Source: Streptomyces sp. NBC_01283 (GTDB lineage Bacteria; Actinomycetota; Actinomycetes; Streptomycetales; Streptomycetaceae). From it: a DNA stretch of 64,000 bases. Made by a program: the position numbers and the translations under genes. The notes beneath the pieces were generated by a model that saw only the letters and a list, made by a program, of their open reading frames with translations, ran no database searches and was not told the DNA's origin. Below, one piece after another: positions 1 through 64,000 of the stretch; position 1 is the stretch's first letter; every line of letters starts with the position of its first letter. The stretch covers positions 2,958,501 through 3,022,500 of the forward strand of contig NZ_CP108430.1 in NCBI RefSeq assembly GCF_041435335.1. The letters are read 5' to 3'.

Positions 1-811
1 CCAGGTGCGCGGTGCCGCCACCGACGACCTGGGCCAGGTGCTGCGGATGCGGGGGCGGGAACACCGGCTCGGCCGGGGCGGAGACGACGAGCGTGGGGAC
101 CTTCGTCCCGGCCAGGGCGTCGGTGCGGAGCATGTGGGAGTCGTCGGCCCGGGCATGCGCCGTCGAGGCGATGTGAGTGCCGGTGTGCTCGATGATACGG
201 CGCTCCAGGTCACGGAAGTACGCGTCGTCCACGCCGAGTTGGCGGCCGTTCAGGACGCGCCAGTGCTCCACCCTGCGGTCCAGTTCGGCCTCTAGCCCCG
301 CGTCCTCCACCGGGCGGGACCACAGCTCCAGGACTTCCGGGGCTATGCCGGGGAGTTCGGCCACGGGGATCTCGGTTCCGTCCGGGGCCGCGTATGGGGC
401 TTCGCTGAGCGCGCAGGTGCCGATCAGCGTGGCGCTGAGGACGCGCTCGGGATGGTCGGCGAGGACCAGCTGGGTCAGCATGCCGCCGAGGGACATGCCC
501 ACCAGATGCGCGCGCTCCACTCCCAGGGCGTCCAGGACCGCTACGACATCCTGCGCCAAGTCGGTTATGGGGTAAGGGCGTTGGTCGAAGGTGGAGGTGG
601 AGCGGCCCGTGTCCCGGTGGTCGTAGCGGATGACCTGATGCCGGGTGGCGAGATCGTCGGCCAGGGCGTCGGGCCAGCCGAGACCGGAGGCCTGGGCGCC
701 CATGATCAGGAGCAGGGCGGGGGCCTCGGGGTCACCGCGCCGCTCCGTCCACAGCTTGATGCCGGGGGCGACTTCGACGTACTGCTGCTGACGTTGCTGC
801 CTTTGCTGCAT
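1..811 (-). CDS. alpha/beta hydrolase, 3' end cut by the window
   Basis: I translated the minus strand from an ATG at 811; the frame stays open to the window edge (270 codons), so the C-terminus is missing. The first ten residues are mostly Gln (MQQRQQRQQQ). An alpha/beta hydrolase core follows: LLLIMGAQ oxyanion strand, RYDHRDTGRS, and the nucleophile elbow GMSLGGM with serine. The catalytic His would lie near or beyond the cut. The closest families are 3-oxoadipate enol-lactonase/esterase-like hydrolases; the substrate cannot be told. A ribosome binding site GGAGG lies 8 nt upstream of the ATG. The promoter region carries a perfect palindrome (846-864), so expression is probably controlled by a TetR-type repressor encoded elsewhere. 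Confidence 0.8.
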   Translation of the reverse strand, partial: MQQRQQRQQQYVEVAPGIKLWTERRGDPEAPALLLIMGAQASGLGWPDALADDLATRHQVIRYDHRDTGRSTSTFDQRPYPITDLAQDVVAVLDALGVERAHLVGMSLGGMLTQLVLADHPERVLSATLIGTCALSEAPYAAPDGTEIPVAELPGIAPEVLELWSRPVEDAGLEAELDRRVEHWRVLNGRQLGVDDAYFRDLERRIIEHTGTHIASTAHARADDSHMLRTDALAGTKVPTLVVSAPAEPVFPPPHPQHLAQVVGGGTAHL

Positions 812-845
812 GGGGGAACCTCCGGGGTGGCGCACACTGAACAGG

Positions 846-883
846 ACGAGACGTATCGTCTCGTGAGTCTGGTGATACGTCAA
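846..883 (-). promoter_or_regulatory. Palindromic operator and -35 element upstream of the hydrolase
   Basis: Positions 846-853 (ACGAGACG) and 857-864 (CGTCTCGT) form a perfect 8-3-8 inverted repeat. On the minus strand a TTGACG -35-like hexamer lies at 883-878, so the palindrome sits where the -10 and start site would be. Size and symmetry fit a TetR-family operator. No TetR gene is adjacent inside the window. Confidence 0.55.
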
Positions 884-905
884 CCTGCCTGGCCCGCCCC
901 CAGCC

Positions 906-2261
906 CTAGAACCCGCCCCCGAAGTCCCCGCCACCGCCGAAATCGCCGCCGCCCCCGAAGTCACCGCCCCCTCCGAAGTCCCCGGGGTCGAAGTCCGAGC
1001 CCGAGTAGTCGCCGCCGTCGTAACCGGCGCCGCCGCCGAAGTCCCCGTATCCCGAGCCGTAGTCCGCCGCGTACGCCGGGCTTGCCATCATTCCGCCCAG
1101 CATCGTGCCGACGAGCAGGCCCGGCAGCAGGCCGCCGCCGAAGTAGCCGCCGGCCCAGGGGCCGTAGGCGGGGCCCGCCTCCCAGTACGGGCGGCGCTCC
1201 CCCGAATCCGTGGCCACGGTCCGCGACATCGGCTCGTCCCCGTCCGCGAGGCGCGTCGCGTCGGCCAGGCACACCGGGACCGTCCGCTCGGCCCCGCCCG
1301 GCGGCGCCCACTGGGCGTCCTTCACCGAGGGGCCGTGGCGCGGGTCGAAGAAGCACGGGGCGCGGCGTTCCGGCAGCGGCCTTCCCTCCCGGCGTGCGGC
1401 CAGCAGGGCGAGCGAGAAGCGGCCGTCCTCAAGGGACTGGGTGACGGCCCGCACCTGCTCGGGCCGCTCCGCCGCCGCCATGAACGACTTCGCGTTCTCG
1501 TACGAGTCGAGGGCCCGTTCGTAGTCCGCGCGCATCGCGTCGTCCGCTCCCGCCTCCGCGGGGTGGAAGTCGAGCCGGTCGAGCTCCTCGCCGTACGCCG
1601 TGATGTCCTCGTCCACCACGACCCGCAGCTTCTCCAGCGCGGCCCGCTGCTCCTCGGCCTTCCGCCGCCGGTTGCGCCGGACCACCGCGTACGTGACCGC
1701 GCCGCCCGCGACGAGTACCGCGCCGACACCGATCAGCGCACCCGTGGACGCGTTGTCGGAACCGGAGCCGCCCCAGGAAGCGGGCGCCGTGCCGCGGGCG
1801 TCCTTCACCGCCTGGTCGACGAAGGCGTTGAGCTGGGTGTTCGTGTCCGCCACGCCGCCGTAGGTCGTGACGATGTTGGAGACGGCGGCGTTGCTCAGGA
1901 CCTGCCGGTCGGCCTTCGCGTCGAACTTGTCGCCGAGCCTGATCCCGTACACACCCGTCACGCCGGTCTCGGTGCGCAGTTTCTGGAAGAGATCCTGGCG
2001 GGGGAAGTCGGCGGGCAGCACCGCCACGAACACGGGCTTGTCGGCATCCTTGATCTTGTCCGCGAGGGCGTTCGCCTCGACCCCGGACAGCTGGTCCGAG
2101 GCGGCCGGATCCACGTACACCGGGCTCTTCTCCCAGGCGTCGGCCACGGCCGGGACACTGGTGGCGGCCGCCGCCCCGGGCGCCGCCGTGAACGACACGG
2201 CACCCAGGGACACGAGGAGGCCGGACAGCGCGACAAATATTCGCTTCGCCCCAATACTCAT
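906..2261 (-). CDS. TPM-domain membrane protein with Gly-rich tail
   Basis: 451 residues. The N-terminus has a signal peptide (about 1-33, hydrophobic FVALSGLLVSLGAVSF, ending in an Ala-rich cleavage region). An extracytoplasmic TPM-type domain follows at about 40-165, then one membrane segment (GALIGVGAVLVAGGAV, about 173-192) with an RRNRRRK stop-transfer cluster, and a cytoplasmic Glu/Arg-rich region that looks helical. The last 60 residues are Gly/Asp/Phe-rich and end in tandem GGGGDF units. TPM proteins of this build are commonly annotated as membrane-anchored repair or phosphatase-like proteins; the function here is unknown. It lies between the hydrolase and cimA, all on the minus strand, with 61 nt to cimA's end. 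Confidence 0.85.
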   Translation of the reverse strand: MSIGAKRIFVALSGLLVSLGAVSFTAAPGAAAATSVPAVADAWEKSPVYVDPAASDQLSGVEANALADKIKDADKPVFVAVLPADFPRQDLFQKLRTETGVTGVYGIRLGDKFDAKADRQVLSNAAVSNIVTTYGGVADTNTQLNAFVDQAVKDARGTAPASWGGSGSDNASTGALIGVGAVLVAGGAVTYAVVRRNRRRKAEEQRAALEKLRVVVDEDITAYGEELDRLDFHPAEAGADDAMRADYERALDSYENAKSFMAAAERPEQVRAVTQSLEDGRFSLALLAARREGRPLPERRAPCFFDPRHGPSVKDAQWAPPGGAERTVPVCLADATRLADGDEPMSRTVATDSGERRPYWEAGPAYGPWAGGYFGGGLLPGLLVGTMLGGMMASPAYAADYGSGYGDFGGGAGYDGGDYSGSDFDPGDFGGGGDFGGGGDFGGGGDFGGGF

Positions 2262-2322
2262 ACTTCGAAGCTAACTCAGTCGCGCCCCCGGCGGCGGTCC
2301 ACGGCCGCCTCTGCCGGACGTC

Positions 2323-3927
2323 CTACTCGACCGGCTCGACGCCCGCCCGCAGCAGTCCGTAGGTGTACGCGTCCTCCAGCGCCTGCCAGGACGCCGCGAT
2401 GACGTTCTCCGCGACACCCACCGTCGACCACTCGCCGTCACCGTCACTGGTGGAGATCAGTACCCGGGTCGTGGACGACGTGCCGTGCTTGCCCTCCAGG
2501 ATGCGGACCTTGTAGTCGACGAGCTCCATCTTGGCGAGCTGGGGGTAGATCCGCTCCAGACCCACCCGGAGCGACCGGTCGAGCGCGTTGACCGGGCCGT
2601 TGCCCTCCGCCGTGGCGACGATGCGCTCGCCCTTGGCCCACAGTTTCACCGTCGCCTCGTTCGCGTGCGTGCCGTCGGGCCGGTCCTCGACGATGGCCCG
2701 CCAGGACTCGACGCGGAAGTAGCGCCGGGCGCGCCCCTCGACCTCTTCGCGGAGCAGCAGCTCGAAGGACGCGTCGGCGGCCTCGAACGTGTACCCCTGG
2801 AGCTCGCGCTCCTTGACCCGCTCGACGACCCGGCCCACCAGCTCCCGGTCGTCGCCCAGGTCGATCCCGAGCTCCTTGCCCTTGAGTTCGATGGAGGCGC
2901 GGCCCGCCATGTCCGAGACCAGCATCCGGATGCGGTTGCCGACCAGGTCCGGGTCGATGTGCTGGTAGAGGTCCGGGTCGACCTTGATCGCGGAGGCGTG
3001 CAGGCCCGCCTTGTGGGCGAAGGCCGAGACGCCCACGTACGGCTGGTGCGTGGAGGGGGTGAGGTTGACGACCTCGGCGATGGCGTGCGAGACGCGGGTC
3101 ATCTCGCGCAGCGCGCCCTCGGGCAGGACCTGCTTGCCGTACTTGAGCTCAAGGGCGCCGACGACGGGGAAGAGGTTGGCGTTGCCGACCCGCTCGCCGT
3201 AGCCGTTCGCGGTGCACTGCACGTGGGTGGCACCGGCGTCGACGGCGGCGAGGGTGTTGGCGACCGCGCAGCCGGTGTCGTCCTGCGCGTGGATGCCGAG
3301 CCGGGCGCCGGTGTCGGCGATCACGGTGCCGACGATCGCCTTGACCTGGGCGGGGAGCATGCCGCCGTTGGTGTCGCACAGGACGACGACGTCGGCGCCC
3401 GCCTCGGAGGCCGTGCGGACGACGGATTTCGCGTACTCGGCGTTGGCGCGGTAGCCGTCGAAGAAGTGCTCGCAGTCGACGAAGACGCGCCGCCCCTGGT
3501 CGCGGAGGTAGGAGACGGTGTCGCGCACCATCTCCAGGTTCTCCTCCAGGGTCGTGCGCAGGGCGAGCTCGACGTGCCGGTCATGAGCCTTGGCGACCAG
3601 CGTGATGACCGGGGCGCCGGACTCCAGCAGGGCGTTGACCTGCGGGTCCGAGGCCGCCGAGCCACCGGCGCGGCGGGTGGCGCCGAAGGCGACGAGCTGG
3701 GCGTGCCGGAAGGTGATCTCTTGCTGAGCGCGGGCGAAGAACTCGGTGTCGCGGGGGTTGGCGCCCGGCCAGCCGCCCTCGATGAAGCCCACGCCGAAGT
3801 CGTCCAGGTGCCGGGCGATGGTCAGCTTGTCCGCGACGGTCAGGTTGATTCCCTCACGCTGTGCTCCGTCGCGCAGCGTGGTGTCAAAGACGTGGAACGA
3901 ATCGTCGGGTGTGCTGGTTTCCGTCAT
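2323..3927 (-). CDS. cimA: (R)-citramalate synthase
   Basis: 534 residues, the normal length for CimA. It would condense pyruvate and acetyl-CoA to citramalate, feeding the threonine-independent route to 2-ketobutyrate and isoleucine. The N-terminal HMGL/LeuA-type TIM barrel starts with the DTTLRDGAQREG motif (about residue 15) and carries the HAQDDTG metal-site segment. The C-terminal third matches the LeuA/CimA dimerisation-regulatory domain (EGNGPVNALDRSLR, then DYKVRILEGK). Length and the citramalate-type N-terminus argue against 2-isopropylmalate synthase. AGGAG lies 10 nt before the ATG. The 365-base upstream gap contains a leader frame with tandem Ile codons and an intrinsic terminator (separate entries), which suggests control by isoleucyl-tRNA charging. 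Confidence 0.93.
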   Translation of the reverse strand: MTETSTPDDSFHVFDTTLRDGAQREGINLTVADKLTIARHLDDFGVGFIEGGWPGANPRDTEFFARAQQEITFRHAQLVAFGATRRAGGSAASDPQVNALLESGAPVITLVAKAHDRHVELALRTTLEENLEMVRDTVSYLRDQGRRVFVDCEHFFDGYRANAEYAKSVVRTASEAGADVVVLCDTNGGMLPAQVKAIVGTVIADTGARLGIHAQDDTGCAVANTLAAVDAGATHVQCTANGYGERVGNANLFPVVGALELKYGKQVLPEGALREMTRVSHAIAEVVNLTPSTHQPYVGVSAFAHKAGLHASAIKVDPDLYQHIDPDLVGNRIRMLVSDMAGRASIELKGKELGIDLGDDRELVGRVVERVKERELQGYTFEAADASFELLLREEVEGRARRYFRVESWRAIVEDRPDGTHANEATVKLWAKGERIVATAEGNGPVNALDRSLRVGLERIYPQLAKMELVDYKVRILEGKHGTSSTTRVLISTSDGDGEWSTVGVAENVIAASWQALEDAYTYGLLRAGVEPVE

Positions 3928-4036
3928 GCTGATCTGGCTCCTGTGTCGGATCTCGGTCTACCGGAATGACCGGCTCCACCGCCTCAATGATCCCTCGCGC
4001 TCCGCGTCCGGCTGATGTTGGGCCAGGAAACGAAAA

Positions 4037-4060
4037 AACCCCTCGTGGGTACGAGAGGTT
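4037..4060 (-). terminator. Attenuator-like intrinsic terminator in the cimA leader
   Basis: On the minus strand 4060-4051 (AACCTCTCGT) pairs along all ten positions (one T-G wobble) with 4046-4037 (ACGAGGGGTT), with a 4-nt loop, and runs straight into six T's at 4038-4033. It lies 110 nt upstream of cimA. It is not the terminator of the upstream gene, which has its own 13-bp hairpin at 4247-4278. The 9-mer TCTCGTACC of the 5' arm region also occurs at 4111-4103, so an alternative pairing is possible. Confidence 0.65.
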
Positions 4061-4114
4061 TGCGCGCGGGTCGAGAGACGACGGTGTCCGCCCGTACATG
4101 GTGGTACGAGACGG

Positions 4115-4165
4115 TCACTGCGGACCGGCGCGCCTGCTGCCAATAATCATGGCGAACGAGAGCAC
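4115..4165 (-). CDS. Candidate cimA leader peptide with tandem Ile codons
   Basis: A short frame on the minus strand reads V/M-LSFAMIIGSRRAGPQ-stop from a GTG at 4165, or MIIGSRRAGPQ from the ATG at 4150. It has two consecutive ATT codons, rare in this genome, and CimA makes the isoleucine precursor. An AGG lies 8 nt before the GTG; the ATG has no clear ribosome binding site. The stop codon lies 4 nt before the upstream TCTCGTACC copy and 55 nt before the terminator stem. The spacing suits transcription attenuation, but the peptide is inferred from position and codon content only. Confidence 0.35.
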   Translation of the reverse strand: MLSFAMIIGSRRAGPQ

Positions 4166-4246
4166 GGTGGCAGCCTGCCACAGCCCGCACACACCGCGCT
4201 GCCCCGTCTCACGATGCGGGCGCACCTGGACGGTCCGGGCACCACG

Positions 4247-4278
4247 GTGCGGGCGGCGCGTGGGTGCGCCGCCCGCAC
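4247..4278 (-). terminator. Terminator after the beta-propeller protein gene
   Basis: A perfect 13-bp inverted repeat (4247-4259 with 4266-4278, 6-nt loop) lies 15 nt downstream of the stop at 4293. It has no T-run, as is usual in Streptomyces. Confidence 0.7.
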
Positions 4279-4292
4279 GCCGTACGGCCGTG

Positions 4293-5591
4293 TCAGCGCA
4301 GGTGACGCACGAAGACGTCCCGCACCCCGTTGGTGTCGTCCGGCACCAGATTCGTGGCGTCCGAGGTGAACGCGACGGTCCGGGCGTCCGCACTGAGCCC
4401 GTAGTGGGAGACGGCGGAGTCGGCCTCGCCGCCGCCTTGCGGCACGTCCACGCGCTGGTTCTTGCCGGTGCGCAGATCGCGTACGTAGAGGGAGGCGCTG
4501 CCGGGATCGCCTGCGACGAGACCCGAGGCGCTGGAGACGAACACGACGCGGCGGCCGTCCGGGGTGATCTTGGCCTCGATGGAGTTGCCGTCCGGCTGGC
4601 TGCCGTCGGCGGCGTACACGATCCGCTCGATGGCGTCGGTGCGCAGGTCGATGCGGAAGACGTCGTACTTCTCGTTCGTGTCGCCGGGGACCAGGTCGCC
4701 GGAGCGCGCGGTGAAGACGCCGTACCGCCCGTCCCTGGTCAGCGAGTCGACACCGACCTCGCGGTCGGCGCCGGACGGCGTGAGGTCGAGGCGCCTGCTC
4801 TGGCCGGTCTTCCTGTCGTAGAGGTAGGTGCGCCCGTCGAGGCCGGGACGCTGCTGGCCCATCGAGTAGGCGATGTGGCTGCCGTCGGCGCTCACGGTGA
4901 ACTGCGAGATGAAGTACGACGAGCTGGCCCCGCCGGTGACGATCTCGCTGATCCGCTTGGTGGTCCCCTTCTTGCGGTCGCGGACGTACACGCCGCTGTT
5001 CATCCCGTCCACGTAGTCGCCGTTGTCCTTGAGCGACGAGACGAACGTGACGTACCGGCCGTCCTCGCTCGTCTCGGCGGCCGTCGTGCTCTGCCCCTCC
5101 ACCGGCTTGTCCGCGTCCGAGAGGCTGACGAGCTCGGTCCGCTTCGTCTTGAGGTCCCGCACGTAGATGCCGCTGTAGTACTCGCCCCGCTCGTACGTGA
5201 CGGCGGCGAACGTCACATAGCGGCCGTTGTCGCTGATGGTCGGCCGCTGGCTCACGAAGTCGGTGAACTCGGCGCCGGAGTCCTGCACGCTGACCCGTTC
5301 GACCGTGCCGCGCTTGAGGTCGCGTACGTAGACGTCGGGCCAGGTGTCGGTGTCGCCCGGCGTGAGGTTCTTCGCCTCCGAGGAGAAGACGACGTACCGC
5401 CCGTCGGCGCTGACGTCCGGGTACTCCGACGCCCCGTCGGCCTGCGCTCCGTCCCCCGCGACGCTCACCCGCTCGGTGCGGGGCGTGTCGGCGGCGCCGG
5501 GGGCGGCAAAGGCGGCGGGCAACGTCGTGGCCGTGACGGCCGCGACAAGTGCGGCGGCCGTCAGGGCGGCGCGGCGCTTGGTGCTGTGCAT
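4293..5591 (-). CDS. Exported WD40-like (PD40/TolB-type) beta-propeller protein
   Basis: 432 residues from the ATG at 5591, which has GGGGGA 7 nt upstream; the longer in-frame extension lacks such a site. The signal peptide is MHSTKRR followed by an Ala-rich stretch to about residue 32. The mature part is built of repeated units of the pattern SADGRYVVF-S...DTN...DVYVRDL, at least seven times, typical of PD40 propeller blades. Such proteins are exported, and the role is unknown. No catalytic residues can be named. A remnant of a second copy lies just upstream (5726-5853), so this locus once held a tandem pair. Confidence 0.85.
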   Translation of the reverse strand: MHSTKRRAALTAAALVAAVTATTLPAAFAAPGAADTPRTERVSVAGDGAQADGASEYPDVSADGRYVVFSSEAKNLTPGDTDTWPDVYVRDLKRGTVERVSVQDSGAEFTDFVSQRPTISDNGRYVTFAAVTYERGEYYSGIYVRDLKTKRTELVSLSDADKPVEGQSTTAAETSEDGRYVTFVSSLKDNGDYVDGMNSGVYVRDRKKGTTKRISEIVTGGASSSYFISQFTVSADGSHIAYSMGQQRPGLDGRTYLYDRKTGQSRRLDLTPSGADREVGVDSLTRDGRYGVFTARSGDLVPGDTNEKYDVFRIDLRTDAIERIVYAADGSQPDGNSIEAKITPDGRRVVFVSSASGLVAGDPGSASLYVRDLRTGKNQRVDVPQGGGEADSAVSHYGLSADARTVAFTSDATNLVPDDTNGVRDVFVRHLR

Positions 5592-5725
5592 GGTCAAATC
5601 CCCCGTGCTCTCTCGGTGTTCATGGCGTGCGTGGCGTTCATGGTGCGCGTGGTCGGCGCGCGCGTTCACCGCGTGCAATGTCTGTGATGCGCGAGATGGT
5701 CCGATGGTTGCGGTGCGCCGCCGGG

Positions 5726-5853
5726 TCAGTGGATGTGGCGCAGGAAAATGTCACGGACTCCGTGCGTGCCGCCGGGCACCACGTCGGTGTCGTCCGAGCC
5801 GCGTACGCGCCCGCCGACGTGTTCATCGCCACCGTGCGCCCGCTGACCCGCAG
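5726..5853 (-). pseudogene. Frameshifted C-terminal remnant of a second PD40 propeller gene
   Basis: On the minus strand one frame reads LRVSGRTVAMNTSAG (upstream part) and a different frame reads DTDVVPGGTHGVRDIFLRHIH-stop at 5726. Together they match the last blade of the intact neighbour (LSADARTVAFTSDATN, then DTNGVRDVFVRHLR-stop), but in two frames, so at least one frameshift separates them. No upstream part of the gene survives before the TetR stop at 5907. The rest of 5592-5904 holds the promoter region of the intact gene and a short degenerate direct repeat (about 5864-5895); I see no other gene in it. Confidence 0.6.
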
Positions 5854-5904
5854 CAACGTGGACGGGGTATTCGGGTCCTACGGGTTCTACGGGCCCAGCG
5901 GGTC

Positions 5905-6510
5905 CTATGCGCCGGAGGTGAGCGCTCCGTCCAGGAACTCCCGTACGTGCGCGAGGATTTGTTCGCGTCCGGTGCCGCGCAGGCCGATCGCCACATGGAT
6001 GGAGAATCCGTCGAGCAGCGCCCGCAGCCGGGCCGCGAACCGGTCGGGGTCCAGAGCCCCGAACTCGCCCCGCGACACCCCTTCGGCGAGCAGCGCCACC
6101 AGGTCGCGGTGCCAGGCGCTCTCGATGGCGACCTGCCGGTCGCGCTCGTCGTCGGCGGCGTTCAGCGAGCGGTTCCAGACCTCCAGCCAGAGCGTCCAGT
6201 GGGGGTCGCCGGGGGCGTCGGGGACATACAGGTCGACGTACGCGTCGAGCCGCTCGCGGGCCGTGCCCTGCCGGGCGAGCAGCCGGCCGCGCTCGGCGCC
6301 TAGCGCGGACTCGCTCCACTCCAGGGTGCGCAGGAGCAGCTCGTCCTTGGTGCGGAAGTAGTAGAGGAGGTGGCCGCTGCTCATGCCGACCTCACGCCCG
6401 AGCGCGGCCATGGTCAGCTTCTCCAGGCCGCGCTCGGCGATCATCTCCATGGCAGCGGCCAGCACGTCCTCGCGCGGTGGTGCGTTCTTCCGGCGGGCGG
6501 CCTGGGCCAC
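5905..6510 (-). CDS. TetR/AcrR-family regulator at the end of the urease/agmatine operon
   Basis: 201 residues from a GTG at 6510 with AGGAG 5 nt upstream. The N-terminal helix-turn-helix is clear (AAMEMIAERGLEKLTMAAL, GMSSGHLLYYFRTKDELL, about residues 16-62). The C-terminal two thirds is a helical ligand-binding region without a recognisable subtype. It is the last gene of a tightly packed minus-strand set, 42 nt after agmatine deiminase, so it probably senses a metabolite of that pathway. No autoregulatory palindrome was found directly in front of it. The inverted motif before ureAB (10058-10145) is a possible target. Confidence 0.85.
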   Translation of the reverse strand: MAQAARRKNAPPREDVLAAAMEMIAERGLEKLTMAALGREVGMSSGHLLYYFRTKDELLLRTLEWSESALGAERGRLLARQGTARERLDAYVDLYVPDAPGDPHWTLWLEVWNRSLNAADDERDRQVAIESAWHRDLVALLAEGVSRGEFGALDPDRFAARLRALLDGFSIHVAIGLRGTGREQILAHVREFLDGALTSGA

Positions 6511-6552
6511 GGGGACTCCTGCGTTATTCGTCCGACGCCAGACCTTCTGACG

Positions 6553-7566
6553 CTAGATCTTCGGTTGCTGCTGGGTGATGCAGTGGATGCCACCACCCCC
6601 GGCAAAGATCGTACGGGCGTCCACGAGCGTCACGGTCCGCTCCGGGAAGAGACGGCGGAAGATGCCCGCCGCGATCTCGTCGCGCGGGTCGTCGAAGGCG
6701 CACAGGACGACGCCGCCGTTGCAGAGGTAGTGGTTGATGTAGGAGTAGTCGACCCAGCCCTCGTCGTCGGTGAGGACGGTCGGCGCGGGCACCTCGACGA
6801 TCTGCAGGGCGCGGCCCCGGGCGTCGGTCTGCCCGCGAAGGACCCCGATGATCTCCTTGCTGACCTCGTGGTCCGGGTGTGCGGGGTCCTGCTGCGAGTG
6901 GACGAGGACGACACCGGGCGCGGCGAAGGCGGCGACGATGTCGACGTGCCCCCGGGTGCCGAACCGGCCGTAGTCACCGGTCAGGCCGCGCGGCAGCCAG
7001 ATCGCCTTTCGCGTGCCGATGCGGGCGTGGACCGCCTCCTCCGCCTGCTCGCGGGTGAGGCCGGGGTTGCGTCCCGGGTCGAGCTGGACCGTGTCCGTCA
7101 GCAGGACGGTGCCCTCGCCGTCGACGTGGATGCCGCCGCCTTCGTTGACCAGGGGCGAGGAGTGGACGGGCACGCCGGCCAGGTCGGCGACATGGCGGGC
7201 GATCTTCGCGTCGTGCTCCCAGCGGGCCCAGTCCTGGCCGCCCCAGCCGTTGAACACCCAGTCCACGGCGGCCAGTTGATCACCGTCGCGTACGAAGGTG
7301 GGGCCGATGTCCCGCATCCACGCGTCGTCCAGATCGCGCTCGACCAGCTCGATGTCCGGGCCGAGGAGCGCGCGGGCCGACTCGCTCTGGCCGGTCCCGA
7401 CGACCATCGTGACGGGTTCGAAGCGGCGTACGGCACGGGCCACGCCCGCCCAGGCGGCCCGGCCCTCGGCGAGCTCGCGCTCGTCCGTGAAGGTGGGGTT
7501 GGGGCCCGGCCAGGCCATCCAGGTGCGCTCGTGCGGGGCCCACTCGGCGGGCATGTGGAAGGTCAT
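6553..7566 (-). CDS. aguA: Agmatine deiminase (PAD_porph family)
   Basis: 337 residues. Agmatine deiminase hydrolyses agmatine to N-carbamoylputrescine and ammonia. Family features: MPAEWAPHERTWMAWP at the N-terminus, DAWMRDIGPTF (substrate Asp/Arg), GGIHVDGEGT with catalytic His, and the C-terminal GGGGIHCITQQQP, whose Cys is the nucleophile. All catalytic positions look intact. A bacterial peptidylarginine deiminase-like enzyme is the other possibility, but that subfamily usually carries extra domains. It sits 51 nt after ureC and 42 nt before the TetR gene, so it is probably co-transcribed with the urease genes; the shared theme would be release of ammonia from guanidino or urea compounds. 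Confidence 0.88.
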   Translation of the reverse strand: MTFHMPAEWAPHERTWMAWPGPNPTFTDERELAEGRAAWAGVARAVRRFEPVTMVVGTGQSESARALLGPDIELVERDLDDAWMRDIGPTFVRDGDQLAAVDWVFNGWGGQDWARWEHDAKIARHVADLAGVPVHSSPLVNEGGGIHVDGEGTVLLTDTVQLDPGRNPGLTREQAEEAVHARIGTRKAIWLPRGLTGDYGRFGTRGHVDIVAAFAAPGVVLVHSQQDPAHPDHEVSKEIIGVLRGQTDARGRALQIVEVPAPTVLTDDEGWVDYSYINHYLCNGGVVLCAFDDPRDEIAAGIFRRLFPERTVTLVDARTIFAGGGGIHCITQQQPKI

Positions 7567-7617
7567 CGTGATCCCTATGGAGAGGACTGCGGAAGCTGGA
7601 GAGGACTGGCGGAAGCG

Positions 7618-9339
7618 CTACAGGAAGTAGAGGCGGTTGAGCGGGACGGAGTCGGCGGGCTCGGACCTGACCGGGTCACCGTCGAGCGTGACCAGGCCGG
7701 AGCGCTGGTCGACGTCGATGGAACCGGTCCGGGAGTTGAGGCGCAGGTCGGCGGGACCGATGCCCCGGGTGCCCCGCACCGCGACCCGGCGCCGCCGGGT
7801 GGGCATCTGGTCGTTGCCCTGGTCGACGGCGGCCTGCGCGACGAAGGCCACCGAGATGTCGGCGGGCGTCGCGCCGTACGAGCCGAACTGCGGCCCGAGG
7901 ACGAGCGGCTCACATGTGTCGGTCGCGGCGTTCGGGTCACCGACGACGCCGTACGCCGGGAATCCGGACTTCAGCACCAACTGCGGCTTCGCGCCGAAGA
8001 ATTCGGGCCGCCACAGGACGACGTCGGCCATCTTGCCGACCTCGATGGAGCCGACCTCGTGGGCCAGGCCGTGGGCGATGGCGGGGTTGATGGTCAGCTT
8101 GGCCATGTAGCGCAGGACGCGCGCGTTGTCGTCGCTCTCCCCGTCGCCGTCCATCGGGCCGAGCTCCGCCTTCATCTTCCCGGCCATCGCGAAGGTCCTG
8201 CGTACGGTCTCGCCCGCGCGCCCCATGCCCTGCGCGTCGGACGAGGTGATCCCGATGGCGCCCAGGTCGTGCAGCACGTCCTCCGCGCCCATCGTCCCGG
8301 CCCGGATCCGGTCACGGGCCATGGCGGCGTCGCCCGGCAGGTCGGTCTTCAGGTCGTGGACCGAGACGATCATCCCGTAGTGCTCGGCCACCGCGTCGCG
8401 CCCGAAGGGCAGCGTGGGGTTGGTGGAGGAGCCGATGACGTTCGGGACGCCGGCCATCTTCAGCACGTTCGGGACGTGTCCGCCGCCGCAGCCCTCGATG
8501 TGGAAGGCGTGGATGGTGCGCCCTTCCAGGACCTTCAGGGTGTCCTCGACGGAGAGACACTCGTTCAACCCGTCGCTGTGCAGGGCCACTTGGACGTCAT
8601 GCTCCTCGGCCACCCGCAGTGCCGTGTCCAGCGCGCGGGTGTGCGCGCCCATGTCCTCGTGCACCTTGAAGCCCGAGGCGCCGCCCTCGGCGAGCGCCTC
8701 GATCAGCGGGGCGTCGTGCGAGGACGAACCCCGGCCCAGGAAGCCGATGTTGACCGGCCAGGCGTCGAAGGCGTTGAACGCGTGCTTCAGCGCCCAGGGC
8801 GAGTTGACCCCGACACCCCACACGGGCCCGAATTCCTGGCCGATGATCGTGGTGACCCCGGAGGCCAGCGAGGCCTCCATGATGCGCGGCGACAGCAGAT
8901 GGACGTGGGTGTCCACGGCACCGGCGGTCGCGATCAGACCCTCGCCCGAGACGATGGACGTGCCGGTGCCGACGACGACGTCGACGCCGTCGAGGGTGTC
9001 GGGGTTACCGGCCCGCCCTATGGCGTGGATGCGGCCTTCCCGGATCCCGATCGACACCTTGCGGATGCCCTGCACCGCATCGATGACGAGCACGTTGCTG
9101 ATGACGACGTCGCAGGTCTCACGGACCGCGGCGGCCTTCAGGTGCAGTCCGTCGCGGGCGGTCTTGCCGAAGCCGGCGAGGAATTCGTCGCCGTACTTCT
9201 GCGCGTCGGACTCCACCCGGACGGTCAGGCCCGAGTCGCCGAGCCGGACGCGGTCGCCCGCGCGGGGGCCATGTGTGGCGGCGTACTCGTACGGGGTGAG
9301 GCGGCGCGGTTCGGCGGGGTGGCCTCCGGGGCGGCTCAT
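7618..9339 (-). CDS. ureC: Urease alpha subunit, divergent accessory-less type
   Basis: 573 residues, the usual UreC length. All nickel ligands can be seen: DTHVH (two His), Lys in GFKVHEDMG (the carbamylated lysine position, about 224), His in VALHSDGLNE, His in GCGGGHVPN, and Asp in SSDAQGMGR. It departs from canonical ureases in the active-site flap. The usual MVCHHL reads IVSVHDL here (about 325-331), so the flap Cys is replaced by Val while the next His is kept; HTEGAGGGH is HIEGCGGGH. The ATG overlaps the ureAB stop (ATGA), so it is translationally coupled. No ureE, F, G or D lies nearby. Activity on urea is an inference; a changed substrate or maturation path is possible. Confidence 0.9.
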   Translation of the reverse strand: MSRPGGHPAEPRRLTPYEYAATHGPRAGDRVRLGDSGLTVRVESDAQKYGDEFLAGFGKTARDGLHLKAAAVRETCDVVISNVLVIDAVQGIRKVSIGIREGRIHAIGRAGNPDTLDGVDVVVGTGTSIVSGEGLIATAGAVDTHVHLLSPRIMEASLASGVTTIIGQEFGPVWGVGVNSPWALKHAFNAFDAWPVNIGFLGRGSSSHDAPLIEALAEGGASGFKVHEDMGAHTRALDTALRVAEEHDVQVALHSDGLNECLSVEDTLKVLEGRTIHAFHIEGCGGGHVPNVLKMAGVPNVIGSSTNPTLPFGRDAVAEHYGMIVSVHDLKTDLPGDAAMARDRIRAGTMGAEDVLHDLGAIGITSSDAQGMGRAGETVRRTFAMAGKMKAELGPMDGDGESDDNARVLRYMAKLTINPAIAHGLAHEVGSIEVGKMADVVLWRPEFFGAKPQLVLKSGFPAYGVVGDPNAATDTCEPLVLGPQFGSYGATPADISVAFVAQAAVDQGNDQMPTRRRRVAVRGTRGIGPADLRLNSRTGSIDVDQRSGLVTLDGDPVRSEPADSVPLNRLYFL

Positions 9340-10040
9340 CGCTCGACCTCCTGCTCAGTCGTTTCCGGTACGCCGAGATAGCCGCAGGCGGCGGCGCGGC
9401 GCAGGGCCTCTTCGCGGGCGCCGGGCGCGTCCAGCGGCCCGTCGACCAAACCGGCGAAGCCGATCGCGACGCGCTCACCGCCGATCGGCACGAGCCCGAC
9501 CTCGACGCTCTCGCCGGGACCGAAGCGCACGGAGGACCCGGCCGGCACCGCGAGCCGCATGCCGTACGCGGCGGAGCGGTCGAAGTCGAGCCGGGGGTTG
9601 GCCTCGAAGAGGTGGAAGTGCGAGGTCACGGAGACGGGCACGGCAGCGGTGTTGTGCACGGTGAGCGTCACGACGGGCGCGAGCTCCGCGTGCTCGGGTC
9701 CGGGCAGCAGTGCGCCCGGGGCCGCACCGCCAAGACCCTCCCCGATCGGCTGCGAGACGACCGCGAGCCGGGAGCCGTCGTCGAAAACGGCCTCCACATG
9801 CACCTCGGTCACCACGTCCGCGACGCCCGGCAGGACGTCGTCGGGCCCGAGGACCGAGCGCGCCCGCTCGATCGCCTCGGCGAGCCTGGCCCCGTCGCGG
9901 GCCGCCTCGCACACCGTGTCCGCGATCAGCGCGGTCGCCTCGGGGACGTTGAGTCTGAGGCCGCGCGCCTTGCGGGCCCTGGCCAGCTCGGCCGCCCCGA
10001 AGAGCAGCAGCCGGTCGCGTTCCGTGGGGGTAAGCCGCAC
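9336..10040 (-). CDS. ureAB: Fused urease gamma-beta subunit (UreA-UreB)
   Basis: 234 residues from a GTG at 10040, preceded by GGAGGTG with 7-nt spacing; the longer in-frame start has no such site. Residues 1-100 match UreA (RLTPTERDRLLLF, GLRLNVPEATALI, PGVADVVTEVHVEAVFDDG). Residues about 115-225 match UreB (SHFHLFEANPRLDFDR, GMRLAVPAGSSVRFGPG, GFAGLVDGPLD). Fusion of gamma and beta chains is known in some bacteria. It is the first gene of the ureAB-ureC-aguA-TetR set and faces the permease gene across a 162-bp intergenic region. Confidence 0.9.
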   Translation of the reverse strand: MRLTPTERDRLLLFGAAELARARKARGLRLNVPEATALIADTVCEAARDGARLAEAIERARSVLGPDDVLPGVADVVTEVHVEAVFDDGSRLAVVSQPIGEGLGGAAPGALLPGPEHAELAPVVTLTVHNTAAVPVSVTSHFHLFEANPRLDFDRSAAYGMRLAVPAGSSVRFGPGESVEVGLVPIGGERVAIGFAGLVDGPLDAPGAREEALRRAAACGYLGVPETTEQEVER

Positions 10041-10057
10041 GCCACCACACCTCCATC

Positions 10058-10145
10058 GTTTGAACGCCACTCTAACCACGAGATCCACGCAACGGAAGCA
10101 TTGACGTACGAGCTGGGCTCAGGTCACATTGAGCGGCACTCAAAC
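10058..10145. promoter_or_regulatory. Inverted pair of similar motifs between ureAB and the permease
   Basis: GTTTGAACGCCACTCTAA at 10058-10075 reappears in inverted orientation at 10128-10145 (minus-strand reading GTTTGAGTGCCGCTCAAT), with most positions matching. The two copies lie about 50 bp apart, one near each divergent start. This is the arrangement expected when one regulator controls both directions. It does not match the GlnR box spacing I know. Confidence 0.4.
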
Positions 10146-10202
10146 AGTCGAACGGCGGCCTGTGTGCGCAGGCGGCCACGATCGAGCGTCAGGGGCACCC
10201 TC

Positions 10203-11651
10203 ATGCCGATAGAACAGCGCGGAGTAGACACCATCCCGGACGGGGAACGCACCAGCGGTCCCCGCGATCTCATCTCGATCCTGCTCGGCTCCAACCTCTG
10301 CCTGGGGGTGATCGTCTTCGGCTGGCTGCCGGTGTCGTTCGGCCTCGGCTGGTGGGCGTCGGTCACCTCGGTGGTGGCGGGCACGGTCATCGGCACGGCC
10401 CTGACCGCGCCGCTGGCTCTGGTCTCGCTCCGTACCGGGACCAATCTCTCCACCTCCTCCGGGGCCCAGTTCGGCGTGCGGGGCCGCCTGGTCGGCTCGG
10501 TCGTCGGCCTCCTGCTCTCCCTCGGCTACACCGCGCTGACCATCTGGATCGGCGGTGACGTGATGGTCGGCGTCCTGCACCGCCTGACGGGGCTCCCGTC
10601 GAGCGGCCTCTCGTACGGGATCGTGTACGCGCTCCTCGCCGCCGCCACGGTGACGGGCGCGGTCTACGGCTACCGGGTTCTGCTGCGCCTGTCGCGGGTC
10701 CTCGCGGTCGGCATGACGGCACTGCTGATCCTCGGGGCGGTCGCCTACGCCCCCGACTTCACGACGTCGGCGCTGCCCGACACCGGCGGCTACCTCCTGG
10801 GCTCGTTCTGGCCGACGTGGCTCCTCTCTCTCGTGGCGGCGGGCCTGAGCGGCCCGATCGCGTTCATCACGCTCCTGGGCGACTACACGCGCTACGTCTC
10901 CCCCACCCGCCACAGCTCGCGCACGGTGCTGCGGGCGTCCTGGGCAGGACTCCTTGCCGGGCTGCTCGTGCCGCAGCTCTTCGGAACGTTCACGGCGTAC
11001 GCGGCGGGTGCGGCGCTCGACTACGCGGGGCCGCTGGTCTCGGCGTCCCCCACCTGGTACCTGGTCCCGCTCCTCCTGGCCGCGTCCGCCGGCTCGGTGG
11101 GCAACGCGGGTCTGATGCTGTACTCGATGGGCCTCGACCTGGACGCGATCCTGCCGCGCGCGTCGCGGGCCCGCGCGACGTACACGGTGGCGGTGGTCGC
11201 CGCGGGGTGCGTGTTCGTGGGGCACTACGCGTGGGAGGCGCAGGACGCGATGACGTCCTTCGTCCTCCTCCTCACGGCGATCGGCACGCCGTGGGCGGTG
11301 ATCACCCTGATCGGCTTCGCGCGCTGCGGGGGCGTGTACGACGCGGAGGCGCTCCAGGTCTTCAACCGCCGTTCCAAGGGCGGGATCTACTGGTACCGGT
11401 CGGGCTGGAACGTCCCGGCGACCGTGAGCTGGGCCCTGGGCGCGGTGGTCGGCCTCGCGGCGGTCTCGCTGCCCTCCTACGAGGGCCCGCTGCTCTCCCT
11501 CACCGGCGGGGTGGACTGCAGTTTCCTGCTGTCGGGTGTGGTGGGCGGGGTGGTGTACGTGATCCTGGAGCGGAAGCGGGCGCCAGCGCCGGTGGCCGCG
11601 GAGGAGAGCACCGAGGGCGGTACTACAGCGGTCAGCGTGCCGACGCCGTGA
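10203..11651 (+). CDS. NCS1-family permease (purine/cytosine/allantoin type)
   Basis: 482 residues from the ATG at 10203, with AGGGG 9 nt upstream. There are about twelve hydrophobic segments. The N-terminal RDLISILLGSNLCLGVIVFG and the SSGAQFGVRG loop fit the nucleobase:cation symporter-1 group (CodB/PurP-like). Substrates in this family are cytosine, purines, hydantoins or allantoin; which one applies here cannot be read from sequence. It diverges from the urease operon, so import of a nitrogen-rich compound whose breakdown yields urea or agmatine-like products is reasonable. Its 3' end overlaps the convergent methyltransferase gene by 20 bp. Confidence 0.85.
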   Translation: MPIEQRGVDTIPDGERTSGPRDLISILLGSNLCLGVIVFGWLPVSFGLGWWASVTSVVAGTVIGTALTAPLALVSLRTGTNLSTSSGAQFGVRGRLVGSVVGLLLSLGYTALTIWIGGDVMVGVLHRLTGLPSSGLSYGIVYALLAAATVTGAVYGYRVLLRLSRVLAVGMTALLILGAVAYAPDFTTSALPDTGGYLLGSFWPTWLLSLVAAGLSGPIAFITLLGDYTRYVSPTRHSSRTVLRASWAGLLAGLLVPQLFGTFTAYAAGAALDYAGPLVSASPTWYLVPLLLAASAGSVGNAGLMLYSMGLDLDAILPRASRARATYTVAVVAAGCVFVGHYAWEAQDAMTSFVLLLTAIGTPWAVITLIGFARCGGVYDAEALQVFNRRSKGGIYWYRSGWNVPATVSWALGAVVGLAAVSLPSYEGPLLSLTGGVDCSFLLSGVVGGVVYVILERKRAPAPVAAEESTEGGTTAVSVPTP

Positions 11652-12408
11652 TCAGCTCGTGCAGGTACCGCTTGGTGATGGACCCGCCGTAGGTGCCGTG
11701 GATCAACTCCCGTACGCAGCCGAGCAGTCCGGCCCGGGTCTCCTCGTCGAGAGCGCGGTGCCCCGAGTAGGTGCGCAGGACGTCGAGGTACTGGTCGGAC
11801 GTGTAGGTGATGTCCCGCGCGAAGCGCCGGACGGTGACGGGGCCGAGCCCGTCCGCACGGTCGAACTCCCCCGTATCGGCGTGGACTTCGGTCTCCGGAG
11901 TCAGCCGCAGGCCTGGCTCGGTCGCGTCGGGGTCCCAGCGCTCGTAACAGCGCTGGACCTCGATCCAGAACTCCGCGGTGCCGCCGGCGACGTGCTCGGT
12001 GGTGACGACGGCGAGGGTCCCGCCGGGCCGCAGGGCCTCCCTCATCTTGGGCACCCGGACAGCGGGGTCGAGCCAGTGGAAGGCGGTCGCGCAGACCACC
12101 AGGTCGTACGGCTCCTCCGGCAGCGGCCAGGCCTCGAACTCACCCACCTCCACGTGGGCCCGCGGATACGGGGCGAGATTGCGCCGGGCCACGGCGGCGA
12201 GGGCCGGGCCCAGCTCCACGGCGGTGAGGGCGCTTCCGGTCCGCGCGAGCGGCACGGTCAACTGCCCCGTGCCGGGAGCGATTTCCAGCACGCTGCTGCC
12301 GGGGCTCAGGTCCGCCTGCCGGACCAGTGCCTCCACCAGCCCGTCCGGGTACCGGGGCCGAACCCGGTCGTACAACTCGGCATCCCCATCAAAGATCCCG
12401 CGCAACAT
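11632..12408 (-). CDS. Class I SAM-dependent methyltransferase
   Basis: 258 residues from the ATG at 12408, which follows a run of G's; the upstream extension overlaps the ilvE terminator and is unlikely. Motif I is VLEIAPGTGQL (about residues 41-51), motif II AVELGPALAAVARR, and motif IV DLVVCATAFHWLDP, a pattern of the UbiE/Methyltransf_11-25 group. The N-terminus (FDGDAELYDRVRPRYP) is typical of small-molecule methyltransferases of this class. The substrate is unknown. It overlaps the permease gene tail-to-tail by 20 bp. Confidence 0.82.
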   Translation of the reverse strand: MLRGIFDGDAELYDRVRPRYPDGLVEALVRQADLSPGSSVLEIAPGTGQLTVPLARTGSALTAVELGPALAAVARRNLAPYPRAHVEVGEFEAWPLPEEPYDLVVCATAFHWLDPAVRVPKMREALRPGGTLAVVTTEHVAGGTAEFWIEVQRCYERWDPDATEPGLRLTPETEVHADTGEFDRADGLGPVTVRRFARDITYTSDQYLDVLRTYSGHRALDEETRAGLLGCVRELIHGTYGGSITKRYLHELITASAR

Positions 12409-12473
12409 CCCCCCACTGTCCCACCACACCCCTCCTCCAAGCGGCCCCGCAGCCGTCCGCAAGGAGAAGCACA

Positions 12474-12512
12474 AAGGCCGGGCCCGGGAGATTCACTCCC
12501 GGGCCCGGCCTT
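12474..12512 (-). terminator. ilvE terminator, 17-bp perfect hairpin
   Basis: Arms 12474-12490 and 12496-12512 are exact reverse complements around a 5-nt loop, 23 nt downstream of the ilvE stop. It ends in TT only, the GC-stem type usual here. Confidence 0.85.
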
Positions 12513-12535
12513 GAGTCACGTAAGGCGGTCAGACC

Positions 12536-13633
12536 TCAGCCGAGGTCGTGCATCCAGCCGTGGCGGTCCTCCGCCGTGCCCCGCTGGACATCGAGCAGCG
12601 CCTCGCGCAGCTTCATCGTGACCGGGCCCGGCCGGCCGCCGCTCTGGGTCCACTCGCCCGAGCGGCACTTGACCGTACCCACAGGCGTGATCACGGCCGC
12701 CGTGCCGCACGCGAAGACCTCCGTCAGGGTGCCCTCGGACGTGTCCGCCTGCCACTGGTCGATCGACACCCGCGCCTCCTCCGACTTGTAGCCGAGGTCC
12801 TGGGCGACCGTGAGCAGCGAGTCACGGGTGATTCCGGCGAGCAGCGAGCCGGTCAGGGTGGGCGTGACGATCTTGTCCCCGTACACGAAGTACAGGTTCA
12901 TGCCGCCGAGCTCCTCGACCCACTTGTGCTCCACGGCGTCCAGGTAGGCGACCTGGTCGCAGCCCTTCTCCGCTGCCTCGGCCTGCGCGAGCAGGGACGC
13001 CGCGTAGTTGCCGCCGGTCTTGGCGTCGCCCACGCCGCCGGGGACGGCGCGCACGCGGTCCTCCGACAGCCAGATGGAGACGGGCTTGACGCCACCGGGG
13101 AAGTACGCGCCCGCGGGCGAGGCGATCACGATGAACAGGTACTCGTTGGCCGGCTTCACGCCGAGCCCGACCTCGCTCGCGATCATGAACGGGCGCAGGT
13201 ACAGCGACTCCTCGCCACCGTGCGCCGGCACCCACGCCTTGTCCGCCTTCACGAGCGCGTCGCACGCCTCGATGAACGTCTCGACCGGCAGCTCCGGCAT
13301 CGCCAGGCGCCGCGCCGACCGCTGGAAGCGCTCGGCGTTGGCCTCGGGGCGGAAGGAGGCCACCGAGCCGTCGGGACGGCGGTAGGCCTTCAGGCCCTCG
13401 AAGATCTCCTGCGCGTAGTGCAGAACGTTGGTCGCCGGGTCGAGGGAGAGCGGCCCGTACGGCACGAGCTGGCCGTCGTGCCAGCCGCGGCCCTCCGTCC
13501 ACTTGATCGTCACCATGTGATCGGTGAAGTGGCGACCGAACCCGGGGTTGGCCAGGATCGCCTCGCGCTCCGCCTTCGACAGCGGGCTGGAGGTGGGCTT
13601 GAGCTCGATCGTGGGTGTCGGCGTCGTCGTCAT
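12536..13633 (-). CDS. ilvE: Branched-chain amino acid aminotransferase
   Basis: 365 residues, class IV PLP aminotransferase of the long actinobacterial/eukaryotic-like BCAT type. It would carry out the last step to valine, leucine and isoleucine, using glutamate as amino donor. Seen: [13 protein letters not shown] near residue 80, [10 protein letters not shown], the PLP lysine in [13 protein letters not shown] (about 205), [12 protein letters not shown], and [16 protein letters not shown] (phosphate-binding region). The start is the ATG at 13633 with AAGGA 9 nt upstream. That ribosome binding site can pair with GTCCT inside a short upstream frame (13674-13718). leuB lies directly upstream on the same strand but is separated by a strong terminator. 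Confidence 0.95.
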
Positions 13634-13673
13634 GAGTACTAGTCCTTCACGGTGTGATGGTGACGGACCGCGC

Positions 13674-13718
13674 TCACGCCTGTACTTCTCGTACTAGGAC
13701 GTCCGAGTAACCCTGCAT
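13674..13718 (-). CDS. Speculative ilvE leader peptide (Val-Leu-Val)
   Basis: A minus-strand frame of 14 codons reads [18 protein letters not shown]. It contains GTC CTA GTA and a second GTA, with CTA and GTA unusual here; GGGG lies about 8 nt before the ATG. GTCCT at 13700-13696, overlapping the Val-Leu codons, is complementary to AGGAC at 13646-13642, the ilvE ribosome binding site. Ribosome stalling on these codons could therefore free the ilvE start. Chance occurrence of such a frame is quite possible. Confidence 0.25.
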
Positions 13719-13776
13719 TCCGCGGCCCCACGTTCGATTATCGCTCGCGGGGGGCCGAGGAAGAAACAGCGTGAAT

Positions 13777-13854
13777 GCGGCCCGGGTGTCGATGGTGGCA
13801 CCCGGAGCCGCATACGAGAAGCCGCCGGGTGGTGAACCGGACCCGGCGGCTTCT
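13777..13854 (-). terminator. leuB terminator: 14-bp perfect hairpin plus a second imperfect one
   Basis: 13817-13830 and 13841-13854 are exact reverse complements (10-nt loop), 25 nt after the leuB stop. A second imperfect stem follows (13777-13788 with 13799-13811, one bulge). Neither has a T-run. Confidence 0.8.
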
Positions 13855-13878
13855 GTGCCAAAAGGATGAGCTGCCGGG

Positions 13879-14919
13879 TCAGCCCGCTACTCGTACGGCG
13901 AGCGCGTCGCCGATCTGCTCGGTGGTGCGGACCGTGTCGCCGCGCTCCGCGAGGTCGGTGGAGACCGCGGTCTCGATGCGCGCCGCCTGGTCCTCGTAGC
14001 CGAGGTGACGCAGGAGCAGTGCGACGGACAGGACGGTGGCCGACGGGTCGGCCTTGCCCTGGCCCGCGATGTCCGGCGCCGAGCCGTGCACGGGCTCGAA
14101 CATCGAGGGGAACTCGCGGCTCGGGTTGATGTTGCCGGAGGCCGCGACGCCGATGCCGCCGGAGACGGCCGCGGCGAGGTCGGTGATGATGTCGCCGAAG
14201 AGGTTGTCGGTGACGATCACGTCGAAGCGGGCCGGGTCGGTGACGAGGTAGATCGTCGCGGCGTCGACGTGGATGTAGTCGGTGGTGACGTCGGGGAACT
14301 CCTTCGCCACCTCGTTGAAGACGTTCGTCCAGAGGTGACCCGCGTACGCCAGGACGTTGTTCTTGTGGACCAGCGTCAGCTTCTTGCGCGGGCGGGCCTG
14401 CGCACGGGCGAAGGCGTCACGGACCACGCGCTCCACGCCGAAGGCGGTGTTGACGGAGACCTCGGTGGCGACCTCGTGCGGGGTCCCGGTGCGGATCGAG
14501 CCACCGTTGCCCGTGTACGGGCCCTCGGTGCCTTCACGTACGACGATGAAGTCGATCTCGGGCTCGCCCTTGAGGGGGGTCGCGACACCCGGGAGCAGCT
14601 TCGACGGCCGCAGGTTGACATGGTGGTCGAAGAGGAAGCGGAGCTTCAGCAGGAAGCCGCGCTCCAGGACGCCCGACGGGACCGAGGGGTCACCGATCGC
14701 GCCGAGGAGGATCGCGTCGTACTGCTTCAGGGCTTCGACGTCGGCGTCGGTGAGGGTCTCACCGGTCGCGTGGTAGCGCTTGGCGCCGAAGTCGAACTCC
14801 TTGGTCTCCAGCTTCACATCCTGCGGGAGGACGGCATTGAGGACCTTGAGCCCCTGGGCCACGACTTCCTGGCCGATTCCATCACCGGGGATCACTGCGA
14901 GATTGATGCTGCGAGACAT
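13879..14919 (-). CDS. leuB: 3-isopropylmalate dehydrogenase
   Basis: 346 residues of the isocitrate/isopropylmalate dehydrogenase family; it oxidises and decarboxylates 3-isopropylmalate in leucine synthesis. Seen: [13 protein letters not shown] at the N-terminus, [22 protein letters not shown] shortened here to its substrate-binding arginines, KNNVL, the metal motif [13 protein letters not shown], and the NAD-site [13 protein letters not shown]. The length is that of the short actinobacterial LeuB. The start ATG has AGGG 7 nt upstream. A CimA-type pathway can also use this enzyme on 3-methylmalate for isoleucine, which would tie it to cimA in this window. Confidence 0.95.
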
Positions 14920-15069
14920 GCGAGCACCCTACTCGCCGTCCCAGGGGATGACATTCGTAGTCCGGCATGCGGACACTCCTGGTCACGCCACTGGGGCGCC
15001 ATCGCATGGCCACCCGCTCTTCATCCTCAGGTCCGGCGGGAGTTGGAGGTCGCTGGGAAGTTTCCTGCC

Positions 15070-16671
15070 ATGGACACTCCCAATGTCGGCATACCGGAGC
15101 GGCTCGCGGCCGGGATGAGCATGCCGGAGCAGCACGAGTACCTGCGCGGGAAGTTCTCCCGGCGCAGAGTCCTGGCCAGTTCGTTCGCCACCGCCGGCAC
15201 CGTCGGCGGCATCGGCCTGCTCGCCGGCAGCTCGAGCACCGCCCCCGGGCAGAGCGCGTCGGCGTCGAGCCCGCTCGCCGCCGCGCCGTCCGCGCCGTCC
15301 GCGCCGGTCAGGGTCGACGGCCGGATGGTGGCCCCCTTCGCCCGGCATCTCGCCTTCGGGGCCGACCCGAAGACACAGATGCGGGTCTCCTGGCAGGTGC
15401 CGTTCGCGGTGAAGTCCCCGTATCTGAGGGTGGGCCTGGAGCCCTGGGAGCTGAGCCGGAAGATCGAGGCGGAGGTGCGCGATCTGCACACCCCGTCCCT
15501 GTCGAAGAAGCTGCCCGAGGTCGAGCAGTACTACCTGCACGCCGCGCTCGACGGCCTGCGGCCCGGCACGACGTACTACTACGGCGTCGGACACGACGGC
15601 TTCGACCCGGTGTCGCCCGAGCGGATGGCGACGATCGGCTCGTTCCGCACGGCCCCGGCCACGCCGGAGAAGTTCGTGTTCACGGCCTTCGGCGACCAGG
15701 GCGTGAGCTACGACGCGCTCGCCAACGACCAGTTGATCCTGGGCCAGAACCCGTCCTTCCATCTGCACGCGGGCGACATCTGCTACGCGGACAGCACCGG
15801 GCACGGCAAGGAGTCCGACACGTACGACGCGCGGGTGTGGGACACCTTCCTGGCGCAGACGGAGTCCGTGGCGAAGTCGGTCCCGTGGATGGTGACGACC
15901 GGCAACCACGACATGGAGGCGTGGTACTCGCCCAACGGCTACGGCGGCCAGTCCGCCCGCTGGTCGCTCCCGGAGAACGGCTTCGACCCGAAGAACGCGC
16001 CGGGCGTCTACTCCTTCACGTACGGCAACGTCGGCGTCGTCGCTCTCGACGCGAACGACGTCTCGTACGAGATCCCCGCCAACAAGGGCTATACGGACGG
16101 CAAGCAGACAGCGTGGCTGGACAAGCGCCTGGGCGAGCTGCGCGCGGACGACGCCATCGACTTCGTCGTGGTCTTCTTCCACCACTGCATGTACTCGACG
16201 GCGACGCACGCCTCCGACGGAGGGGTGCGCGACGCGTGGCTCGAGCTGTTCACCAAGCACCAGGTGGACCTGGTGATCAACGGCCACAACCACGTCTACG
16301 AGCGGACCGACGCGGTCAGGAACGGCGAGGTCGGCAAGCCCGTGCCGGTCGGCGCGTCAACCGATCCGACGCGCGACGGCATCGTGTACGTCACCGCGGG
16401 CGGCGCGGGCAAGGACCTCTACAGCTTCCCGGCGGGCGTGAAGGACAGCTTCGAGGGGAACGTCGACGACCGGGATTCGATCGTGTCGTTCCACTGGACG
16501 AAGGCCCGTCGGCCCGACCCGGAGACCGTGGAGTGGTCACGGGTGCGCTACACCGGCTTCTCGTTCCTCGCGGTGGAGGCGACAGCCGGTGCGCACCCGA
16601 AGCTGACGGTCTCCGCGCTCGCCGAGAGCGGAGAGCGCGTGGACCACTTCGAGGTGGTGCGCGGTACGTAG
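15070..16671 (+). CDS. Tat-exported purple acid phosphatase-like metallophosphoesterase
   Basis: 533 residues from the ATG at 15070. A twin-arginine signal SRRRVLASSFATAG lies at about residues 34-48, late because of a 30-residue n-region. Next come a fibronectin-like N-terminal domain (about 85-195) and a calcineurin-like metallophosphoesterase core: GDQG, GDICYAD, GNHDMEAWY, FFHHCMYST and GHNHVYERT, i.e. all five metal-binding blocks. It resembles PAP/PhoD-type alkaline phosphatases of Streptomyces and would release phosphate from organic esters outside the cell. No PHO box was recognised upstream. It diverges from leuB. Confidence 0.88.
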   Translation: MDTPNVGIPERLAAGMSMPEQHEYLRGKFSRRRVLASSFATAGTVGGIGLLAGSSSTAPGQSASASSPLAAAPSAPSAPVRVDGRMVAPFARHLAFGADPKTQMRVSWQVPFAVKSPYLRVGLEPWELSRKIEAEVRDLHTPSLSKKLPEVEQYYLHAALDGLRPGTTYYYGVGHDGFDPVSPERMATIGSFRTAPATPEKFVFTAFGDQGVSYDALANDQLILGQNPSFHLHAGDICYADSTGHGKESDTYDARVWDTFLAQTESVAKSVPWMVTTGNHDMEAWYSPNGYGGQSARWSLPENGFDPKNAPGVYSFTYGNVGVVALDANDVSYEIPANKGYTDGKQTAWLDKRLGELRADDAIDFVVVFFHHCMYSTATHASDGGVRDAWLELFTKHQVDLVINGHNHVYERTDAVRNGEVGKPVPVGASTDPTRDGIVYVTAGGAGKDLYSFPAGVKDSFEGNVDDRDSIVSFHWTKARRPDPETVEWSRVRYTGFSFLAVEATAGAHPKLTVSALAESGERVDHFEVVRGT

Positions 16672-16696
16672 GGACCGAGTGCGGCGCGGGGGCGGG

Positions 16697-16825
16697 TCAG
16701 TGACCCGTCTCGCCGCCGTTGTCCCTGCGGTCGAGGGCGCGCTGCAGCGCGGCTGCGGCGTTCTTGCGCTCGGAATCGGTCTTGCGGGAGGCGTGTCGGA
16801 CTCGGCGTGCGGTCGTCTCGGCCAT
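16697..16825 (-). CDS. 42-residue basic protein, unknown function
   Basis: The minus strand from an ATG at 16825 encodes 42 residues beginning MAETTARRVRHASRKTDS and ending DRRDNGGETGH. AAGGAG lies about 10 nt upstream. The middle (ERKNAAAALQRALDRR) would form a strongly amphipathic helix, with many Arg/Lys. It starts a little over 190 nt downstream of the LysR stop and converges with the phosphatase gene. Codon third positions are GC-rich as in neighbours, supporting real coding. I do not recognise a domain. Confidence 0.6.
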   Translation of the reverse strand: MAETTARRVRHASRKTDSERKNAAAALQRALDRRDNGGETGH

Positions 16826-17015
16826 GAGAGATCCACTCCTTGAGGGGAAGCGTGCTTTCGAGACGCCGGAAGGGGCGGGGAGCGAGGAGCCACAGGGGTT
16901 GCCTGCGTGGGGCTCCGGCTCACGACCGCCATTCGCTTGATCGAGCGAGACGTTCGGCTTCTACAAAGCTAAGCGAGGACGGAGCGTCTGTCTCCACAAT
17001 TACTCGGACTTCCTA

Positions 17016-18026
17016 CTATCTGAGACGGGCTGCGTCCCCGGCCCCCTGCCCGGCGGCTCTGAGCTCGCGGATCAGAGCGCGGACGGCGACGGTGGCGGCC
17101 AGCTCGGGCGTGGTGACGTAGCCCACGGAACGCGACGGGCGCTCCGGACCGAGATCGGTGATCTCGATTCCGTCCGGTGCTCCGTTCAGGGAGAGCGCGG
17201 GCATGATCGCCATACCGAGACCCCTGCTCACCATCGAGAGCACTGCTCCGTCGTCCTCGGTGAGCACGGTCGCCTTCGGGATCCAGTCCTGACCCGCCCA
17301 CCACTGCCGGGTGTACGAGCCGCAGTTCTCATGCCAGTCCACCAGCGGCAGGGACCGCGGGTCGGGGTGCCCTGCCGGGTGCACCAGCGAGTAGGGCTCC
17401 TCCACGAGTACGTCGCCGATGAGCCCGGCGGGCACGGGCGAGGTCGACCCGATCGTCGCGATGCCCACGTCAGCACGCCCCTCGGCGACCTCGCCCGCGG
17501 TGCCGGCGCCCAGTTCGCGGACCACGCGCACCTGCGGCTCGATGCCGGGGTGGCGGGCGGCGAGGCGTTCCAGGACGGGCGGCAGCAGGTGCAGGGCCAC
17601 ACTGCGGAACGCGGCGATACGCAGCGGCCCCGCGACCGTGCCCCGCTCGGCGCCGCGGGCCTCGGCGGCCAGGGCGTCCAGGAGCCGCAGGACGCGCCGG
17701 GCGTGGGCGGCGGCGGAGGCACCGGCCGGGGTCGGCGTCGCGCCCTTGCGGCCCCGCTCGAAGAGCACCGCTCCGACCTTGCGCTCCGTCCCGCGGATGG
17801 AGTGCGAGACCGCGGACTGGGTCACCCCGAGCACCTTGGCCGCCGCCGAGAAGCCGCGCTCGCGGTCGACGGCCACCAGGATGCGCAGCTCGTGGGGGGC
17901 GAGGTCGGTGGCGGCGGCAGTCCCGTTCGCCGTGCCGGTCGCGTTCGCGGCGCCGGTCGCGCCGTACACGCCGGTCGTGCCGGTCGCGCCGTACGTGCCG
18001 GTCGCGCCGTCCGTGGGAGCAGCCAT
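17016..18026 (-). CDS. LysR-family regulator with a Gly/Thr/Ala-repeat N-terminus
   Basis: 336 residues from the ATG at 18026, with AGGTGAG 7 nt upstream. Residues about 6-38 are a low-complexity stretch of repeated YGATG/TGTT-like units, absent from ordinary LysR proteins. Then comes the HTH (ELRILVAVDRERGFSAAAK, GVTQSAVSHSIRG) and a LysR_substrate effector domain (about 125-330) with DVGIATIGS and GMAIMPALSL. It is divergent from the oxidoreductase at 18128 and is its likely regulator. The repeat is made of near-identical 15-bp DNA units and may vary in length between strains. Confidence 0.88.
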   Translation of the reverse strand: MAAPTDGATGTYGATGTTGVYGATGAANATGTANGTAAATDLAPHELRILVAVDRERGFSAAAKVLGVTQSAVSHSIRGTERKVGAVLFERGRKGATPTPAGASAAAHARRVLRLLDALAAEARGAERGTVAGPLRIAAFRSVALHLLPPVLERLAARHPGIEPQVRVVRELGAGTAGEVAEGRADVGIATIGSTSPVPAGLIGDVLVEEPYSLVHPAGHPDPRSLPLVDWHENCGSYTRQWWAGQDWIPKATVLTEDDGAVLSMVSRGLGMAIMPALSLNGAPDGIEITDLGPERPSRSVGYVTTPELAATVAVRALIRELRAAGQGAGDAARLR

Positions 18027-18127
18027 CGGGGGTCTCACCTGCTTCTATGAGGGCTCTTCATGGGTCGGGCCGTTCCATGAGCGCAACCCTCTCCCCTGCC
18101 CCCGCATTCCTCCGTACGGTCACCGCC

Positions 18128-19132
18128 ATGACCGAGACCGCACTCACCGTGCACCAGACCGCCCGCCCCCACGGCTTCCCCACCCCCGGCCACTTCGCCT
18201 TCGTCGAGTCCCCGCTGCCCGAACCGACCCCGGGCACCGCCCTGGTGGAGAACCTGTACTGGTCGGTGGACCCCTACCACCGCGAAATGATGGACGGGGA
18301 CTTCGCACTGAACGCACCCCTGGAGGGCCGCACCCTCGGCCGCGTCATCGAGTCCCGCGACCCCGCGCTCCGCGAGGGCGACATCGTCTTCCACCGGCTG
18401 GGCTGGCGTACCCACACCGTCGTCACCCCCGGCGAGGCACGCGCCGTCCCCCGCTTCGACGGCGTACCGCTCTCCGCGCACCTGAGCATCCTCGGCGGCA
18501 CCGGCCTGACCGCGTACGTCGGGCTCACCCGCATCGCCGAACTTCGCGAGGGGCAGGACGTGTTCGTCTCCGCGGCGGCCGGCGGCGTGGGCACGGCCAC
18601 CGGGCGGCTCGCCCGGCTGATGGGAGCGGGGCGGCTCGTCGGCAGCGCGGGGACGGCGGCGAAGGCGGCGTACCTCACGGAGCACGTCGGCTACGACGAG
18701 GCCTTCGACTACCACACGGGCCCGACGGCCGAGCTGCTCGCCAAGGCGGCACCCGAGGGGATCGACCTCTATATGGACAACGTCGGCGGCGAGCACCTCG
18801 AAGCCGCGATCTCCTCTCTGCGCACGTACGGGCGGATCGTGCGCATCGGCACGATGGCCCAGAAGAACAGCACCGACACGCCGTACGCCCTGCGCAACCT
18901 CCCCGACATCGTCGAGAAGAGCCTGCGCATGGAGGGCTTCCTGGTCAGCAACTACCGCGACGTGCAAGAGGAGTTGAACGCGTTCGTGGTGCCGCATCTG
19001 CAGAGCGGGCGCATCGGCCTCGACGAGACCGTGGTCGACGGCTTCGGCAGCATCGTGGACGCGTTCCTGGGGATGCTGCGGGGCGAGAACCTGGGCAAGA
19101 TCATTGTCCGGTCGGACACCCCCGGGGCGTGA
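18128..19132 (+). CDS. MDR-superfamily NADP-dependent oxidoreductase (CurA/2-alkenal reductase type)
   Basis: 334 residues from the ATG at 18128; an upstream in-frame extension exists but has no good ribosome binding site. It is a zinc-free medium-chain reductase: the N-terminal GroES-like fold with NLYWSVDPYHREMM, then Rossmann AAAGGVGTATGRLA (about 155-168), and DLYMDNVGGEHLEAAI and FLVSNYRDVQEELNAFV, which are signature segments of the curcumin/leukotriene B4 12-hydroxydehydrogenase branch. It would reduce activated C=C bonds with NADPH. The LysR gene on the opposite strand is the probable regulator. Confidence 0.87.
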   Translation: MTETALTVHQTARPHGFPTPGHFAFVESPLPEPTPGTALVENLYWSVDPYHREMMDGDFALNAPLEGRTLGRVIESRDPALREGDIVFHRLGWRTHTVVTPGEARAVPRFDGVPLSAHLSILGGTGLTAYVGLTRIAELREGQDVFVSAAAGGVGTATGRLARLMGAGRLVGSAGTAAKAAYLTEHVGYDEAFDYHTGPTAELLAKAAPEGIDLYMDNVGGEHLEAAISSLRTYGRIVRIGTMAQKNSTDTPYALRNLPDIVEKSLRMEGFLVSNYRDVQEELNAFVVPHLQSGRIGLDETVVDGFGSIVDAFLGMLRGENLGKIIVRSDTPGA

Positions 19133-19138
19133 CGGCGG

Positions 19139-21199
19139 TCAGCGGGTCCACGACGGCTCGTGCGTCCCGTGCAGCACGGCGGTGACCACGTCATCCAGGG
19201 TCAGGTGCGTGCCGCGTTCGAACGCCGTCTCGTAGCCCCGGCCGCCCAGGCCCGCGCGGGCGAGGCCGACGGCCGTGTCGTGCGGTGCGTTGAAGTACGC
19301 GGAGCCGAAGAGGGGCAGGCCGACCCGCTGCCAGATCCGGCGGGCCGCGCCCTGGAGGACGGCGGCCTGGTCGCAGTGGCCGAGGGAGGCCCGGAGCAGG
19401 GCGATGAACTCGACGGGCAGCACGACCCCGACGAGGTCACGGAACTCGTAGTTGATCTGGAGGCACTCCCTGGCGAGCCGTGCCGCGTCGTCGCCCCGCC
19501 CCCCGGCCCACGCGGCGAAGGCGAGCACGTAGAGGGCGTACGCCTTGGCCCAGCGCTCGCCGCGTTCCTCACAGGTGACGCGGGCCTCCTCGCAGAGTCC
19601 GACGGCCGCCTCCAGGTCGCCCTGGAACGCGAGTGCCATACCCAGCTCGATGCGGGCCATCATGACGTTGCTGTTGAGTTCACCGATGCCGGCGTAGCTG
19701 GTCAGGGACGCCCTGAAGTACCGCTCCGCCGCGGCGTGTTCGTCCCGCATCAGCGCGGCGCAGCCCAGGCGGTGGGTGGCGTAGGCGTACGCGGTGTCGT
19801 CGTCGCTGCGCAGCGCGCCCGACCGGCACTCGTCGAGCATGGCCGCGGCGGCCCGCGCGTCGCCCTGGAGGATGGCGACATAGCCACCCACCCAGAGCGC
19901 CTTGAGCCGGGAGCGACCGAGGCCGGACGTCGCGGCGAGCGCCCGGTCGAGCCAGTAGCGTCCGTCGCCGAGGAGCCCGCAGCCGACCCAGTAGAACCAG
20001 AGCGTGCCCGCGAGCCGCGCCCCTGCCTGCTCCTGGCCCGGGGTGGACAGGGCGAAGTCGAGCGCGGCGACGAGGTGGGTGTGCTCGCGCCGGGTGGCGT
20101 GGAAGACGGCGGCCTGGCCGGGCCCGAACCACGCCTCCTCGCCCCGCTCGGCGAGGCCCTGGCACCAGGCGAGGTGGCGGATCCGCCAGGGCCGTTCCTC
20201 GCCGAGCCGCCGCAGCCACTCGGCGCCGTACGCGCGCACGGTGTCGAGCTGCCGATAGCGCACGCCGTGGGCCCCCTCTTCCCGTACGAGCAGGGACTTG
20301 GCCACGAGTCCGGCCAGCAGACGCCCGGTGCCGGCCCGCGCCAGCGAGGCGTCGGAGCAGACCTCCTCGGCTGCCTCCTGAGAGAAGCTGCCCGCGAAGA
20401 CGGAGAGGCGGGCCCACAGCAACCGCTCGGCGGGCGGGCAGAGTTCGTGGCTCCAGCCGATCGTCGTGCGCAGTGTGCTGTGCCGGGTGGTACGGCCGGG
20501 CGCGTCGGCGCACAGCTGGAAACGGTCGTCGAGGCGGCTGAGGAGGTCGCCGAGGCGTTCGTCCCCGAGGCGTCCGGCGGCCAGTTCGATCGCGAGCGGG
20601 ATGCCGTCCAGGCGGGCGCAGATCCGCTCCACCAGGGGCTTGATGGGTCCGGTGAGCGTGAAGTCGGGGCGTACGGCGCGGGCGCGCTGGGCGAAGAGCT
20701 GCGCCGCGTCGTCCGCGACGGACATCGGTTCGACGGTGAAGATCTGTTCGCCCAGGATGCCGATGGGCTGCCTGCTGGTGCAGAGGAGGCGCACCCCGGG
20801 GGCCGCGCGCGACAACGAGGCGGCCAACTCGGCGACGGCGTCCACGAGGTGTTCGCAGGTGTCGAGGACGAGCAGCAGTTGCTTGTCGGCGAGGTGTTCG
20901 GCCAGAACCTCCCGCTGGGGTTTGGCCGTGTGGTCGGTGACGCGCAGGGCGGTGGCGACGGCGTGCACGAGGAGTTCGCCGTCCTGGAGGCCGCAGAGCC
21001 CGACGAACCAGACGCCGTCGGCGAAATCGTCCGCCACGTCGGCCGCGGCGCGCAGGGCGGTGCGGGTCTTGCCGACGCCGCCGAGTCCGGTCACGGTCAC
21101 CGCCCGGGAGCGGGTGCAGAGCTGTCTCAGCACAGTGAGTTCGCGACGGCGGCCGATGAAAGGGGCGTGTTCCGCGGGCAGGTTGCCGGCCACGGTCAT
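19139..21199 (-). CDS. NB-ARC/AfsR-like ATPase with TPR repeats, no DNA-binding domain
   Basis: 686 residues from the ATG at 21199 (GGAAAG 5 nt upstream). It begins directly with the ATPase: FIGRRRELTVL, Walker A GLGGVGKTRTAL (about residue 40), Walker B LLLVLDTCEHL, then CTSRQPIG. A winged-helix-like segment follows (WSHELCPPAERLLWARLSVF, about 270-300), and then helical TPR-like repeats to the end. Relatives are regulators such as AfsR or LuxR-type ATPases, but neither an N-terminal SARP domain nor a C-terminal LuxR HTH is present. It therefore probably acts through a partner. It lies 49 nt after a PP2C phosphatase gene on the same strand. Confidence 0.85.
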   Translation of the reverse strand: MTVAGNLPAEHAPFIGRRRELTVLRQLCTRSRAVTVTGLGGVGKTRTALRAAADVADDFADGVWFVGLCGLQDGELLVHAVATALRVTDHTAKPQREVLAEHLADKQLLLVLDTCEHLVDAVAELAASLSRAAPGVRLLCTSRQPIGILGEQIFTVEPMSVADDAAQLFAQRARAVRPDFTLTGPIKPLVERICARLDGIPLAIELAAGRLGDERLGDLLSRLDDRFQLCADAPGRTTRHSTLRTTIGWSHELCPPAERLLWARLSVFAGSFSQEAAEEVCSDASLARAGTGRLLAGLVAKSLLVREEGAHGVRYRQLDTVRAYGAEWLRRLGEERPWRIRHLAWCQGLAERGEEAWFGPGQAAVFHATRREHTHLVAALDFALSTPGQEQAGARLAGTLWFYWVGCGLLGDGRYWLDRALAATSGLGRSRLKALWVGGYVAILQGDARAAAAMLDECRSGALRSDDDTAYAYATHRLGCAALMRDEHAAAERYFRASLTSYAGIGELNSNVMMARIELGMALAFQGDLEAAVGLCEEARVTCEERGERWAKAYALYVLAFAAWAGGRGDDAARLARECLQINYEFRDLVGVVLPVEFIALLRASLGHCDQAAVLQGAARRIWQRVGLPLFGSAYFNAPHDTAVGLARAGLGGRGYETAFERGTHLTLDDVVTAVLHGTHEPSWTR

Positions 21200-21248
21200 C
21201 TCTACTTTCCGGGAAGCGCGAAATACTCCGGACCGGATCTGGTCGGCA

Positions 21249-22208
21249 TCAGATCCGGAGCGACCGCGGGCTTCCTGAATGCGCTTGTTCGTGATGAGCT
21301 CGAATATCTCCGAAATCGACCAGCAAGAGAGCGGCATCGTCTATTTGCCGACCCTTGGTGTGCCGCGCCAGGTCCGCGGCGAGCGCGTCGAGGAATATGA
21401 CCGGGTCCTCGTCGTGGAAATCCATTGCCCGGTTCACCAGCGGATAGAACTCACCCGCGGGGTCCCGCGCCTCGGTGACGCCGTCGGTGTAGAGCAGCAG
21501 CCGGTCGCCCGCGGCGAGCAGCACCGAACTGGCCCGGCACCACTCGTCCTGGAGGCCGAAGAGCCCGAGCGGGGGCGAGGGCGGCAGGGCGTCCACGAAG
21601 GTGGCACGGCCGGCCCGGATCAGCAGCGGCGGCGGATGCCCGCAGCAGACGAGGTCCATGGTGTTCTCACCCTCGGCCAGGCCGAGGAGCAGCGCGGTGA
21701 CGAAGTCCTCGCTGCCCGCCCGCTGCGCGAGGGCCGCGTCCATCCGCTGGGCGACCATGGGCAGCCGGGCCTCGCACTGGGCCAGTTCACGGAAGGCACC
21801 GAGGGCGTCCATGGCGGTGCCGACCGCCGGCATCCCCTTGCCCATGACGTCGCCCATGATCAGCCGTACGCCGAAGGGCGTGCTCACGACGTCGTAGATG
21901 TCCCCGCCGACCCGGGCCGCCGGGTCGGCCGCCACGTAACGGACCTCCGTGCGCAGCCCGCCGACCCGGCGCGGGAGCGGTCGCAGCACGCCTTCCTGGA
22001 GCGTCAGCGCCACCGTCCGCAGCGATTCGATGGCGCGCCCCTGGCGGCGCAGGGCCACAGCGGCGGCACCGGCCACCAGGGTCGGCGGCAAGGAGCAGAG
22101 AGCGAGGTCGAGACCACCGCCGTCCATACGCCAGGCGATGGCGCTGAATATGACCGTGGCACCGAGGCAAACCGCAAAGCACCGAACGTTGTCCCGAAGA
22201 ATCTTCAT
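21249..22208 (-). CDS. Membrane-anchored PP2C/SpoIIE-type Ser/Thr phosphatase
   Basis: 319 residues from an ATG at 22208 (weak ribosome binding site; start uncertain). Two short membrane segments lie in the first 60 residues (CFAVCLGATVIFSAIAW and LALCSLPPTLVAGAAAVAL). The PP2C/SpoIIE domain follows with its metal sites: VGGDIYDVV, MGDVMGKGMPA, DRLLLYTDGVTEARD and QIDDAALLLV. These enzymes normally dephosphorylate anti-anti-sigma factors. No anti-sigma partner is next to it; the co-oriented ATPase-TPR gene follows after 49 nt and may be its functional partner. Confidence 0.87.
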   Translation of the reverse strand: MKILRDNVRCFAVCLGATVIFSAIAWRMDGGGLDLALCSLPPTLVAGAAAVALRRQGRAIESLRTVALTLQEGVLRPLPRRVGGLRTEVRYVAADPAARVGGDIYDVVSTPFGVRLIMGDVMGKGMPAVGTAMDALGAFRELAQCEARLPMVAQRMDAALAQRAGSEDFVTALLLGLAEGENTMDLVCCGHPPPLLIRAGRATFVDALPPSPPLGLFGLQDEWCRASSVLLAAGDRLLLYTDGVTEARDPAGEFYPLVNRAMDFHDEDPVIFLDALAADLARHTKGRQIDDAALLLVDFGDIRAHHEQAHSGSPRSLRI

Positions 22209-22335
22209 GGTTGTGCCAGCTCTGCTCACCGGAGGCGTTCCGGGGATTTTAGAGCACGAGATGACACGGCACACGAGCCTTTGGCATATTCGAATGACGT
22301 CGAACTCCTTGCCCTCCGCCGCTCCCGGAATTCGC

Positions 22336-23139
22336 TCACATGCCCATGCCGCCGTCCACCGGAATTCCCGCGCCGGTGACGAAACGCGCGGCATCGGACG
22401 CGAGGAAGAGCACGACGTCGGCGATGTCGGTCACCTCACCGAGGCGTCCGAGCGGGGTCAGGCCGATGACGTCCCCGACGGCGGCCTCCGCGCTCGGCCA
22501 CAGCCCCAGGGTCTCCATGTCCTGGGCGAGGCGGGCCCCCATCTCGGTGGGGACGAGACCCGGATAGACACAGTTGACGCGTACGCCGTAGCCGAGCTTG
22601 CCGGACTCCAGGGCGGCCACCCGGGTCAGCCGGTCGACCGCGGACTTCGTCGCCGAGTAGCCCGCGATGCCGGGGAAGGGAATGGTCGCGGCCACCGACG
22701 ACACGTTGACGACCGCGCCGCCCCGCCCCGCGGGACCGCCGGGCCGCATCGCCCGGAAGGCGTGCTTGATGCCGAGCCCGACGCCGAGGACGTTCACGTC
22801 CAGCATCCGGCGGGTGTCCGCCGGATCGAGGTCGACGACCAGGCCGGAGATCTCGATCCCGGCGTTGTTGACGACGATGTCCAGGCCGCCCAGTTCGTCC
22901 ACGGAGCGGGCGACGGCCGACTCCCAGCTCGCGTCGTCGGTCACGTCGAGCGGGACGAACGCCGCGGTGCCGCCCGCCTTCTGCAACGCCTCGGCGGTGG
23001 CCAGGCCCGCGCCCTCCTGGATGTCGGCGACGACGACCCCCGCGCCCGCCCGGACGAGAGCCTCGGCCATCCCCGCGCCGAGTCCCTGCGCCGCCCCGGT
23101 CACCAGGGCCCTGCGCCCCTTCAAGTCGTACACGTTCAC
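22336..23139 (-). CDS. Short-chain dehydrogenase/reductase
   Basis: 267 residues from a GTG at 23139 with AGGAGGAG about 6-10 nt upstream. Classical SDR: ALVTGAAQGLGAGMA (TGxxxGxG, about 11-25), VVNNAGIE, the Ser in VNVSSVAA, the YSATK catalytic Tyr/Lys, and NCVYPGLVPTEM. The C-terminus FVTGAGIPVDGGMGM is typical of the FabG-like group. The substrate is unknown. It is apparently a single transcription unit, 127 nt before the phosphatase gene. Confidence 0.87.
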   Translation of the reverse strand: MNVYDLKGRRALVTGAAQGLGAGMAEALVRAGAGVVVADIQEGAGLATAEALQKAGGTAAFVPLDVTDDASWESAVARSVDELGGLDIVVNNAGIEISGLVVDLDPADTRRMLDVNVLGVGLGIKHAFRAMRPGGPAGRGGAVVNVSSVAATIPFPGIAGYSATKSAVDRLTRVAALESGKLGYGVRVNCVYPGLVPTEMGARLAQDMETLGLWPSAEAAVGDVIGLTPLGRLGEVTDIADVVLFLASDAARFVTGAGIPVDGGMGM

Positions 23140-23312
23140 GGGGATCTCCTCCTGCGGGGGACAGCGATGGCGTCGCGCGCGCCCCTCCGGACGGAGGGGT
23201 CACGTGACGTGGGTCACACCATAGAAGGATTCAGGCCCAGTTGTGGGCCGCCCTACGACAACTCCCCCGACCGTGTGCTGAGTTGGTAAAGTGCGCCCCC
23301 ACCGGGGCGGCA

Positions 23313-23840
23313 TCACAGGATGTCGCCGTCACGCCAGTCGAAGAGCAGCTCGTGCGACGGGTCGAGGCCGGCGCCCCACAGCAGCGGAGGCTCCTCCTCC
23401 GGCAGCGGGATCACGCCATCGGGGCCCAGGGTGCCCACCGCGCCCTTCCACTCCTGCCAGCCGCGTCCGAGGTAGAGCCGCTGCCCCTCGTCCGACGCGG
23501 AGAGCGCGCCGAGGGCGTACGCCCGGTCGATCACGCGCTCCAGGGCGCCCATCACCCGCCCGCCCAGGCCCTGTCGCTGCCGGTCGGGGCGGACGGCGAC
23601 CGCTTCGACGTAACCGATGCGCAGCGAACGGCCGTTGTGCAGGATCCTGCGCTGGACCACGGAGCCGTGCGCGAGGAGGAGGCCGGAGCCGTCGTGCACG
23701 AGGGCGTGCATGCCGCCGAGGCCGTGGTCCCAGTCGTGATCACTGAAGTCCCCGTCGAACGCCTCGTCCAGCAGGGCGCGGGCCGCGCGGAGTTCGGCGG
23801 GGTCGAGGTCGCAGGTGTGGGCGGTGCGCAGCGTGGTCAC
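23313..23840 (-). CDS. AAC(2')-I-like aminoglycoside N-acetyltransferase
   Basis: 175 residues from a GTG at 23840. It follows the mycobacterial AAC(2')-I family along its length: a start like THTADLD, AFDGDFSDHDWDHGLGGMHAL, VVQRRILHNGRSLRIGYVEAVAV (split here as QRRIL and GYVEAV), RQRQGLGGRVM as the acetyl-CoA loop, YALGALSAS, RLYLGRGWQEWKG, and ELLFDWRDGDIL at the end. That family acetylates the 2'-amino group of aminoglycosides such as gentamicin, and its native role in mycobacteria may be other. It is a plausible intrinsic resistance gene. The actual substrate is not shown by sequence. Confidence 0.8.
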   Translation of the reverse strand: MTTLRTAHTCDLDPAELRAARALLDEAFDGDFSDHDWDHGLGGMHALVHDGSGLLLAHGSVVQRRILHNGRSLRIGYVEAVAVRPDRQRQGLGGRVMGALERVIDRAYALGALSASDEGQRLYLGRGWQEWKGAVGTLGPDGVIPLPEEEPPLLWGAGLDPSHELLFDWRDGDIL

Positions 23841-23916
23841 CCGTCCACCGTACTCAGGGCATATCTGAGTACGCACCCCGATTTGCCCGCGGCCGGGCAG
23901 CGGCAGAGTCGGTGCC

Positions 23917-24516
23917 ATGAACGGCCTCTACGCTCTCAAGCCCTGGTACGCGGACCGGTTGTCCGGCGTACGCGGCGCGCTCGCCCGCCGCGAGGTATCG
24001 CCCGACACCCTCACCGTGGCGGGTGTGCTCTGCGCGGCGGGCGCGGCGGCGTCACTCGCCTGGCTGCCGGTGCCGCTCGCGGCGCTCCCGGTGGCCGTGC
24101 TGCTGGCTGCCCGCCTCGCCTTCGCGAACCTCGACGGGGCGCTGGCCCGCGACACGGGCCGTATCACGCGGCGTGGCGCGCTGATGAACGAACTGGGCGA
24201 CCGCGCCGCCGACTTGGTGGTCATGGCCGGCTTCCTGACGCTGGCCCCGCTGTGGCTGGTGGCGGCGGCGGGGCTCGCGGCGACGCTGCCTTCGTGGGTG
24301 TCGCTCGCGGGTGCGGCGGCCGGTGGGCCCCGCCTGAACGGGGGCCCGGTCGGCAAGACCGAGCGCTGCGCCCTTGTGGTCCTCGCGGCGGCTTCGGGGT
24401 GGGTCGTGCCGGTGCTCGCGGTGATCGCGGCGGGCTCGGTCCTCACCGCGGGGCTGCGGCTCGGGCGGCTGTGGCGTGAGCTGGGTACGACCGGCACGAC
24501 GCGGGGCGAGCGATGA
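23917..24516 (+). CDS. CDP-alcohol phosphatidyltransferase family protein, variant active site
   Basis: 199 residues with about five to six hydrophobic segments. The CDP-OH-P motif can be seen at about 67-93 as NLDGALAR, 8 residues, [13 protein letters not shown]. In the standard motif (DxxDGxxAR, x8, GxxxDxxxD), the first Asp is Ala here and the Asp after Gxxx is Asn, with a GDRxxD extension. These positions normally bind metal or act as base, so chemistry or substrate may differ. Its stop overlaps the next start (ATGA), and together with the CdsA-like and acyltransferase genes it forms a compact operon. It would transfer a phosphatidyl (or similar) group from a CDP-linked donor to an alcohol in the membrane. 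Confidence 0.78.
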
Positions 24517-25376
24517 GCGCCGCGTTCGTCGCCGGGGAGGTCGCGGGGCGTGCCGTGCCCGTGGTCGCGGGGGTTCTCGGCGCGGGTGGGGTGGCCGTGG
24601 CGGCGCTGCCCTCGCGGCTGCGGATGCGGGGCGAGCTGCGCAAGCGGTGGCGGACCTGGGCGCTGGCCGCGCCGTTGTTCCTCGGGGCGTTCTTCCTCGG
24701 CCGGGCGGGGGCGTTCGCACTGGCGGCCGGGCTCGGGGTGGTCGCCGTGGGTGAGTACGCGCGGATGGCGGGCCTGCCGCGGGGCGAGCGCGCGGTGCTC
24801 GGGGTGGCCGCGGTGGCGGTGCCGGGGGTCGCCTGGGCCGCGCCCGCGGCGCTCGACCTGCGGACGGCGGGCGTGCTGCTGATCGCCGCCGCCGGTGTGG
24901 CCCTCTTCTCCGGAGACGCCGCTCAGGGGTTCACCCGGGCGAGCCGGACGGTCTTCGGGCTCCTGTGGATCCCCGTCTCGCTGAGCGGCCTCGTACTGCT
25001 CGGCGACACGGCCGTGGCGGTGGGCGTCGCGGTGGCGTTCGGGGACGTGGGTGCGTGGTGCGGGGGTACGGCACTCGGCCGCAGGGGGCTCCTTTCCCGG
25101 CCGCTCTCGCCGCTCTCCCCCAACAAGACATGGGCGGGCGTCGCCGGCGCCGCCGCCGCGACGGCCGCCGCGCTGGCCGCGGTGGGCGCGCTCTCCCTGC
25201 TCCTGTGGGCCGCGGTGCTGGTGGGCTGCGTGCTCGGGGATCTCCTGGAGTCGATGGTCAAACGCGAGGCCGGAGTGAAGGACGCGGGAAGCTGGCTCCC
25301 GGGGTTCGGCGGCTTGCTCGACCGCATCGATTCACTGCTGGTCGCCCTGCTCCTGACGATGGTGGTGACGCTGTGA
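24513..25376 (+). CDS. CdsA-like phosphatidate cytidylyltransferase
   Basis: 287 residues with about seven membrane segments. The C-terminal signature reads [18 protein letters not shown] then [10 protein letters not shown]; the family pattern has His where this protein has Phe (LPGHGG becomes LPGFGG). SPNKTWAG is also present. CdsA makes CDP-diacylglycerol from CTP and phosphatidate. A housekeeping cdsA is expected elsewhere in the genome, so this is likely a specialised copy supplying the adjacent CDP-alcohol transferase. It starts inside the preceding stop (ATGA) and ends in a GTGA overlap with the next gene. Its last 12 codons are duplicated 156 bp downstream. Confidence 0.83.
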
Positions 25377-25650
25377 GGGTTCGTACGAGGACGCGCTCGG
25401 TCGACACGAGCGAGGCGGGGCATCCTGGCCGCCCGGCGGTTCAGGACGAGCCCGGCGGAGTCAGCGAGCGGCAGCGCCCGAAGCGAGGTGCGGCTGGTCG
25501 CCCTGCTCCTGACGATGGTGGTGACGCTGTGAGGGTTCGTACGAGGACGCGCTCGGTCGACACGAGCGAGGCGGGGCATCAAGCCCGTCCGGCGATTGAG
25601 GACGAGCTCGGCGGAGCCGGTGACCGGCGGGGGCCGAAGCGGGGTGCCGC
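25337..25650. repeat. 156-bp tandem duplication carrying a REP-like element
   Basis: 25337-25424 (88 bp) is repeated exactly at 25493-25580. The following stretch of each unit (from 25425 and 25581) is similar but diverged and contains the sequence family CGTCCGGCGATTGAGGACGAG...GGCGGAGCCGGTGACCGGC. That family recurs at 36521-36575 and is common between genes in Streptomyces. The copied part holds the last codons of the CdsA-like gene, its stop, and the GTG start of the next gene. The unit length is a multiple of three, so the downstream frame stays open through both copies. Confidence 0.85.
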
Positions 25651-26794
25651 GCGGGTTCGGCGTGGCCTCTGGTGGGCTCTCCTTACGCTCACCGGTGGTG
25701 TCGAGCGGCGTGGTCAACTGCCGCCCGGTGGCTGCGTGGTCGTGGCGAACCACTCGTCCCACGCGGACACCGCGGCCCTGCTCGCGGCACTGGACGCCCG
25801 GCACTCCCCCGCGATCGGTGCGGCGGCCGACTACTGGTTCGCCTCGCCCTGGCGCAGGCGGATCTGCAGCCGCCTTGCCGCGGGGTTCCCCGTGCGCCGT
25901 ACCGGGGGTGGCATGGACGACCTGCTCTCCAGGGCGGACAGTCTGCGCGCGGGCGGAGCCGTGGTCCTCTTTCCCGAGGGCACCCGTGCCCGGGCCGGTG
26001 AGCTGGGCGCCTTCCACAAGGGCGCCCTGATCCTGGCCCGGCACGCGGACGTACCCGTGGTCCCGGTGGCCATCGCCGGCACGGACCGCCTCCTGCCCAA
26101 ACACGGCAGGCTCCGCCCCGCCCTGGTCCGGGTCGCGGTCGGCGAGCCGCTGCCCGCTTCGGCCACCCCGGAGCAGGCCCGCGACGCCGTGGCCGCGCTG
26201 CATCGCCGTACGACGGAGGAACCCCTCGCCGACTCCTCCGCGCGCAAGCGGATCGCGGCGGTCGCAGCCTCCCGCCGGGGCCTCGCCGCAGGCTTCGTCT
26301 GGGCCTTCGCGGAGGCGCTGAGCTGGCCCCTGATGCCGGAGCTGTTCCTGGCGATCGCCTGCGTCGCGGTACCGCGCCGCGCCCTGAAACTCTCCCTCAT
26401 GGCGCTCGCGGGCAGCCTGGCGGGTGGCATCCTGGCCCTCCAACTGGCGGCTTCCGGCGTGCAGTTGCCGCACCCCCTGACCACGGACCGGATGCGGGCC
26501 GAGGTGCGCACGGAACTCGGCGTCGAGGGCGCGGCGGCCGTCCGCCACCAGCCCTGGAACGGCATCCCCTTCAAGGTGTACGCAAGGGAAGCGGGCCGCG
26601 CGGACACCGCCCCGGGCGACTGGCTGACCCACTCGGCGCTCTCACGTGGTTCCCGCACCCTCACGGTGGGCCTCGCCTTCGGGGCCTTCGGGTTCCTCGC
26701 GCACCGGCTGCGCAGGCTCTACGGCCTGTACCTGGTCCTGCTCGCGGGAGGCTTCACCATCGGGCTCTCCCTCATCGTGACGGGCTGGAACTGA
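25373..26794 (+). CDS. Lysophosphatidic acid-type acyltransferase fused to a membrane domain
   Basis: 473 residues if translation starts at the GTG overlapping the previous stop (GTGA), or 421 from the duplicated GTG at 25529. The first 50-100 residues come from the repeat DNA and have no family match. The core begins near [14 protein letters not shown]. Acyltransferase motifs are [13 protein letters not shown] (HX4D), [16 protein letters not shown] and [13 protein letters not shown]. After about residue 300 there are three to four hydrophobic segments ([53 protein letters not shown]), an unusual extension for a PlsC protein. It probably acylates lysophosphatidate for the two upstream enzymes. 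Confidence 0.78.
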
Positions 26795-26881
26795 GGAGAA
26801 CCCCGCCCCGCCACGCCCCCCGCGGCCGGAATTGGTCTGCACCATGGCGCCGACAGCACCACCCGCAGCAGAATCGGCCCC

Positions 26882-27589
26882 ATGCCTGAGACCGAGCACC
26901 AGCAGGAATGGACCCCCATCCACGGCGAGCCCTACCGCTCCACGCCCTACCGCCCCGAGCGCATGCCCGAAGCCCAATCCCTGGCGCAGGCTGCCGAGTT
27001 GCGCGAGCGGATGCGGGAGCGGCGGACGGTGCGGCAGTTCGCGCCCGACCCCGTGCCCGAGCAGGCCGTGCGGGACGCCATCGCGTGCGCGGCGACAGCA
27101 CCTTCCGGTGCGCATCAGCAGCCGTGGACGTTCGTCCTCGTACGGGATCCCGAGGTCCGCCGGCGCATCCGCGAGGCCGCCGAGCACGAGGAGCAGATCT
27201 CGTACGACGGGCGGCTCGGCGAGGAGTGGCTCGCGGCGCTGCGTCCGCTCGGCACCGACGAGACCAAGACCCATCTGACGGACGCACCCGCGCTGATCGT
27301 CGTCTTCCAGCAGCGGTACTGGCTCGGGGACGACGGCACCAAGCACAAGCACTACTACGTCGACGAGTCGGTCGGCATTGCGGTGGGGATGCTGCTGTCC
27401 GCGCTGCACCTGTCGGGCCTCGCGGCGCTGATCCACACGCCGAGCCCCATGCGGTTCCTGTCGGAGGTCCTTGGCCGTCCCGCGAACGAGAAGGCGTTCG
27501 CGGTGATCCCCGTGGGCTATCCGGCGCCGGACTGCCAGGTCCCCGACCTCGTACGGAAATCGCTGGATCAGGTACTGGTGGAGGTCTGA
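26882..27589 (+). CDS. Nitroreductase-family FMN oxidoreductase
   Basis: 235 residues. Nitroreductase fold: RERRTVRQFAPDPVP (FMN phosphate Arg residues, about 43-57), ATAPSGAHQQPWTFV, then VDESVGIAVGMLLSALHLSGLAAL and PVGYPAPDC near the C-terminus. The build (NxxSxHQPW-like with SGAHQQPW, and the helical lid) is that of the BluB/iodotyrosine-deiodinase-like branch rather than NfsA. The substrate is unknown. The 3' end overlaps the convergent old yellow enzyme gene by 22 bp. Confidence 0.85.
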   Translation: MPETEHQQEWTPIHGEPYRSTPYRPERMPEAQSLAQAAELRERMRERRTVRQFAPDPVPEQAVRDAIACAATAPSGAHQQPWTFVLVRDPEVRRRIREAAEHEEQISYDGRLGEEWLAALRPLGTDETKTHLTDAPALIVVFQQRYWLGDDGTKHKHYYVDESVGIAVGMLLSALHLSGLAALIHTPSPMRFLSEVLGRPANEKAFAVIPVGYPAPDCQVPDLVRKSLDQVLVEV

Positions 27590-28704
27590 GCGAAGGCCTC
27601 GGCAGACACCAACTGGCTCTGCAGGGAGGGGTAGTCGGTGTATCCCTCGGCCCCGTGGGTGTAGAGGTGCGCCGCGTCGATCTCCTGGAGCGGCGCGTCC
27701 ACCGCGAACCGCTCCGGCAGGTCGGGGTTGGAGATGAACGCCCGCCCGTACGAGACGAGGTCGGCCCGGCCGCTGACGAGGACCGCTTCGCCCGCCTCGC
27801 GTGTGGTCGGGTCGCCGTTCTCGCCGACGTTGGCGATGAGGGTGCCGTGCCAGTGGGAGCGCAGGTCGGTGAGGGCGGGGTAATCGGCGTTGTCGGTGAG
27901 GTGGAGGTAGGCGAGGCCCAGGCCGTCGATCTCGTCGAGCAGCGCGCGGTAGACGGGGCCGGGGTCCGCCTCCGCCATCGCGAACTGCGGGTTGCCCGGG
28001 GAGAGGCGCAGGCCGAGGCGTTCGGCTCCGATGGCGTCGGCGACGGCGCGGGTCACCTCGACGGCGAAGCGGATGCGGTCGGCGATCGAGCCGCGGCCGT
28101 ACTCGTCGTCGCGGAAGTTGGTGTTGTCGGCGAGGAACTGGTGGATCAAGTAGCTGTTGGCGCCGTGGAGTTCGACCCCGTCGAAACCCGCGGCGATGGC
28201 GTTGCGGGCCGCGGTGACGTGATCGCGCACAGCGGTGTGGATCTCGTCGCGGGTCATCTCGCGCGGGACGACCGGATCGGCCTTCCCGCCGCCGCTGACG
28301 TGGACACGGCCCGGTACGAGCACCGCGGACGGCCCGGCGGGAAGGTCGCCGTCGATCCGGGCGAGGGGGTGGCCCTTGCGGCCGCCGTGCATGAGCTGGG
28401 CGTAGATCCTGCCGCCGGCCTTGTGCACCGCCTCGGTCACCGCGCGCCAGCCCGCGATGTGGGCGGGGGTCTCAAGCCCCGGGATGCGCCAGTCGCTCTG
28501 TCCGCTGCTCGCGGGCCAGATGCCCTCGGTGACGATGAGGCCCGCGCTCGCACGCTGGGCGTAGTGGTCGGCGACCACCGGCAACGGGGTGCCGTCGTCG
28601 GCGGCACGGTGACGGCTCATGGGGGCCATGACGATGCGGTTGGGCAGCCGCAGGCCGTGGGCGGTGGGTGCGGAATACGGTGTGAGGAGCTTGATGTTCG
28701 TCAT
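27568..28704 (-). CDS. Old yellow enzyme-type ene-reductase
   Basis: 378 residues from the ATG at 28704. FMN-dependent TIM barrel of the NADH:flavin oxidoreductase family: NRIVMAPMSRHRA at the N-terminus, AQLMHGGRKGH, FDGVELHGANSYLIHQFL, RLSPGNPQF, and YGRAFISNPDLPERF. It corresponds to the NemA/OPR3 'classical' branch that reduces activated alkenes and nitro esters. It is divergent from a MerR-family regulator with a perfect 16-bp palindrome between them, so it is very likely that regulator's target. Confidence 0.9.
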   Translation of the reverse strand: MTNIKLLTPYSAPTAHGLRLPNRIVMAPMSRHRAADDGTPLPVVADHYAQRASAGLIVTEGIWPASSGQSDWRIPGLETPAHIAGWRAVTEAVHKAGGRIYAQLMHGGRKGHPLARIDGDLPAGPSAVLVPGRVHVSGGGKADPVVPREMTRDEIHTAVRDHVTAARNAIAAGFDGVELHGANSYLIHQFLADNTNFRDDEYGRGSIADRIRFAVEVTRAVADAIGAERLGLRLSPGNPQFAMAEADPGPVYRALLDEIDGLGLAYLHLTDNADYPALTDLRSHWHGTLIANVGENGDPTTREAGEAVLVSGRADLVSYGRAFISNPDLPERFAVDAPLQEIDAAHLYTHGAEGYTDYPSLQSQLVSAEAFAQTSTST

Positions 28705-28720
28705 GCCGGAACGGTAGAAG

Positions 28721-28736
28721 CTGACACCGGTGTCAG
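28721..28736. promoter_or_regulatory. MerR-type operator, 16-bp perfect palindrome
   Basis: CTGACACCGGTGTCAG is a perfect palindrome in the 57-bp gap between the ene-reductase and the MerR gene. On the minus strand TTGAAT precedes it and TACCGT follows, giving about 20 bp between -35 and -10 with the palindrome filling the spacer. That is the hallmark of promoters activated by MerR proteins. Confidence 0.75.
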
Positions 28737-28761
28737 ATTCAAGTGCGGAGGGCCGCGGGAC

Positions 28762-29130
28762 ATGAGAATCGGCGAGCTGGCGAAGCGTACCGCTGTGAGC
28801 GAGCGGTCCCTGCGCTACTACGAGAAGCAGGGTCTGCTGTCCGCGGACCGCACACCGGGCGGCCACCGCGACTACCCGGAGACGGCGGTGGACCGGGTCG
28901 TCCACATCCAGGAGCTGTTCGCGGCGGGTCTGTGCAGCGCGAAGATCGTGCAGCTCCTGCCGTGCATGCGCGACCAGGACGGCGGCCCGTCGGAGACGGC
29001 CACCCCGTGGCTGGTGGAGGAGCTGTCGGTGGAGCGGGCCCGGATCGACGGCATGGTGGAGGAGTTGCTGCGGGCCAGGGACGTCCTGGACGAGGTGATC
29101 TCCGCGGCTGCGGGCAAGAGCGACGCCTGA
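28762..29130 (+). CDS. MerR-family transcriptional regulator
   Basis: 122 residues from the ATG at 28762. The N-terminal HTH is textbook MerR: MRIGELAKRTAVSERSLRYYE (split: MRIGELAKR and SERSLRYYEKQGLL), RTPGGHRDYPETAVDRV. A dimerisation helix follows (about 75-115). Two cysteines occur (GLCSAK and LLPCMRD), which could serve redox or electrophile sensing, fitting an ene-reductase target; metal-site patterns of CueR/MerR are not present. It is divergently transcribed from the ene-reductase. Confidence 0.9.
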   Translation: MRIGELAKRTAVSERSLRYYEKQGLLSADRTPGGHRDYPETAVDRVVHIQELFAAGLCSAKIVQLLPCMRDQDGGPSETATPWLVEELSVERARIDGMVEELLRARDVLDEVISAAAGKSDA

Positions 29131-29173
29131 CCGCCAGCGAACACCCCCGCATACAACCTAACCCCCTAAACAG

Positions 29174-29205
29174 CCTTGACTGGTTACAAGGCCTCGTGCT
29201 CTACT
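29174..29205 (+). promoter_or_regulatory. Promoter and inverted repeat before the dehalogenase-like hydrolase
   Basis: TTGACT (29176-29181) and TCTACT (29200-29205) are separated by 18 bp, a good housekeeping-type promoter. CCTTG (29174-29178) and CAAGG (29187-29191) form an inverted repeat over the -35 box, a possible repressor site. Confidence 0.5.
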
Positions 29206-29247
29206 CAACCCACAAGCAACCACCAAAACGCGCTTGAGGGGTTAGTC

Positions 29248-30129
29248 ATGAGCAACAGGACCCACCACCGCTCCACCACCGTCCGGGGCCACGAGATCGC
29301 CTACCGCGAGGCGGGCCCGGCCGACGCCCCCGTCCTCCTCCTGCTGCACGGCTTCCCCACCAGCTCGCACATGTTCCGCGACCTCATCCCGCTCCTCGCC
29401 GACCGCTACCGCGTCATCGCCCCCGACCACATCGGTTTCGGCCGCTCCGCCACCCCCTCCGCACAGGACTTCACGTACACCTTCGCCGAACTCGCCGACA
29501 TCACCGCGGAGTTCACCGACCAGCTGGGCCTGACGCGCTTCGCCCTCTACATCCAGGACTACGGCGCCCCCATCGGCCTGCGCCTGGCGCTCGCACACCC
29601 CGAGCGCGTCACGGCGATCGTCACGCAGAACGGCAACGCCTACGAGGAAGGCCTCGGCACCGAGGCCTGGGCGCCCGTCCTCGCATACATCGCAGACCCG
29701 AATGAGAAGAACGCCGCGGCCGTAGGGGAGATCCGCTCCCCCGAAGGCATCAAGTGGCAGTACACGCACGGCGTTCCCGACCCGACCCTGGTCAGCCCGG
29801 ACGCCTGGCTGCACGACACCGCGCTGATGGCGCGCGAGGGACAGGACGGGATCCAGCTCGCGCTGATGGGCGACTACGGCAGCAACATCGAGCTGTATCC
29901 CGCGTTCCACGAGTACTTCCGTGCGTCCCAGGTCCCGCTGCTCGCCACCTGGGGCGCCCACGACGAGATCTTCGTGCGGGAGGGCGCCGTAGCCTTCCTC
30001 CGTGACCTGCCGGAGGCCGAGGTGCACCTCCTGCCCGCCGGCCACTTCGCCCTGGAGACCCACGCGGGGCAGATCGCCGGTCTGATCGACGGCTTCCTGA
30101 CGCGGCGCCTCGGCAGCCCGGCACGATGA
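29248..30129 (+). CDS. Alpha/beta hydrolase, haloalkane dehalogenase/epoxide hydrolase type
   Basis: 293 residues from the ATG at 29248, with GAGGGG 8 nt upstream. Seen: LLLHGFPTSSHMF (oxyanion HG), APDHIGFGRS, and at the nucleophile position IQDYGAPIGL, i.e. Asp rather than Ser. This places it with haloalkane dehalogenases, epoxide hydrolases and related enzymes that use an aspartate nucleophile. The acid is probably in WGAHDEIF, and the base is His in LPAGHFALE. The cap region is helical. It has its own promoter (29176-29205) and is the last plus-strand gene before pruA. Confidence 0.85.
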   Translation: MSNRTHHRSTTVRGHEIAYREAGPADAPVLLLLHGFPTSSHMFRDLIPLLADRYRVIAPDHIGFGRSATPSAQDFTYTFAELADITAEFTDQLGLTRFALYIQDYGAPIGLRLALAHPERVTAIVTQNGNAYEEGLGTEAWAPVLAYIADPNEKNAAAVGEIRSPEGIKWQYTHGVPDPTLVSPDAWLHDTALMAREGQDGIQLALMGDYGSNIELYPAFHEYFRASQVPLLATWGAHDEIFVREGAVAFLRDLPEAEVHLLPAGHFALETHAGQIAGLIDGFLTRRLGSPAR

Positions 30130-30141
30130 CGGGAAACAGCA

Positions 30142-30178
30142 CCGCCTCCGACCGGGGTGGGGCCCAGGTCGGAGGCGG
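30142..30178. terminator. Bidirectional terminator between the hydrolase and pruA
   Basis: Arms 30142-30153 and 30167-30178 are a perfect 12-bp inverted repeat between two convergent genes (stops at 30129 and 30212). Confidence 0.75.
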
Positions 30179-30211
30179 GATTCAGGGAGGGGCACCGAGC
30201 CCCTGGGGGCG

Positions 30212-31843
30212 TCAGCCCATGTGCGGGTAGCCGTACTCCGTCGGCGGGACCAGCGTCTCCTTGATGGCGCGGGTCAGCGTCCAGCGCTGCAGGTTCTGCG
30301 GGGCGCCCGCCTTGTCGTTGGTGCCGGAGGCACGGCCGCCGCCGAAGGGCTGCTGGCCGACGACGGCGCCGGTCGACTTGTCGTTGATGTAGAAGTTGCC
30401 CGCCGCGTAGCGGAGCTTCTCCATCGTGTACGCCGCCGCGGCGCGGTCGTTGGAGATGACCGAGCCGGTGAGGGCGTAGTCCGAGGCCGACTCCATCTGG
30501 GTCAGCATCTCCTCGTACTTGTCGTCCTCGTAGACGTGGATCGCGAGGAACGGGCCGAAGTACTCGGTCGTGAAGACCTCGTTGGCCGGGTCCGAGCACT
30601 CGACGACGGTCGGACGGACGAAGTAACCGACCGAGTCGTCGTACGTGCCGCCCGCGACGATCGTGCAGGTCGGGTCGGCCGCGGCACGGTCGATGGCCGC
30701 CTTGTTCTTGGCGAACGCGCGCTCGTCGATGACGGCGCCGATGAAGTTCGACAGATCGGTGACGTCACCCATCTTGATGCCGTCGACCTCGGCCGCGAAC
30801 TCCTCCTTGAAACCGGAGTTCCAGATCGAGGCCGGGACGTAGGCACGCGACGAGGCGCTGCACTTCTGGCCCTGGAACTCGAAGGAGCCACGGGTCAGCG
30901 CGGTCTTCAGGACGGCGCGGTCCGCGGACGGGTGCGCGACGACGAAGTCCTTGCCGCCCGTCTCGCCGACCAGACGCGGGTACGTGCGGTAGTTGGCGAT
31001 GTTCTCGCCGACCGTCTTCCACAGGTGCTGGAAGGTCGGGGTGGAGCCGGTGAAGTGGATGCCCGCCAGGTCGCGGTGGGTCAGGGCCACCTCGGAGACG
31101 GCGATGCCGTCACCGGTGACGAGGTTGATGACGCCCTTGGGAAGACCGGCCTCCTCAAGGAGCTGCATGAGCAGCACGGCGGCGTGCGTCTGAGTCGGGG
31201 ACGGCTTCCACACGACCACGTTGCCCATGAGGGCGGGGGCGGTCGGCAGGTTGCCGGCGATCGCGGTGAAGTTGAACGGCGTGATCGCGTAGACGAAGCC
31301 CTCGAGCGGGCGGTGGTCCAGGCGGTTCCAGACGCCGGTCGAGTTCGCCGGGGGCTGCTCGGCGAGCAGGTCACGGGCGTACTTGACGTTGAAGCGCCAG
31401 AAGTCGACGAGCTCGCAGGGGGTGTCGATCTCGGCCTGCTGGGCGGTCTTCGACTGGCCGAGCATCGTCGAGGCGGCGAGCGTCTCGCGCCACGTCGTGG
31501 AGAGCAGCTCGGCGGCGCGCAGGATGATCGCGGCGCGGTCGTCGAAGGCCATCGCGCGCCATGCCGGGGCGGCGGCGAGGGCGGCGTCGATCGCGTCCTG
31601 GGCGTCCTGCTGCGTGGCGCCGCGGCCGTTGCCGATGACGGCCTGGTGGTTGTGCGGCTGCACGACCTTGAAGGGCTCACCGCCACCGAGGCGCTTGACG
31701 CCACCGATGGTCATCGGCAGCTCGATGGGGTTCTCGGAGAGCTCCTTGAGCTTGGTCTCGAGGCGGGCACGCTCCGGGGAACCGGGTGCGTAACCGTGCA
31801 CCGGCTCGTTGACCGGCGCGGGGACCTGGGTGACGGCGTCCAT
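30212..31843 (-). CDS. pruA: 1-pyrroline-5-carboxylate dehydrogenase
   Basis: 543 residues, the length of stand-alone P5C dehydrogenases. It oxidises glutamate-5-semialdehyde (P5C) to glutamate with NAD, the second step of proline catabolism. Aldehyde dehydrogenase features: YAITPFNFTAIAGNL, VVWKPSPTQT, GIHFTGSTPTF, the catalytic Glu in LVGETGGKDFVV, and the catalytic Cys in FEFQGQKCSASSR (about residue 320). The C-terminal QQPFGGGRASGTNDKAG is specific to the P5CDH group. It lies 41 nt downstream of the proline dehydrogenase gene, hence one operon. Confidence 0.95.
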   Translation of the reverse strand: MDAVTQVPAPVNEPVHGYAPGSPERARLETKLKELSENPIELPMTIGGVKRLGGGEPFKVVQPHNHQAVIGNGRGATQQDAQDAIDAALAAAPAWRAMAFDDRAAIILRAAELLSTTWRETLAASTMLGQSKTAQQAEIDTPCELVDFWRFNVKYARDLLAEQPPANSTGVWNRLDHRPLEGFVYAITPFNFTAIAGNLPTAPALMGNVVVWKPSPTQTHAAVLLMQLLEEAGLPKGVINLVTGDGIAVSEVALTHRDLAGIHFTGSTPTFQHLWKTVGENIANYRTYPRLVGETGGKDFVVAHPSADRAVLKTALTRGSFEFQGQKCSASSRAYVPASIWNSGFKEEFAAEVDGIKMGDVTDLSNFIGAVIDERAFAKNKAAIDRAAADPTCTIVAGGTYDDSVGYFVRPTVVECSDPANEVFTTEYFGPFLAIHVYEDDKYEEMLTQMESASDYALTGSVISNDRAAAAYTMEKLRYAAGNFYINDKSTGAVVGQQPFGGGRASGTNDKAGAPQNLQRWTLTRAIKETLVPPTEYGYPHMG

Positions 31844-31884
31844 GAGTTCCGTATCTCCTTAAGGGGGGTCGGGGGAAAGGGAGC

Positions 31885-32811
31885 TCAGCCCTTGGTGAGG
31901 ATGGAGCGGGCGAAGAAGAGCAGGTTGGCCGGCTTCTCCGCGAGGCGGCGCATGAAGTATCCGTACCAGTCGGTGCCGTAGGCGGTGTACACGCGCATCC
32001 GGTGGCCCTCGGCCGTGAGCCGCAGGTGCTCGTCGCTGCGGATGCCGTACAGCATCTGGAACTCGTACTCGTCCAGTTTGCGCCCTGCGCGCCGCGCGAG
32101 CTCCTGCGCGATGGAGATCAGACGCGGGTCGTGGGACCCGATCATCGGGTACCCGTCGCCCTCCATGAGGATGCGCATGATCCGCACGTACGCCTTGTCG
32201 ATCTCCGCCTTGTCCTGGTACGCGACCTCGGCGGGCTCCTTGTAGGCGCCCTTCACGATGCGCACGCGGCTGCCGGCGGCGGCCAGGCGGCGGGCGTCGT
32301 CCTCGGTACGGAAGAGGTATGACTGGATGACGCAGCCGGTCTGCGGGAAGTCCTTCCGCAGCTCCTCGTGGATGGCGAACATCGAGTCGAGGGTGGTGTG
32401 GTCCTCGGCGTCCAGGGTGACCGTGGTGCCGATCGCGGCGGCGGCCTCGACGACCGGGCGGACGTTGGCGAGAGCCAGCTCGTGGCCGCCTTCGAGCGCC
32501 TGGCCGAACATGGACAGCTTCACGGACATCTCGGCCTTGGTGCCGAGGCCGAGGTCCTTGAGACGCTCGACGAGCTCCAGGTAGGCGTCGCGCGCGGCGG
32601 CGGCCTGCTCGGGCGTGGTGATGTCCTCACCGACGACGTCGAGGGTGACCTCCAGGCCCTTGTCGGCGGCGTCCGTGATGATCGGCACGACTTGGTCCAC
32701 GGTCTCACCGGCGATGAAGCGGCTCACGACCTGCTTGGTGCCCGGCGCCGCCGAGACGAATCGGCGCATCTGGTCGCTGCGCGACGCGGCGAGGATCACG
32801 GGACCCAGCAC
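31885..32811 (-). CDS. putA: Proline dehydrogenase (monofunctional)
   Basis: 308 residues from the GTG at 32811, with GGAGGTG immediately upstream (3-nt gap); the longer open frame reads into the regulatory region. FAD-dependent TIM barrel: LDVVGEDITT, SVKLSMFG, VTLDAEDHTTLD, the QSYLFRTEDDARRL loop, RIVKGAYKEP, and the C-terminal RRLAEKPANL (Arg residues binding the proline carboxylate). It oxidises proline to P5C for the next gene pruA. It is divergent from a PucR-type regulator with a perfect inverted repeat in the gap, so it is probably proline-inducible. Confidence 0.93.
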   Translation of the reverse strand: MLGPVILAASRSDQMRRFVSAAPGTKQVVSRFIAGETVDQVVPIITDAADKGLEVTLDVVGEDITTPEQAAAARDAYLELVERLKDLGLGTKAEMSVKLSMFGQALEGGHELALANVRPVVEAAAAIGTTVTLDAEDHTTLDSMFAIHEELRKDFPQTGCVIQSYLFRTEDDARRLAAAGSRVRIVKGAYKEPAEVAYQDKAEIDKAYVRIMRILMEGDGYPMIGSHDPRLISIAQELARRAGRKLDEYEFQMLYGIRSDEHLRLTAEGHRMRVYTAYGTDWYGYFMRRLAEKPANLLFFARSILTKG

Positions 32812-32951
32812 GGGCACCTCCACGGAGAGTAGAACGGGGCCGTACCTGGCCATGCGGAACGAACCGGTACGGCACGGAGAACCACCGTGAAACTTAAGGA
32901 TCCCTCCGATCCTGGGCCATCGACACCTGTCACGCATCCGTGCCCTGGATC

Positions 32952-32967
32952 TCAGACATCTGTCTGA
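32952..32967. promoter_or_regulatory. Inverted repeat TCAGACA-TC-TGTCTGA, putative PucR-type operator
   Basis: A perfect 7-bp inverted repeat with a 2-bp centre lies 23 bp before the regulator's start, in the divergent region with the proline catabolic operon. It is probably the binding site for that regulator. Confidence 0.55.
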
Positions 32968-32990
32968 AGGCAGGGGCGAACTACGTCAGA

Positions 32991-34160
32991 ATGGACAGTG
33001 TGAAAGGCGATTACCAGGAACTGGTCGATGAGATCTCAGCCCTGCTCGGCGCGCCCGCGACGCTGGAGAACCGCGATTTCGAGCTGATCGCCTTCGGCGC
33101 GCACGACAGCGGCGGCGACAGCGACTTCGACGCGGCGGCCCTGGACCCGGTGCGCACCCGCTCGATCCTCACGCGCCGCTCCACGGCCGACGTGCGCACC
33201 TGGTTCGAGGGCTTCGGCATCACCCGCGCGACGGCACCCGTCCGCATCCCGCCCACCCCGGAGGCGGGCGTCCTCCGCGGGCGGATCTGCCTTCCCGTAC
33301 GGCATCGGGGGTTCGCCCTGGGCTACGTATGGCTGCTGGACGACGAGCCGGGGCCGACGGACGCCCAGCTGTCCGCGGCCATGGAGGTCGCCGCCCGCAT
33401 CGGCGCGCTGCTCGCCGACGAGGTGCAGGCCGGCGCCGATCTGACCCGGGAGTTCCGTGCCGTCCTGACCGCCGAGCGCGGCTGGCAGCGGGACATGGCC
33501 GTGGCCGACCTGCGCACGGCGCTGGGCCCGCGCGGCGAGGGCCTGCACGCCGTGGTCTGCGTGGCCCCCTGGCCCTCCGCCGACCCCGACTCGGCCCCTT
33601 CGGTCCGTACGGTGCAGGGGGCGACCGCCCTGTGCACGGTGCCGTGGGGCACGGCGGGCCAGAGCCTGGCGGTCCTGGTCCGGCTGCGCTCGGCGGACGT
33701 GCTCACCCCGGCGGTGTCGGCGGCCACCCGGCTCCTGGACGCGGCGAAGAACGCGGCGGCGGGCATCGCGAACGCCCGGCACGGCCTCGACGAGCTCGGC
33801 GCCGCCTGGTGGGAGGCGTCGACGGCGGCCCGCGCGGCCCGCGCCGAACCCCGCTTCGCCCCGGTGGCCCAGTGGTCGGAGGTCGGCCCCTACCGCCTCC
33901 TGACGTCCCTCCCCGCGGAGGCCACCGAGGACCCGGTGGCCCGCGCCCTGCTCTCCCCCGCCCACCGCGAACTGGCCCGCACCGCCGAGGTGTATCTCGA
34001 CTGCGCGGGCCAAGCGGGGCGCACGGCCGCGGAGTTGGGGATCCACCGCCAGACGCTGTACTACCGCCTCTCGCGCGTGGAACAGCTCACGGGCCTTGAC
34101 CTGGACGAGGGCGAGGACCGGCTGCTGCTGCACATGGTCCTCAAGGCGTCACGGCTGTAG
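32991..34160 (+). CDS. PucR/CdaR-family activator of proline catabolism
   Basis: 389 residues from the ATG at 32991; a GTG three codons later is an alternative and neither has a strong ribosome binding site. The middle is a GAF-like/GGDEF-like sensor region as in PucR proteins. The C-terminus carries the Puc[23 protein letters not shown] (about 345-365) followed by VEQLTGLDL. Such proteins usually activate an adjacent catabolic operon. Here that is proline dehydrogenase and pruA, which diverge from it, so regulation by proline is the natural inference. Confidence 0.87.
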
Positions 34161-34212
34161 AGGCATCACGGCTGTAGAGGTGTCACGGCTGTGAGGACAT
34201 CACGGCTGTGAG
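34146..34212. repeat. Four tandem copies of a 16-18-bp unit
   Basis: The unit G-N-N-TCACGGCTGT(A/G)GAG is repeated four times from 34146. The first copy contains the last codons and stop of the PucR-type gene, so the repeat grew out of the gene's 3' end. It lies between two convergent genes. Confidence 0.8.
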
Positions 34213-34230
34213 GGCGCGGCTCACCACGCC

Positions 34231-34827
34231 TCACTCCCCTGACGCCCGCGCCATCACCCGCCGCATCCCCTCGGTGAGCTGCTCGGCGGTCGTCGCCGAC
34301 TCCGGGTCGAAGAGCCACTGCACCATCAGGCCGTTGAGCAGCGTCGTGTAGAAGCGGCCTTCCGTCTCCACCAGGTCCTGCGAGATGACGCTCTCCTCGA
34401 TCCCGGTGAACAGCGCGGCGAGCCCGCTGCGCCCTTCCCCCTGCGCCTTGACCAGCAGGTCGCGGACCCCGGCGAGGCGCTCCCCCTGCGTGATGACCTC
34501 GAAGGTCAGCATCCAGATGGAGCGCGACTGGGGGAACCCGCGCAGGATGTTCGCCCAGACCTGCTCGAACCGCTCCAGCGAGCCGTCCCGCGGGCCGTCC
34601 CCCTTCGCCCCGCTCTCCCCGGCCGGAGCCTCGTCGAAGCCGTCGGCCTTCTCGACCAGGGCGACGAACGCCTCCACGAGCAGCGCGTCCTTGGAGCCGT
34701 AGTGGTAGCCGATGGACGCGAGATTCGTCCCCGACTCCTTCACGATGTCGCGGGCCGTCGTACGCACGAAGCCCTTCTCCAGCAGGCAGCGCTTGGCGCC
34801 TTCGAGCAGATCCTCACGGTGTCCCAT
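34231..34827 (-). CDS. TetR-family regulator, likely of the adjacent MFS pump
   Basis: 198 residues. HTH at about 8-55: EGAKRCLLEKGFVRTTARDIV, split here as CLLEKGFVRTTAR and GTNLASIGYHYGSKDALL. The C-terminal part is helical (VRDLLVKAQGEGRSGLAALF, MVQWLFDPESATT). It is divergent from a 14-TM drug exporter, the standard repressor-pump pair. The 97-bp gap contains an inverted repeat ACGAA-N11-TTCGT (34853-34873) and an imperfect one around ACTCGT-ACTAG-ACAAGC (34881-34897). Either could be its operator. Confidence 0.88.
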   Translation of the reverse strand: MGHREDLLEGAKRCLLEKGFVRTTARDIVKESGTNLASIGYHYGSKDALLVEAFVALVEKADGFDEAPAGESGAKGDGPRDGSLERFEQVWANILRGFPQSRSIWMLTFEVITQGERLAGVRDLLVKAQGEGRSGLAALFTGIEESVISQDLVETEGRFYTTLLNGLMVQWLFDPESATTAEQLTEGMRRVMARASGE

Positions 34828-34924
34828 GCGGGCCAGCGTACCCCCGATCCATACGAACGTCCTATACCTTCGTTTTACACACTCGTACTAGACAAGCGTT
34901 TAAGACGTCCGTACAGTCCTCGGC

Positions 34925-36478
34925 ATGACGAACTCGACGCACGATCAAGCGAATTCGGCGGTCCCGGAGCGCGCCGGCCGCAAGGAGTGGACGGCTCTCG
35001 CCGTCCTGATGCTGCCGCTGCTCCTTGTCTCGATGGACGTCTCGGTCCTCTACTTCGCGATCCCGGCGATCAGCGCGGACCTGGAGCCGAGCGGCACCCA
35101 GCAGCTGTGGATCTTCGACATCTACGCCTTCGTGCTCGCCGGGCTGCTGATGACGATGGGCTCCCTCGGCGACCGCATCGGCCGCCGCAAGCTGCTCATG
35201 TTCGGCGCCCTCGCCTTCGGCGCGGCCTCCCTGACCGCCGCCTACGCCAACAGCGCCGAGATGCTCATCGCGGCCCGCGCGGTCCTCGGCATCGGCGGCG
35301 CGACCCTGATGCCGTCCACCATGGCCCTCGTCCGCACGATGTTCCGCGACGCCGGACAGCGCGCGAAGGCGATCGGCATCTGGTCCGGCGTGATGGTCGC
35401 GGGCGTCGCGCTCGGCTCGGTGATGAGCGGCGTCCTCGTCGAGTACTTCTGGTGGGGCTCGGTCTTCCTGGTCAACCTGCCCGCGATGGTGCTGCTCCTG
35501 GTCCTCGCCCCGGTCCTCATCCCCGAGTCCAGGGACCCGCGTCCGGGCCGCTTCGACCTGCTGAGCGTGCCGCTGTCCATGGCCGCCGTGCTGCCCGTCG
35601 TATACGGCCTCAAGGAGTTCGCCGCCGAGGGCTTCGAGCCCGGGTACGCCGTGTCGCTCGCCGTCGGACTCGTCTTCGCCGCCCTCTTCGTCCACCGCCA
35701 GCGCACCGCGGAGTCCCCGCTGATCTCACCGGCGCTGTTCCGGGGCCGCGGCTTCGCCCCCGCCGTCCTCCTGAACCTCATCTCCACGCTGGCGATGATG
35801 GGTTCGGCCTTCTTCACCACGCAGTATCTGCAGTCCGTCCTCGGCAAGAGCGCCCTGGAGGCCGCACTGTGGGCGCTGCTTCCCTCGGTCCTCATCGGCT
35901 TCGCCGCCCCGGTCGCCACGGCCCTGGTGCAGCGGGGGGTCGACCGCGCCCACGTCGTCTCGGCCGGCTTCGCCCTCTCGGCCTGCGGCTACGGTCTGCT
36001 GACCCTGACCGGCACGGACTCGATGTGGACCCTGCTCACCGCGGCCGGTGTCCTCGCCTGCGGTGCCGTGGTCGTCGGCTCGCAGCTCACCGACCTGGCG
36101 CTGGGCTCCGCCCCGGCCGAGAAGGCGGGCTCCGCGTCCTCGCTCCTGGAGACGGGCCAGGAGTTCGGCGGCGCGCTCGGCATGGCGCTGCTCGGCTCCA
36201 TCGGCAACGCGGTCTACCGCGACGAGATCCCGGACACGGCCCCGGCCGAGGCCCACGAGACTCTCGGCGGCGCGCTGGCGGTGGCCCGCGAGATGCCGGA
36301 CAAGGCGGCCTCCGCCCTGATCGACACGGCCAGGGAGGCGTTCACGAGCGGGATGCACGTGGCGGCGTTCAGCGGGGCGGCGATACTTCTGATCGCGGCA
36401 GCCCTGTCGGCGGTGACCCTGCGGAAGATCAAGCCGGCGAAGACAGCGGAGCCCGAGCCGGAGAAGGCCCTGGTCTGA
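34925..36478 (+). CDS. DHA2-type MFS multidrug exporter (14 TM)
   Basis: 517 residues with 14 predicted membrane segments. Family motifs: LLVSMDVSVLYFAIPAI (motif D region), GSLGDRIGRRKLLMFG (motif A, about 80-95), ARAVLGIGGATLMPSTMAL (motif B), and GVALGSVMSGVLVEYFWW (motif C, antiporter signature). It resembles SmvA/QacA-like proton antiporters for quaternary ammonium compounds and dyes; the substrate is not predictable. The divergent TetR gene is its likely repressor. Confidence 0.9.
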   Translation: MTNSTHDQANSAVPERAGRKEWTALAVLMLPLLLVSMDVSVLYFAIPAISADLEPSGTQQLWIFDIYAFVLAGLLMTMGSLGDRIGRRKLLMFGALAFGAASLTAAYANSAEMLIAARAVLGIGGATLMPSTMALVRTMFRDAGQRAKAIGIWSGVMVAGVALGSVMSGVLVEYFWWGSVFLVNLPAMVLLLVLAPVLIPESRDPRPGRFDLLSVPLSMAAVLPVVYGLKEFAAEGFEPGYAVSLAVGLVFAALFVHRQRTAESPLISPALFRGRGFAPAVLLNLISTLAMMGSAFFTTQYLQSVLGKSALEAALWALLPSVLIGFAAPVATALVQRGVDRAHVVSAGFALSACGYGLLTLTGTDSMWTLLTAAGVLACGAVVVGSQLTDLALGSAPAEKAGSASSLLETGQEFGGALGMALLGSIGNAVYRDEIPDTAPAEAHETLGGALAVAREMPDKAASALIDTAREAFTSGMHVAAFSGAAILLIAAALSAVTLRKIKPAKTAEPEPEKALV

Positions 36479-36490
36479 AACGGAAACGGC

Positions 36491-36580
36491 AAACGCCGGA
36501 CGGGCTGGAATCATCCAGCACGTCCGGCGTTTGAGGGTGAACTCGGCGGAGCCGGTGATGAACCGGCAACCGAAGCTACG
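36491..36580. repeat. REP-like intergenic element with a strong hairpin (also a terminator)
   Basis: 12-bp arms 36491-36502 and 36521-36532 plus inner arms 36504-36509 and 36514-36519 form a long stem between the convergent exporter and serA. The 3' part (CGTCCGGCGTTTGAGG...CTCGGCGGAGCCGGTGA) matches the element inside the duplication at 25580-25640, so one dispersed repeat family occurs at both loci. Confidence 0.75.
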
Positions 36581-36586
36581 GAGCAA

Positions 36587-38191
36587 CTAGTCCGTGAGGT
36601 TCACCGCGCGAGCGGACTCCGCACCGATCTCGGCGGCCAGCTCGTTCAGCACCGACTGCGGCACGGTGTCGTCCACCGTCAGGACGGCAAGCGCCTCGCC
36701 ACCCACATCGGCGCGAGCGACCTGCATGCCGCCGATGTTGATGCCCGACTCACCGAGGACGCGGCCGACGGTGCCGACGACACCCGGACGGTCCGCGTAA
36801 CGGAGGACGACCATGTGCTCGGCCAGGGCCAGGTCCACGTCGTACTCGCCGATGGCGACGATCTTCTGGAGGTGCTTGGGCCCGGCCAGCGTGCCGGAGA
36901 CCGAGATCTCCTCGCCGCCGGTCAGCGTGCCGCGCACCGTGACCACGTTGCGGTGGTCCGGGGACTCCGAGCTCGTGGTGAGGCGGACCTCGACGCCACG
37001 CTCCTGGGCGAAGAGAGGCGCGTTCACGTACGACACGGTCTCGTCGACGACGTCCTCGAACACGCCCTTCAGCGCGGACAGTTCGAGCACCTTCACGTCG
37101 TGCTGGGTGATCTCGCCGTACACCTCGACGTCGAGGCGGGCCGCGACCTCGCCCGCGAGGGCGGTGAAGATCCGGCCGAGCTTCTCGGCGAGCGGCAGAC
37201 CGGGACGCACGTCCTCGGCGATGACGCCGCCCTGGACGTTCACCGCGTCCGGGACGAGCTCACCGGCGAGGGCCAGGCGCACCGACTTGGCGACGGAGAC
37301 ACCGGCCTTCTCCTGCGCCTCGTCCGTGGAGGCACCGAGGTGCGGGGTGCAGACGACCTGGTCGAACTGGAAGAGCGGGGAGTCCGTGCAGGGCTCCTTC
37401 GCGTACACGTCCAGACCGGCGCCCGCGACGCGGCCTTCCTTCAGCGCCGAGTACAGCGCCTCCTCGTCGACGATCCCGCCGCGCGCGGCGTTCACGATGC
37501 GGACGGCGGGCTTGACCTTGTGCAGCGCGTCGTCGCCGATCAGACCGACCGTCTCGGGGGTCTTGGGCAGGTGCACGGTGATGAAGTCGGAGACCTCGAG
37601 CAGCTCGTCGAGCGTGAGGACCTTGACGCCCATCTGCGCGGCACGCGCGGGCTGCACGTACGGGTCGTACGCGACGACCTTCATGCCGAAGGCGCTCATG
37701 CGCTGGGCGACCAGCGCGCCGATGCGGCCGAGGCCGACGACACCGAGGGTCTTCTCGGCGAGCTCGACGCCCGTGTACTTGGAGCGCTTCCACTCGCCGG
37801 CCTTCAGGGCCTGGCTGCCCTGGGGGATGTTGCGCGCGGTGGCGATGAGCAGGCCACAGGCGAGCTCGGCTGCGGTGACGATGTTCGAGGTGGGGGCGTT
37901 CACCACCATGACGCCGGCCTTGGTGGCGGCGGAGACGTCCACGTTGTCCAGGCCCACGCCCGCGCGGGCGACGACCTTCAGCTTCTTGGCGGCCGCGATG
38001 GCCTCGGCGTCGACCTTGGTCGCGGAGCGGACCAGAATCGCGTCGACGTCGGCGATGGCGGGCAGCAACTCGGCGCGGTCCGCGCCGTTGCACTGACGGA
38101 TCTCGAAGTCCGGGCCCAAGGCGTCGACAGTGGCGGGCGACAGCTCTTCAGCGATGAGTACGACCGGTTTGCCGTTGGCAGCAGTGCTCAC
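36587..38191 (-). CDS. serA: D-3-phosphoglycerate dehydrogenase (long ACT form)
   Basis: 534 residues from the GTG at 38191, with GAGGA 5 nt upstream. First step of the phosphorylated serine pathway. Seen: the N-terminal substrate domain with VRSATKVDAEA, the Rossmann GVVGLGRIGALVAQR (about 150), NAARGGIVDEEAL (Arg/Glu), and the catalytic His in CTPHLGASTDEAQ. The intervening ASB domain follows (about 320-450), then a C-terminal ACT domain (VVLRYADRPGVVGTVGRVLGE split around the DRPGVVG motif). This is the actinobacterial type with L-serine feedback through ASB/ACT. It is downstream of ilvC on the same strand but separated by a terminator. Confidence 0.95.
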   Translation of the reverse strand: MSTAANGKPVVLIAEELSPATVDALGPDFEIRQCNGADRAELLPAIADVDAILVRSATKVDAEAIAAAKKLKVVARAGVGLDNVDVSAATKAGVMVVNAPTSNIVTAAELACGLLIATARNIPQGSQALKAGEWKRSKYTGVELAEKTLGVVGLGRIGALVAQRMSAFGMKVVAYDPYVQPARAAQMGVKVLTLDELLEVSDFITVHLPKTPETVGLIGDDALHKVKPAVRIVNAARGGIVDEEALYSALKEGRVAGAGLDVYAKEPCTDSPLFQFDQVVCTPHLGASTDEAQEKAGVSVAKSVRLALAGELVPDAVNVQGGVIAEDVRPGLPLAEKLGRIFTALAGEVAARLDVEVYGEITQHDVKVLELSALKGVFEDVVDETVSYVNAPLFAQERGVEVRLTTSSESPDHRNVVTVRGTLTGGEEISVSGTLAGPKHLQKIVAIGEYDVDLALAEHMVVLRYADRPGVVGTVGRVLGESGINIGGMQVARADVGGEALAVLTVDDTVPQSVLNELAAEIGAESARAVNLTD

Positions 38192-38374
38192 GTGAGTCCT
38201 CACAAGTCCAATGCGGACGGCCGTCCCGACGGCCGCATGCGGTGTCGCTTAGCCGCGTGGAAGACGCACGACGCTGTGGGCCCGACGCGAAAGTTGAATG
38301 CAGTCTAGTGGCGTACCGACGGGTGTCTTACGCCTTGGTGGAAGGATCACTCGTCCGTGGCTGGACGGGGCGGA

Positions 38375-38408
38375 CAACGCCGGAGGGAGATCGCCCCCTC
38401 CGGCGTTG
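38375..38408 (-). terminator. ilvC terminator, 13-bp perfect hairpin
   Basis: Arms 38375-38387 and 38396-38408 are exact reverse complements around an 8-nt loop, 10 nt after the ilvC stop. Confidence 0.85.
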
Positions 38409-38418
38409 CCCGAGTGCC

Positions 38419-39525
<1,107 letters not shown>

Positions 39526-40053
39526 TCAGGCCGAGCGGTCGAGCGCCCGCAGGCTGCGGTCCGTGATGGAGCGGGAGCCGCGGCCGATCGCGATGGTGCC
39601 GGACTGGACGAGCTCCTTGATGCCGAAGGGTTCCAGCATCTTGAGCATGGCCTCCAGCTTGTCGCTGGATCCGGTGGCCTCGATGGTGACCGCCTCGGGT
39701 GAGACGTCCACGGTCTTGGCACGGAACAGCTGGACGATCTCGACGATCTGCGAACGCGTCTCGTTGTCGGCGCGGACCTTGGCGAGGACCAGTTCGCGGC
39801 CGACGGCCGCGGACGGTTCGAGTTCGACGATCTTCAGGACGTTGACGAGCTTGTTGAGCTGCTTGGTGACCTGTTCGAGCGGCAGGTCCTCGACGTTCAC
39901 GACGATGGTGATGCGTGAGATGTCGGGGTGCTCGGTGACGCCCACGGCGAGGGAGTCGATGTTGAAGCCGCGGCGGGAGAACAGGGCGGTGATCCGGGCG
40001 AGGACACCTGGCTTGTTCTCGACCAGGACGGAGAGCGTGTGCTTGGTGGACAT
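39526..40053 (-). CDS. ilvN: Acetolactate synthase small (regulatory) subunit
   Basis: 175 residues. ACT domain at the N-terminus: TLSVLVENKPGVLARITALF (given as LSVLVENKPGVLARI), FNIDSLAVGVTEHPDISRITI. A C-terminal domain follows (VGRELVLAKVRAD, TGSSDKLEAMLKMLEPFGI). It confers valine feedback on IlvB. It lies 29 nt after ilvB and is therefore co-transcribed with it. Length is that of the longer IlvH/IlvN type, not the roughly 95-residue enteric IlvN. Confidence 0.95.
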   Translation of the reverse strand: MSTKHTLSVLVENKPGVLARITALFSRRGFNIDSLAVGVTEHPDISRITIVVNVEDLPLEQVTKQLNKLVNVLKIVELEPSAAVGRELVLAKVRADNETRSQIVEIVQLFRAKTVDVSPEAVTIEATGSSDKLEAMLKMLEPFGIKELVQSGTIAIGRGSRSITDRSLRALDRSA

Positions 40054-40082
40054 GACTCTTGGTCTCTCTTTCGCTCTCGGTC

Positions 40083-41930
40083 TCAGTCGTCTTCGTTGTC
40101 GCCGAAGTCGGGGCGGACCCCGCGGGCGGCCATGACCTCGTCGTTCGAGGTGCCCGCCGCGACCATCGGCCAGACCTGGGCGTCCTCGTGGACGATGAAG
40201 TCGACCACGACGGGGCGGTCGTTGATGGCGTTGGCCTCGGCGATGACCTTGTCGAGGTCCTCGGGGCGCTCACAGCGCAGCGCCACGCAGCCCATCGCCT
40301 CCGACAGCTTCACGAAGTCCGGGACGCGGGTGCCCTTGTTGGGGCCGATGTCCTCGGGACCGCTGTGCAGCACGGTGTTGGAGTAGCGCTGGTTGTAGAA
40401 CAGCGTCTGCCACTGGCGGACCATGCCGAGGGCGCCGTTGTTGATGATGGCGACCTTGATCGGGATGTTGTTCAGGGCGCAGGTGGTCAGTTCCTGATTG
40501 GTCATCTGGAAGCAGCCGTCGCCGTCGATCGCCCAGACCGTGCGGTCGGGCCGGCCGGCCTTGGCGCCCATCGCGGCCGGGACCGCGTACCCCATCGTTC
40601 CGGCGCCGCCGGAGTTGAGCCAGGTGGCGGGCTTCTCGTAGTCGATGAAGTGGGCGGCCCACATCTGGTGCTGGCCGACGCCCGCCGCGAAGATCGTGCC
40701 CTCCGGGGCGAGCTTGCCGACGCGCTCGATGACGTGCTGCGGGGAGAGCGAACCGTCCTCGGGCTGGGTGTAGCCCAGGGGGTAGGTGTCGCGCCAGCGG
40801 TTGAGGTCGGCCCACCAGGCGGTGTAGTCGCCCCGCACGCCGGCGGTGTGCTCCGCCTGGACCGCCTGGATCAGGTCGGCGATGACCTCGCGGGCGTCTC
40901 CGACGATCGGCACGTCGGCGGCGCGGTTCTTGCCGATCTCGGCCGGGTCGATGTCGGCGTGGACGATCTTCGCGAAGGGCGCGAAGCTGTCCAGTTTGCC
41001 GGTGACGCGGTCGTCGAAGCGGGCTCCGAGGGCGACGATCAGGTCGGCCTTCTGCAGCGCGGTGACGGCGGTGACCGCTCCGTGCATGCCCGGCATCCCC
41101 ACGTGCAGCTCGTGACTGTCGGGGAATGCGCCGAGCGCCATCAGTGTGGTGGTGACGGGCGCTCCGGTGAGTTCTGCCAGGACCTTCAGCTCGGCGGTGG
41201 CCTGGGCCTTGATGACGCCGCCGCCGACGTAGAGGACGGGCCGCTTGGCGGCGGTGATCAGCTTGGCGGCCTCGCGGATCTGCTTGGCGTGCGGCTTGGT
41301 CACCGGGCGGTAGCCGGGCAGGTCCTGGGTGGGCGGCCACTGGAAGGTGGTCTGCGCCTGGAGGGCGTCCTTGGCGATGTCCACCAGGACCGGTCCGGGG
41401 CGGCCCGTGGAGGCGATGTGGAAGGCCTCCGCGATCGTCGCCGGGATGTCCTCCGCCTTGGTGACCAGGAAGTTGTGCTTGGTGATCGGCATCGTGATGC
41501 CGACGATGTCCGCCTCCTGGAAGGCGTCCGTGCCGATGGCCTTGGAGGCCACCTGGCCGGTGATCGCGACCAGGGGCACGGAGTCCATGTGGGCGTCGGC
41601 GATCGGGGTGACGAGGTTCGTGGCACCGGGGCCGCTCGTCGCCATGCACACCCCGACCTTGCCGGTGGCCTGCGCGTATCCGGTGGCCGCGTGGCCTGCG
41701 CCCTGCTCGTGCCGGACCAGGACGTGACGGACGCGGGTGGAGTCCATCATCGGGTCGTACGCGGGAAGGATGGCACCGCCGGGAATGCCGAATACCGTGT
41801 CGGCCCCGACTTCCTCGAGAGAACGAATGAGGGACTTCGCGCCCGTGACGTGCTCGACGGGCGTCGACTGCTGTCCTGAGGATCGGGGCCGCGGCTGCGG
41901 ATGGTGGGCCCCGGTGGCCTGCTCGGTCAT
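40083..41930 (-). CDS. ilvB: Acetolactate synthase large (catalytic) subunit
   Basis: 615 residues from the ATG at 41930 (GAGAAGAG about 7 nt upstream); an ATG two codons earlier is too close to that site. ThDP/FAD enzyme joining pyruvate with pyruvate or 2-ketobutyrate. Seen: [13 protein letters not shown], the catalytic Glu in [29 protein letters not shown], the FAD region [15 protein letters not shown], and the ThDP motif [19 protein letters not shown], with metal-binding GDG at about 490. First gene of ilvBNC, preceded by a BCAA leader peptide and terminator (42001-42130). Confidence 0.96.
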
Positions 41931-42000
41931 CGGCATTCTCTTCTCGAAGCTGAGGGTTTTTGCGGGGTGTTTGCGGGGGTTTGGCAGGTGCCGGTGCAAC

Positions 42001-42034
42001 AAAAAACCCCTCGTGCCGTGGGGCAAGCGAGGGG
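42001..42034 (-). terminator. ilvB attenuator: intrinsic terminator in the leader
   Basis: On the minus strand CCCCTCG (42034-42028) pairs with CGAGGGG (42013-42007) and is followed by TTTTTTGTTG. It lies between the leader peptide and ilvB, 71 nt before the start. A competing 10-bp pairing exists: AGCGCGTCGG in the leader codons (42102-42093) is exactly complementary to CCGACGCGCT (42044-42035), which abuts the terminator stem. The 3' arm and T-run resemble those of the cimA leader terminator. Confidence 0.85.
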
Positions 42035-42088
42035 AGCGCGTCGGAGCGGGTGCAGGGATTCCGGTGTTCGGACCGGTGAGTCCCAGCT

Positions 42089-42130
42089 TCAGCCGACGCG
42101 CTTTCCAAGTACGAGAATTCGGGTGCGCAT
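42089..42130 (-). CDS. ilvB leader peptide
   Basis: 13 residues, [13 protein letters not shown], from an ATG at 42130. Codons 5-8 are Ile-Leu-Val-Leu (ATT CTC GTA CTT), including codons rare in this genome, directly followed by the attenuator region. A GAGAGGG ribosome binding site lies 5-6 nt upstream. A BCAA-codon leader upstream of ilvB is known in Streptomyces; ribosome stalling on these codons when charged Ile-, Leu- or Val-tRNA is scarce would favour read-through into ilvBNC. Confidence 0.85.
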
Positions 42131-42163
42131 GGCATTGACCCTCTCCCCGGCGCACTATGCCTG

Positions 42164-45100
42164 TCAAGTAGGTGGGACGGGGGTCTCATTATGTGAGCGG
42201 ACGAAAGACTGCACACCTCCCCCGAACGTCACCGGAGGGCCGCCCGCCAGGACGGGCTCCGCGGGCCCGTGCGGCACCGGATACCGACCGAGCGACAGCG
42301 CACGGCGCAGGCGGTACTCGTCGAGCGGTCCGGAGAACGCCATGCCCTGCCCGTGCGTACAGCCCATCGCGCGCAGGGCGATGACCTGCTCCGGCAGGTC
42401 GACGCCGTCGGCCACCGAACGCAGCCCCAGATCGGAGGCGATGCGCAGCAGACCGGAGGTGATCTTGTGCAGCCGCGCGGACTCGACGACGCCCTCGATG
42501 AGACTTCGGTCCAGTTTCAGTACGTCGACGGGGAGCCGCCGCAGCGCGGTGATGGCGGCATAGCCGCTCCCGAAGCCGTCCAGGGCGATGCGTACGCCGA
42601 GTCTGCGCAGGGAGGTCAGCCGGCGCTCCAGGTCGTCCAGGGACACCCGGGGGTCGCTGTCGGCGAGCTCGATGATGAGCGCCCCCGAGGGCAGGCCGTA
42701 CCGGGTGAGGAGCGCCTCGATGGAGCCCAGCGGCATGGAGCGGTCCAGGAGGCGCCGCGCGCTGATGCGGACGGCGACGGGCGTCGCATGGCCCGTACGG
42801 CCGCGCTCGGCGGCCTGCTGGACGGCCTCCTCGATCATCCAGCGCCCGAGCTCGGCGGTGCGGACGCCCTCCTGGGCGTCCGAGGTGTCGGCCACGCGAA
42901 GGAACTCGGCGGGCGTGAAGAGGATGCCCTGCGCCGAGCGCCAGCGCGCCTGGGCGGCGACGGAGGTGATGCGTCCGTCGTCCAGGGAGACCACCGGCTG
43001 GTGGAGCAGCGCGAACTCACCGTCGTGCAGCGCGGTGCGCAGCCGTGTCGCCAGCTCGGCCTTGCGGACGACGTCGGCTTGCATCTGGGGTGCGTACAGC
43101 TCGACGCGGCCCTTTCCCGCGGCCTTGGCGCGGTACATCGCGAGGTCGGCGTTGCGCAGCAGCTCGCCCGCTCCGATGCCCGGTTCGGCGAAGGCCACGC
43201 CGATGGACGCCGCCACGCGCACGTCGTTGCCGTCGATCGCGTAGGGCTGGGAGAGGGTGATTCTGAGACGGTCGGCCAGCTCGTAGATGTGCTGTTCGCG
43301 TGCGGCCTGGTCGCGGGTGCCGTCGCCCACGATGAGCGCGGCGAATTCGTCGCCGCCAAGCCGGGCCGCGCAATCCCCGGACCTGACGGCCTCCTGAAGG
43401 CGGCGGGCCGCCTGGATCAGGAGTTCGTCTCCCGCTTGGTGGCCGATGGTGTCGTTGACCGCCTTGAAGCCGTCCAGGTCGATGAAGAGCACGGCTGTGC
43501 CCCGGTCGGTGACCCGGCGTCCGGTGAGCGCCTGCCCCACCCGGCGGGTGAACAGGGCGCGGTTGGGCAGATCGGTGAGCGGGTCGTGCTCGGCGTTGTG
43601 CTGCAACTGCGCCTGCAGTCTGACCCGTTCGGTGACGTCGCGGCTGTTGAAGATGAGGCCGCCCTGGTGGCGGTTGACCGTCGACTCCACGTTCAGCCAG
43701 TCGCCGTCACCGGACTTGAAGCGGCACTCGATGCGGGTCGTGGGCTCTTCGACGGGGTTCGCGGTGAGGAACCGGCGGACCTCGTGGACCACGCGGCCCA
43801 GGTCCTCGGGGTGCATGAGCGAGGCCAGTTCGGAGCCGACGAGGTCGTCGGCCTCGCGGCCGTAGACCCCGGAGGCGGCCGGGCTGACGTAGTGGAGTAT
43901 GCCGTTCGGAGCGGCGATCATGATGACGTCGCTCGAACCCTGGACCAGGGAGCGGAAGTGGTTCTCCTTCTGGGCCAGTTCCTGGGTGAGGGTGATGTTG
44001 TCCAGGAGCATGATGCCCTGGCGCACGACCAGGGCGAGCACGACCGTGCCCGCGGTGAAGAGCACGACTTGGTCGACGCTGCGACCGCTGAGCACGTTGT
44101 AGAGAATCCCCAACGTGCAGACGGCGGCGGCCAGATACGGCGTGAGCGCGGCCAGCGATCCGGCGATCGGTCGGGTGGCGGCGGTCCGCGCGTCCCTGGG
44201 GGCGGCGTCGTGCTGCACGCGCGCGTGCGGCTGCGCCTCGTCCCCGTGCTTGTGCCAGGGGGCCGCCCAGGGCGCGTACGCGAGGAGCAGTGAGCCGGCG
44301 AACCAGCCCGCGTCCAGCATCTGCCCCGAGCGGTAACTGGCGTGCAGCAGGGGCGAGGTGAACATCGCGTCGCACATGACGGTCAGCGCGAGGGCGCCGA
44401 TCGCCGTGTTCACCGCCGTGCGGTTGGCGGATGACCGTCTGAAGTGCAGCGCGAGCACCATGCTGACCAGCGCGATGTCGAGAAGCGGGTAGGCGAGCGA
44501 GAGCGCGGCGTGCGCGACGCTCTGGCCCTCGAACTGTGCCGTGTGCGCGAGCGCGAGGCTCCAGGAGAGCGTGAGCAGAGAGCCGCCGATGAGCCATGCG
44601 TCGAGCGAGAGGCAGACCCAACCGGCCCTGGTCACCGGGCGCTTGGCGAGCACGAGCAGGCCGATGATGGCGGGCGGCGCGAAGCAGAGGAAGAACAGGT
44701 CCGCGAGGCCCGGGCTGGGCACCGGCTCCTCGAGCACGACCTCGTACCAGCCCCATACGCCGTTGCCCAGGGCCGCCATCGCGGACGAGAGCGCGAACAG
44801 GAGCCATGCGGGTCGAAAGCGGCTGCGACGGGTGCGTGAGTAGCGGAAACAGGAGACCGCGGCGGTCGCCGCCGCGATGCTCAGACCGAAGTCGCCCATG
44901 ATCAGGGCGGCCCGGGACGATCCCCAGCCGAGCGCGGCCCCGGTGGCATATCCGCCGCAGACCACGAGGAGCGCGATCTGCGAGACCATGCCCGCGCCGC
45001 CGCCGGAGACGGGGCGCCGGGTCAGGGGTGCTCGTGGAGGCATCGGCGCCGTCAGACCTCCGCCGCCCTCCAGGGCGGTGGCGGGTGACGGGCGGGTGCT

Positions 45101-45376
45101 CACCGCGCCGCCCTGATCCGTGCCGCGTCCGTGTCCGTCCGCCTCTCGTGACCCGTCGGCTCCGGAACGTCGTGCGCGCGATCGGTGCGCGTCCGGCTGT
45201 GGGCCGGTGCGTGTGAGAGTCGTCGTCGGCGGCCTCGCCGCGTCGGATGGTTCGCCCATTGGCCGTCCATCGCCCGTCGCCCCCCTCGCGTCTGATGTCT
45301 CGTCCCCGGCGCCGACGAACTGTCCACGGCGCAGCCCCTGTCGGGACGATACACCAGTCTCGTCACTCAGGGACAT
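42164..45376 (-). CDS. Membrane GGDEF protein with PAS and degenerate EAL domain
   Basis: About 1070 residues from the ATG at 45376 (ribosome binding site poorly spaced, start uncertain). The N-terminal 120 residues are polar and disordered. About ten membrane segments follow (130-450), then PAS (about 467-585, [16 protein letters not shown]), GGDEF (about 600-770, intact [11 protein letters not shown] with [12 protein letters not shown]), and an EAL-like domain (about 790-1040). In the last, EAL reads AQA (SVAAQARW), the metal Asn of NxSxR is Arg (VAVRISARR), DDFG is DGFG and AEGVE is ADGVD. Phosphodiesterase activity is thus doubtful, while diguanylate cyclase activity is possible. It is the kind of c-di-GMP protein linked to Streptomyces development. 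Confidence 0.88.
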
Positions 45377-45482
45377 AGCTTCTCTACGCTCCGTAACGGC
45401 CGGAAGGGTTGCGAACACGGGGCGCACACAAACAGGTGCGGAGTGTGCTCGAACGATCCCTGGGTGACCGGGGCTTGGTGTG

Positions 45483-46433
45483 CTATTCGGTCGTCAGGAC
45501 GACGTTGTCGAGGGGTTCCCCGGCGGCGTATCGGGTCAGTTGCGCGGCGAGCAGGCGCTTGGCGCGGGGCAGGAAGGCGGAGGTCGATCCGCCCACATGC
45601 GGGCTGACGAGCACTCCAGGAGCCTGCCACAGGGGATGACCCGCGGGCAGCGGTTCCGGGTCGGTGACATCGAGGGCGGCGGTGATCCGGCCGCTCTCCA
45701 GCTCGGCCAGGAGCGCCTTGGTGTCGACGACGGGGCCGCGCGCGACGTTCACGAGCAGTGCGCCGTCCTTCATGCGGGCCAGGAAGTCGGCGCCCACCAG
45801 GCCACGGGAGGTGTCGGTGAGGGGCGTGGAGAGGATGACCACGTCGGCGTCGGGCAGCAGTGCGGGCAGTTCGGCGAGCGGGTGCACGGGACCGCGCTCC
45901 GTGGCACGGGCAGAGCGCGCGACGCGCGCCACCCGCGCGCACTCGAAGGGGGTGAGCCGGTCCTCGATGGCGGAACCGATCGATCCGTATCCCACGATGA
46001 GCACGGACTTGTCGGCCAGCGCCGGGTAGAACCCGGACCGCCAGTCCTCCTGCCGCTGCCCCTCCACGAACCGGGGGATGCCGCGCAGGGACGCGAGGAT
46101 CAGGGCGAGCGTCAGCTCGGCCGTGCTGGCCTCGTGGACCCCCTTCGCGTTGCACAACTGCACGCCGGGTGCGAGGAACTTGAGCCCGGACTGCATCTGG
46201 TCGACCCCCGCGGAGAGTGTCTGTACGGCACGCACGGACGTCATCTCCGGCAGCGGTCGTACGGCGATCTCCGGCCCCTTCAGATAGGGCACCGCATAGA
46301 AGGCGCAGTCCGCCGGGTCCGCGGGAAAGTCCGGGCCGCCGTCCCAGAAGCGGTAGTTGATCCCGGCGTCGGCCGCCGGGGGCAGGCCTTCGATCTCGTC
46401 CGCGGCGTAGGGGAGCCATACATCAGTCGTCAT
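45483..46433 (-). CDS. D-2-hydroxyacid dehydrogenase family protein
   Basis: 316 residues from the ATG at 46433, which has no ribosome binding site and may be leaderless. NAD-binding GYGSIGSAIEDRL (about 140), VNVARGPVVDTKALLAEL (catalytic Arg), TAALDVTDPEPLPAGHPLW (Glu), and SPHVGGSTSAF with catalytic His. The N-terminal substrate domain is shorter than in SerA and there is no ACT domain. It resembles GhrA/phosphoglycerate dehydrogenase-like enzymes that reduce glyoxylate, hydroxypyruvate or related 2-keto acids. It diverges from the aldo/keto reductase gene. Confidence 0.87.
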   Translation of the reverse strand: MTTDVWLPYAADEIEGLPPAADAGINYRFWDGGPDFPADPADCAFYAVPYLKGPEIAVRPLPEMTSVRAVQTLSAGVDQMQSGLKFLAPGVQLCNAKGVHEASTAELTLALILASLRGIPRFVEGQRQEDWRSGFYPALADKSVLIVGYGSIGSAIEDRLTPFECARVARVARSARATERGPVHPLAELPALLPDADVVILSTPLTDTSRGLVGADFLARMKDGALLVNVARGPVVDTKALLAELESGRITAALDVTDPEPLPAGHPLWQAPGVLVSPHVGGSTSAFLPRAKRLLAAQLTRYAAGEPLDNVVLTTE

Positions 46434-46529
46434 GGTCAGGAGGCTAATGCGCGGAGGCCGCACGCCGCCTGGGGGGAGGCAGAGGTTACGTTGGGGGCCG
46501 CTCGGACATGAGGTGGAGGGCACGGCCAG

Positions 46530-47522
46530 GTGGACCGCAGAACGATCGGCGCGGCAGCGCTCGGGGTGGGTGCGGTCGGGCTCGGCTGCATGCCGATGAG
46601 CTGGGCGTACACCGGCTCACGGCAGCGGGGCGAGGAGTCGCTGCGCACCGTGCACGCCGCGCTCGACCAGGGCACGACCCTGCTGGACACGGCGGACATG
46701 TACGGGCCGTTCACCAACGAGCTGCTGGTGGGGCGGGCGTTGAAGGAGCGGCGGTCCGAGGCCTTCGTGTCCACCAAGTGCGGGCTCCTGGTGGGCGAGC
46801 AGCACATCGTCGCCAACGGCCGTCCCGGCTATGTGAAGCGGGCCTGCGACGCGTCGCTGCGGCGGCTGCAGACCGAGACGATCGACCTGTACCAGCTGCA
46901 CCGCGCCGATCCCGAGGTGCCCGTCGAGGAGACCTGGGGCGCGATGGCCGAGCTCGTCGCCGCGGGGAAGGTGCGGGCGCTCGGGCTGTGCGCGGTGGGC
47001 GCCCGTGCCTCGCGGCGCGAGGGCCGAGGAATGCACGAGGGGACGATCCGGCAGCTGGCGCGCATCCAGCAGGTCTTCCCGGTCAGCGCGGTGGAGGCCG
47101 AGCTGTCGGTGTGGTCGCCGGAGGCGCTGGAGACGCTGCTGCCGTGGTGTGCGACGCGCGGGATCGGCTTCCTGGCGGCGATGCCGCTGGGGAACGGTTT
47201 CCTCACGGGGACGCTGACGCCGGGGCAGGGCTTCGAGCCGGACGACGTGCGGGCCCGGCACCCCCGCTTCACCGCCGAGATGATGGCGGGCAACCAGCCG
47301 CTGGTGGTGGGCCTGCGCCGGGTGGCCGAGCGGCACGGGGCGACCCCGGCTCAGGTGGCGCTGGCGTGGGTGCTCGCGCAGGGCCGCGACGTGGTGCCGA
47401 TCCCGGGGGCCAAGCGGGAGCGCTGGGCGGTGGAGAACGCGGGGGCGGCGTCGATTCGGCTCACCGGGGCGGACCTGGCGGAGATCGCCGCGCTGCCGTC
47501 GGCGATGGGATCGTGGGAATGA
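46530..47522 (+). CDS. Aldo/keto reductase
   Basis: 330 residues from a GTG at 46530 with GGAGGG 9 nt upstream. AKR TIM barrel with the usual tetrad: Asp in LLDTADMYG, Tyr in the same motif, Lys in VSTKCG, His in LYQLHRADPEVPVEE. The C-terminal NADPH-binding segment is VVPIPGAKRERW. It resembles the AKR13/YhdN group. The substrate is unknown. Confidence 0.88.
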   Translation: MDRRTIGAAALGVGAVGLGCMPMSWAYTGSRQRGEESLRTVHAALDQGTTLLDTADMYGPFTNELLVGRALKERRSEAFVSTKCGLLVGEQHIVANGRPGYVKRACDASLRRLQTETIDLYQLHRADPEVPVEETWGAMAELVAAGKVRALGLCAVGARASRREGRGMHEGTIRQLARIQQVFPVSAVEAELSVWSPEALETLLPWCATRGIGFLAAMPLGNGFLTGTLTPGQGFEPDDVRARHPRFTAEMMAGNQPLVVGLRRVAERHGATPAQVALAWVLAQGRDVVPIPGAKRERWAVENAGAASIRLTGADLAEIAALPSAMGSWE

Positions 47523-47612
47523 TGTCCGCGGTTCGGTGAAGCGGGGTTGGGAACCTGAGGGGACTGAGCGGTGTATGAACAGTAGAAGCGCTGCGTCGAA
47601 GGGAACCTGATC

Positions 47613-48788
47613 GTGCAACGACCTGCTGTCACGGCCGCATTGGCCGCCACCGCCCTGGTGCTCACGGTGCTCACGGCCGGTTGCTCGTCCGGGGACTCGG
47701 ACGCGCCGGACAACGGAAAGAGCGCCGAGTCGAGCCCCGCGCCGTCGGACGGGACGTCCACGGGAAAACCGCGCGCCGGCGACGCCCCGCCGGAAAAGGG
47801 GTCGGCATCGGTCTCCAAGACGCTCACCGAGGACCTGAAGTCGCCGTGGGGCCTCGCACCCCTCCCCGACGGGGACCTGCTGGTGTCCTCTCGCGACGAG
47901 GGGACCATCACCCGCGTCGACGGCAAGACGGGCAAGAAGACCGGCCTCGGCTCCGTCCCCGGCGTCTCCCCCGCCGGAGAGGGCGGCCTGATGGGCCTGG
48001 CCCTCTCCCCTTCGTACGCTTCGGACCACATGGTCTACGCGTACTTCACCACCGAGTCGGACAACCGCATCGCCCGCATGCTGTACGACGAGAAGAAGCC
48101 CTCCGGCCAGCAGCTGGGTGCGCCCGACACGGTCTTCAAGGGAATCCCCAAGGGCACGGTCCACAACGGCGGCCGGATCGCCTTCGGCCCGGACAAGATG
48201 CTGTACGCGGGCACGGGCGAGACCGGTGACACGGGCCTGGCCCAGGACAAGAAGTCGCTGGGCGGCAAGATCCTCCGCCTGACCCCGGACGGCGACCCGG
48301 CCCCCGGCAACCCCTTCGGCGACTCCCCCGTCTATTCGTACGGCCACCGCAATGTGCAGGGCCTGGCCTGGGACGAGGAGAAGCGGCTCTGGGCGGCGGA
48401 GTTCGGCCAGGACACGTGGGACGAACTGAACGAGATCAAGGCCGGCGACAACTACGGCTGGCCGGAGGTCGAGGGCAAGGGCGACGAGGACGGCTTCCAC
48501 GACCCGGTGGCCCAGTGGAAGACCTCGGAGGCCTCCCCCAGCGGCATCGCCTACGCCGAGGGCTCGGTCTGGATGGCGGGCCTGCGCGGCGAGCGCCTCT
48601 GGCGCATCCCCGTCCGCGGGGTGGACGGCACGGTGAAGCCCCAGGACTTCCTGAAGGGCGAGTACGGCCGCCTGCGCACGGTCGTCGCCGCGGGCGGGGA
48701 CAAGCTGTGGCTAGTGACGAACGAGACGGATTCCCGGGGCACCCCGGAGAAGGGGGACGACAAGATCCTTGAGGTGACGGTGAAGTAG
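47613..48788 (+). CDS. PQQ-type sugar dehydrogenase lipoprotein
   Basis: 391 residues from a GTG at 47613 (GGGA 8 nt upstream). The signal peptide ends in a lipobox LTAGC (Cys about 25). A disordered Ser/Pro/Gly linker reaches residue 60, then a six-bladed propeller of the glucose/sorbosone dehydrogenase family: SPWGLAPLPDGDLLVSSRD, EGGLMGLALSP, HNGGRIAFGPDKMLY, SYGHRNVQGLAWD, NYGWPEVEG. The catalytic His of HNGGR is kept. It would oxidise sugars outside the membrane if PQQ is available. The sequence GGGAACCTGA occurs twice upstream (47549 and 47601). Confidence 0.88.
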   Translation: MQRPAVTAALAATALVLTVLTAGCSSGDSDAPDNGKSAESSPAPSDGTSTGKPRAGDAPPEKGSASVSKTLTEDLKSPWGLAPLPDGDLLVSSRDEGTITRVDGKTGKKTGLGSVPGVSPAGEGGLMGLALSPSYASDHMVYAYFTTESDNRIARMLYDEKKPSGQQLGAPDTVFKGIPKGTVHNGGRIAFGPDKMLYAGTGETGDTGLAQDKKSLGGKILRLTPDGDPAPGNPFGDSPVYSYGHRNVQGLAWDEEKRLWAAEFGQDTWDELNEIKAGDNYGWPEVEGKGDEDGFHDPVAQWKTSEASPSGIAYAEGSVWMAGLRGERLWRIPVRGVDGTVKPQDFLKGEYGRLRTVVAAGGDKLWLVTNETDSRGTPEKGDDKILEVTVK

Positions 48789-48806
48789 GGCTGCCGGACC
48801 GGCGGG

Positions 48807-49097
48807 CTACTTCCCGGGCGAGGGGTGGCGGACGGGGCCGGGCCCGGGCACCGCGTCCGGATCGGTATCGGCTTCGGCTTCGGCGGCACCCGGGTCAGCG
48901 GCGGACGGATCCGTCTCTGCCTGTGCCTCCGCCTCCGCCTGCTGCGGCACCCTCACCACCACCTTGCCCGAGGTGAGGTCTATCGGACCGCGGCCCGGGT
49001 CGCCGTCGGCCACGTCGACCCGGCTCAGCTCCAGCCGCTTCTGCTCGTCGTCCGTGTGTTTGCGGCCGGGCTGGAAAAGCTCCATCGGGTTGAACAC
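48807..49097 (-). CDS. 96-residue hypothetical protein with acidic repetitive tail
   Basis: From a GTG at 49097 with AGGAGG 4 nt upstream. The N-terminal half (FNPMELFQPGRKHTDDEQ, LSRVDVADGDPGRGPIDL, SGKVVVRV) looks conserved and folded. The C-terminal 40 residues are Ala/Glu/Asp/Pro-rich low complexity (AEAEAQAETDPSAADPG). The QPGRKHTDDE-type opening recalls short actinobacterial DUF proteins but I cannot assign one securely. It converges with the sugar dehydrogenase gene and lies 79 nt after the large LuxR-type regulator on the same strand. Confidence 0.7.
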   Translation of the reverse strand: MFNPMELFQPGRKHTDDEQKRLELSRVDVADGDPGRGPIDLTSGKVVVRVPQQAEAEAQAETDPSAADPGAAEAEADTDPDAVPGPGPVRHPSPGK

Positions 49098-49176
49098 TGC
49101 GCCTCCTGGCGGACGGGTTCCTCCTACCAGCGTAAGCGAGTGCCTCCGGAACCCACCGGGGCCGGGAAAGCGCAGG

Positions 49177-52100
49177 TCAGCCAGTGGGCTGGGAGTGATT
49201 CGACGGGGCGCGTTCCGCGGGGAACAGGCGCAGGCGGTGGGCCAGGGCCGCTGCCTCGCCCCGGCCGGCGACGCCCAGCTTGGCGAGGATGTTGGAGACG
49301 TGGACGCTCGCCGTCTTCGGGGAGATGAAGAGCTCCTCGGCGATCTGGCGGTTGCTGCGGCCCGCGGCGACGCGGCGGAGCACGTCCCGCTCCCGGCTGG
49401 TGAGGCCGAGTGCCTCGGCGGGGTCGACGGGGGTGAGGTGGGCGCTCGGGGTGGCCTGCTCATGGTGGTTCAGGGTGAGGCGGGCGCGCTGGGCGAGCCC
49501 CGAGACCGCATCGGCGAGGGGCCGGGCGCCCAGGCGCTCGGCGACCTCGTGGGCCTGTCGCAGCAGCTCGGCGGCGCGCTCACGGTCCGCTTCGGTGCCG
49601 ACACCCGCGGAGGTCGCCAGGAGGGACTCGGCGAGGCGGAGACGGGTGCGGGCGAGGTCGTAGGGGCGGTCGAGGGGTTCGAACGCGGTGACGGTGGCGG
49701 ACCAGTCGTCGGGGGTGTCACGGTCCTCGGCGCGCAGGAGCTCCGCGCGGACCCACTGCTCGTGGGCCGCCCAGACCGGTACGGGTGAGGGGAGGTTCTT
49801 GGCGGCCCGTCGGATGCTGTCGATGGCTTCGGCCCTGCCCGGCTCGGCGGCGGGCAGGCCGCGCGAATCGGCCTCCGAGGTGGCGGCGGCGAGCAGCAGG
49901 GGCCAGGTGTAGCGCTGGGTGCCGGGCGGGAAGCCCGCGGCCAGGGCCGCTTCGAGCTCGGCGCGGGCCGCGGCGACACCGGCGGCGCGGTCGGGGTCGC
50001 CCGCGGCGATGCCGAGGGCGACGGTGGCCATGGGCTGGGTGTGCTGCGGCATGAGGTCGCGGGTGCCGTAGTGGCCGCGGGCCTTGGCCAGTTGGGCGGC
50101 GGCTTCGGTCAGGTCGCCGCGGCCGACGGCGACGGAGGCGAGCTGGAGGGCCGCCCCGCCGCGGGGCTTGATGCTGAGCGCGCCGCGGCGGGCCGCCTCC
50201 GAGGCTTCGACCGCCTCGTCCCAGCGGCCGAGGGAGACGAAGGACTCCGCCTTGTTGACCTGGACCCAGCTCTCGGTGTCGGTGAGTCCGTACTTCCGGC
50301 AGAGCGCGAGGCCCTGGTCGCCGATCTCCAGGGATTCGAGGGAGCGGCCGGCTCCTTCGAGTACGGAGGGCAGGTTGACGTGGATGTGCGGGATGCGGGA
50401 GACCAGTCCGGGCGGTGCCATGCAGCGGTCCCTGACCGCGAACATCTCCGCGAGCCCCTGCTCGACGTCGCCCGCGTCGACCAGGAGGCCGCCGAGGATC
50501 AGCCGGGCGTTGAGTTCGATCTCCTCGGCCTTGACCATCCGGGCGTACTCGACGGCGCGTTGGGCCGCCGTCAGGGTCTGTTCACCGGGGTTGTGGAGCA
50601 TGCCCCAGGAGGCGACGTTGGTCAGCACCTCGGCGTGCACCTCGGACGGCGGAAGGCCGCGGACCAGTTCCTGCGCGGTGGCGATCTCCGCCCAGCCGTC
50701 GCCGCGGCCAAGCGTCTGGGTGAGCCGGGAGCGCTGGATCCAGAACCAGGCGGCGCGCAGCGGGTCCGACTCGTCCTCCAGGAGCCGCAGCGCACGCTTG
50801 GTGATCTTCAGGGCGCGTTCCCGCTCCCCGCAGAGTCGGCCGGCGACGGCGGCCTCCGCCATGAGGTCGAGATAGCGCAGGGGGGTGGTGGCGGGGTCGC
50901 AGCCGCTGGGGGTCCCCCCAGGCGGTGGGGGAGGGTAGACCTCGGCGTAGTCGAGGGGGCGCAGTTCGAGGCGTATGTCCTCGGGGGCGTCGTCCCACAG
51001 CTCCATCGCCCGTTCGAGGAGGCGCAGTTGTTCGGAGTACGCATAGCGGCGGCGGGCCTCGACGGAGGCACGCAGGACGGCGGGGAGCGCCTTCGCCGCG
51101 TCGTGCGCGTGGTACCAGTAGCTGGCGAGCCGGGCGGCGCGCTGGTCGTCGGCGACGAGTGAGGGGTCGGCCTCCAGGACCGTGGCGAACCGGCGGCTGA
51201 TCCGTGAGCGCTCACCGGGCAGCAGGTCGTCGCCGACGGCCTCGCGCACCAGGGAGTGCCGGAAGCGGTAGCCGTCGCCGTCGGGCGACGGCAGCAGGAT
51301 GTTGGCCCCGACGGCGGCCCGCAGCGCCTCGATCAGGTCGTCCTCCGCGAGCCCCGCGACGGCGGCGAGCAGCGGATACTCGACGTTCGAGCCGCCCTCG
51401 GCGACGATCCTCGCCACCCGCTGGCTGCTCTCGGGCAGCTCCTCGACGCGTACGAGGAGGAGATCGCGCAGGGAGTCCGTGAGGCTCGCGCAGCTGCTGC
51501 CGTGCGAGGCGACCGCGAGTTCCTCGACGAAGAAGGCGTTGCCGTCCGAGCGGTCGAAGATGTCGTCCACCAGGGACTGCGCGGGCTCGGCGCTGAGGAT
51601 CCCTGCCATCTGCCGGCCCACTTCGCCCTTGCTGAAGCGGGACAGTTCGATGCGCCGCACCGTGCGCAGGCGGTCGAGCTCGGCGAGGAGCGGGCGCAGG
51701 GGGTGGCGGCGGTGGATGTCGTCGGCGCGGTAGGTCGCGACGACGACGAGGCGGCCGCTGCGCAGCGTGCGGAAGAGGTAGGCGAGGAGGTGGCGGGTCG
51801 AGGCGTCGGCCCAGTGCAGGTCCTCCAGGGCGATGACCACCGGGCGGTCGGCGGCGATGCGCTCCAGGAGGCGGACGGTCAGCTCGAAGAGGCGGGCCAT
51901 GCCCTCTTCGTCGTGGTGCGCGTCGGTGCCTCGGCGTCGCTGCGGGGCCTCGCCCAACTCGGGCAGGAGCCGGGCGAGTTCGCCCTCCTGGTCGGCTGCG
52001 GCGGCGTCCACCTCGTCGGGGAGCTGGCGGCGCAGGGAGCGCAGGGCGCTGGAGAACGGGGCGAAGGGCAGGCCCTCCGCGCCGATCTCGACGCAGCCGC

Positions 52101-52401
52101 CGAGCGCGACGACGGCGCCTTCGGCGCAGGCCGCCGCGGCGAACTCCTCGATGAGGCGGGTCTTGCCGACGCCCGCCTCGCCGCCGAGCAGCAACGCCTG
52201 CGGCTCGCCCGTGCCGGGGGTCGTCCCCTTGGCACGGGCGAGCGCGTTGTTCAGAACGCCCAGTTCATCGGTGCGACCGACGAACACGGGGCTTACGGAC
52301 CTGGTCTCCACAGCGGTGAGCATCGCACAGGGTGCGGGCCTGGTGGCAGCGGATATGCCGAGGGCCGAGACGGGCGCTCCGGCCGATGCTCCCGCTCCCA
52401 T
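49177..52401 (-). CDS. LAL-type LuxR regulator (ATPase, TPR, HTH)
   Basis: 1074 residues from the ATG at 52401, chosen because its A is shared with the stop of the 62-residue gene (TGATG coupling); an ATG at 52323 is an alternative. FVGRTDELGVLNN, Walker A GGEAGVGKTRLIEEF (about 75), Walker B PVVIALEDLHWADAST, then a long helical TPR-like middle (about 450-950). The C-terminal LuxR HTH is TSRERDVLRRVAAGRSNRQIAEE and KTASVHVSNILAKLG (read in parts, about 990-1050). LALs are large activators of antibiotic, sugar or stress genes; no target cluster is adjacent. Confidence 0.9.
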   Translation of the reverse strand: MGAGASAGAPVSALGISAATRPAPCAMLTAVETRSVSPVFVGRTDELGVLNNALARAKGTTPGTGEPQALLLGGEAGVGKTRLIEEFAAAACAEGAVVALGGCVEIGAEGLPFAPFSSALRSLRRQLPDEVDAAAADQEGELARLLPELGEAPQRRRGTDAHHDEEGMARLFELTVRLLERIAADRPVVIALEDLHWADASTRHLLAYLFRTLRSGRLVVVATYRADDIHRRHPLRPLLAELDRLRTVRRIELSRFSKGEVGRQMAGILSAEPAQSLVDDIFDRSDGNAFFVEELAVASHGSSCASLTDSLRDLLLVRVEELPESSQRVARIVAEGGSNVEYPLLAAVAGLAEDDLIEALRAAVGANILLPSPDGDGYRFRHSLVREAVGDDLLPGERSRISRRFATVLEADPSLVADDQRAARLASYWYHAHDAAKALPAVLRASVEARRRYAYSEQLRLLERAMELWDDAPEDIRLELRPLDYAEVYPPPPPGGTPSGCDPATTPLRYLDLMAEAAVAGRLCGERERALKITKRALRLLEDESDPLRAAWFWIQRSRLTQTLGRGDGWAEIATAQELVRGLPPSEVHAEVLTNVASWGMLHNPGEQTLTAAQRAVEYARMVKAEEIELNARLILGGLLVDAGDVEQGLAEMFAVRDRCMAPPGLVSRIPHIHVNLPSVLEGAGRSLESLEIGDQGLALCRKYGLTDTESWVQVNKAESFVSLGRWDEAVEASEAARRGALSIKPRGGAALQLASVAVGRGDLTEAAAQLAKARGHYGTRDLMPQHTQPMATVALGIAAGDPDRAAGVAAARAELEAALAAGFPPGTQRYTWPLLLAAATSEADSRGLPAAEPGRAEAIDSIRRAAKNLPSPVPVWAAHEQWVRAELLRAEDRDTPDDWSATVTAFEPLDRPYDLARTRLRLAESLLATSAGVGTEADRERAAELLRQAHEVAERLGARPLADAVSGLAQRARLTLNHHEQATPSAHLTPVDPAEALGLTSRERDVLRRVAAGRSNRQIAEELFISPKTASVHVSNILAKLGVAGRGEAAALAHRLRLFPAERAPSNHSQPTG

Positions 52402-52589
52402 CACGCGGCCCGGGTGAAGCGGTTCCTCCACGGGGCCGGGCTCACCTGCCCCTCGGTGTCGTGGCGGGCCGATCGGCGGTCGGCGCGGGCCGCCGTCTTG
52501 GCGGCACGGGCCTCGCGCAGGAGGCGGCGGCGGTCGGCCTCGCGGGTGAGGTCGGCGGCGCGGAGCTGGTGCATTTCGTACTCGAACAT
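52401..52589 (-). CDS. 62-residue Arg-rich protein coupled to the LAL regulator
   Basis: From an ATG at 52589 with AGGGAG 5 nt upstream, beginning MFEYEMHQLRAADLTREADRR-like (first part) and rich in Arg/Ala (LLREARAAKTAARADRR). It is strongly helical and basic. The stop TGA shares its A with the ATG of the LAL gene, so the two are translationally coupled. Related short 'MYEYELxQxR' proteins are common in Streptomyces but have no known function. Confidence 0.7.
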   Translation of the reverse strand: MFEYEMHQLRAADLTREADRRRLLREARAAKTAARADRRSARHDTEGQVSPAPWRNRFTRAA

Positions 52590-52907
52590 GAGAACTCCCT
52601 GACTTCTGGCTTGGGGCCTATGGCTTATGGCTTGAGGCCTGCGGCCTGTCGCTTCTGACTTCGGTTTCCGGCTTCGCAGTTCGTGATCCGCTCTTCGCGG
52701 CTCCCGTTCTGCGATGCCTCTACTTTCGTCTGCCAGGCAGGGGTGGCACATCGGGAGAGTGCCGCATGTTGAGGGGGTGGGGGGCCTTAGGTGCGTCTTA
52801 GGGGTCCTTAGGCACGCGCCGCGGACCTACGGAAAACGCCGGAGGGGCTGCTCGCGCAGCCCCTCCGGCGTTCTGAGTACCTCTGAGTACCCCGGCCCCG
52901 CCTGCCA
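52590..52907. other. 318-base gap: promoter region and a strong terminator
   Basis: 52835-52850 and 52857-52872 form a perfect 16-bp hairpin, the terminator for the membrane protein gene ending at 52908. 52605-52680 is a run of short degenerate repeats of GGCTT/GGCCT type. I see no convincing gene; the region must hold the promoter for the 62-residue gene and the LAL regulator. Confidence 0.6.
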
Positions 52908-53564
52908 TCAACTGGTCGACGGCAGCCCGAAGATCAGGTCCGAGTACTTGGCGATGGCGAGCAGCAGGCCGATGACGCCCAGGGCGACACCCGCCCAGGC
53001 CACCGACTTGATCCACGGCGCCTGCACCTGGTCCGGCGACCCGAACGCGGGCCTCACCAGGACGACGAACCCGACGACCAGCGCGGCGAGCGCGAAGGCT
53101 CCGGCGATCAGCGCCGTGATCTGCCAGGAGTCGCCGTACAGCGCCTGGATCTGGTCGGCCACGCTCGCCGACTGCTTGGTCTCCAGCTGCCCGACGATGT
53201 TCGAGCGTGCCGCGGCCACCGTACCGAGCCAGCCACCGGAGAGGCCGATCAGACCGAGAGCGGCGGAGACGACGGCCGCCGCGCCCTGGAACACGCCACT
53301 GGACTTGGCCGGAGCGACCTCCTCGACCACGACGAGCTCATCGGCGTCGTCGGTGTCATCGGCGTCGTCGGTGTCATCGGCGTCGTCGGTGTCATCGGCG
53401 TCGTCGACCTCGACGGCGTCATCGGCCGCCGCGGTCTTGTCCACCTTCACGGTGTCCGCCTTGGTGGCGTCCGCCTTGGTGGCCTCCTTGCTCTCCGCGG
53501 CCTCCGGCTCTGCGGGCTTCGCGGCCGCCTCGGCCGCGATCTCGTCCTCTGTCTTAGTTCCCAT
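52908..53564 (-). CDS. Membrane protein with acidic Asp-Ala-Thr repeat
   Basis: 218 residues from the ATG at 53564. The first 95 residues are cytoplasmic-type, Ala/Glu/Lys/Asp-rich, ending in three perfect DDADDT units. Three to four membrane segments follow (GVFQGAAAVVSAALGLIGLSGGW in part, [39 protein letters not shown]). A short C-terminus ends IFGLPSTS. No domain recognised. The repeat suggests a flexible acidic spacer or cation-binding tail. Confidence 0.75.
   Translation of the reverse strand: MGTKTEDEIAAEAAAKPAEPEAAESKEATKADATKADTVKVDKTAAADDAVEVDDADDTDDADDTDDADDTDDADELVVVEEVAPAKSSGVFQGAAAVVSAALGLIGLSGGWLGTVAAARSNIVGQLETKQSASVADQIQALYGDSWQITALIAGAFALAALVVGFVVLVRPAFGSPDQVQAPWIKSVAWAGVALGVIGLLLAIAKYSDLIFGLPSTS
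53343..53402. repeat. 18-bp tandem repeat inside a coding region
   Basis: GTCATCGGCGTCGTCGGT is repeated three times perfectly with a partial fourth. It encodes the DDADDT units on the minus strand and keeps the frame. Confidence 0.85.
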
Positions 53565-53599
53565 GCCCCGCACCGTACGGACGGAGTCTGAGAGCTTTC

Positions 53600-54202
53600 T
53601 TAACGAGCCGGATCCCGGTCCGCCGAACCCCCGGCGCCCGCCACTTCACGGGCCTCGCGGGCCTTACGCCACTCCGGCGCGAGCACCGACCACACCTCCA
53701 TGTCGTGCCGCACCCCCTGCCAGGGGAAGCACTCCCGCAGCACGCCGTCCTTCGTCATCCCGAGCCGCTTGGCGACGGCGATGCTGGGGCCGTTCGCCGT
53801 GGAGGCGAGCCACTCCACGCGGTGCATGCCTCGCTCGTCCACCGCCCAGTCGATGAGGACCCGGCTCGCCCGGGTGATCAGACCGCGCCCGGCGGCCGAA
53901 GGCTCCAGCCAGACACCGACCTCGCAGCTCTCCATGGCCGTGTCGAAGATCCGGAAGAGCACTCCGCCGACGAGCGTGCCGTCCAGCCAGATGCCCCAGA
54001 GGCGGCCCGTGTCGGCGGCCTGCTTGTCGGCGTACGTCTGGAGCAGCTTCCGGGCCGATTCGAGGTCCTTCGCCAGCACGGTCAGGGGCACCCACGGCCC
54101 CGCGTACTCCCGCGCGCGCTCGACGTGCGTGAGGAACTCCGGTGCCTGCCACGGCTCGATGGGCCTCAGCTCAGCGCCCTCGCCCAGCGATATCGCGAAC
54201 AT
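53600..54202 (-). CDS. GNAT acetyltransferase (RimJ/RimL type)
   Basis: 200 residues from the ATG at 54202 with GGAGGAG 4 nt upstream. Seen: ELRPIEPWQAPEFLTHV at the N-terminus, GIWLDGTLVGGVLF, CEVGVWLEPSAAGRGLITRA (acetyl-CoA loop), HRVEWLASTANGPSIAVAKRLG, and a C-terminal LAPEWR. This is the ribosomal-protein-serine acetyltransferase-like branch; substrates include protein N-termini or small molecules. Its first 32 bases overlap the end of the MMPL transporter gene, so it is translationally coupled to that gene. Confidence 0.88.
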   Translation of the reverse strand: MFAISLGEGAELRPIEPWQAPEFLTHVERAREYAGPWVPLTVLAKDLESARKLLQTYADKQAADTGRLWGIWLDGTLVGGVLFRIFDTAMESCEVGVWLEPSAAGRGLITRASRVLIDWAVDERGMHRVEWLASTANGPSIAVAKRLGMTKDGVLRECFPWQGVRHDMEVWSVLAPEWRKAREAREVAGAGGSADRDPAR

Positions 54203-56444
54203 CCCGCTCCTCCAGTCCGTCCGGCACGGCGTCCGAGTCGTCCCGCGTGCCCCGTCGTCCCGGGATCCTCGCACTCACGGCGGCCGTACTCGAACGACTT
54301 TCCGGGGGCTCGATGCTGATGCGCGGCAGCCGGCGGTCCAGGCCGCGCGGCAGCCACCAGTTGGCGCCGCCCAGCATGTGCATCAGGGCCGGCACCAGCA
54401 ACGTACGCAGGACGAACGCGTCGAGCGCGACGGCGGCAGCGAGGCCGATGCCGAACATCGCGATGACCCGGTCGCCGCTCAGGACGAAGGCGAGGAAGAC
54501 CGAAATCATGATCACGGCCGCGGAGTTGATCACGCGGCTCGTCTCGGCGAGGCCGACGCGGACGGCCCGCCGGTTGTCGCCGGTCTCCAGCCACTCCTCG
54601 TACATCCGGCTGACCAGGAAGACCTGGTAGTCCATCGAGAGCCCGAAGAGGACCGACACCATGATCACGGGCAGGAAGGGTTCGATCGGTCCCGCCGACC
54701 CGAGGCCGAGCAGCTCGCTCCCCCAGCCCCACTGGAAGATCGCGACGACGACCCCGAAGGCCGATGCCACCGCGGCCACGTTCATCGCGGCGGCCTTCAG
54801 GGGGATGCCGATGGACCGGAAGGCGAGCAGCAGCAGGACGCAGCCGAGACCGATGACCACGCCCACGAAGAGCGGCAGCTTGCCGACGATGATCTCCGCG
54901 AAGTCGTCGTAGCTCGCCGTGACACCGCCGACCTGGAGGTCGAGCGAGGTGTCGGCCTCGGCCTTGGGGAGCACGTCGTCGCGCAGCCGGTCGACGAGAT
55001 CGCTGGTCCGCTCGGACTGGGGGGACGAGTCCGGTACGACGGTGATATGGGCGGCGGTGCCGTCGGCGTCGTACGTGACGGGGCTGACGGAGGCGACGCC
55101 CTTGGTCGATTCGAGTGTGGGGCCGAGGTCGGTGAGGGCGAGCCGGTCGCCCGCTCCGTGGACCTCCGTGACGAGGGTGAGGGGGCCGTTCACACCGGGG
55201 CCGAAGCCGTCCGCGAGGAGGTCGTAGGCCTGCCGTGTGGTGGCCGACGCCGTGTTGTTGCCCTGGTCGGAGGTGCCCAGGTGGAGGGAGAGCGTGGGCA
55301 GGGCGAGCAGCGCCATCACGGCGACGGCGATGCCGCCGAGCAGCTTCGGGTGCCGCTCCACGAAGGCGGACCAGCGGGCGGCGAGCCCGGTGGGCAGCTC
55401 CGGGGCCGGGCCGTGCTCGGCGAGGGCGCGACGCTCGCGGCGGCTGAGTGCGCGTGGCCCGATCCAGGACAGGAGGGCGGGCAGCAGGGTCACCGAAGCG
55501 GCGACCGTGAGGAGCACGGTCAGCGATCCTGCGATGGCGACGCCGTTGAGGAAGCTGAGCCGCAGTATGAGCATGCCGAGCAGTGCGATGCACACCGTGG
55601 CGCCCGCGAAGACGACCGCGCGCCCGGTGGTGACGACCGCGCGTTCGGCGGCGACGGCGACCGGGAGGCCCTGTTTGAGGCCCTTGCGGTGCCGGGTCAC
55701 GATGAACAGCGCGTAGTCGATGCCGACGCCGAGCCCGATCAGGGTGCCCAGCATCGGCGCGAAGTCCGCGACGGTCATCAGGTGCCCGAGCAGCACGATG
55801 CCCGCGTACGCCGTGCCGACCGACACCAGTGCGGTGGCGATGGGCAGGAGCGACGCGGCGAGCGAGCCGAAGGCGAGGAAGAGCACGACGGCGGCGACGG
55901 CCACCCCGACGATCTCGGCCGTCTTCGCGCTCTTGGACTCGGTGAGGCCGACGGCGCTGCCGCCGAGCTCGACCTGCAGGCTGTCCGAATCGGCGGTCTT
56001 CGCGGTGTCGACGAGGGCCTGTGCGTCCGCCTTGTCGATGGCGTCGGCCTGCTCGTGGAAAGTGACGGTCGCGTACGCGATGCGTGCGTCGGCACTGATC
56101 TGTGCGGCGCCGCGCTCCGTGTACGGGCTGCCGACGGAGGCCACCGCGGGCATGTTCTGGATCTTGTCCAGGGTGTCGGTCATCGTCTGCTCGACGTCGG
56201 CCGCGCGCACCGTCGTGCCCGCCTCGGTCCGCCAGACGACGGTGTTGCTGTCGCCGCCGAGGCCCTCGAATCCCTCGTTCAGGAGCTGGGTCGCCCGGCC
56301 CGACTCGGTGCCGGGCACCTCGTAGTCGTTCGAGTACGCGGATCCGGCGAGCGCCGCGGCGCTCGCGGCGCCGCCGAGAGTGATGAGCCAGAGCAGTACT
56401 GCGAGAAGGCGGTGCCGCACACACCACCGTGCGAGTGCTGCCAC
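54171..56444 (-). CDS. MMPL-family RND transporter
   Basis: 757 residues from the GTG at 56444 with AGGGAG 7 nt upstream. Two repeats of about six membrane segments. The first opens RHRLLAVLLWLITLGG and has a large extracytoplasmic loop (YSNDYEVPGTESG onward). MMPL signatures are GIDYALFIVTRHRKGL (about 255) and SMDYQVFLVSRMYEEWL (about 615), the latter with the proton-relay Asp-Tyr. The C-terminus is LGGANWWLPRGLDRRLP followed by a polar tail. Such pumps export lipids, siderophores or drugs. It is linked by overlap to the GNAT gene. Confidence 0.9.
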   Translation of the reverse strand: MAALARWCVRHRLLAVLLWLITLGGAASAAALAGSAYSNDYEVPGTESGRATQLLNEGFEGLGGDSNTVVWRTEAGTTVRAADVEQTMTDTLDKIQNMPAVASVGSPYTERGAAQISADARIAYATVTFHEQADAIDKADAQALVDTAKTADSDSLQVELGGSAVGLTESKSAKTAEIVGVAVAAVVLFLAFGSLAASLLPIATALVSVGTAYAGIVLLGHLMTVADFAPMLGTLIGLGVGIDYALFIVTRHRKGLKQGLPVAVAAERAVVTTGRAVVFAGATVCIALLGMLILRLSFLNGVAIAGSLTVLLTVAASVTLLPALLSWIGPRALSRRERRALAEHGPAPELPTGLAARWSAFVERHPKLLGGIAVAVMALLALPTLSLHLGTSDQGNNTASATTRQAYDLLADGFGPGVNGPLTLVTEVHGAGDRLALTDLGPTLESTKGVASVSPVTYDADGTAAHITVVPDSSPQSERTSDLVDRLRDDVLPKAEADTSLDLQVGGVTASYDDFAEIIVGKLPLFVGVVIGLGCVLLLLAFRSIGIPLKAAAMNVAAVASAFGVVVAIFQWGWGSELLGLGSAGPIEPFLPVIMVSVLFGLSMDYQVFLVSRMYEEWLETGDNRRAVRVGLAETSRVINSAAVIMISVFLAFVLSGDRVIAMFGIGLAAAVALDAFVLRTLLVPALMHMLGGANWWLPRGLDRRLPRISIEPPESRSSTAAVSARIPGRRGTRDDSDAVPDGLEERDVRDIAGRGR

Positions 56445-56608
56445 TGACCGGCTCCCTGGGATGGTTCGTGGATCTTTATCGGGAACAGTCTTGAATGACC
56501 TGAACAGCCCGCAAAGAACGCATGAGCGATGACATAAGCGCCAGAGATACTTTGACAGGAGCTGGAGATCGTTGGTCCGGTTCGTGGGCTTCCTCACAAG
56601 GGCACAAA

Positions 56609-56643
56609 GGGTGTGCGAGGCCCCACCGGGACCTCGCACACCC
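56609..56643 (-). terminator. Phospholipase C terminator
   Basis: Arms 56609-56624 and 56628-56643 pair with one mismatch and a very short loop, 15 nt after the stop at 56658. Confidence 0.75.
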
Positions 56644-56657
56644 TCAGAACGGGGGCT

Positions 56658-58793
56658 TCAGCCCGATACGCTCGCGCGTCCGTTCTCTATGTGCCCCATC
56701 AGACGCCGCCGAAAGGCCGTGTCGCCCGCGGCAGTCACCTGGATGTCGTACCAGCCGTGCTCGTCGTCCGTGTGCCAGGCGACCGTGCGACGGCTTCCCG
56801 CCTTGACGCGGACGATCCTCGTCCGCTTCCGGGCGTCGTCCTCGTCCACGTATCCGACCGGCTTGACGGTGTAGACGAGCTCCTTGCGGCCCCCGTTGGT
56901 CAGGGTCAGGTGGAGCTCTCGCCGGCCCTTCCCGTGACCGGACCGGCCGATCTCGGAGTCGAGGCCCGCGGCGCCGTCCACGGCGCCCGCGAACTCGCGC
57001 CGGAAGCCGTTCGGCCCGGTGACCGTGAAGGCGTACGCGTCCTTGGCCACCGGCACGGACCAGCTGCCGTCCCGCTGCACGTCGATGTGCTGCGGGGCGG
57101 CGAACTCACCGGCGTACGGGTAGAGCGCGAAGTGCGCGCTGGAGCGGCCGTCGTTGCGCAGGCGCACCTGGAGCGCGCTGCCCTCCCCCTTGGCGCCCGG
57201 CTTGACGTACGCGTCGGGCTGGTAGGGCAGCGGGCGGGCGCGGCGGGTGCCGGGCTCCTGGACCGGCATGGACTGCTTCAGGGGCGGCTGCGGGGACCAG
57301 CGGCCGCTGAACTCCGGGATGGCGCCGGGCTGTTCGACCTCGGGCTGCCGGTGGCCGCGCCGGAAGTCGAAGGCGCCGGTGAGGTCGCCGGTGACCTTGC
57401 GGCGCCAGGCGCTGATGTTGGGCTCCCGCACACCGGTCCACTTCTCCAGGAAGCGCACGACGGAGGTGTGGTCGAAGACCTCGGAGGTGACGTAGCCGCC
57501 GACGGTCCAGGGCGAGACGACCAGCATGGGGACGCGCACGCCGAGGCCCGTCGGCTTCCCCTCCCAGCGCTCCTCCTGGTCCTCGGGGGACGCGGTGCCG
57601 GGCACGGGCGGCGGGACGTGGTCGAAGAAGCCGTCGTTCTCGTCGTAGTTGATGAAGACGGCGGTGCGGCGCCAGACCTCGGGGTGCGAGGCGAGGGCGT
57701 CCAGGACCTTGTAGACGATGGTCGCGCTGTGGATCGGCGAGGAGACGCTGGGGTGCTCGGAGTCCAGGGCGGACGGCACCAGATAGCTGACCTTGGCGAG
57801 CTTGCCGCCCGCGACGTCCTGGGCGAACCGCTCGGCGAGCTTGCCGGTGGGCACGCGCCGCAGGCCGCGCTCGAACAGCGACTTCTCCGCCTTGGTGAGG
57901 GTCGCGACGCCCTCCTCCAGGGCGGCGAGCAGCTTCGCGCGCTCGGCCTCGTCCTTGGCGTCGCGCACCTTGGCGTAGAAGGCCTCCATGAAGGTGAGGC
58001 CGGTCTTGGCGAGGACCTTGCGGGCGATGGCCTTGAAGGTGGTGAAGAACTCGATCTGGTTGTCGGTGAAGTTCTCCCACTCCGTGTACGTCTGCCAGCT
58101 CACGCCCGCCTTCTCGAGCCGCTCGGCGTACGTCCCCCAGTCGTATCCGGGGTGCTTGCCCTCGTCGTACGCGTCGTTGCCGACGGCACGCTTGCCGTTC
58201 GCCTCGTAGCCCGTCCTGCCGCTCCACAGGTGGTTGCGGTTGGGGCTGGTGGAGGTGTGGATGGACGAGTGGTAGGCGTCGCAGACGGTGAAGGTGTCGG
58301 CGAGTTCGTAGTGCAGCGGGATGTCGTCACGCGTGTAGTACGCCATCGTGGCGGCGGTCTTGGCGGTGATCCAGCCGTCCGACCAGCCGTCGCGCCAGGC
58401 CTTGGCGCCGCCGCTCCAGGAGTGGTCGAGGGCGCCGATGTACTGCAGGTCCTTCTTCTGCGCCGCCGCGGCCTCGCGGACCGGGAAGGGCAGGACGGTA
58501 CGCAGGGCGCTCGGCTGCTCGAACACGGACTTGCCGCTCGGGAGTTGGACGGCGTTGCGGTCGCCGAAGCCGCGTACGCCGCGCAGGGCGCCGAAATAGT
58601 GGTCGAACGACCTGTTCTCCTGCATCAGGATGACGACGTGCTCGATCGAGTCGAGCCCGCCGTCTCCGGGTCTCGGCCCGTCCTGCGCCAGTGCCAGTTG
58701 CAACGACGGCGGCAGGAAGGATCCGACGGCGGCGGCGCCGACCGCGCCACCGCCGACCGCCATCAGTCGCCTGCGGGAAATCTCCGGGGACAC
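56658..58793 (-). CDS. Tat-exported phosphocholine-type phospholipase C
   Basis: 711 residues from a GTG at 58793 with GGAGG 7 nt upstream. Twin-arginine signal ISRRRLMAVGGGAVG at about 5-20. Phosphoesterase (PF04185-type) domain: VVILMQENRSFDHYFGALRG (nucleophile/metal Glu-Asn, about 50), SSIHTSTSPNRNHLWSG, FINYDENDGFFDHVPPP, and GLGVRVPMLVVSPW. Two C-terminal beta domains follow (about 530-700; EFAGAVDGAAG, TVKPVGY), as in bacterial acidic-type PLCs. It would cleave phosphatidylcholine or sphingomyelin outside the cell, giving phosphate under limitation. It is the gene directly before the MMPL transporter unit. Confidence 0.92.
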   Translation of the reverse strand: MSPEISRRRLMAVGGGAVGAAAVGSFLPPSLQLALAQDGPRPGDGGLDSIEHVVILMQENRSFDHYFGALRGVRGFGDRNAVQLPSGKSVFEQPSALRTVLPFPVREAAAAQKKDLQYIGALDHSWSGGAKAWRDGWSDGWITAKTAATMAYYTRDDIPLHYELADTFTVCDAYHSSIHTSTSPNRNHLWSGRTGYEANGKRAVGNDAYDEGKHPGYDWGTYAERLEKAGVSWQTYTEWENFTDNQIEFFTTFKAIARKVLAKTGLTFMEAFYAKVRDAKDEAERAKLLAALEEGVATLTKAEKSLFERGLRRVPTGKLAERFAQDVAGGKLAKVSYLVPSALDSEHPSVSSPIHSATIVYKVLDALASHPEVWRRTAVFINYDENDGFFDHVPPPVPGTASPEDQEERWEGKPTGLGVRVPMLVVSPWTVGGYVTSEVFDHTSVVRFLEKWTGVREPNISAWRRKVTGDLTGAFDFRRGHRQPEVEQPGAIPEFSGRWSPQPPLKQSMPVQEPGTRRARPLPYQPDAYVKPGAKGEGSALQVRLRNDGRSSAHFALYPYAGEFAAPQHIDVQRDGSWSVPVAKDAYAFTVTGPNGFRREFAGAVDGAAGLDSEIGRSGHGKGRRELHLTLTNGGRKELVYTVKPVGYVDEDDARKRTRIVRVKAGSRRTVAWHTDDEHGWYDIQVTAAGDTAFRRRLMGHIENGRASVSG

Positions 58794-58957
58794 GTCACGA
58801 CCTCCAGTCGACGGCCAATGGTTCTCTGCTGATCCATTGACCTTCTCGGCCGGGACGGTAGTGAAGTCTGGTTTCCCTGTGAAGACTTGGGGACGAAGTC
58901 GACGTGAACGGAGCCGCCCGAGTGCGGTTGCCCGGACCCGGTCAGCACCTCAGGCGA

Positions 58958-60211
58958 TCAGCCGGTCAGCAGGAGCCCCGCCCAGAGCGCGACGGTCGAC
59001 GCGGCCAGCGTGAGGGGCACGGTCACCACGCCGAGCAGGCTGAACGTCCGCAGGTCGGCGTCCGTGCCGTGGTCGTGCAGGATGCGGCGCCACAGGAGGG
59101 TGGCGAGCGAGCCGACGTAGGTCAGGTTCGGGCCGATGTTGACGCCGATGAGCGCGGCGAGGACGGGACCCGGGCCCGCGGGGGCGACGGCGGGCAGCAG
59201 GGCGAGGATCGCGGGCAGGTTGTTGATCAGGTTGGCCAGCACGGCGGCGACGGCCGCCACGGCGAGCAGCGCGGGCAGCGAGGCGCCGTCCGGCAGGAGC
59301 CACTCGATGCCGGAGCCGAGGCCGTTGTCGACGACCGCCTTGACGACGACGCCGAGCGCGAGCACGAACAGACAGAACAACGGGCTCGCGGAGCGGACGA
59401 TCCCGGTGGCGGTCGTACGTTTGCGCAGCAGCGCACGGCCCGCGAGCACCGCGGCTCCGGCGAGGGCGGCCCACAGGGGTTCGAGTCCCGCGAGCGAGGT
59501 GACGACGAAACCGGCGAGCGTGAGACCGAGGACGACCAGGGTGAACACGGGCACGGGGGTCGGCTCGGTCTCCTTGGGCTCCAGGGCGCCCGCGTCCAGG
59601 TCGGCGGCGAAGTACTTCCGGAACACCACGTACTCGATGCCGATCGCGACCAGCCACGGCACCGCCATGAGCAGCGCGAACCGGGTGAAGGTCAGCCCGC
59701 TGGCGGTGAGCGCGAGGAGGTTGGTGAGGTTGGAGACGGGCAGCAGGAGCGACGCCGAGTTGGCGAGGTGCGCGGTGGCGTAGACGTGCGGCCGGGGCCT
59801 TGCCCCGACGCGGGCGGCGGTGGCGAAGACGACCGGGGTGAGCAGGACGACGGTGGCGTCGAGGCTCAGCACGGCGGTCACCGCGGCGGCCACCCCGAAT
59901 ACGCCGCCGAGCAGCGCCCGGGTCCGTCCACCGCAGAGCCGGGCGACGAGATCCCCGGCGGCGGCGAAGAGCCCGTCGTCGGCGCAGAGTTGAGCGAGGA
60001 CCAGCACGGCCGCGAGGAACCCCACCACCGGCAGCAGGCTCTGGACCTCCGCGAGCGCGTGCTCCGGCGAAACGGCCCCGAGCACCACGACGATCCCTGC
60101 GGCGGGCAGCGCGGCGGCTGCCTCGGGCCACTTCTTGGGCCGTATGACGGCGAACGCGAGCACAGCGAGAAGCAGGCCGACGGAGAGGATCTCGGCGGTG
60201 ACGGTGTTCAG
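58958..60211 (-). CDS. ArsB/SLC13-type anion permease
   Basis: About 417 residues if translation starts at a CTG at 60211, which has GGAG 6 nt upstream; an open extension back to a GTG at 60346 has no family match. Ten to eleven membrane segments. Repeats typical of the ion transporter superfamily: SLDATVVLLTPVVFATAARVG (first half) and NLINNLPAILALLPAV, NIGPNLTYVGSLATLLWRR (second half), as in ArsB/CitMHS/SLC13 carriers. It may carry arsenite, citrate or a dicarboxylate. No ars regulator or ArsC is near. Confidence 0.82.
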   Translation of the reverse strand: MNTVTAEILSVGLLLAVLAFAVIRPKKWPEAAAALPAAGIVVVLGAVSPEHALAEVQSLLPVVGFLAAVLVLAQLCADDGLFAAAGDLVARLCGGRTRALLGGVFGVAAAVTAVLSLDATVVLLTPVVFATAARVGARPRPHVYATAHLANSASLLLPVSNLTNLLALTASGLTFTRFALLMAVPWLVAIGIEYVVFRKYFAADLDAGALEPKETEPTPVPVFTLVVLGLTLAGFVVTSLAGLEPLWAALAGAAVLAGRALLRKRTTATGIVRSASPLFCLFVLALGVVVKAVVDNGLGSGIEWLLPDGASLPALLAVAAVAAVLANLINNLPAILALLPAVAPAGPGPVLAALIGVNIGPNLTYVGSLATLLWRRILHDHGTDADLRTFSLLGVVTVPLTLAASTVALWAGLLLTG

Positions 60212-60325
60212 GGGGACGCTCCGTGGCCCGGTGGGGCGGGTGGTTCGGCGGGACGGACGCTCCCCAGCGTATGGGGGGCGCCGCGCGACATCGCGGCTGG
60301 GAACGGCGGCCACACCGAACAGCAC

Positions 60326-60397
60326 CCCGCCCACCCACTCGATCACCGCGGGGCAATCGGGTGGGTGGGCGGGAAAGATCCGCCGCGAAGCGGCGGT
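60326..60397 (-). terminator. Two hairpins after gatB
   Basis: 60326-60338 with 60361-60373 (perfect 13 bp, 22-nt loop) and CCGCCGC-GAA-GCGGCGG at 60381-60397 lie between the gatB stop (60447) and the permease. The second, 50 nt from the stop, looks the more likely terminator. Confidence 0.6.
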
Positions 60398-60446
60398 TCA
60401 GCAGCACCCCGACAAGCCAGGACACTGCTCCAGGCCAGCGCGGCGA

Positions 60447-61958
60447 CTAGCCCTCCACGCCCAGCTTCTCCAGGATCAGTTCCTTGACGCGGGCCGCGTC
60501 GGCCTGGCCCCGGGTGGCCTTCATGACCGCGCCGACCAGGGCGCCGGCCGCGGCGACCTTGCCGCTGCGGATCTTGTCGGCGATGGCGGGGTTGCCGGCG
60601 ATCGCCTCGTCGACGGCGGCCGTCAGCGCGCCCTCGTCCGAGACGACCTTCAGACCGCGCTTCTCGACGACCTCGTCCGGCGTGCCCTCGCCCGCGAGGA
60701 CACCCTCGAAGACCTGGCGCGCCAGCTTGTCGTTCAGGTCGCCCTTGGCGACGAGCTCGGCGACCCGGGCGACCTGCACCGGGGTGACCGGCAGCTCGTC
60801 GAGCGCCTTGCCCGTCTCGTTGGCGTTACGGGCCATCTCGCCCATCCACCACTTGCGCGCGGCAGCCGAGTCGGCACCCGCCTCGATCGTGGCGACGATG
60901 GGGTCGACCGCACCGGCGTTCAGGATCGACTGCATGTCGTGCTCCGAGACACCCCACTCCTCGCGGAGGCGGTTGCGGCGCACGCGCGGCATCTCCGGGA
61001 GACCGGAGCGCAGTTCCTCGACCCAGGCACGGGCCGGGGCGACGGGGACGAGGTCGGGCTCCGGGAAGTACCGGTAGTCCTCGGCGTTGTCCTTGATGCG
61101 GCCCGACGTCGTGGAGCCGTCCTCCTCGTGGAAGTGACGGGTCTCCTGGATGATCGTGCCGCCCGAGTTCAGCACCGCGGCATGGCGCTGGATCTCGAAG
61201 CGCGCCGCACGCTCCACGGAACGGAGCGAGTTGACGTTCTTCGTCTCCGAACGCGTGCCGAACTCCTCGCGCCCGTGCGGGCGCAGCGAGAGGTTCACGT
61301 CGCAGCGCATCTGGCCCTTGTCCATCCGGGCCTCGGACACGCCGAGCGCCTTGATGACCTCGCGCAGCTCGGCGACGTACGCCTTGGCGACCTCGGGAGC
61401 CCGCTCGCCCGCGCCCTCGATCGGCTTGGTGACGATCTCGATGAGCGGGATACCGGCGCGGTTGTAGTCCAGGAGCGAGTGCGACGCGCCGTGGATACGG
61501 CCCGTCGCGCCACCGACGTGCGTGGACTTGCCGGTGTCCTCCTCCATGTGGGCGCGCTCGATCTCCACGCGGAAGACCTTGCCGTCCTCCAGCTGGACGT
61601 CCAGATAGCCGTTGAAGGCGATCGGCTCGTCGTACTGGGAGGTCTGGAAGTTCTTCGGCATGTCCGGATAGAAGTAGTTCTTCCGGGCGAAGCGGCACCA
61701 CTCGGCAATCTCGCAGTTCAGCGCGAGACCGATCTTGATGGCGGACTCGACGCCGATCTCGTTGACCACCGGCAGCGCGCCGGGGAGGCCGAGACAGGTC
61801 GGGCAGGTCTGGCTGTTGGCGTCCTGCTTGAGCTCGGTGGAGCAGCCGCAGAACATCTTGGTCTTGGTGCCCAGCTCGACATGGACCTCAAGGCCCATGA
61901 CGGGGTCGTACGTCGCGAGGGCATCCTCGTACGACACCAGGTCAGTCGTGACAGTCAC
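60447..61958 (-). CDS. gatB: Asp/Glu-tRNA(Asn/Gln) amidotransferase subunit B
   Basis: 503 residues. GatB kinase-like domain: [20 protein letters not shown], the zinc Cys set CGCSTE and [50 protein letters not shown], and [12 protein letters not shown]. The C-terminal YqeY-like tail (about 400-503) ends [11 protein letters not shown]. It phosphorylates and amidates misacylated Glu-tRNA(Gln) using ammonia from GatA. It is 16 nt after the small membrane protein gene. Confidence 0.97.
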
Positions 61959-61974
61959 GGTGAAACTTTCCCTC

Positions 61975-62217
61975 TCAACCCAGCAGGACGTCGTCGTCGC
62001 CGAGCTTCTTCAGCTCGCGATAGAGCAGAGCAAGACCGGTGACGATGGCGGCGGCGGAGACAGCGGCGTCGATGAGCCGGAGCGTGTCGTTCTCCTTGCG
62101 GGCCAGCCTGGCCTGCTTGACGACGGAGATCGCGCCGAAGGCGGTGGTGCCCATCGACAGGTACGCGCCGGGCTTGGACTTCTTGAAGCCCTGGGCCTTG
62201 GCAGTCATGGGACTCAT
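61975..62217 (-). CDS. 80-residue membrane protein inside the gat operon
   Basis: ATG at 62217 overlaps the gatA stop (ATGA). The protein starts [17 protein letters not shown], followed by [18 protein letters not shown], an amphipathic basic patch (ARLARKEN), one membrane segment ([18 protein letters not shown], about 50-68) and a charged end ([14 protein letters not shown]). No domain known to me. Its position between gatA and gatB, coupled on one side and 16 nt from the other, ties its expression to the amidotransferase. Confidence 0.8.
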
Positions 62218-63719
62218 AGTGACGGTGCCTCCTCAAGCAGCGGGTGACCCCACCTTTCCACGAAGGCGGCCTCTACGGCAGCGCCGACCTTGTAAAGACG
62301 GTCGTCCTTCATGGCGGGGGCGATGATCTGCAGCCCGACGGGCAGGCCGTCCTCCGGCGCGAGGCCGCAGGGCAGCGACATGGCGGCGTTGCCCGCCATG
62401 TTCGACGGGATGGTGCACACGTCCGCGAGGTACATCGCCATCGGGTCGTCGGCGCGCTCGCCGATCGGGAAGGCGGTGGTGGGCGTCGCGGGCGAGACGA
62501 TCACGTCCACCTGCTCGAAGGCCTTCTCGAAGTCCTTCGTGATCAGGGTGCGGACCTTCTGGGCGCTTCCGTAGTACGCGTCGTAGTAGCCGGAGCTCAG
62601 TGCGTACGTGCCCAGGATGATGCGGCGCTTGACCTCGTCGCCGAAGCCCGCCTCGCGGGTCAGCGCGGTGACGTCCTCGGCGGACTTCGTGCCGTCGTCG
62701 CCGACGCGCAGGCCGTAACGCATCGCGTCGAAGCGCGCGAGGTTCGATGAGCACTCGGAGGGCGCGATCAGGTAGTACGCGGAGAGCGCCAGGTCGAAGG
62801 ACGGGCAGTCCAGCTCTACGATCTCGGCGCCGAGCTCCTTGAGCAGGGCGACCGACTCCTGGAAGCGCTGGACGACACCGGCCTGGTAGCCCTCGCCCGC
62901 GAACTGCTTGACGACACCGACGCGCATGCCCTGTACGGAGCCGTTGCGGGCCGCCTCGACGACCGGCGGGACCGGGGCGTCGATGGACGTCGAGTCGAGC
63001 TCGTCGTGCCCGGCGATGACCTCGTGCAGGAGCGCGGCGTCCAGGACCGTGCGGGCGCAGGGACCGCCCTGGTCGAGGGAGGACGAGAACGCGACCATGC
63101 CGTAGCGCGAGACGCCGCCGTAGGTGGGCTTGACGCCGACCGTGCCGGTGACGGCCGCGGGCTGGCGGATGGAGCCGCCGGTGTCCGTGCCGATGGCGAG
63201 GGGGGCCTCGTACGACGCGAGGGCGGCGCTGGAGCCGCCGCCCGAGCCGCCGGGGATGCGGGTGAGGTCCCAGGGGTTGCCGGTGGGGCCGTAGGCGCTG
63301 TTCTCGGTGGAGGACCCCATGGCGAACTCGTCCATGTTGGTCTTGCCGAGGATGACGACGTCGGCGGCCTTGAGGCGCTTGGTGACGGTCGCGTCGTACG
63401 GCGGGATCCAGCCTTCGAGGATCTTCGAGCCGACCGTGGTCGGTACGCCCTCGGTGGTGAAGATGTCCTTGAGCGCGAGCGGCACGCCGGCCAGCGGGCC
63501 GAGCTTCTCGCCGTTCTCCCGCTTGGCGTCGACGGCGCGGGCCTGCGCGAGGGCACCCTCACGGTCGACGTGCAGGAAGGCGTGCACCTTCTCGTCGACG
63601 GCCTCGATGCGGGCGAGGTGGGCCTCGGTGACCTCGACGGCCGTCAGCTCGCCGGAGGCGACCTTCGCGGCGATCTCGGCTGCGGTGAGCCTGATGATGT
63701 CGATCTTGCTGTCCGTCAT
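62214..63719 (-). CDS. gatA: Asp/Glu-tRNA(Asn/Gln) amidotransferase subunit A (amidase)
   Basis: 501 residues. Amidase signature with the Ser-cisSer-Lys triad: Lys in [11 protein letters not shown] (about 80), Ser in [13 protein letters not shown] (about 155-178), and [13 protein letters not shown]. Also [18 protein letters not shown] and [18 protein letters not shown] near the C-terminus. It releases ammonia from glutamine for GatB. It lies 6 nt after gatC, with an ATGA overlap to the next gene. Confidence 0.97.
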
Positions 63720-63725
63720 GGTGGG

Positions 63726-64000
63726 TTAGTCCTCCCCCAGGATCTGCGGCACCTTGAAACGCTGCTGCTCTTGTGCCGGGGCGCCGGAGAGCGCCTGCTC
63801 GGGGGTGAGCGACGGACGGACCTCGTCCGCGCGCATGACGTTCGTCAGCGGCAGCGGGTGGGAGGTCGGCGGTACGTCTTGGTCGGCGACCTCGGAGACG
63901 CGGGCGACCGCGCCGATGATGTCGTCGAGCTGTCCGGCGAAGTGGTCGAGCTCTTCGTCCTTCAGCTCAAGACGTGCTAGGCGGGCGAGGTGGGCGACCT
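63726..64000 (-). CDS. gatC: Amidotransferase subunit C, 5' end cut by the window
   Basis: Minus strand 64000 to the TAA at 63726 gives 91 codons, reading [16 protein letters not shown]..., [35 protein letters not shown] and ending KVPQILGED. This is the helical GatC fold with the conserved LARLEL opening and MRxDEV segment, so only a few N-terminal residues are missing. It wraps around GatA and GatB and stabilises the complex. First gene of gatCA-(80 aa)-gatB. Confidence 0.95.

Follow-up and report, generated by a model that had tools for sequence, protein, structure and literature searches.

Attenuators of the E. coli trp and his type combine amino-acid codons in a leader peptide, an intrinsic terminator, and mutually exclusive 2:3 and 3:4 hairpins. 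In Actinobacteria, amino-acid attenuators are known for trp, leuS, ilvB, cys and other genes (PMC1262725, PMC8079986, PMC10272879, PMC13236596; these articles, like the others below, are cited for the portions of their text that were available). Several actinobacterial leaders resemble attenuators and yet lack parts of the expected machinery, a puzzle raised in PMC1262725.

The leaders of Streptomyces ilvB (ilvL) and leuS (leuL2), whose peptides are given as leaderless (PMC8079986) and which are also treated in PMC1262725, resemble the cimA leader described here: they carry end-product codons and a helix like our P1, placed 0 nt (ilvB) or 2 nt (leuS) before the terminator. They differ in gene and codons, a branched-chain amino acid mix in ilvB and Leu in leuS. 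In the available text of PMC8079986 and PMC1262725, no description of this helix as a shared layout was found; the eight leaders that the former names there do not include cimA, nor was it found in that of the latter. Searches of the open-licence PMC literature listed no cimA attenuator, and PMC2965389 and PMC4833913 do not mention citramalate.

Two further systems provide the terms of comparison. The Corynebacterium ilvB-II motif, or three-hairpin attenuator of C. glutamicum ilvBNC, has a branched-chain amino acid leader peptide and adjacent antiterminator and terminator hairpins (PMC11857589, PMC10272879). These hairpins share a boundary trinucleotide, whereas P1 and the terminator of the cimA leader are flush, with no overlap in 222 of 227 loci. 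In E. coli pyrBI, as in the mechanism proposed below, a nearby ribosome rather than an antiterminator prevents folding of the terminator (PMC10135430, PMC4824070); pyrBI senses UTP through pausing of the RNA polymerase, with which the ribosome catches up, whereas the cimA leader would use a helix.

The cimA leader is an attenuator by every testable feature except an exclusive antiterminator, which was looked for and not found. Like the trp and his type, it has the codons and the terminator; unlike them, it shows no exclusive hairpin pair in equilibrium folding. A short predicted frame carries codons for the product of the controlled pathway, an intrinsic terminator lies between this frame and the gene and, as in the ilvBNC type, a helix directly before the terminator starts just after the control codons.

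The cimA Locus

The window, the 64,000-nt stretch of Streptomyces sp. NBC_01283 that was analysed, covers positions 2958501-3022500 of the 9.59-Mb genome. Its cimA product has as nearest named CimA, among the best 80 of 582 confirmed, that of S. longisporoflavus (98% identity). On the 5´ side of the leader, also on the minus strand, lies a beta-propeller-like gene (4293-5678) with only weak NCBIfam matches. Behind it comes a long hairpin without mismatches (about 4247-4278, by eye). The leader lies between this hairpin and cimA; its features are collected in Table 1.

Table 1. Coordinates in the window of the cimA gene, its leader and the related ilvB leader.
Feature	Position	Strand	Basis
cimA, citramalate synthase, the gene predicted to be controlled	2323..3927	-	TIGR00977 equivalog, 645 bits vs cut-off 450
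U-tract of the terminator	4033..4038	-	sequence
Terminator hairpin, AAACCTCTCGT-ACCC-ACGAGGGGTTT, flush with P1 (0 nt between)	4036..4061	-	terminator scan
P1, 3´ strand, GACCcGCGCGC	4062..4072	-	covariation outside Streptomyces
Hairpin H1 inside the P1 loop, lineage-specific, holding the first TCTCGTACC	4088..4114	-	comparison of loci
Leader ORF, GTG start, 16 codons: GTG CTC TCG TTC GCC ATG ATT ATT GGC AGC AGG CGC GCC GGT CCG CAG TGA	4115..4165	-	frame and conservation
P1, 5´ strand, GCGCGCcGGTC	4123..4133	-	covariation with 4062-4072 outside Streptomyces, across genera and families
Control codons ATT ATT (Ile-Ile)	4142..4147	-	148 leaders compared
-10-like box CAGGCT of the putative leader promoter (CAGACT in many relatives)	4172..4177	-	NANNNT pattern
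ilvB leader of cimA-type layout	42007..42130	-	frame 42130-42089, P1 42102-42093 with 42044-42035, flush terminator hairpin 42034-42007

A preliminary description of this DNA had proposed that cimA is preceded by an isoleucine-sensing attenuator, and the elements that it names were all confirmed in place on the minus strand: the ATT ATT codons (4147-4142), the TGA stop (4117-4115), the hairpin with six T's (4060-4033), and two copies of TCTCGTACC, at 4111-4103 and again at 4056-4048. The kind of element proposed is borne out, since a frame with Ile codons and a terminator is kept far beyond Streptomyces; the detail of the pairing is not, because the TCTCGTACC antiterminator is lineage-specific. 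A terminator scan of 3800-4400 returned this hairpin alone, with 11 pairs (4061-4036), when shuffled sequences lead one to expect 0.2 ± 0.5. The 141-nt leader folds at -59.2 kcal/mol (z -3.8 against its own shuffles; none of 200 shuffles was as good).

The Leader Frame and Its Control Codons

The start codon was left unnamed in the preliminary description, whose interval extends to 4165, where an in-frame GTG (4165-4163) begins. This GTG lies six nt 3´ of the -10-like CAGGCT. A NANNNT box precedes the leader start codon at all 149 Streptomyces loci, with a spacing of 6 nt (137 loci) or 7 nt (12), in a search with a loose pattern that left the script free to pick the in-frame start and a spacing of 4-9 nt; at the remaining called loci with an Ile codon, 80 in number, its spacing is 5-8 nt. 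The constancy of the box in Streptomyces suggests that transcription starts at the GTG, and the transcript is probably leaderless. The codon at the leaderless position is GTG (141) or ATG (7) in all 148 Streptomyces leaders compared; L043, the one locus of 149 that missed the leader pattern, has GTG and ATT ATT by eye. The internal ATG (4150-4148) was considered as an alternative start and rejected: relatives often carry ACG there, and sometimes GTG, AGC or ATC, so that the start is taken to be GTG (ATG in a few). Many relatives share a further DNA box, C(A/G)T..TGAGAC (4206-4216, minus strand; by eye), some 30 nt upstream of the -10 box; it is a possible activator site.

An open frame ending in TGA is present at 149 of 149 Streptomyces loci. 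In one group, a one-nucleotide change shifts the frame, so that the stop lies at +23 instead of +16 relative to the helix start and the peptide reads MLATTMIIGSSAPVRSGH. The leader peptides vary widely, being MLSFAMIIGSRRAGPQ in the window strain and elsewhere, for instance, MQQWLIISRGVPATG or MAQALIIG (initiator Met written for GTG); in MSFAMIIG a TAG follows immediately after Gly, and across all loci the stop is TGA, TAG or TAA.

The Ile pair is mostly kept, with I-M, I-T and I-N as exceptions. The second control codon in the 148 Streptomyces leaders is ATT (104), ATC (34), ATG (8), ACC (1) or ACG (1); the leader pattern required ATT as the first control codon, and no locus was lost for that reason. 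Non-genus loci carry 127 ATT and 28 ATC codons at this site. In the cimA gene itself, Ile is encoded by ATC 20 times and by ATT never; rare ATT codons would raise the sensitivity of the sensor. The invariance of the first ATT in Streptomyces is also compatible with a nucleotide constraint.

Conservation in Streptomyces and Beyond

A search of 150 sampled Streptomyces genomes located cimA in 149. The genus set of 149 loci consists of the window's own, 29 from sampled genomes, the best 80 of 582 confirmed, and 39 of 40 further fetched loci, the fortieth (L147) being left out as a second cimA copy without the element. Some strains are represented twice, and the 148 leaders correspond to 119 distinct sequences. 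Outside the genus, the comparison covered 40 loci of sister genera, 13 of 15 cimA stretches from sister families of the order, and 40 loci from 29 families of the class. The class-level loci were drawn from the 76 matching genomes that are not Streptomyces; counting Streptomyces, 83 of 108 genomes matched. The two stretches dropped from the order set were L196, with only 4 nt of upstream sequence, and L194, the better-scoring of two copies in one genome, which is without the element.

The script that called the element required three parts: a terminator, a helix whose end lies 0-6 nt before the terminator, and a frame stop at -5 to +45 of the helix start. With any frame, calls were made at 149/149 Streptomyces, 39/40 sister-genus, 12/13 sister-family and 30/40 class-level loci. 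With at least one Ile codon no more than 14 nt before the helix, the figures were 149/149, 39/40, 12/13 and 29/40, and two or more Ile codons were present at 139, 37, 11 and 26 loci, respectively. The class-level loci that fail number 11 of 40 by script and 9 of 40 by eye. Among uncalled loci, the element is present by eye in L197, L215 and L234, and leader and P1 are visible in L160; the further cimA copies L208-L210 are without it. This comparison of cimA upstream regions, of the kind that the preliminary description had suggested for Streptomyces, shows Ile codons, stop and hairpin kept while peptide and frame vary. A hairpin kept without Ile codons, which would have counted against the isoleucine reading, is not what was found: the codons are kept along with the hairpin.

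Two controls were run. In the first, which mostly destroys the terminator, the 93 non-genus sequences were dinucleotide-shuffled to give 930 sequences; the script called a single one of these, and no call carried two Ile codons. In a stricter control, where the segment from the Ile codons to the terminator was shuffled and the terminator kept, the score of the real P1 was reached in 76 of 10,780 shuffles (class 2/2900, order 10/1100, family 14/3800, genus 50/2980); 40 of the 50 genus cases are due to L037 and L040, two loci that depart from the distance rule because they have a third Ile codon.

A Conserved Helix between Control Codons and Terminator

The conserved partner in the leader is P1, a 10-bp helix that does not overlap the terminator, and not the pairing of TCTCGTACC with the terminator put forward in the preliminary description. 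In 51 aligned Streptomyces leaders, P1 shows no variation, and long leader stretches and the terminator are likewise invariant; P1 conservation within the genus therefore proves nothing, and the covariation comes from other genera and families. The compensated strands are GCACGC/GCGTGC (L158, L181-L184), GCGTGC/GCACGC (L153, L156, L169, L172-L174), GGC/GCC (L161), GCGCGTCGAC/GTCGACGCGC (L193, L222), GCGCATCGAC/GTCGATGCGC (L218) and GCGCAGCGG/CCGCTGCGC (L219). Each of the outer six positions takes two to five standard pair types across 78 non-Streptomyces loci, a variety due in part to a one-nucleotide register shift at 12 loci. As the script chose the helices for pairing, the shuffle controls carry the weight here rather than the percentage paired. 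When P1 strands were exchanged between loci, the locus's own 3´ strand scored a mean of 25.5 against 17.2 for foreign strands and exceeded every foreign strand in 11 of 78 loci, a test that is weak taken alone because many loci share the same P1.

Position seven of P1 is mismatched in 47 of the 78 non-Streptomyces loci (C.C 36, C.A 7, T.T 2, A.A 1, T.C 1). The mismatch is also seen in Streptomyces (4127 and 4068 in the window), and C.C becomes A.A in L192. The 5´ arm of the terminator, AGACCTCTCG (4051-4061, minus strand), hardly varies within the order, whereas the strand that it pairs with alternates between A and G.

Distances and folds were computed for 227 loci, omitting L175 and L206, where the script misplaced a P1 that is of the usual form by eye, the uncalled L160, L197, L215, L217, L225, L226, L227, L233, L234, L239, L240 and L247, and L248, called without Ile and judged false. 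The gap between P1 and terminator is 0 nt in 187 of the 227 and 0-4 nt in all (0-6 allowed by the script), and the last Ile codon lies 4-8 nt before P1 in 211 (0-14 allowed), while the P1 loop ranges from 3 to 64 nt. Fixed ends and a free loop are as expected if P1 connects a stalled ribosome and the terminator. The Ile codons are 28-91 nt from the terminator in linear distance; measured across P1, the group medians are 5-8 nt (range 1-13). The stop lies at least 16 nt from the terminator at all loci; it is found at +23 or +24 in 24 Streptomyces and 7 order-level loci, and at +35 in L156 and L173. H1 has two pairs with changes on both sides in A1, and is absent in L190 and many class-level loci. 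Without it, P1 of L190 is a plain hairpin, and in L219 the P1 loop has 5 nt and the whole element about 80 nt.

Folding and a Proposed Mechanism

The median pair probability of the terminator is 0.96-1.00 in every group, whether the RNA is free, carries an Ile-stalled ribosome or carries a ribosome at the stop; the lowest single values are 0.92, 0.93 and 0.62, respectively. In equilibrium folding, no structure excluding the terminator under an Ile-stalled ribosome was found at the 227 loci (terminator probability at least 0.93), although an antiterminator acting kinetically could escape such folding. P1 has medians of 0.97-1.00 in free and Ile-stalled RNA; in free RNA the medians are 0.97-0.99, with single lows of 0.02 (genus) and 0.19 (family).

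Several other pairings were tried and rejected. Leader CTCTCG with terminator CGAGAG is available in many Streptomyces and absent in L155, L156, L158, L161 and L166 (by eye); leader GGTCCGC or GGTCTG with the terminator's GCAGACC fits L192 and not, for example, L116, L137 or L125 (by eye); the P1 3´ strand with the terminator 3´ arm is broken where P1 covaries (L156, L218; by eye). An outward extension of P1 into the terminator is absent at 222 of 227 loci, the remainder offering 1 nt in one case and a bulged 3-bp option in four.

The E. coli ribosome extends 12 nt past the start of the A site on its 3´ side and about 15 nt beyond the P site on its 5´ side. On this footprint, a ribosome stalled at the second Ile codon would overlap P1 by 2-6 nt, so that a stall on Ile would leave P1 wholly or mostly free. 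A ribosome waiting at the stop would cover the P1 5´ strand if the stop lies no further than about +17 from the P1 start. With the stop at +23 or +24 about half of that strand would be covered; at +35 (L156, L173) it would be uncovered and the ribosome would lie inside the P1 loop, where it would have to hinder P1 sterically.

The mechanism that we propose is as follows. When Ile is plentiful, the ribosome would reach the stop and cover or hinder the P1 5´ strand, and the terminator would end transcription. When Ile is short, the ribosome would stall on the Ile codons with its leading edge at, or a few nucleotides inside, the first P1 pair, and P1 could close. By looping out the spacer, P1 would then act like a clasp, shortening the distance between the stalled ribosome and the terminator base from 28-91 nt to about 5-8 nt. 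At that range the last terminator pairs could not form at the exit of the RNA polymerase, and transcription would read through into cimA. The terminator would not be displaced by P1 base pairing.

Published measurements bear on such distances. In E. coli, the efficiency of a terminator fell from about 90% to less than 10% when a stop codon was placed 5 bp ahead of it; 10-15 nt of free mRNA after the A site have been argued to be necessary for termination, and full terminator efficiency was reached only above 27 nt in the E. coli system (PMC4824070). In vitro, termination dropped from 21.5% to 9.9% when a ribosome was coupled (PMC10135430). By analogy, the published threshold would fall between the Ile-stall distance (across P1) and the stop distance of the cimA leader; several of its minimal forms have 16-26 nt from stop to terminator, as against the more than 27 nt for full efficiency in E. 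coli.

From the conserved arrangement, cimA is very probably under an Ile attenuator. The clasp step, in which P1 brings the stalled ribosome against the terminator, we put a little short of an even chance, and the full statement, ribosome-mediated attenuation reading the isoleucyl-tRNA supply together with the P1 clasp, we regard as evenly poised.

Related Leaders and Second Copies

In the genome of the window strain, the P1-like helices of the ilvB and leuS leaders begin 4-5 nt after the last control codon. That of ilvB, AGCGCGTCGG/CCGACGCGCT, is flush with its terminator; the leuS leader (L275) encodes MRAVRLLLSGPR followed by a stop, and its P1, GCCGCGC/GCGCGGC, ends 2 nt before the terminator. 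The terminator probability in all three ribosome states is 0.99 for ilvB and 0.97 for leuS. In the ilvB leader of S. coelicolor, replacing candidate codons was reportedly without effect (cited in PMC1262725), which is a caution against all attenuator readings; in the window strain the ilvB leader shares the layout of the cimA leader.

An RNA model of the Streptomyces leader matched in 61 of 61 genus genomes with 111-147 bits, and the matches compared with cimA positions (e.g. G000, G031, G052, G053) lie directly upstream of cimA. A second, weaker match (41-61 bits) occurs in 7 of the 61 genomes (L260-L266), in a search with stricter filters that may lose weak matches. The script recovers the full layout in five of the seven (L260-L264); in L266 it is visible by eye, with a frame containing ATC ATT but a U-tract of poor quality, and in L265 a clear leader frame is lacking. 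The gene that follows is a frame-broken second cimA in L262 and a stand-alone CimA regulatory domain (LeuA_dimer, PF08502) in L261 and L263. In L260 and L264-L266 small proteins follow, ACT-domain-like by eye, for which Pfam ACT gave only E 0.061, in L264. Second copies beside CimA-type regulators fit with Ile control.

A wider proposal, offered tentatively and one that may well not hold, is that these leaders represent a class-wide actinobacterial type of attenuator without antiterminator, in which a helix with a free loop would clasp the stalled ribosome to the terminator base, making ribosome and RNA polymerase mutually exclusive at the P1-terminator junction. In this proposal, cimA, ilvB and leuS of one genome would use the device, and some strains would have acquired further copies of it in front of genes for small proteins, including the two stand-alone CimA regulatory domains.

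Alternative Explanations

The main rival to the clasp is the C. glutamicum model of adjacent competing hairpins, in which P1 would be an ordinary antiterminator, as in the "fast" attenuator of ilvBNC: it would weaken the terminator at a shared base, and the ribosome would decide whether P1 forms. Mutational work in C. glutamicum supports adjacent antiterminator and terminator hairpins that compete for the boundary trinucleotide (PMC11857589), and the cimA leader has its parts in the same order and adjacency. However, P1 lacks an overlap into the terminator in 222 of 227 loci, and the two are predicted to coexist; we consider this explanation unlikely, if still to be reckoned with. Far weaker is the antiterminator of the preliminary description, in which the segment right after the leader stop, TCTCGTACC, would pair with ACGAG in the terminator 3´ arm. 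Although TCTCGTACC does occur twice in the window leader, it is not conserved among Streptomyces: its first copy sits in a variable hairpin that reads, for example, CCACGTACGACC in other species, where the terminator is mostly CTCTCGC-ACCC-GCGAG. That hairpin is wholly absent in some sister genera and families (L190, L219) and the segment is missing in L190, L218 and L219, which leaves the model scarcely tenable.

Control might also not depend on a translating ribosome at all. A protein or ligand could read the leader in the manner of a riboswitch or operator, using the ATGATTAT stretch, and both the constant first Ile codon, ATT, of the Streptomyces leaders compared and the long invariant stretches and terminator in 51 of them would suit it. 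Against this very improbable reading, other families keep frame, Ile codons and stop although P1 and the surroundings of the Ile codons differ in sequence. Nor does any Rfam family match, riboswitches, T-box and ilvB motifs included: the covariance models gave no match at gathering score in the window, and at 3850-4400 five weak matches far under the gathering scores. An Ile-independent, fixed terminator, producing a small RNA or shielding from upstream transcription, with cimA driven by a second downstream promoter (GATCAT, 3992-3987), is likewise improbable, if less so. In many Streptomyces loci, a -10-like GAnnAT does precede a stretch of the GGGGGC..GTGG type downstream of the terminator (by eye), but the conserved Ile codons, start, stop and P1, as well as the second copies before other genes, would be left unexplained. 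GATCAT (3987-3992, minus strand) may itself be a second, attenuator-independent cimA promoter, and the further copy L210 keeps a stretch related to this region without the attenuator (by eye).

Biological Significance

In Streptomyces, branched fatty acids and polyketide starters draw on isoleucine and its precursors. If the proposed reading is true, the citramalate route to isoleucine would be under direct tRNA-Ile control in 22 of the 29 class families sampled outside the order (by script). The device would not be explained by base pairing alone, and the same would apply to its ilvB and leuS kin, so that the puzzle of actinobacterial leaders without the expected attenuator parts would become testable. 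In its compact form, of about 80 nt in L219, the element could also serve as an Ile sensor.
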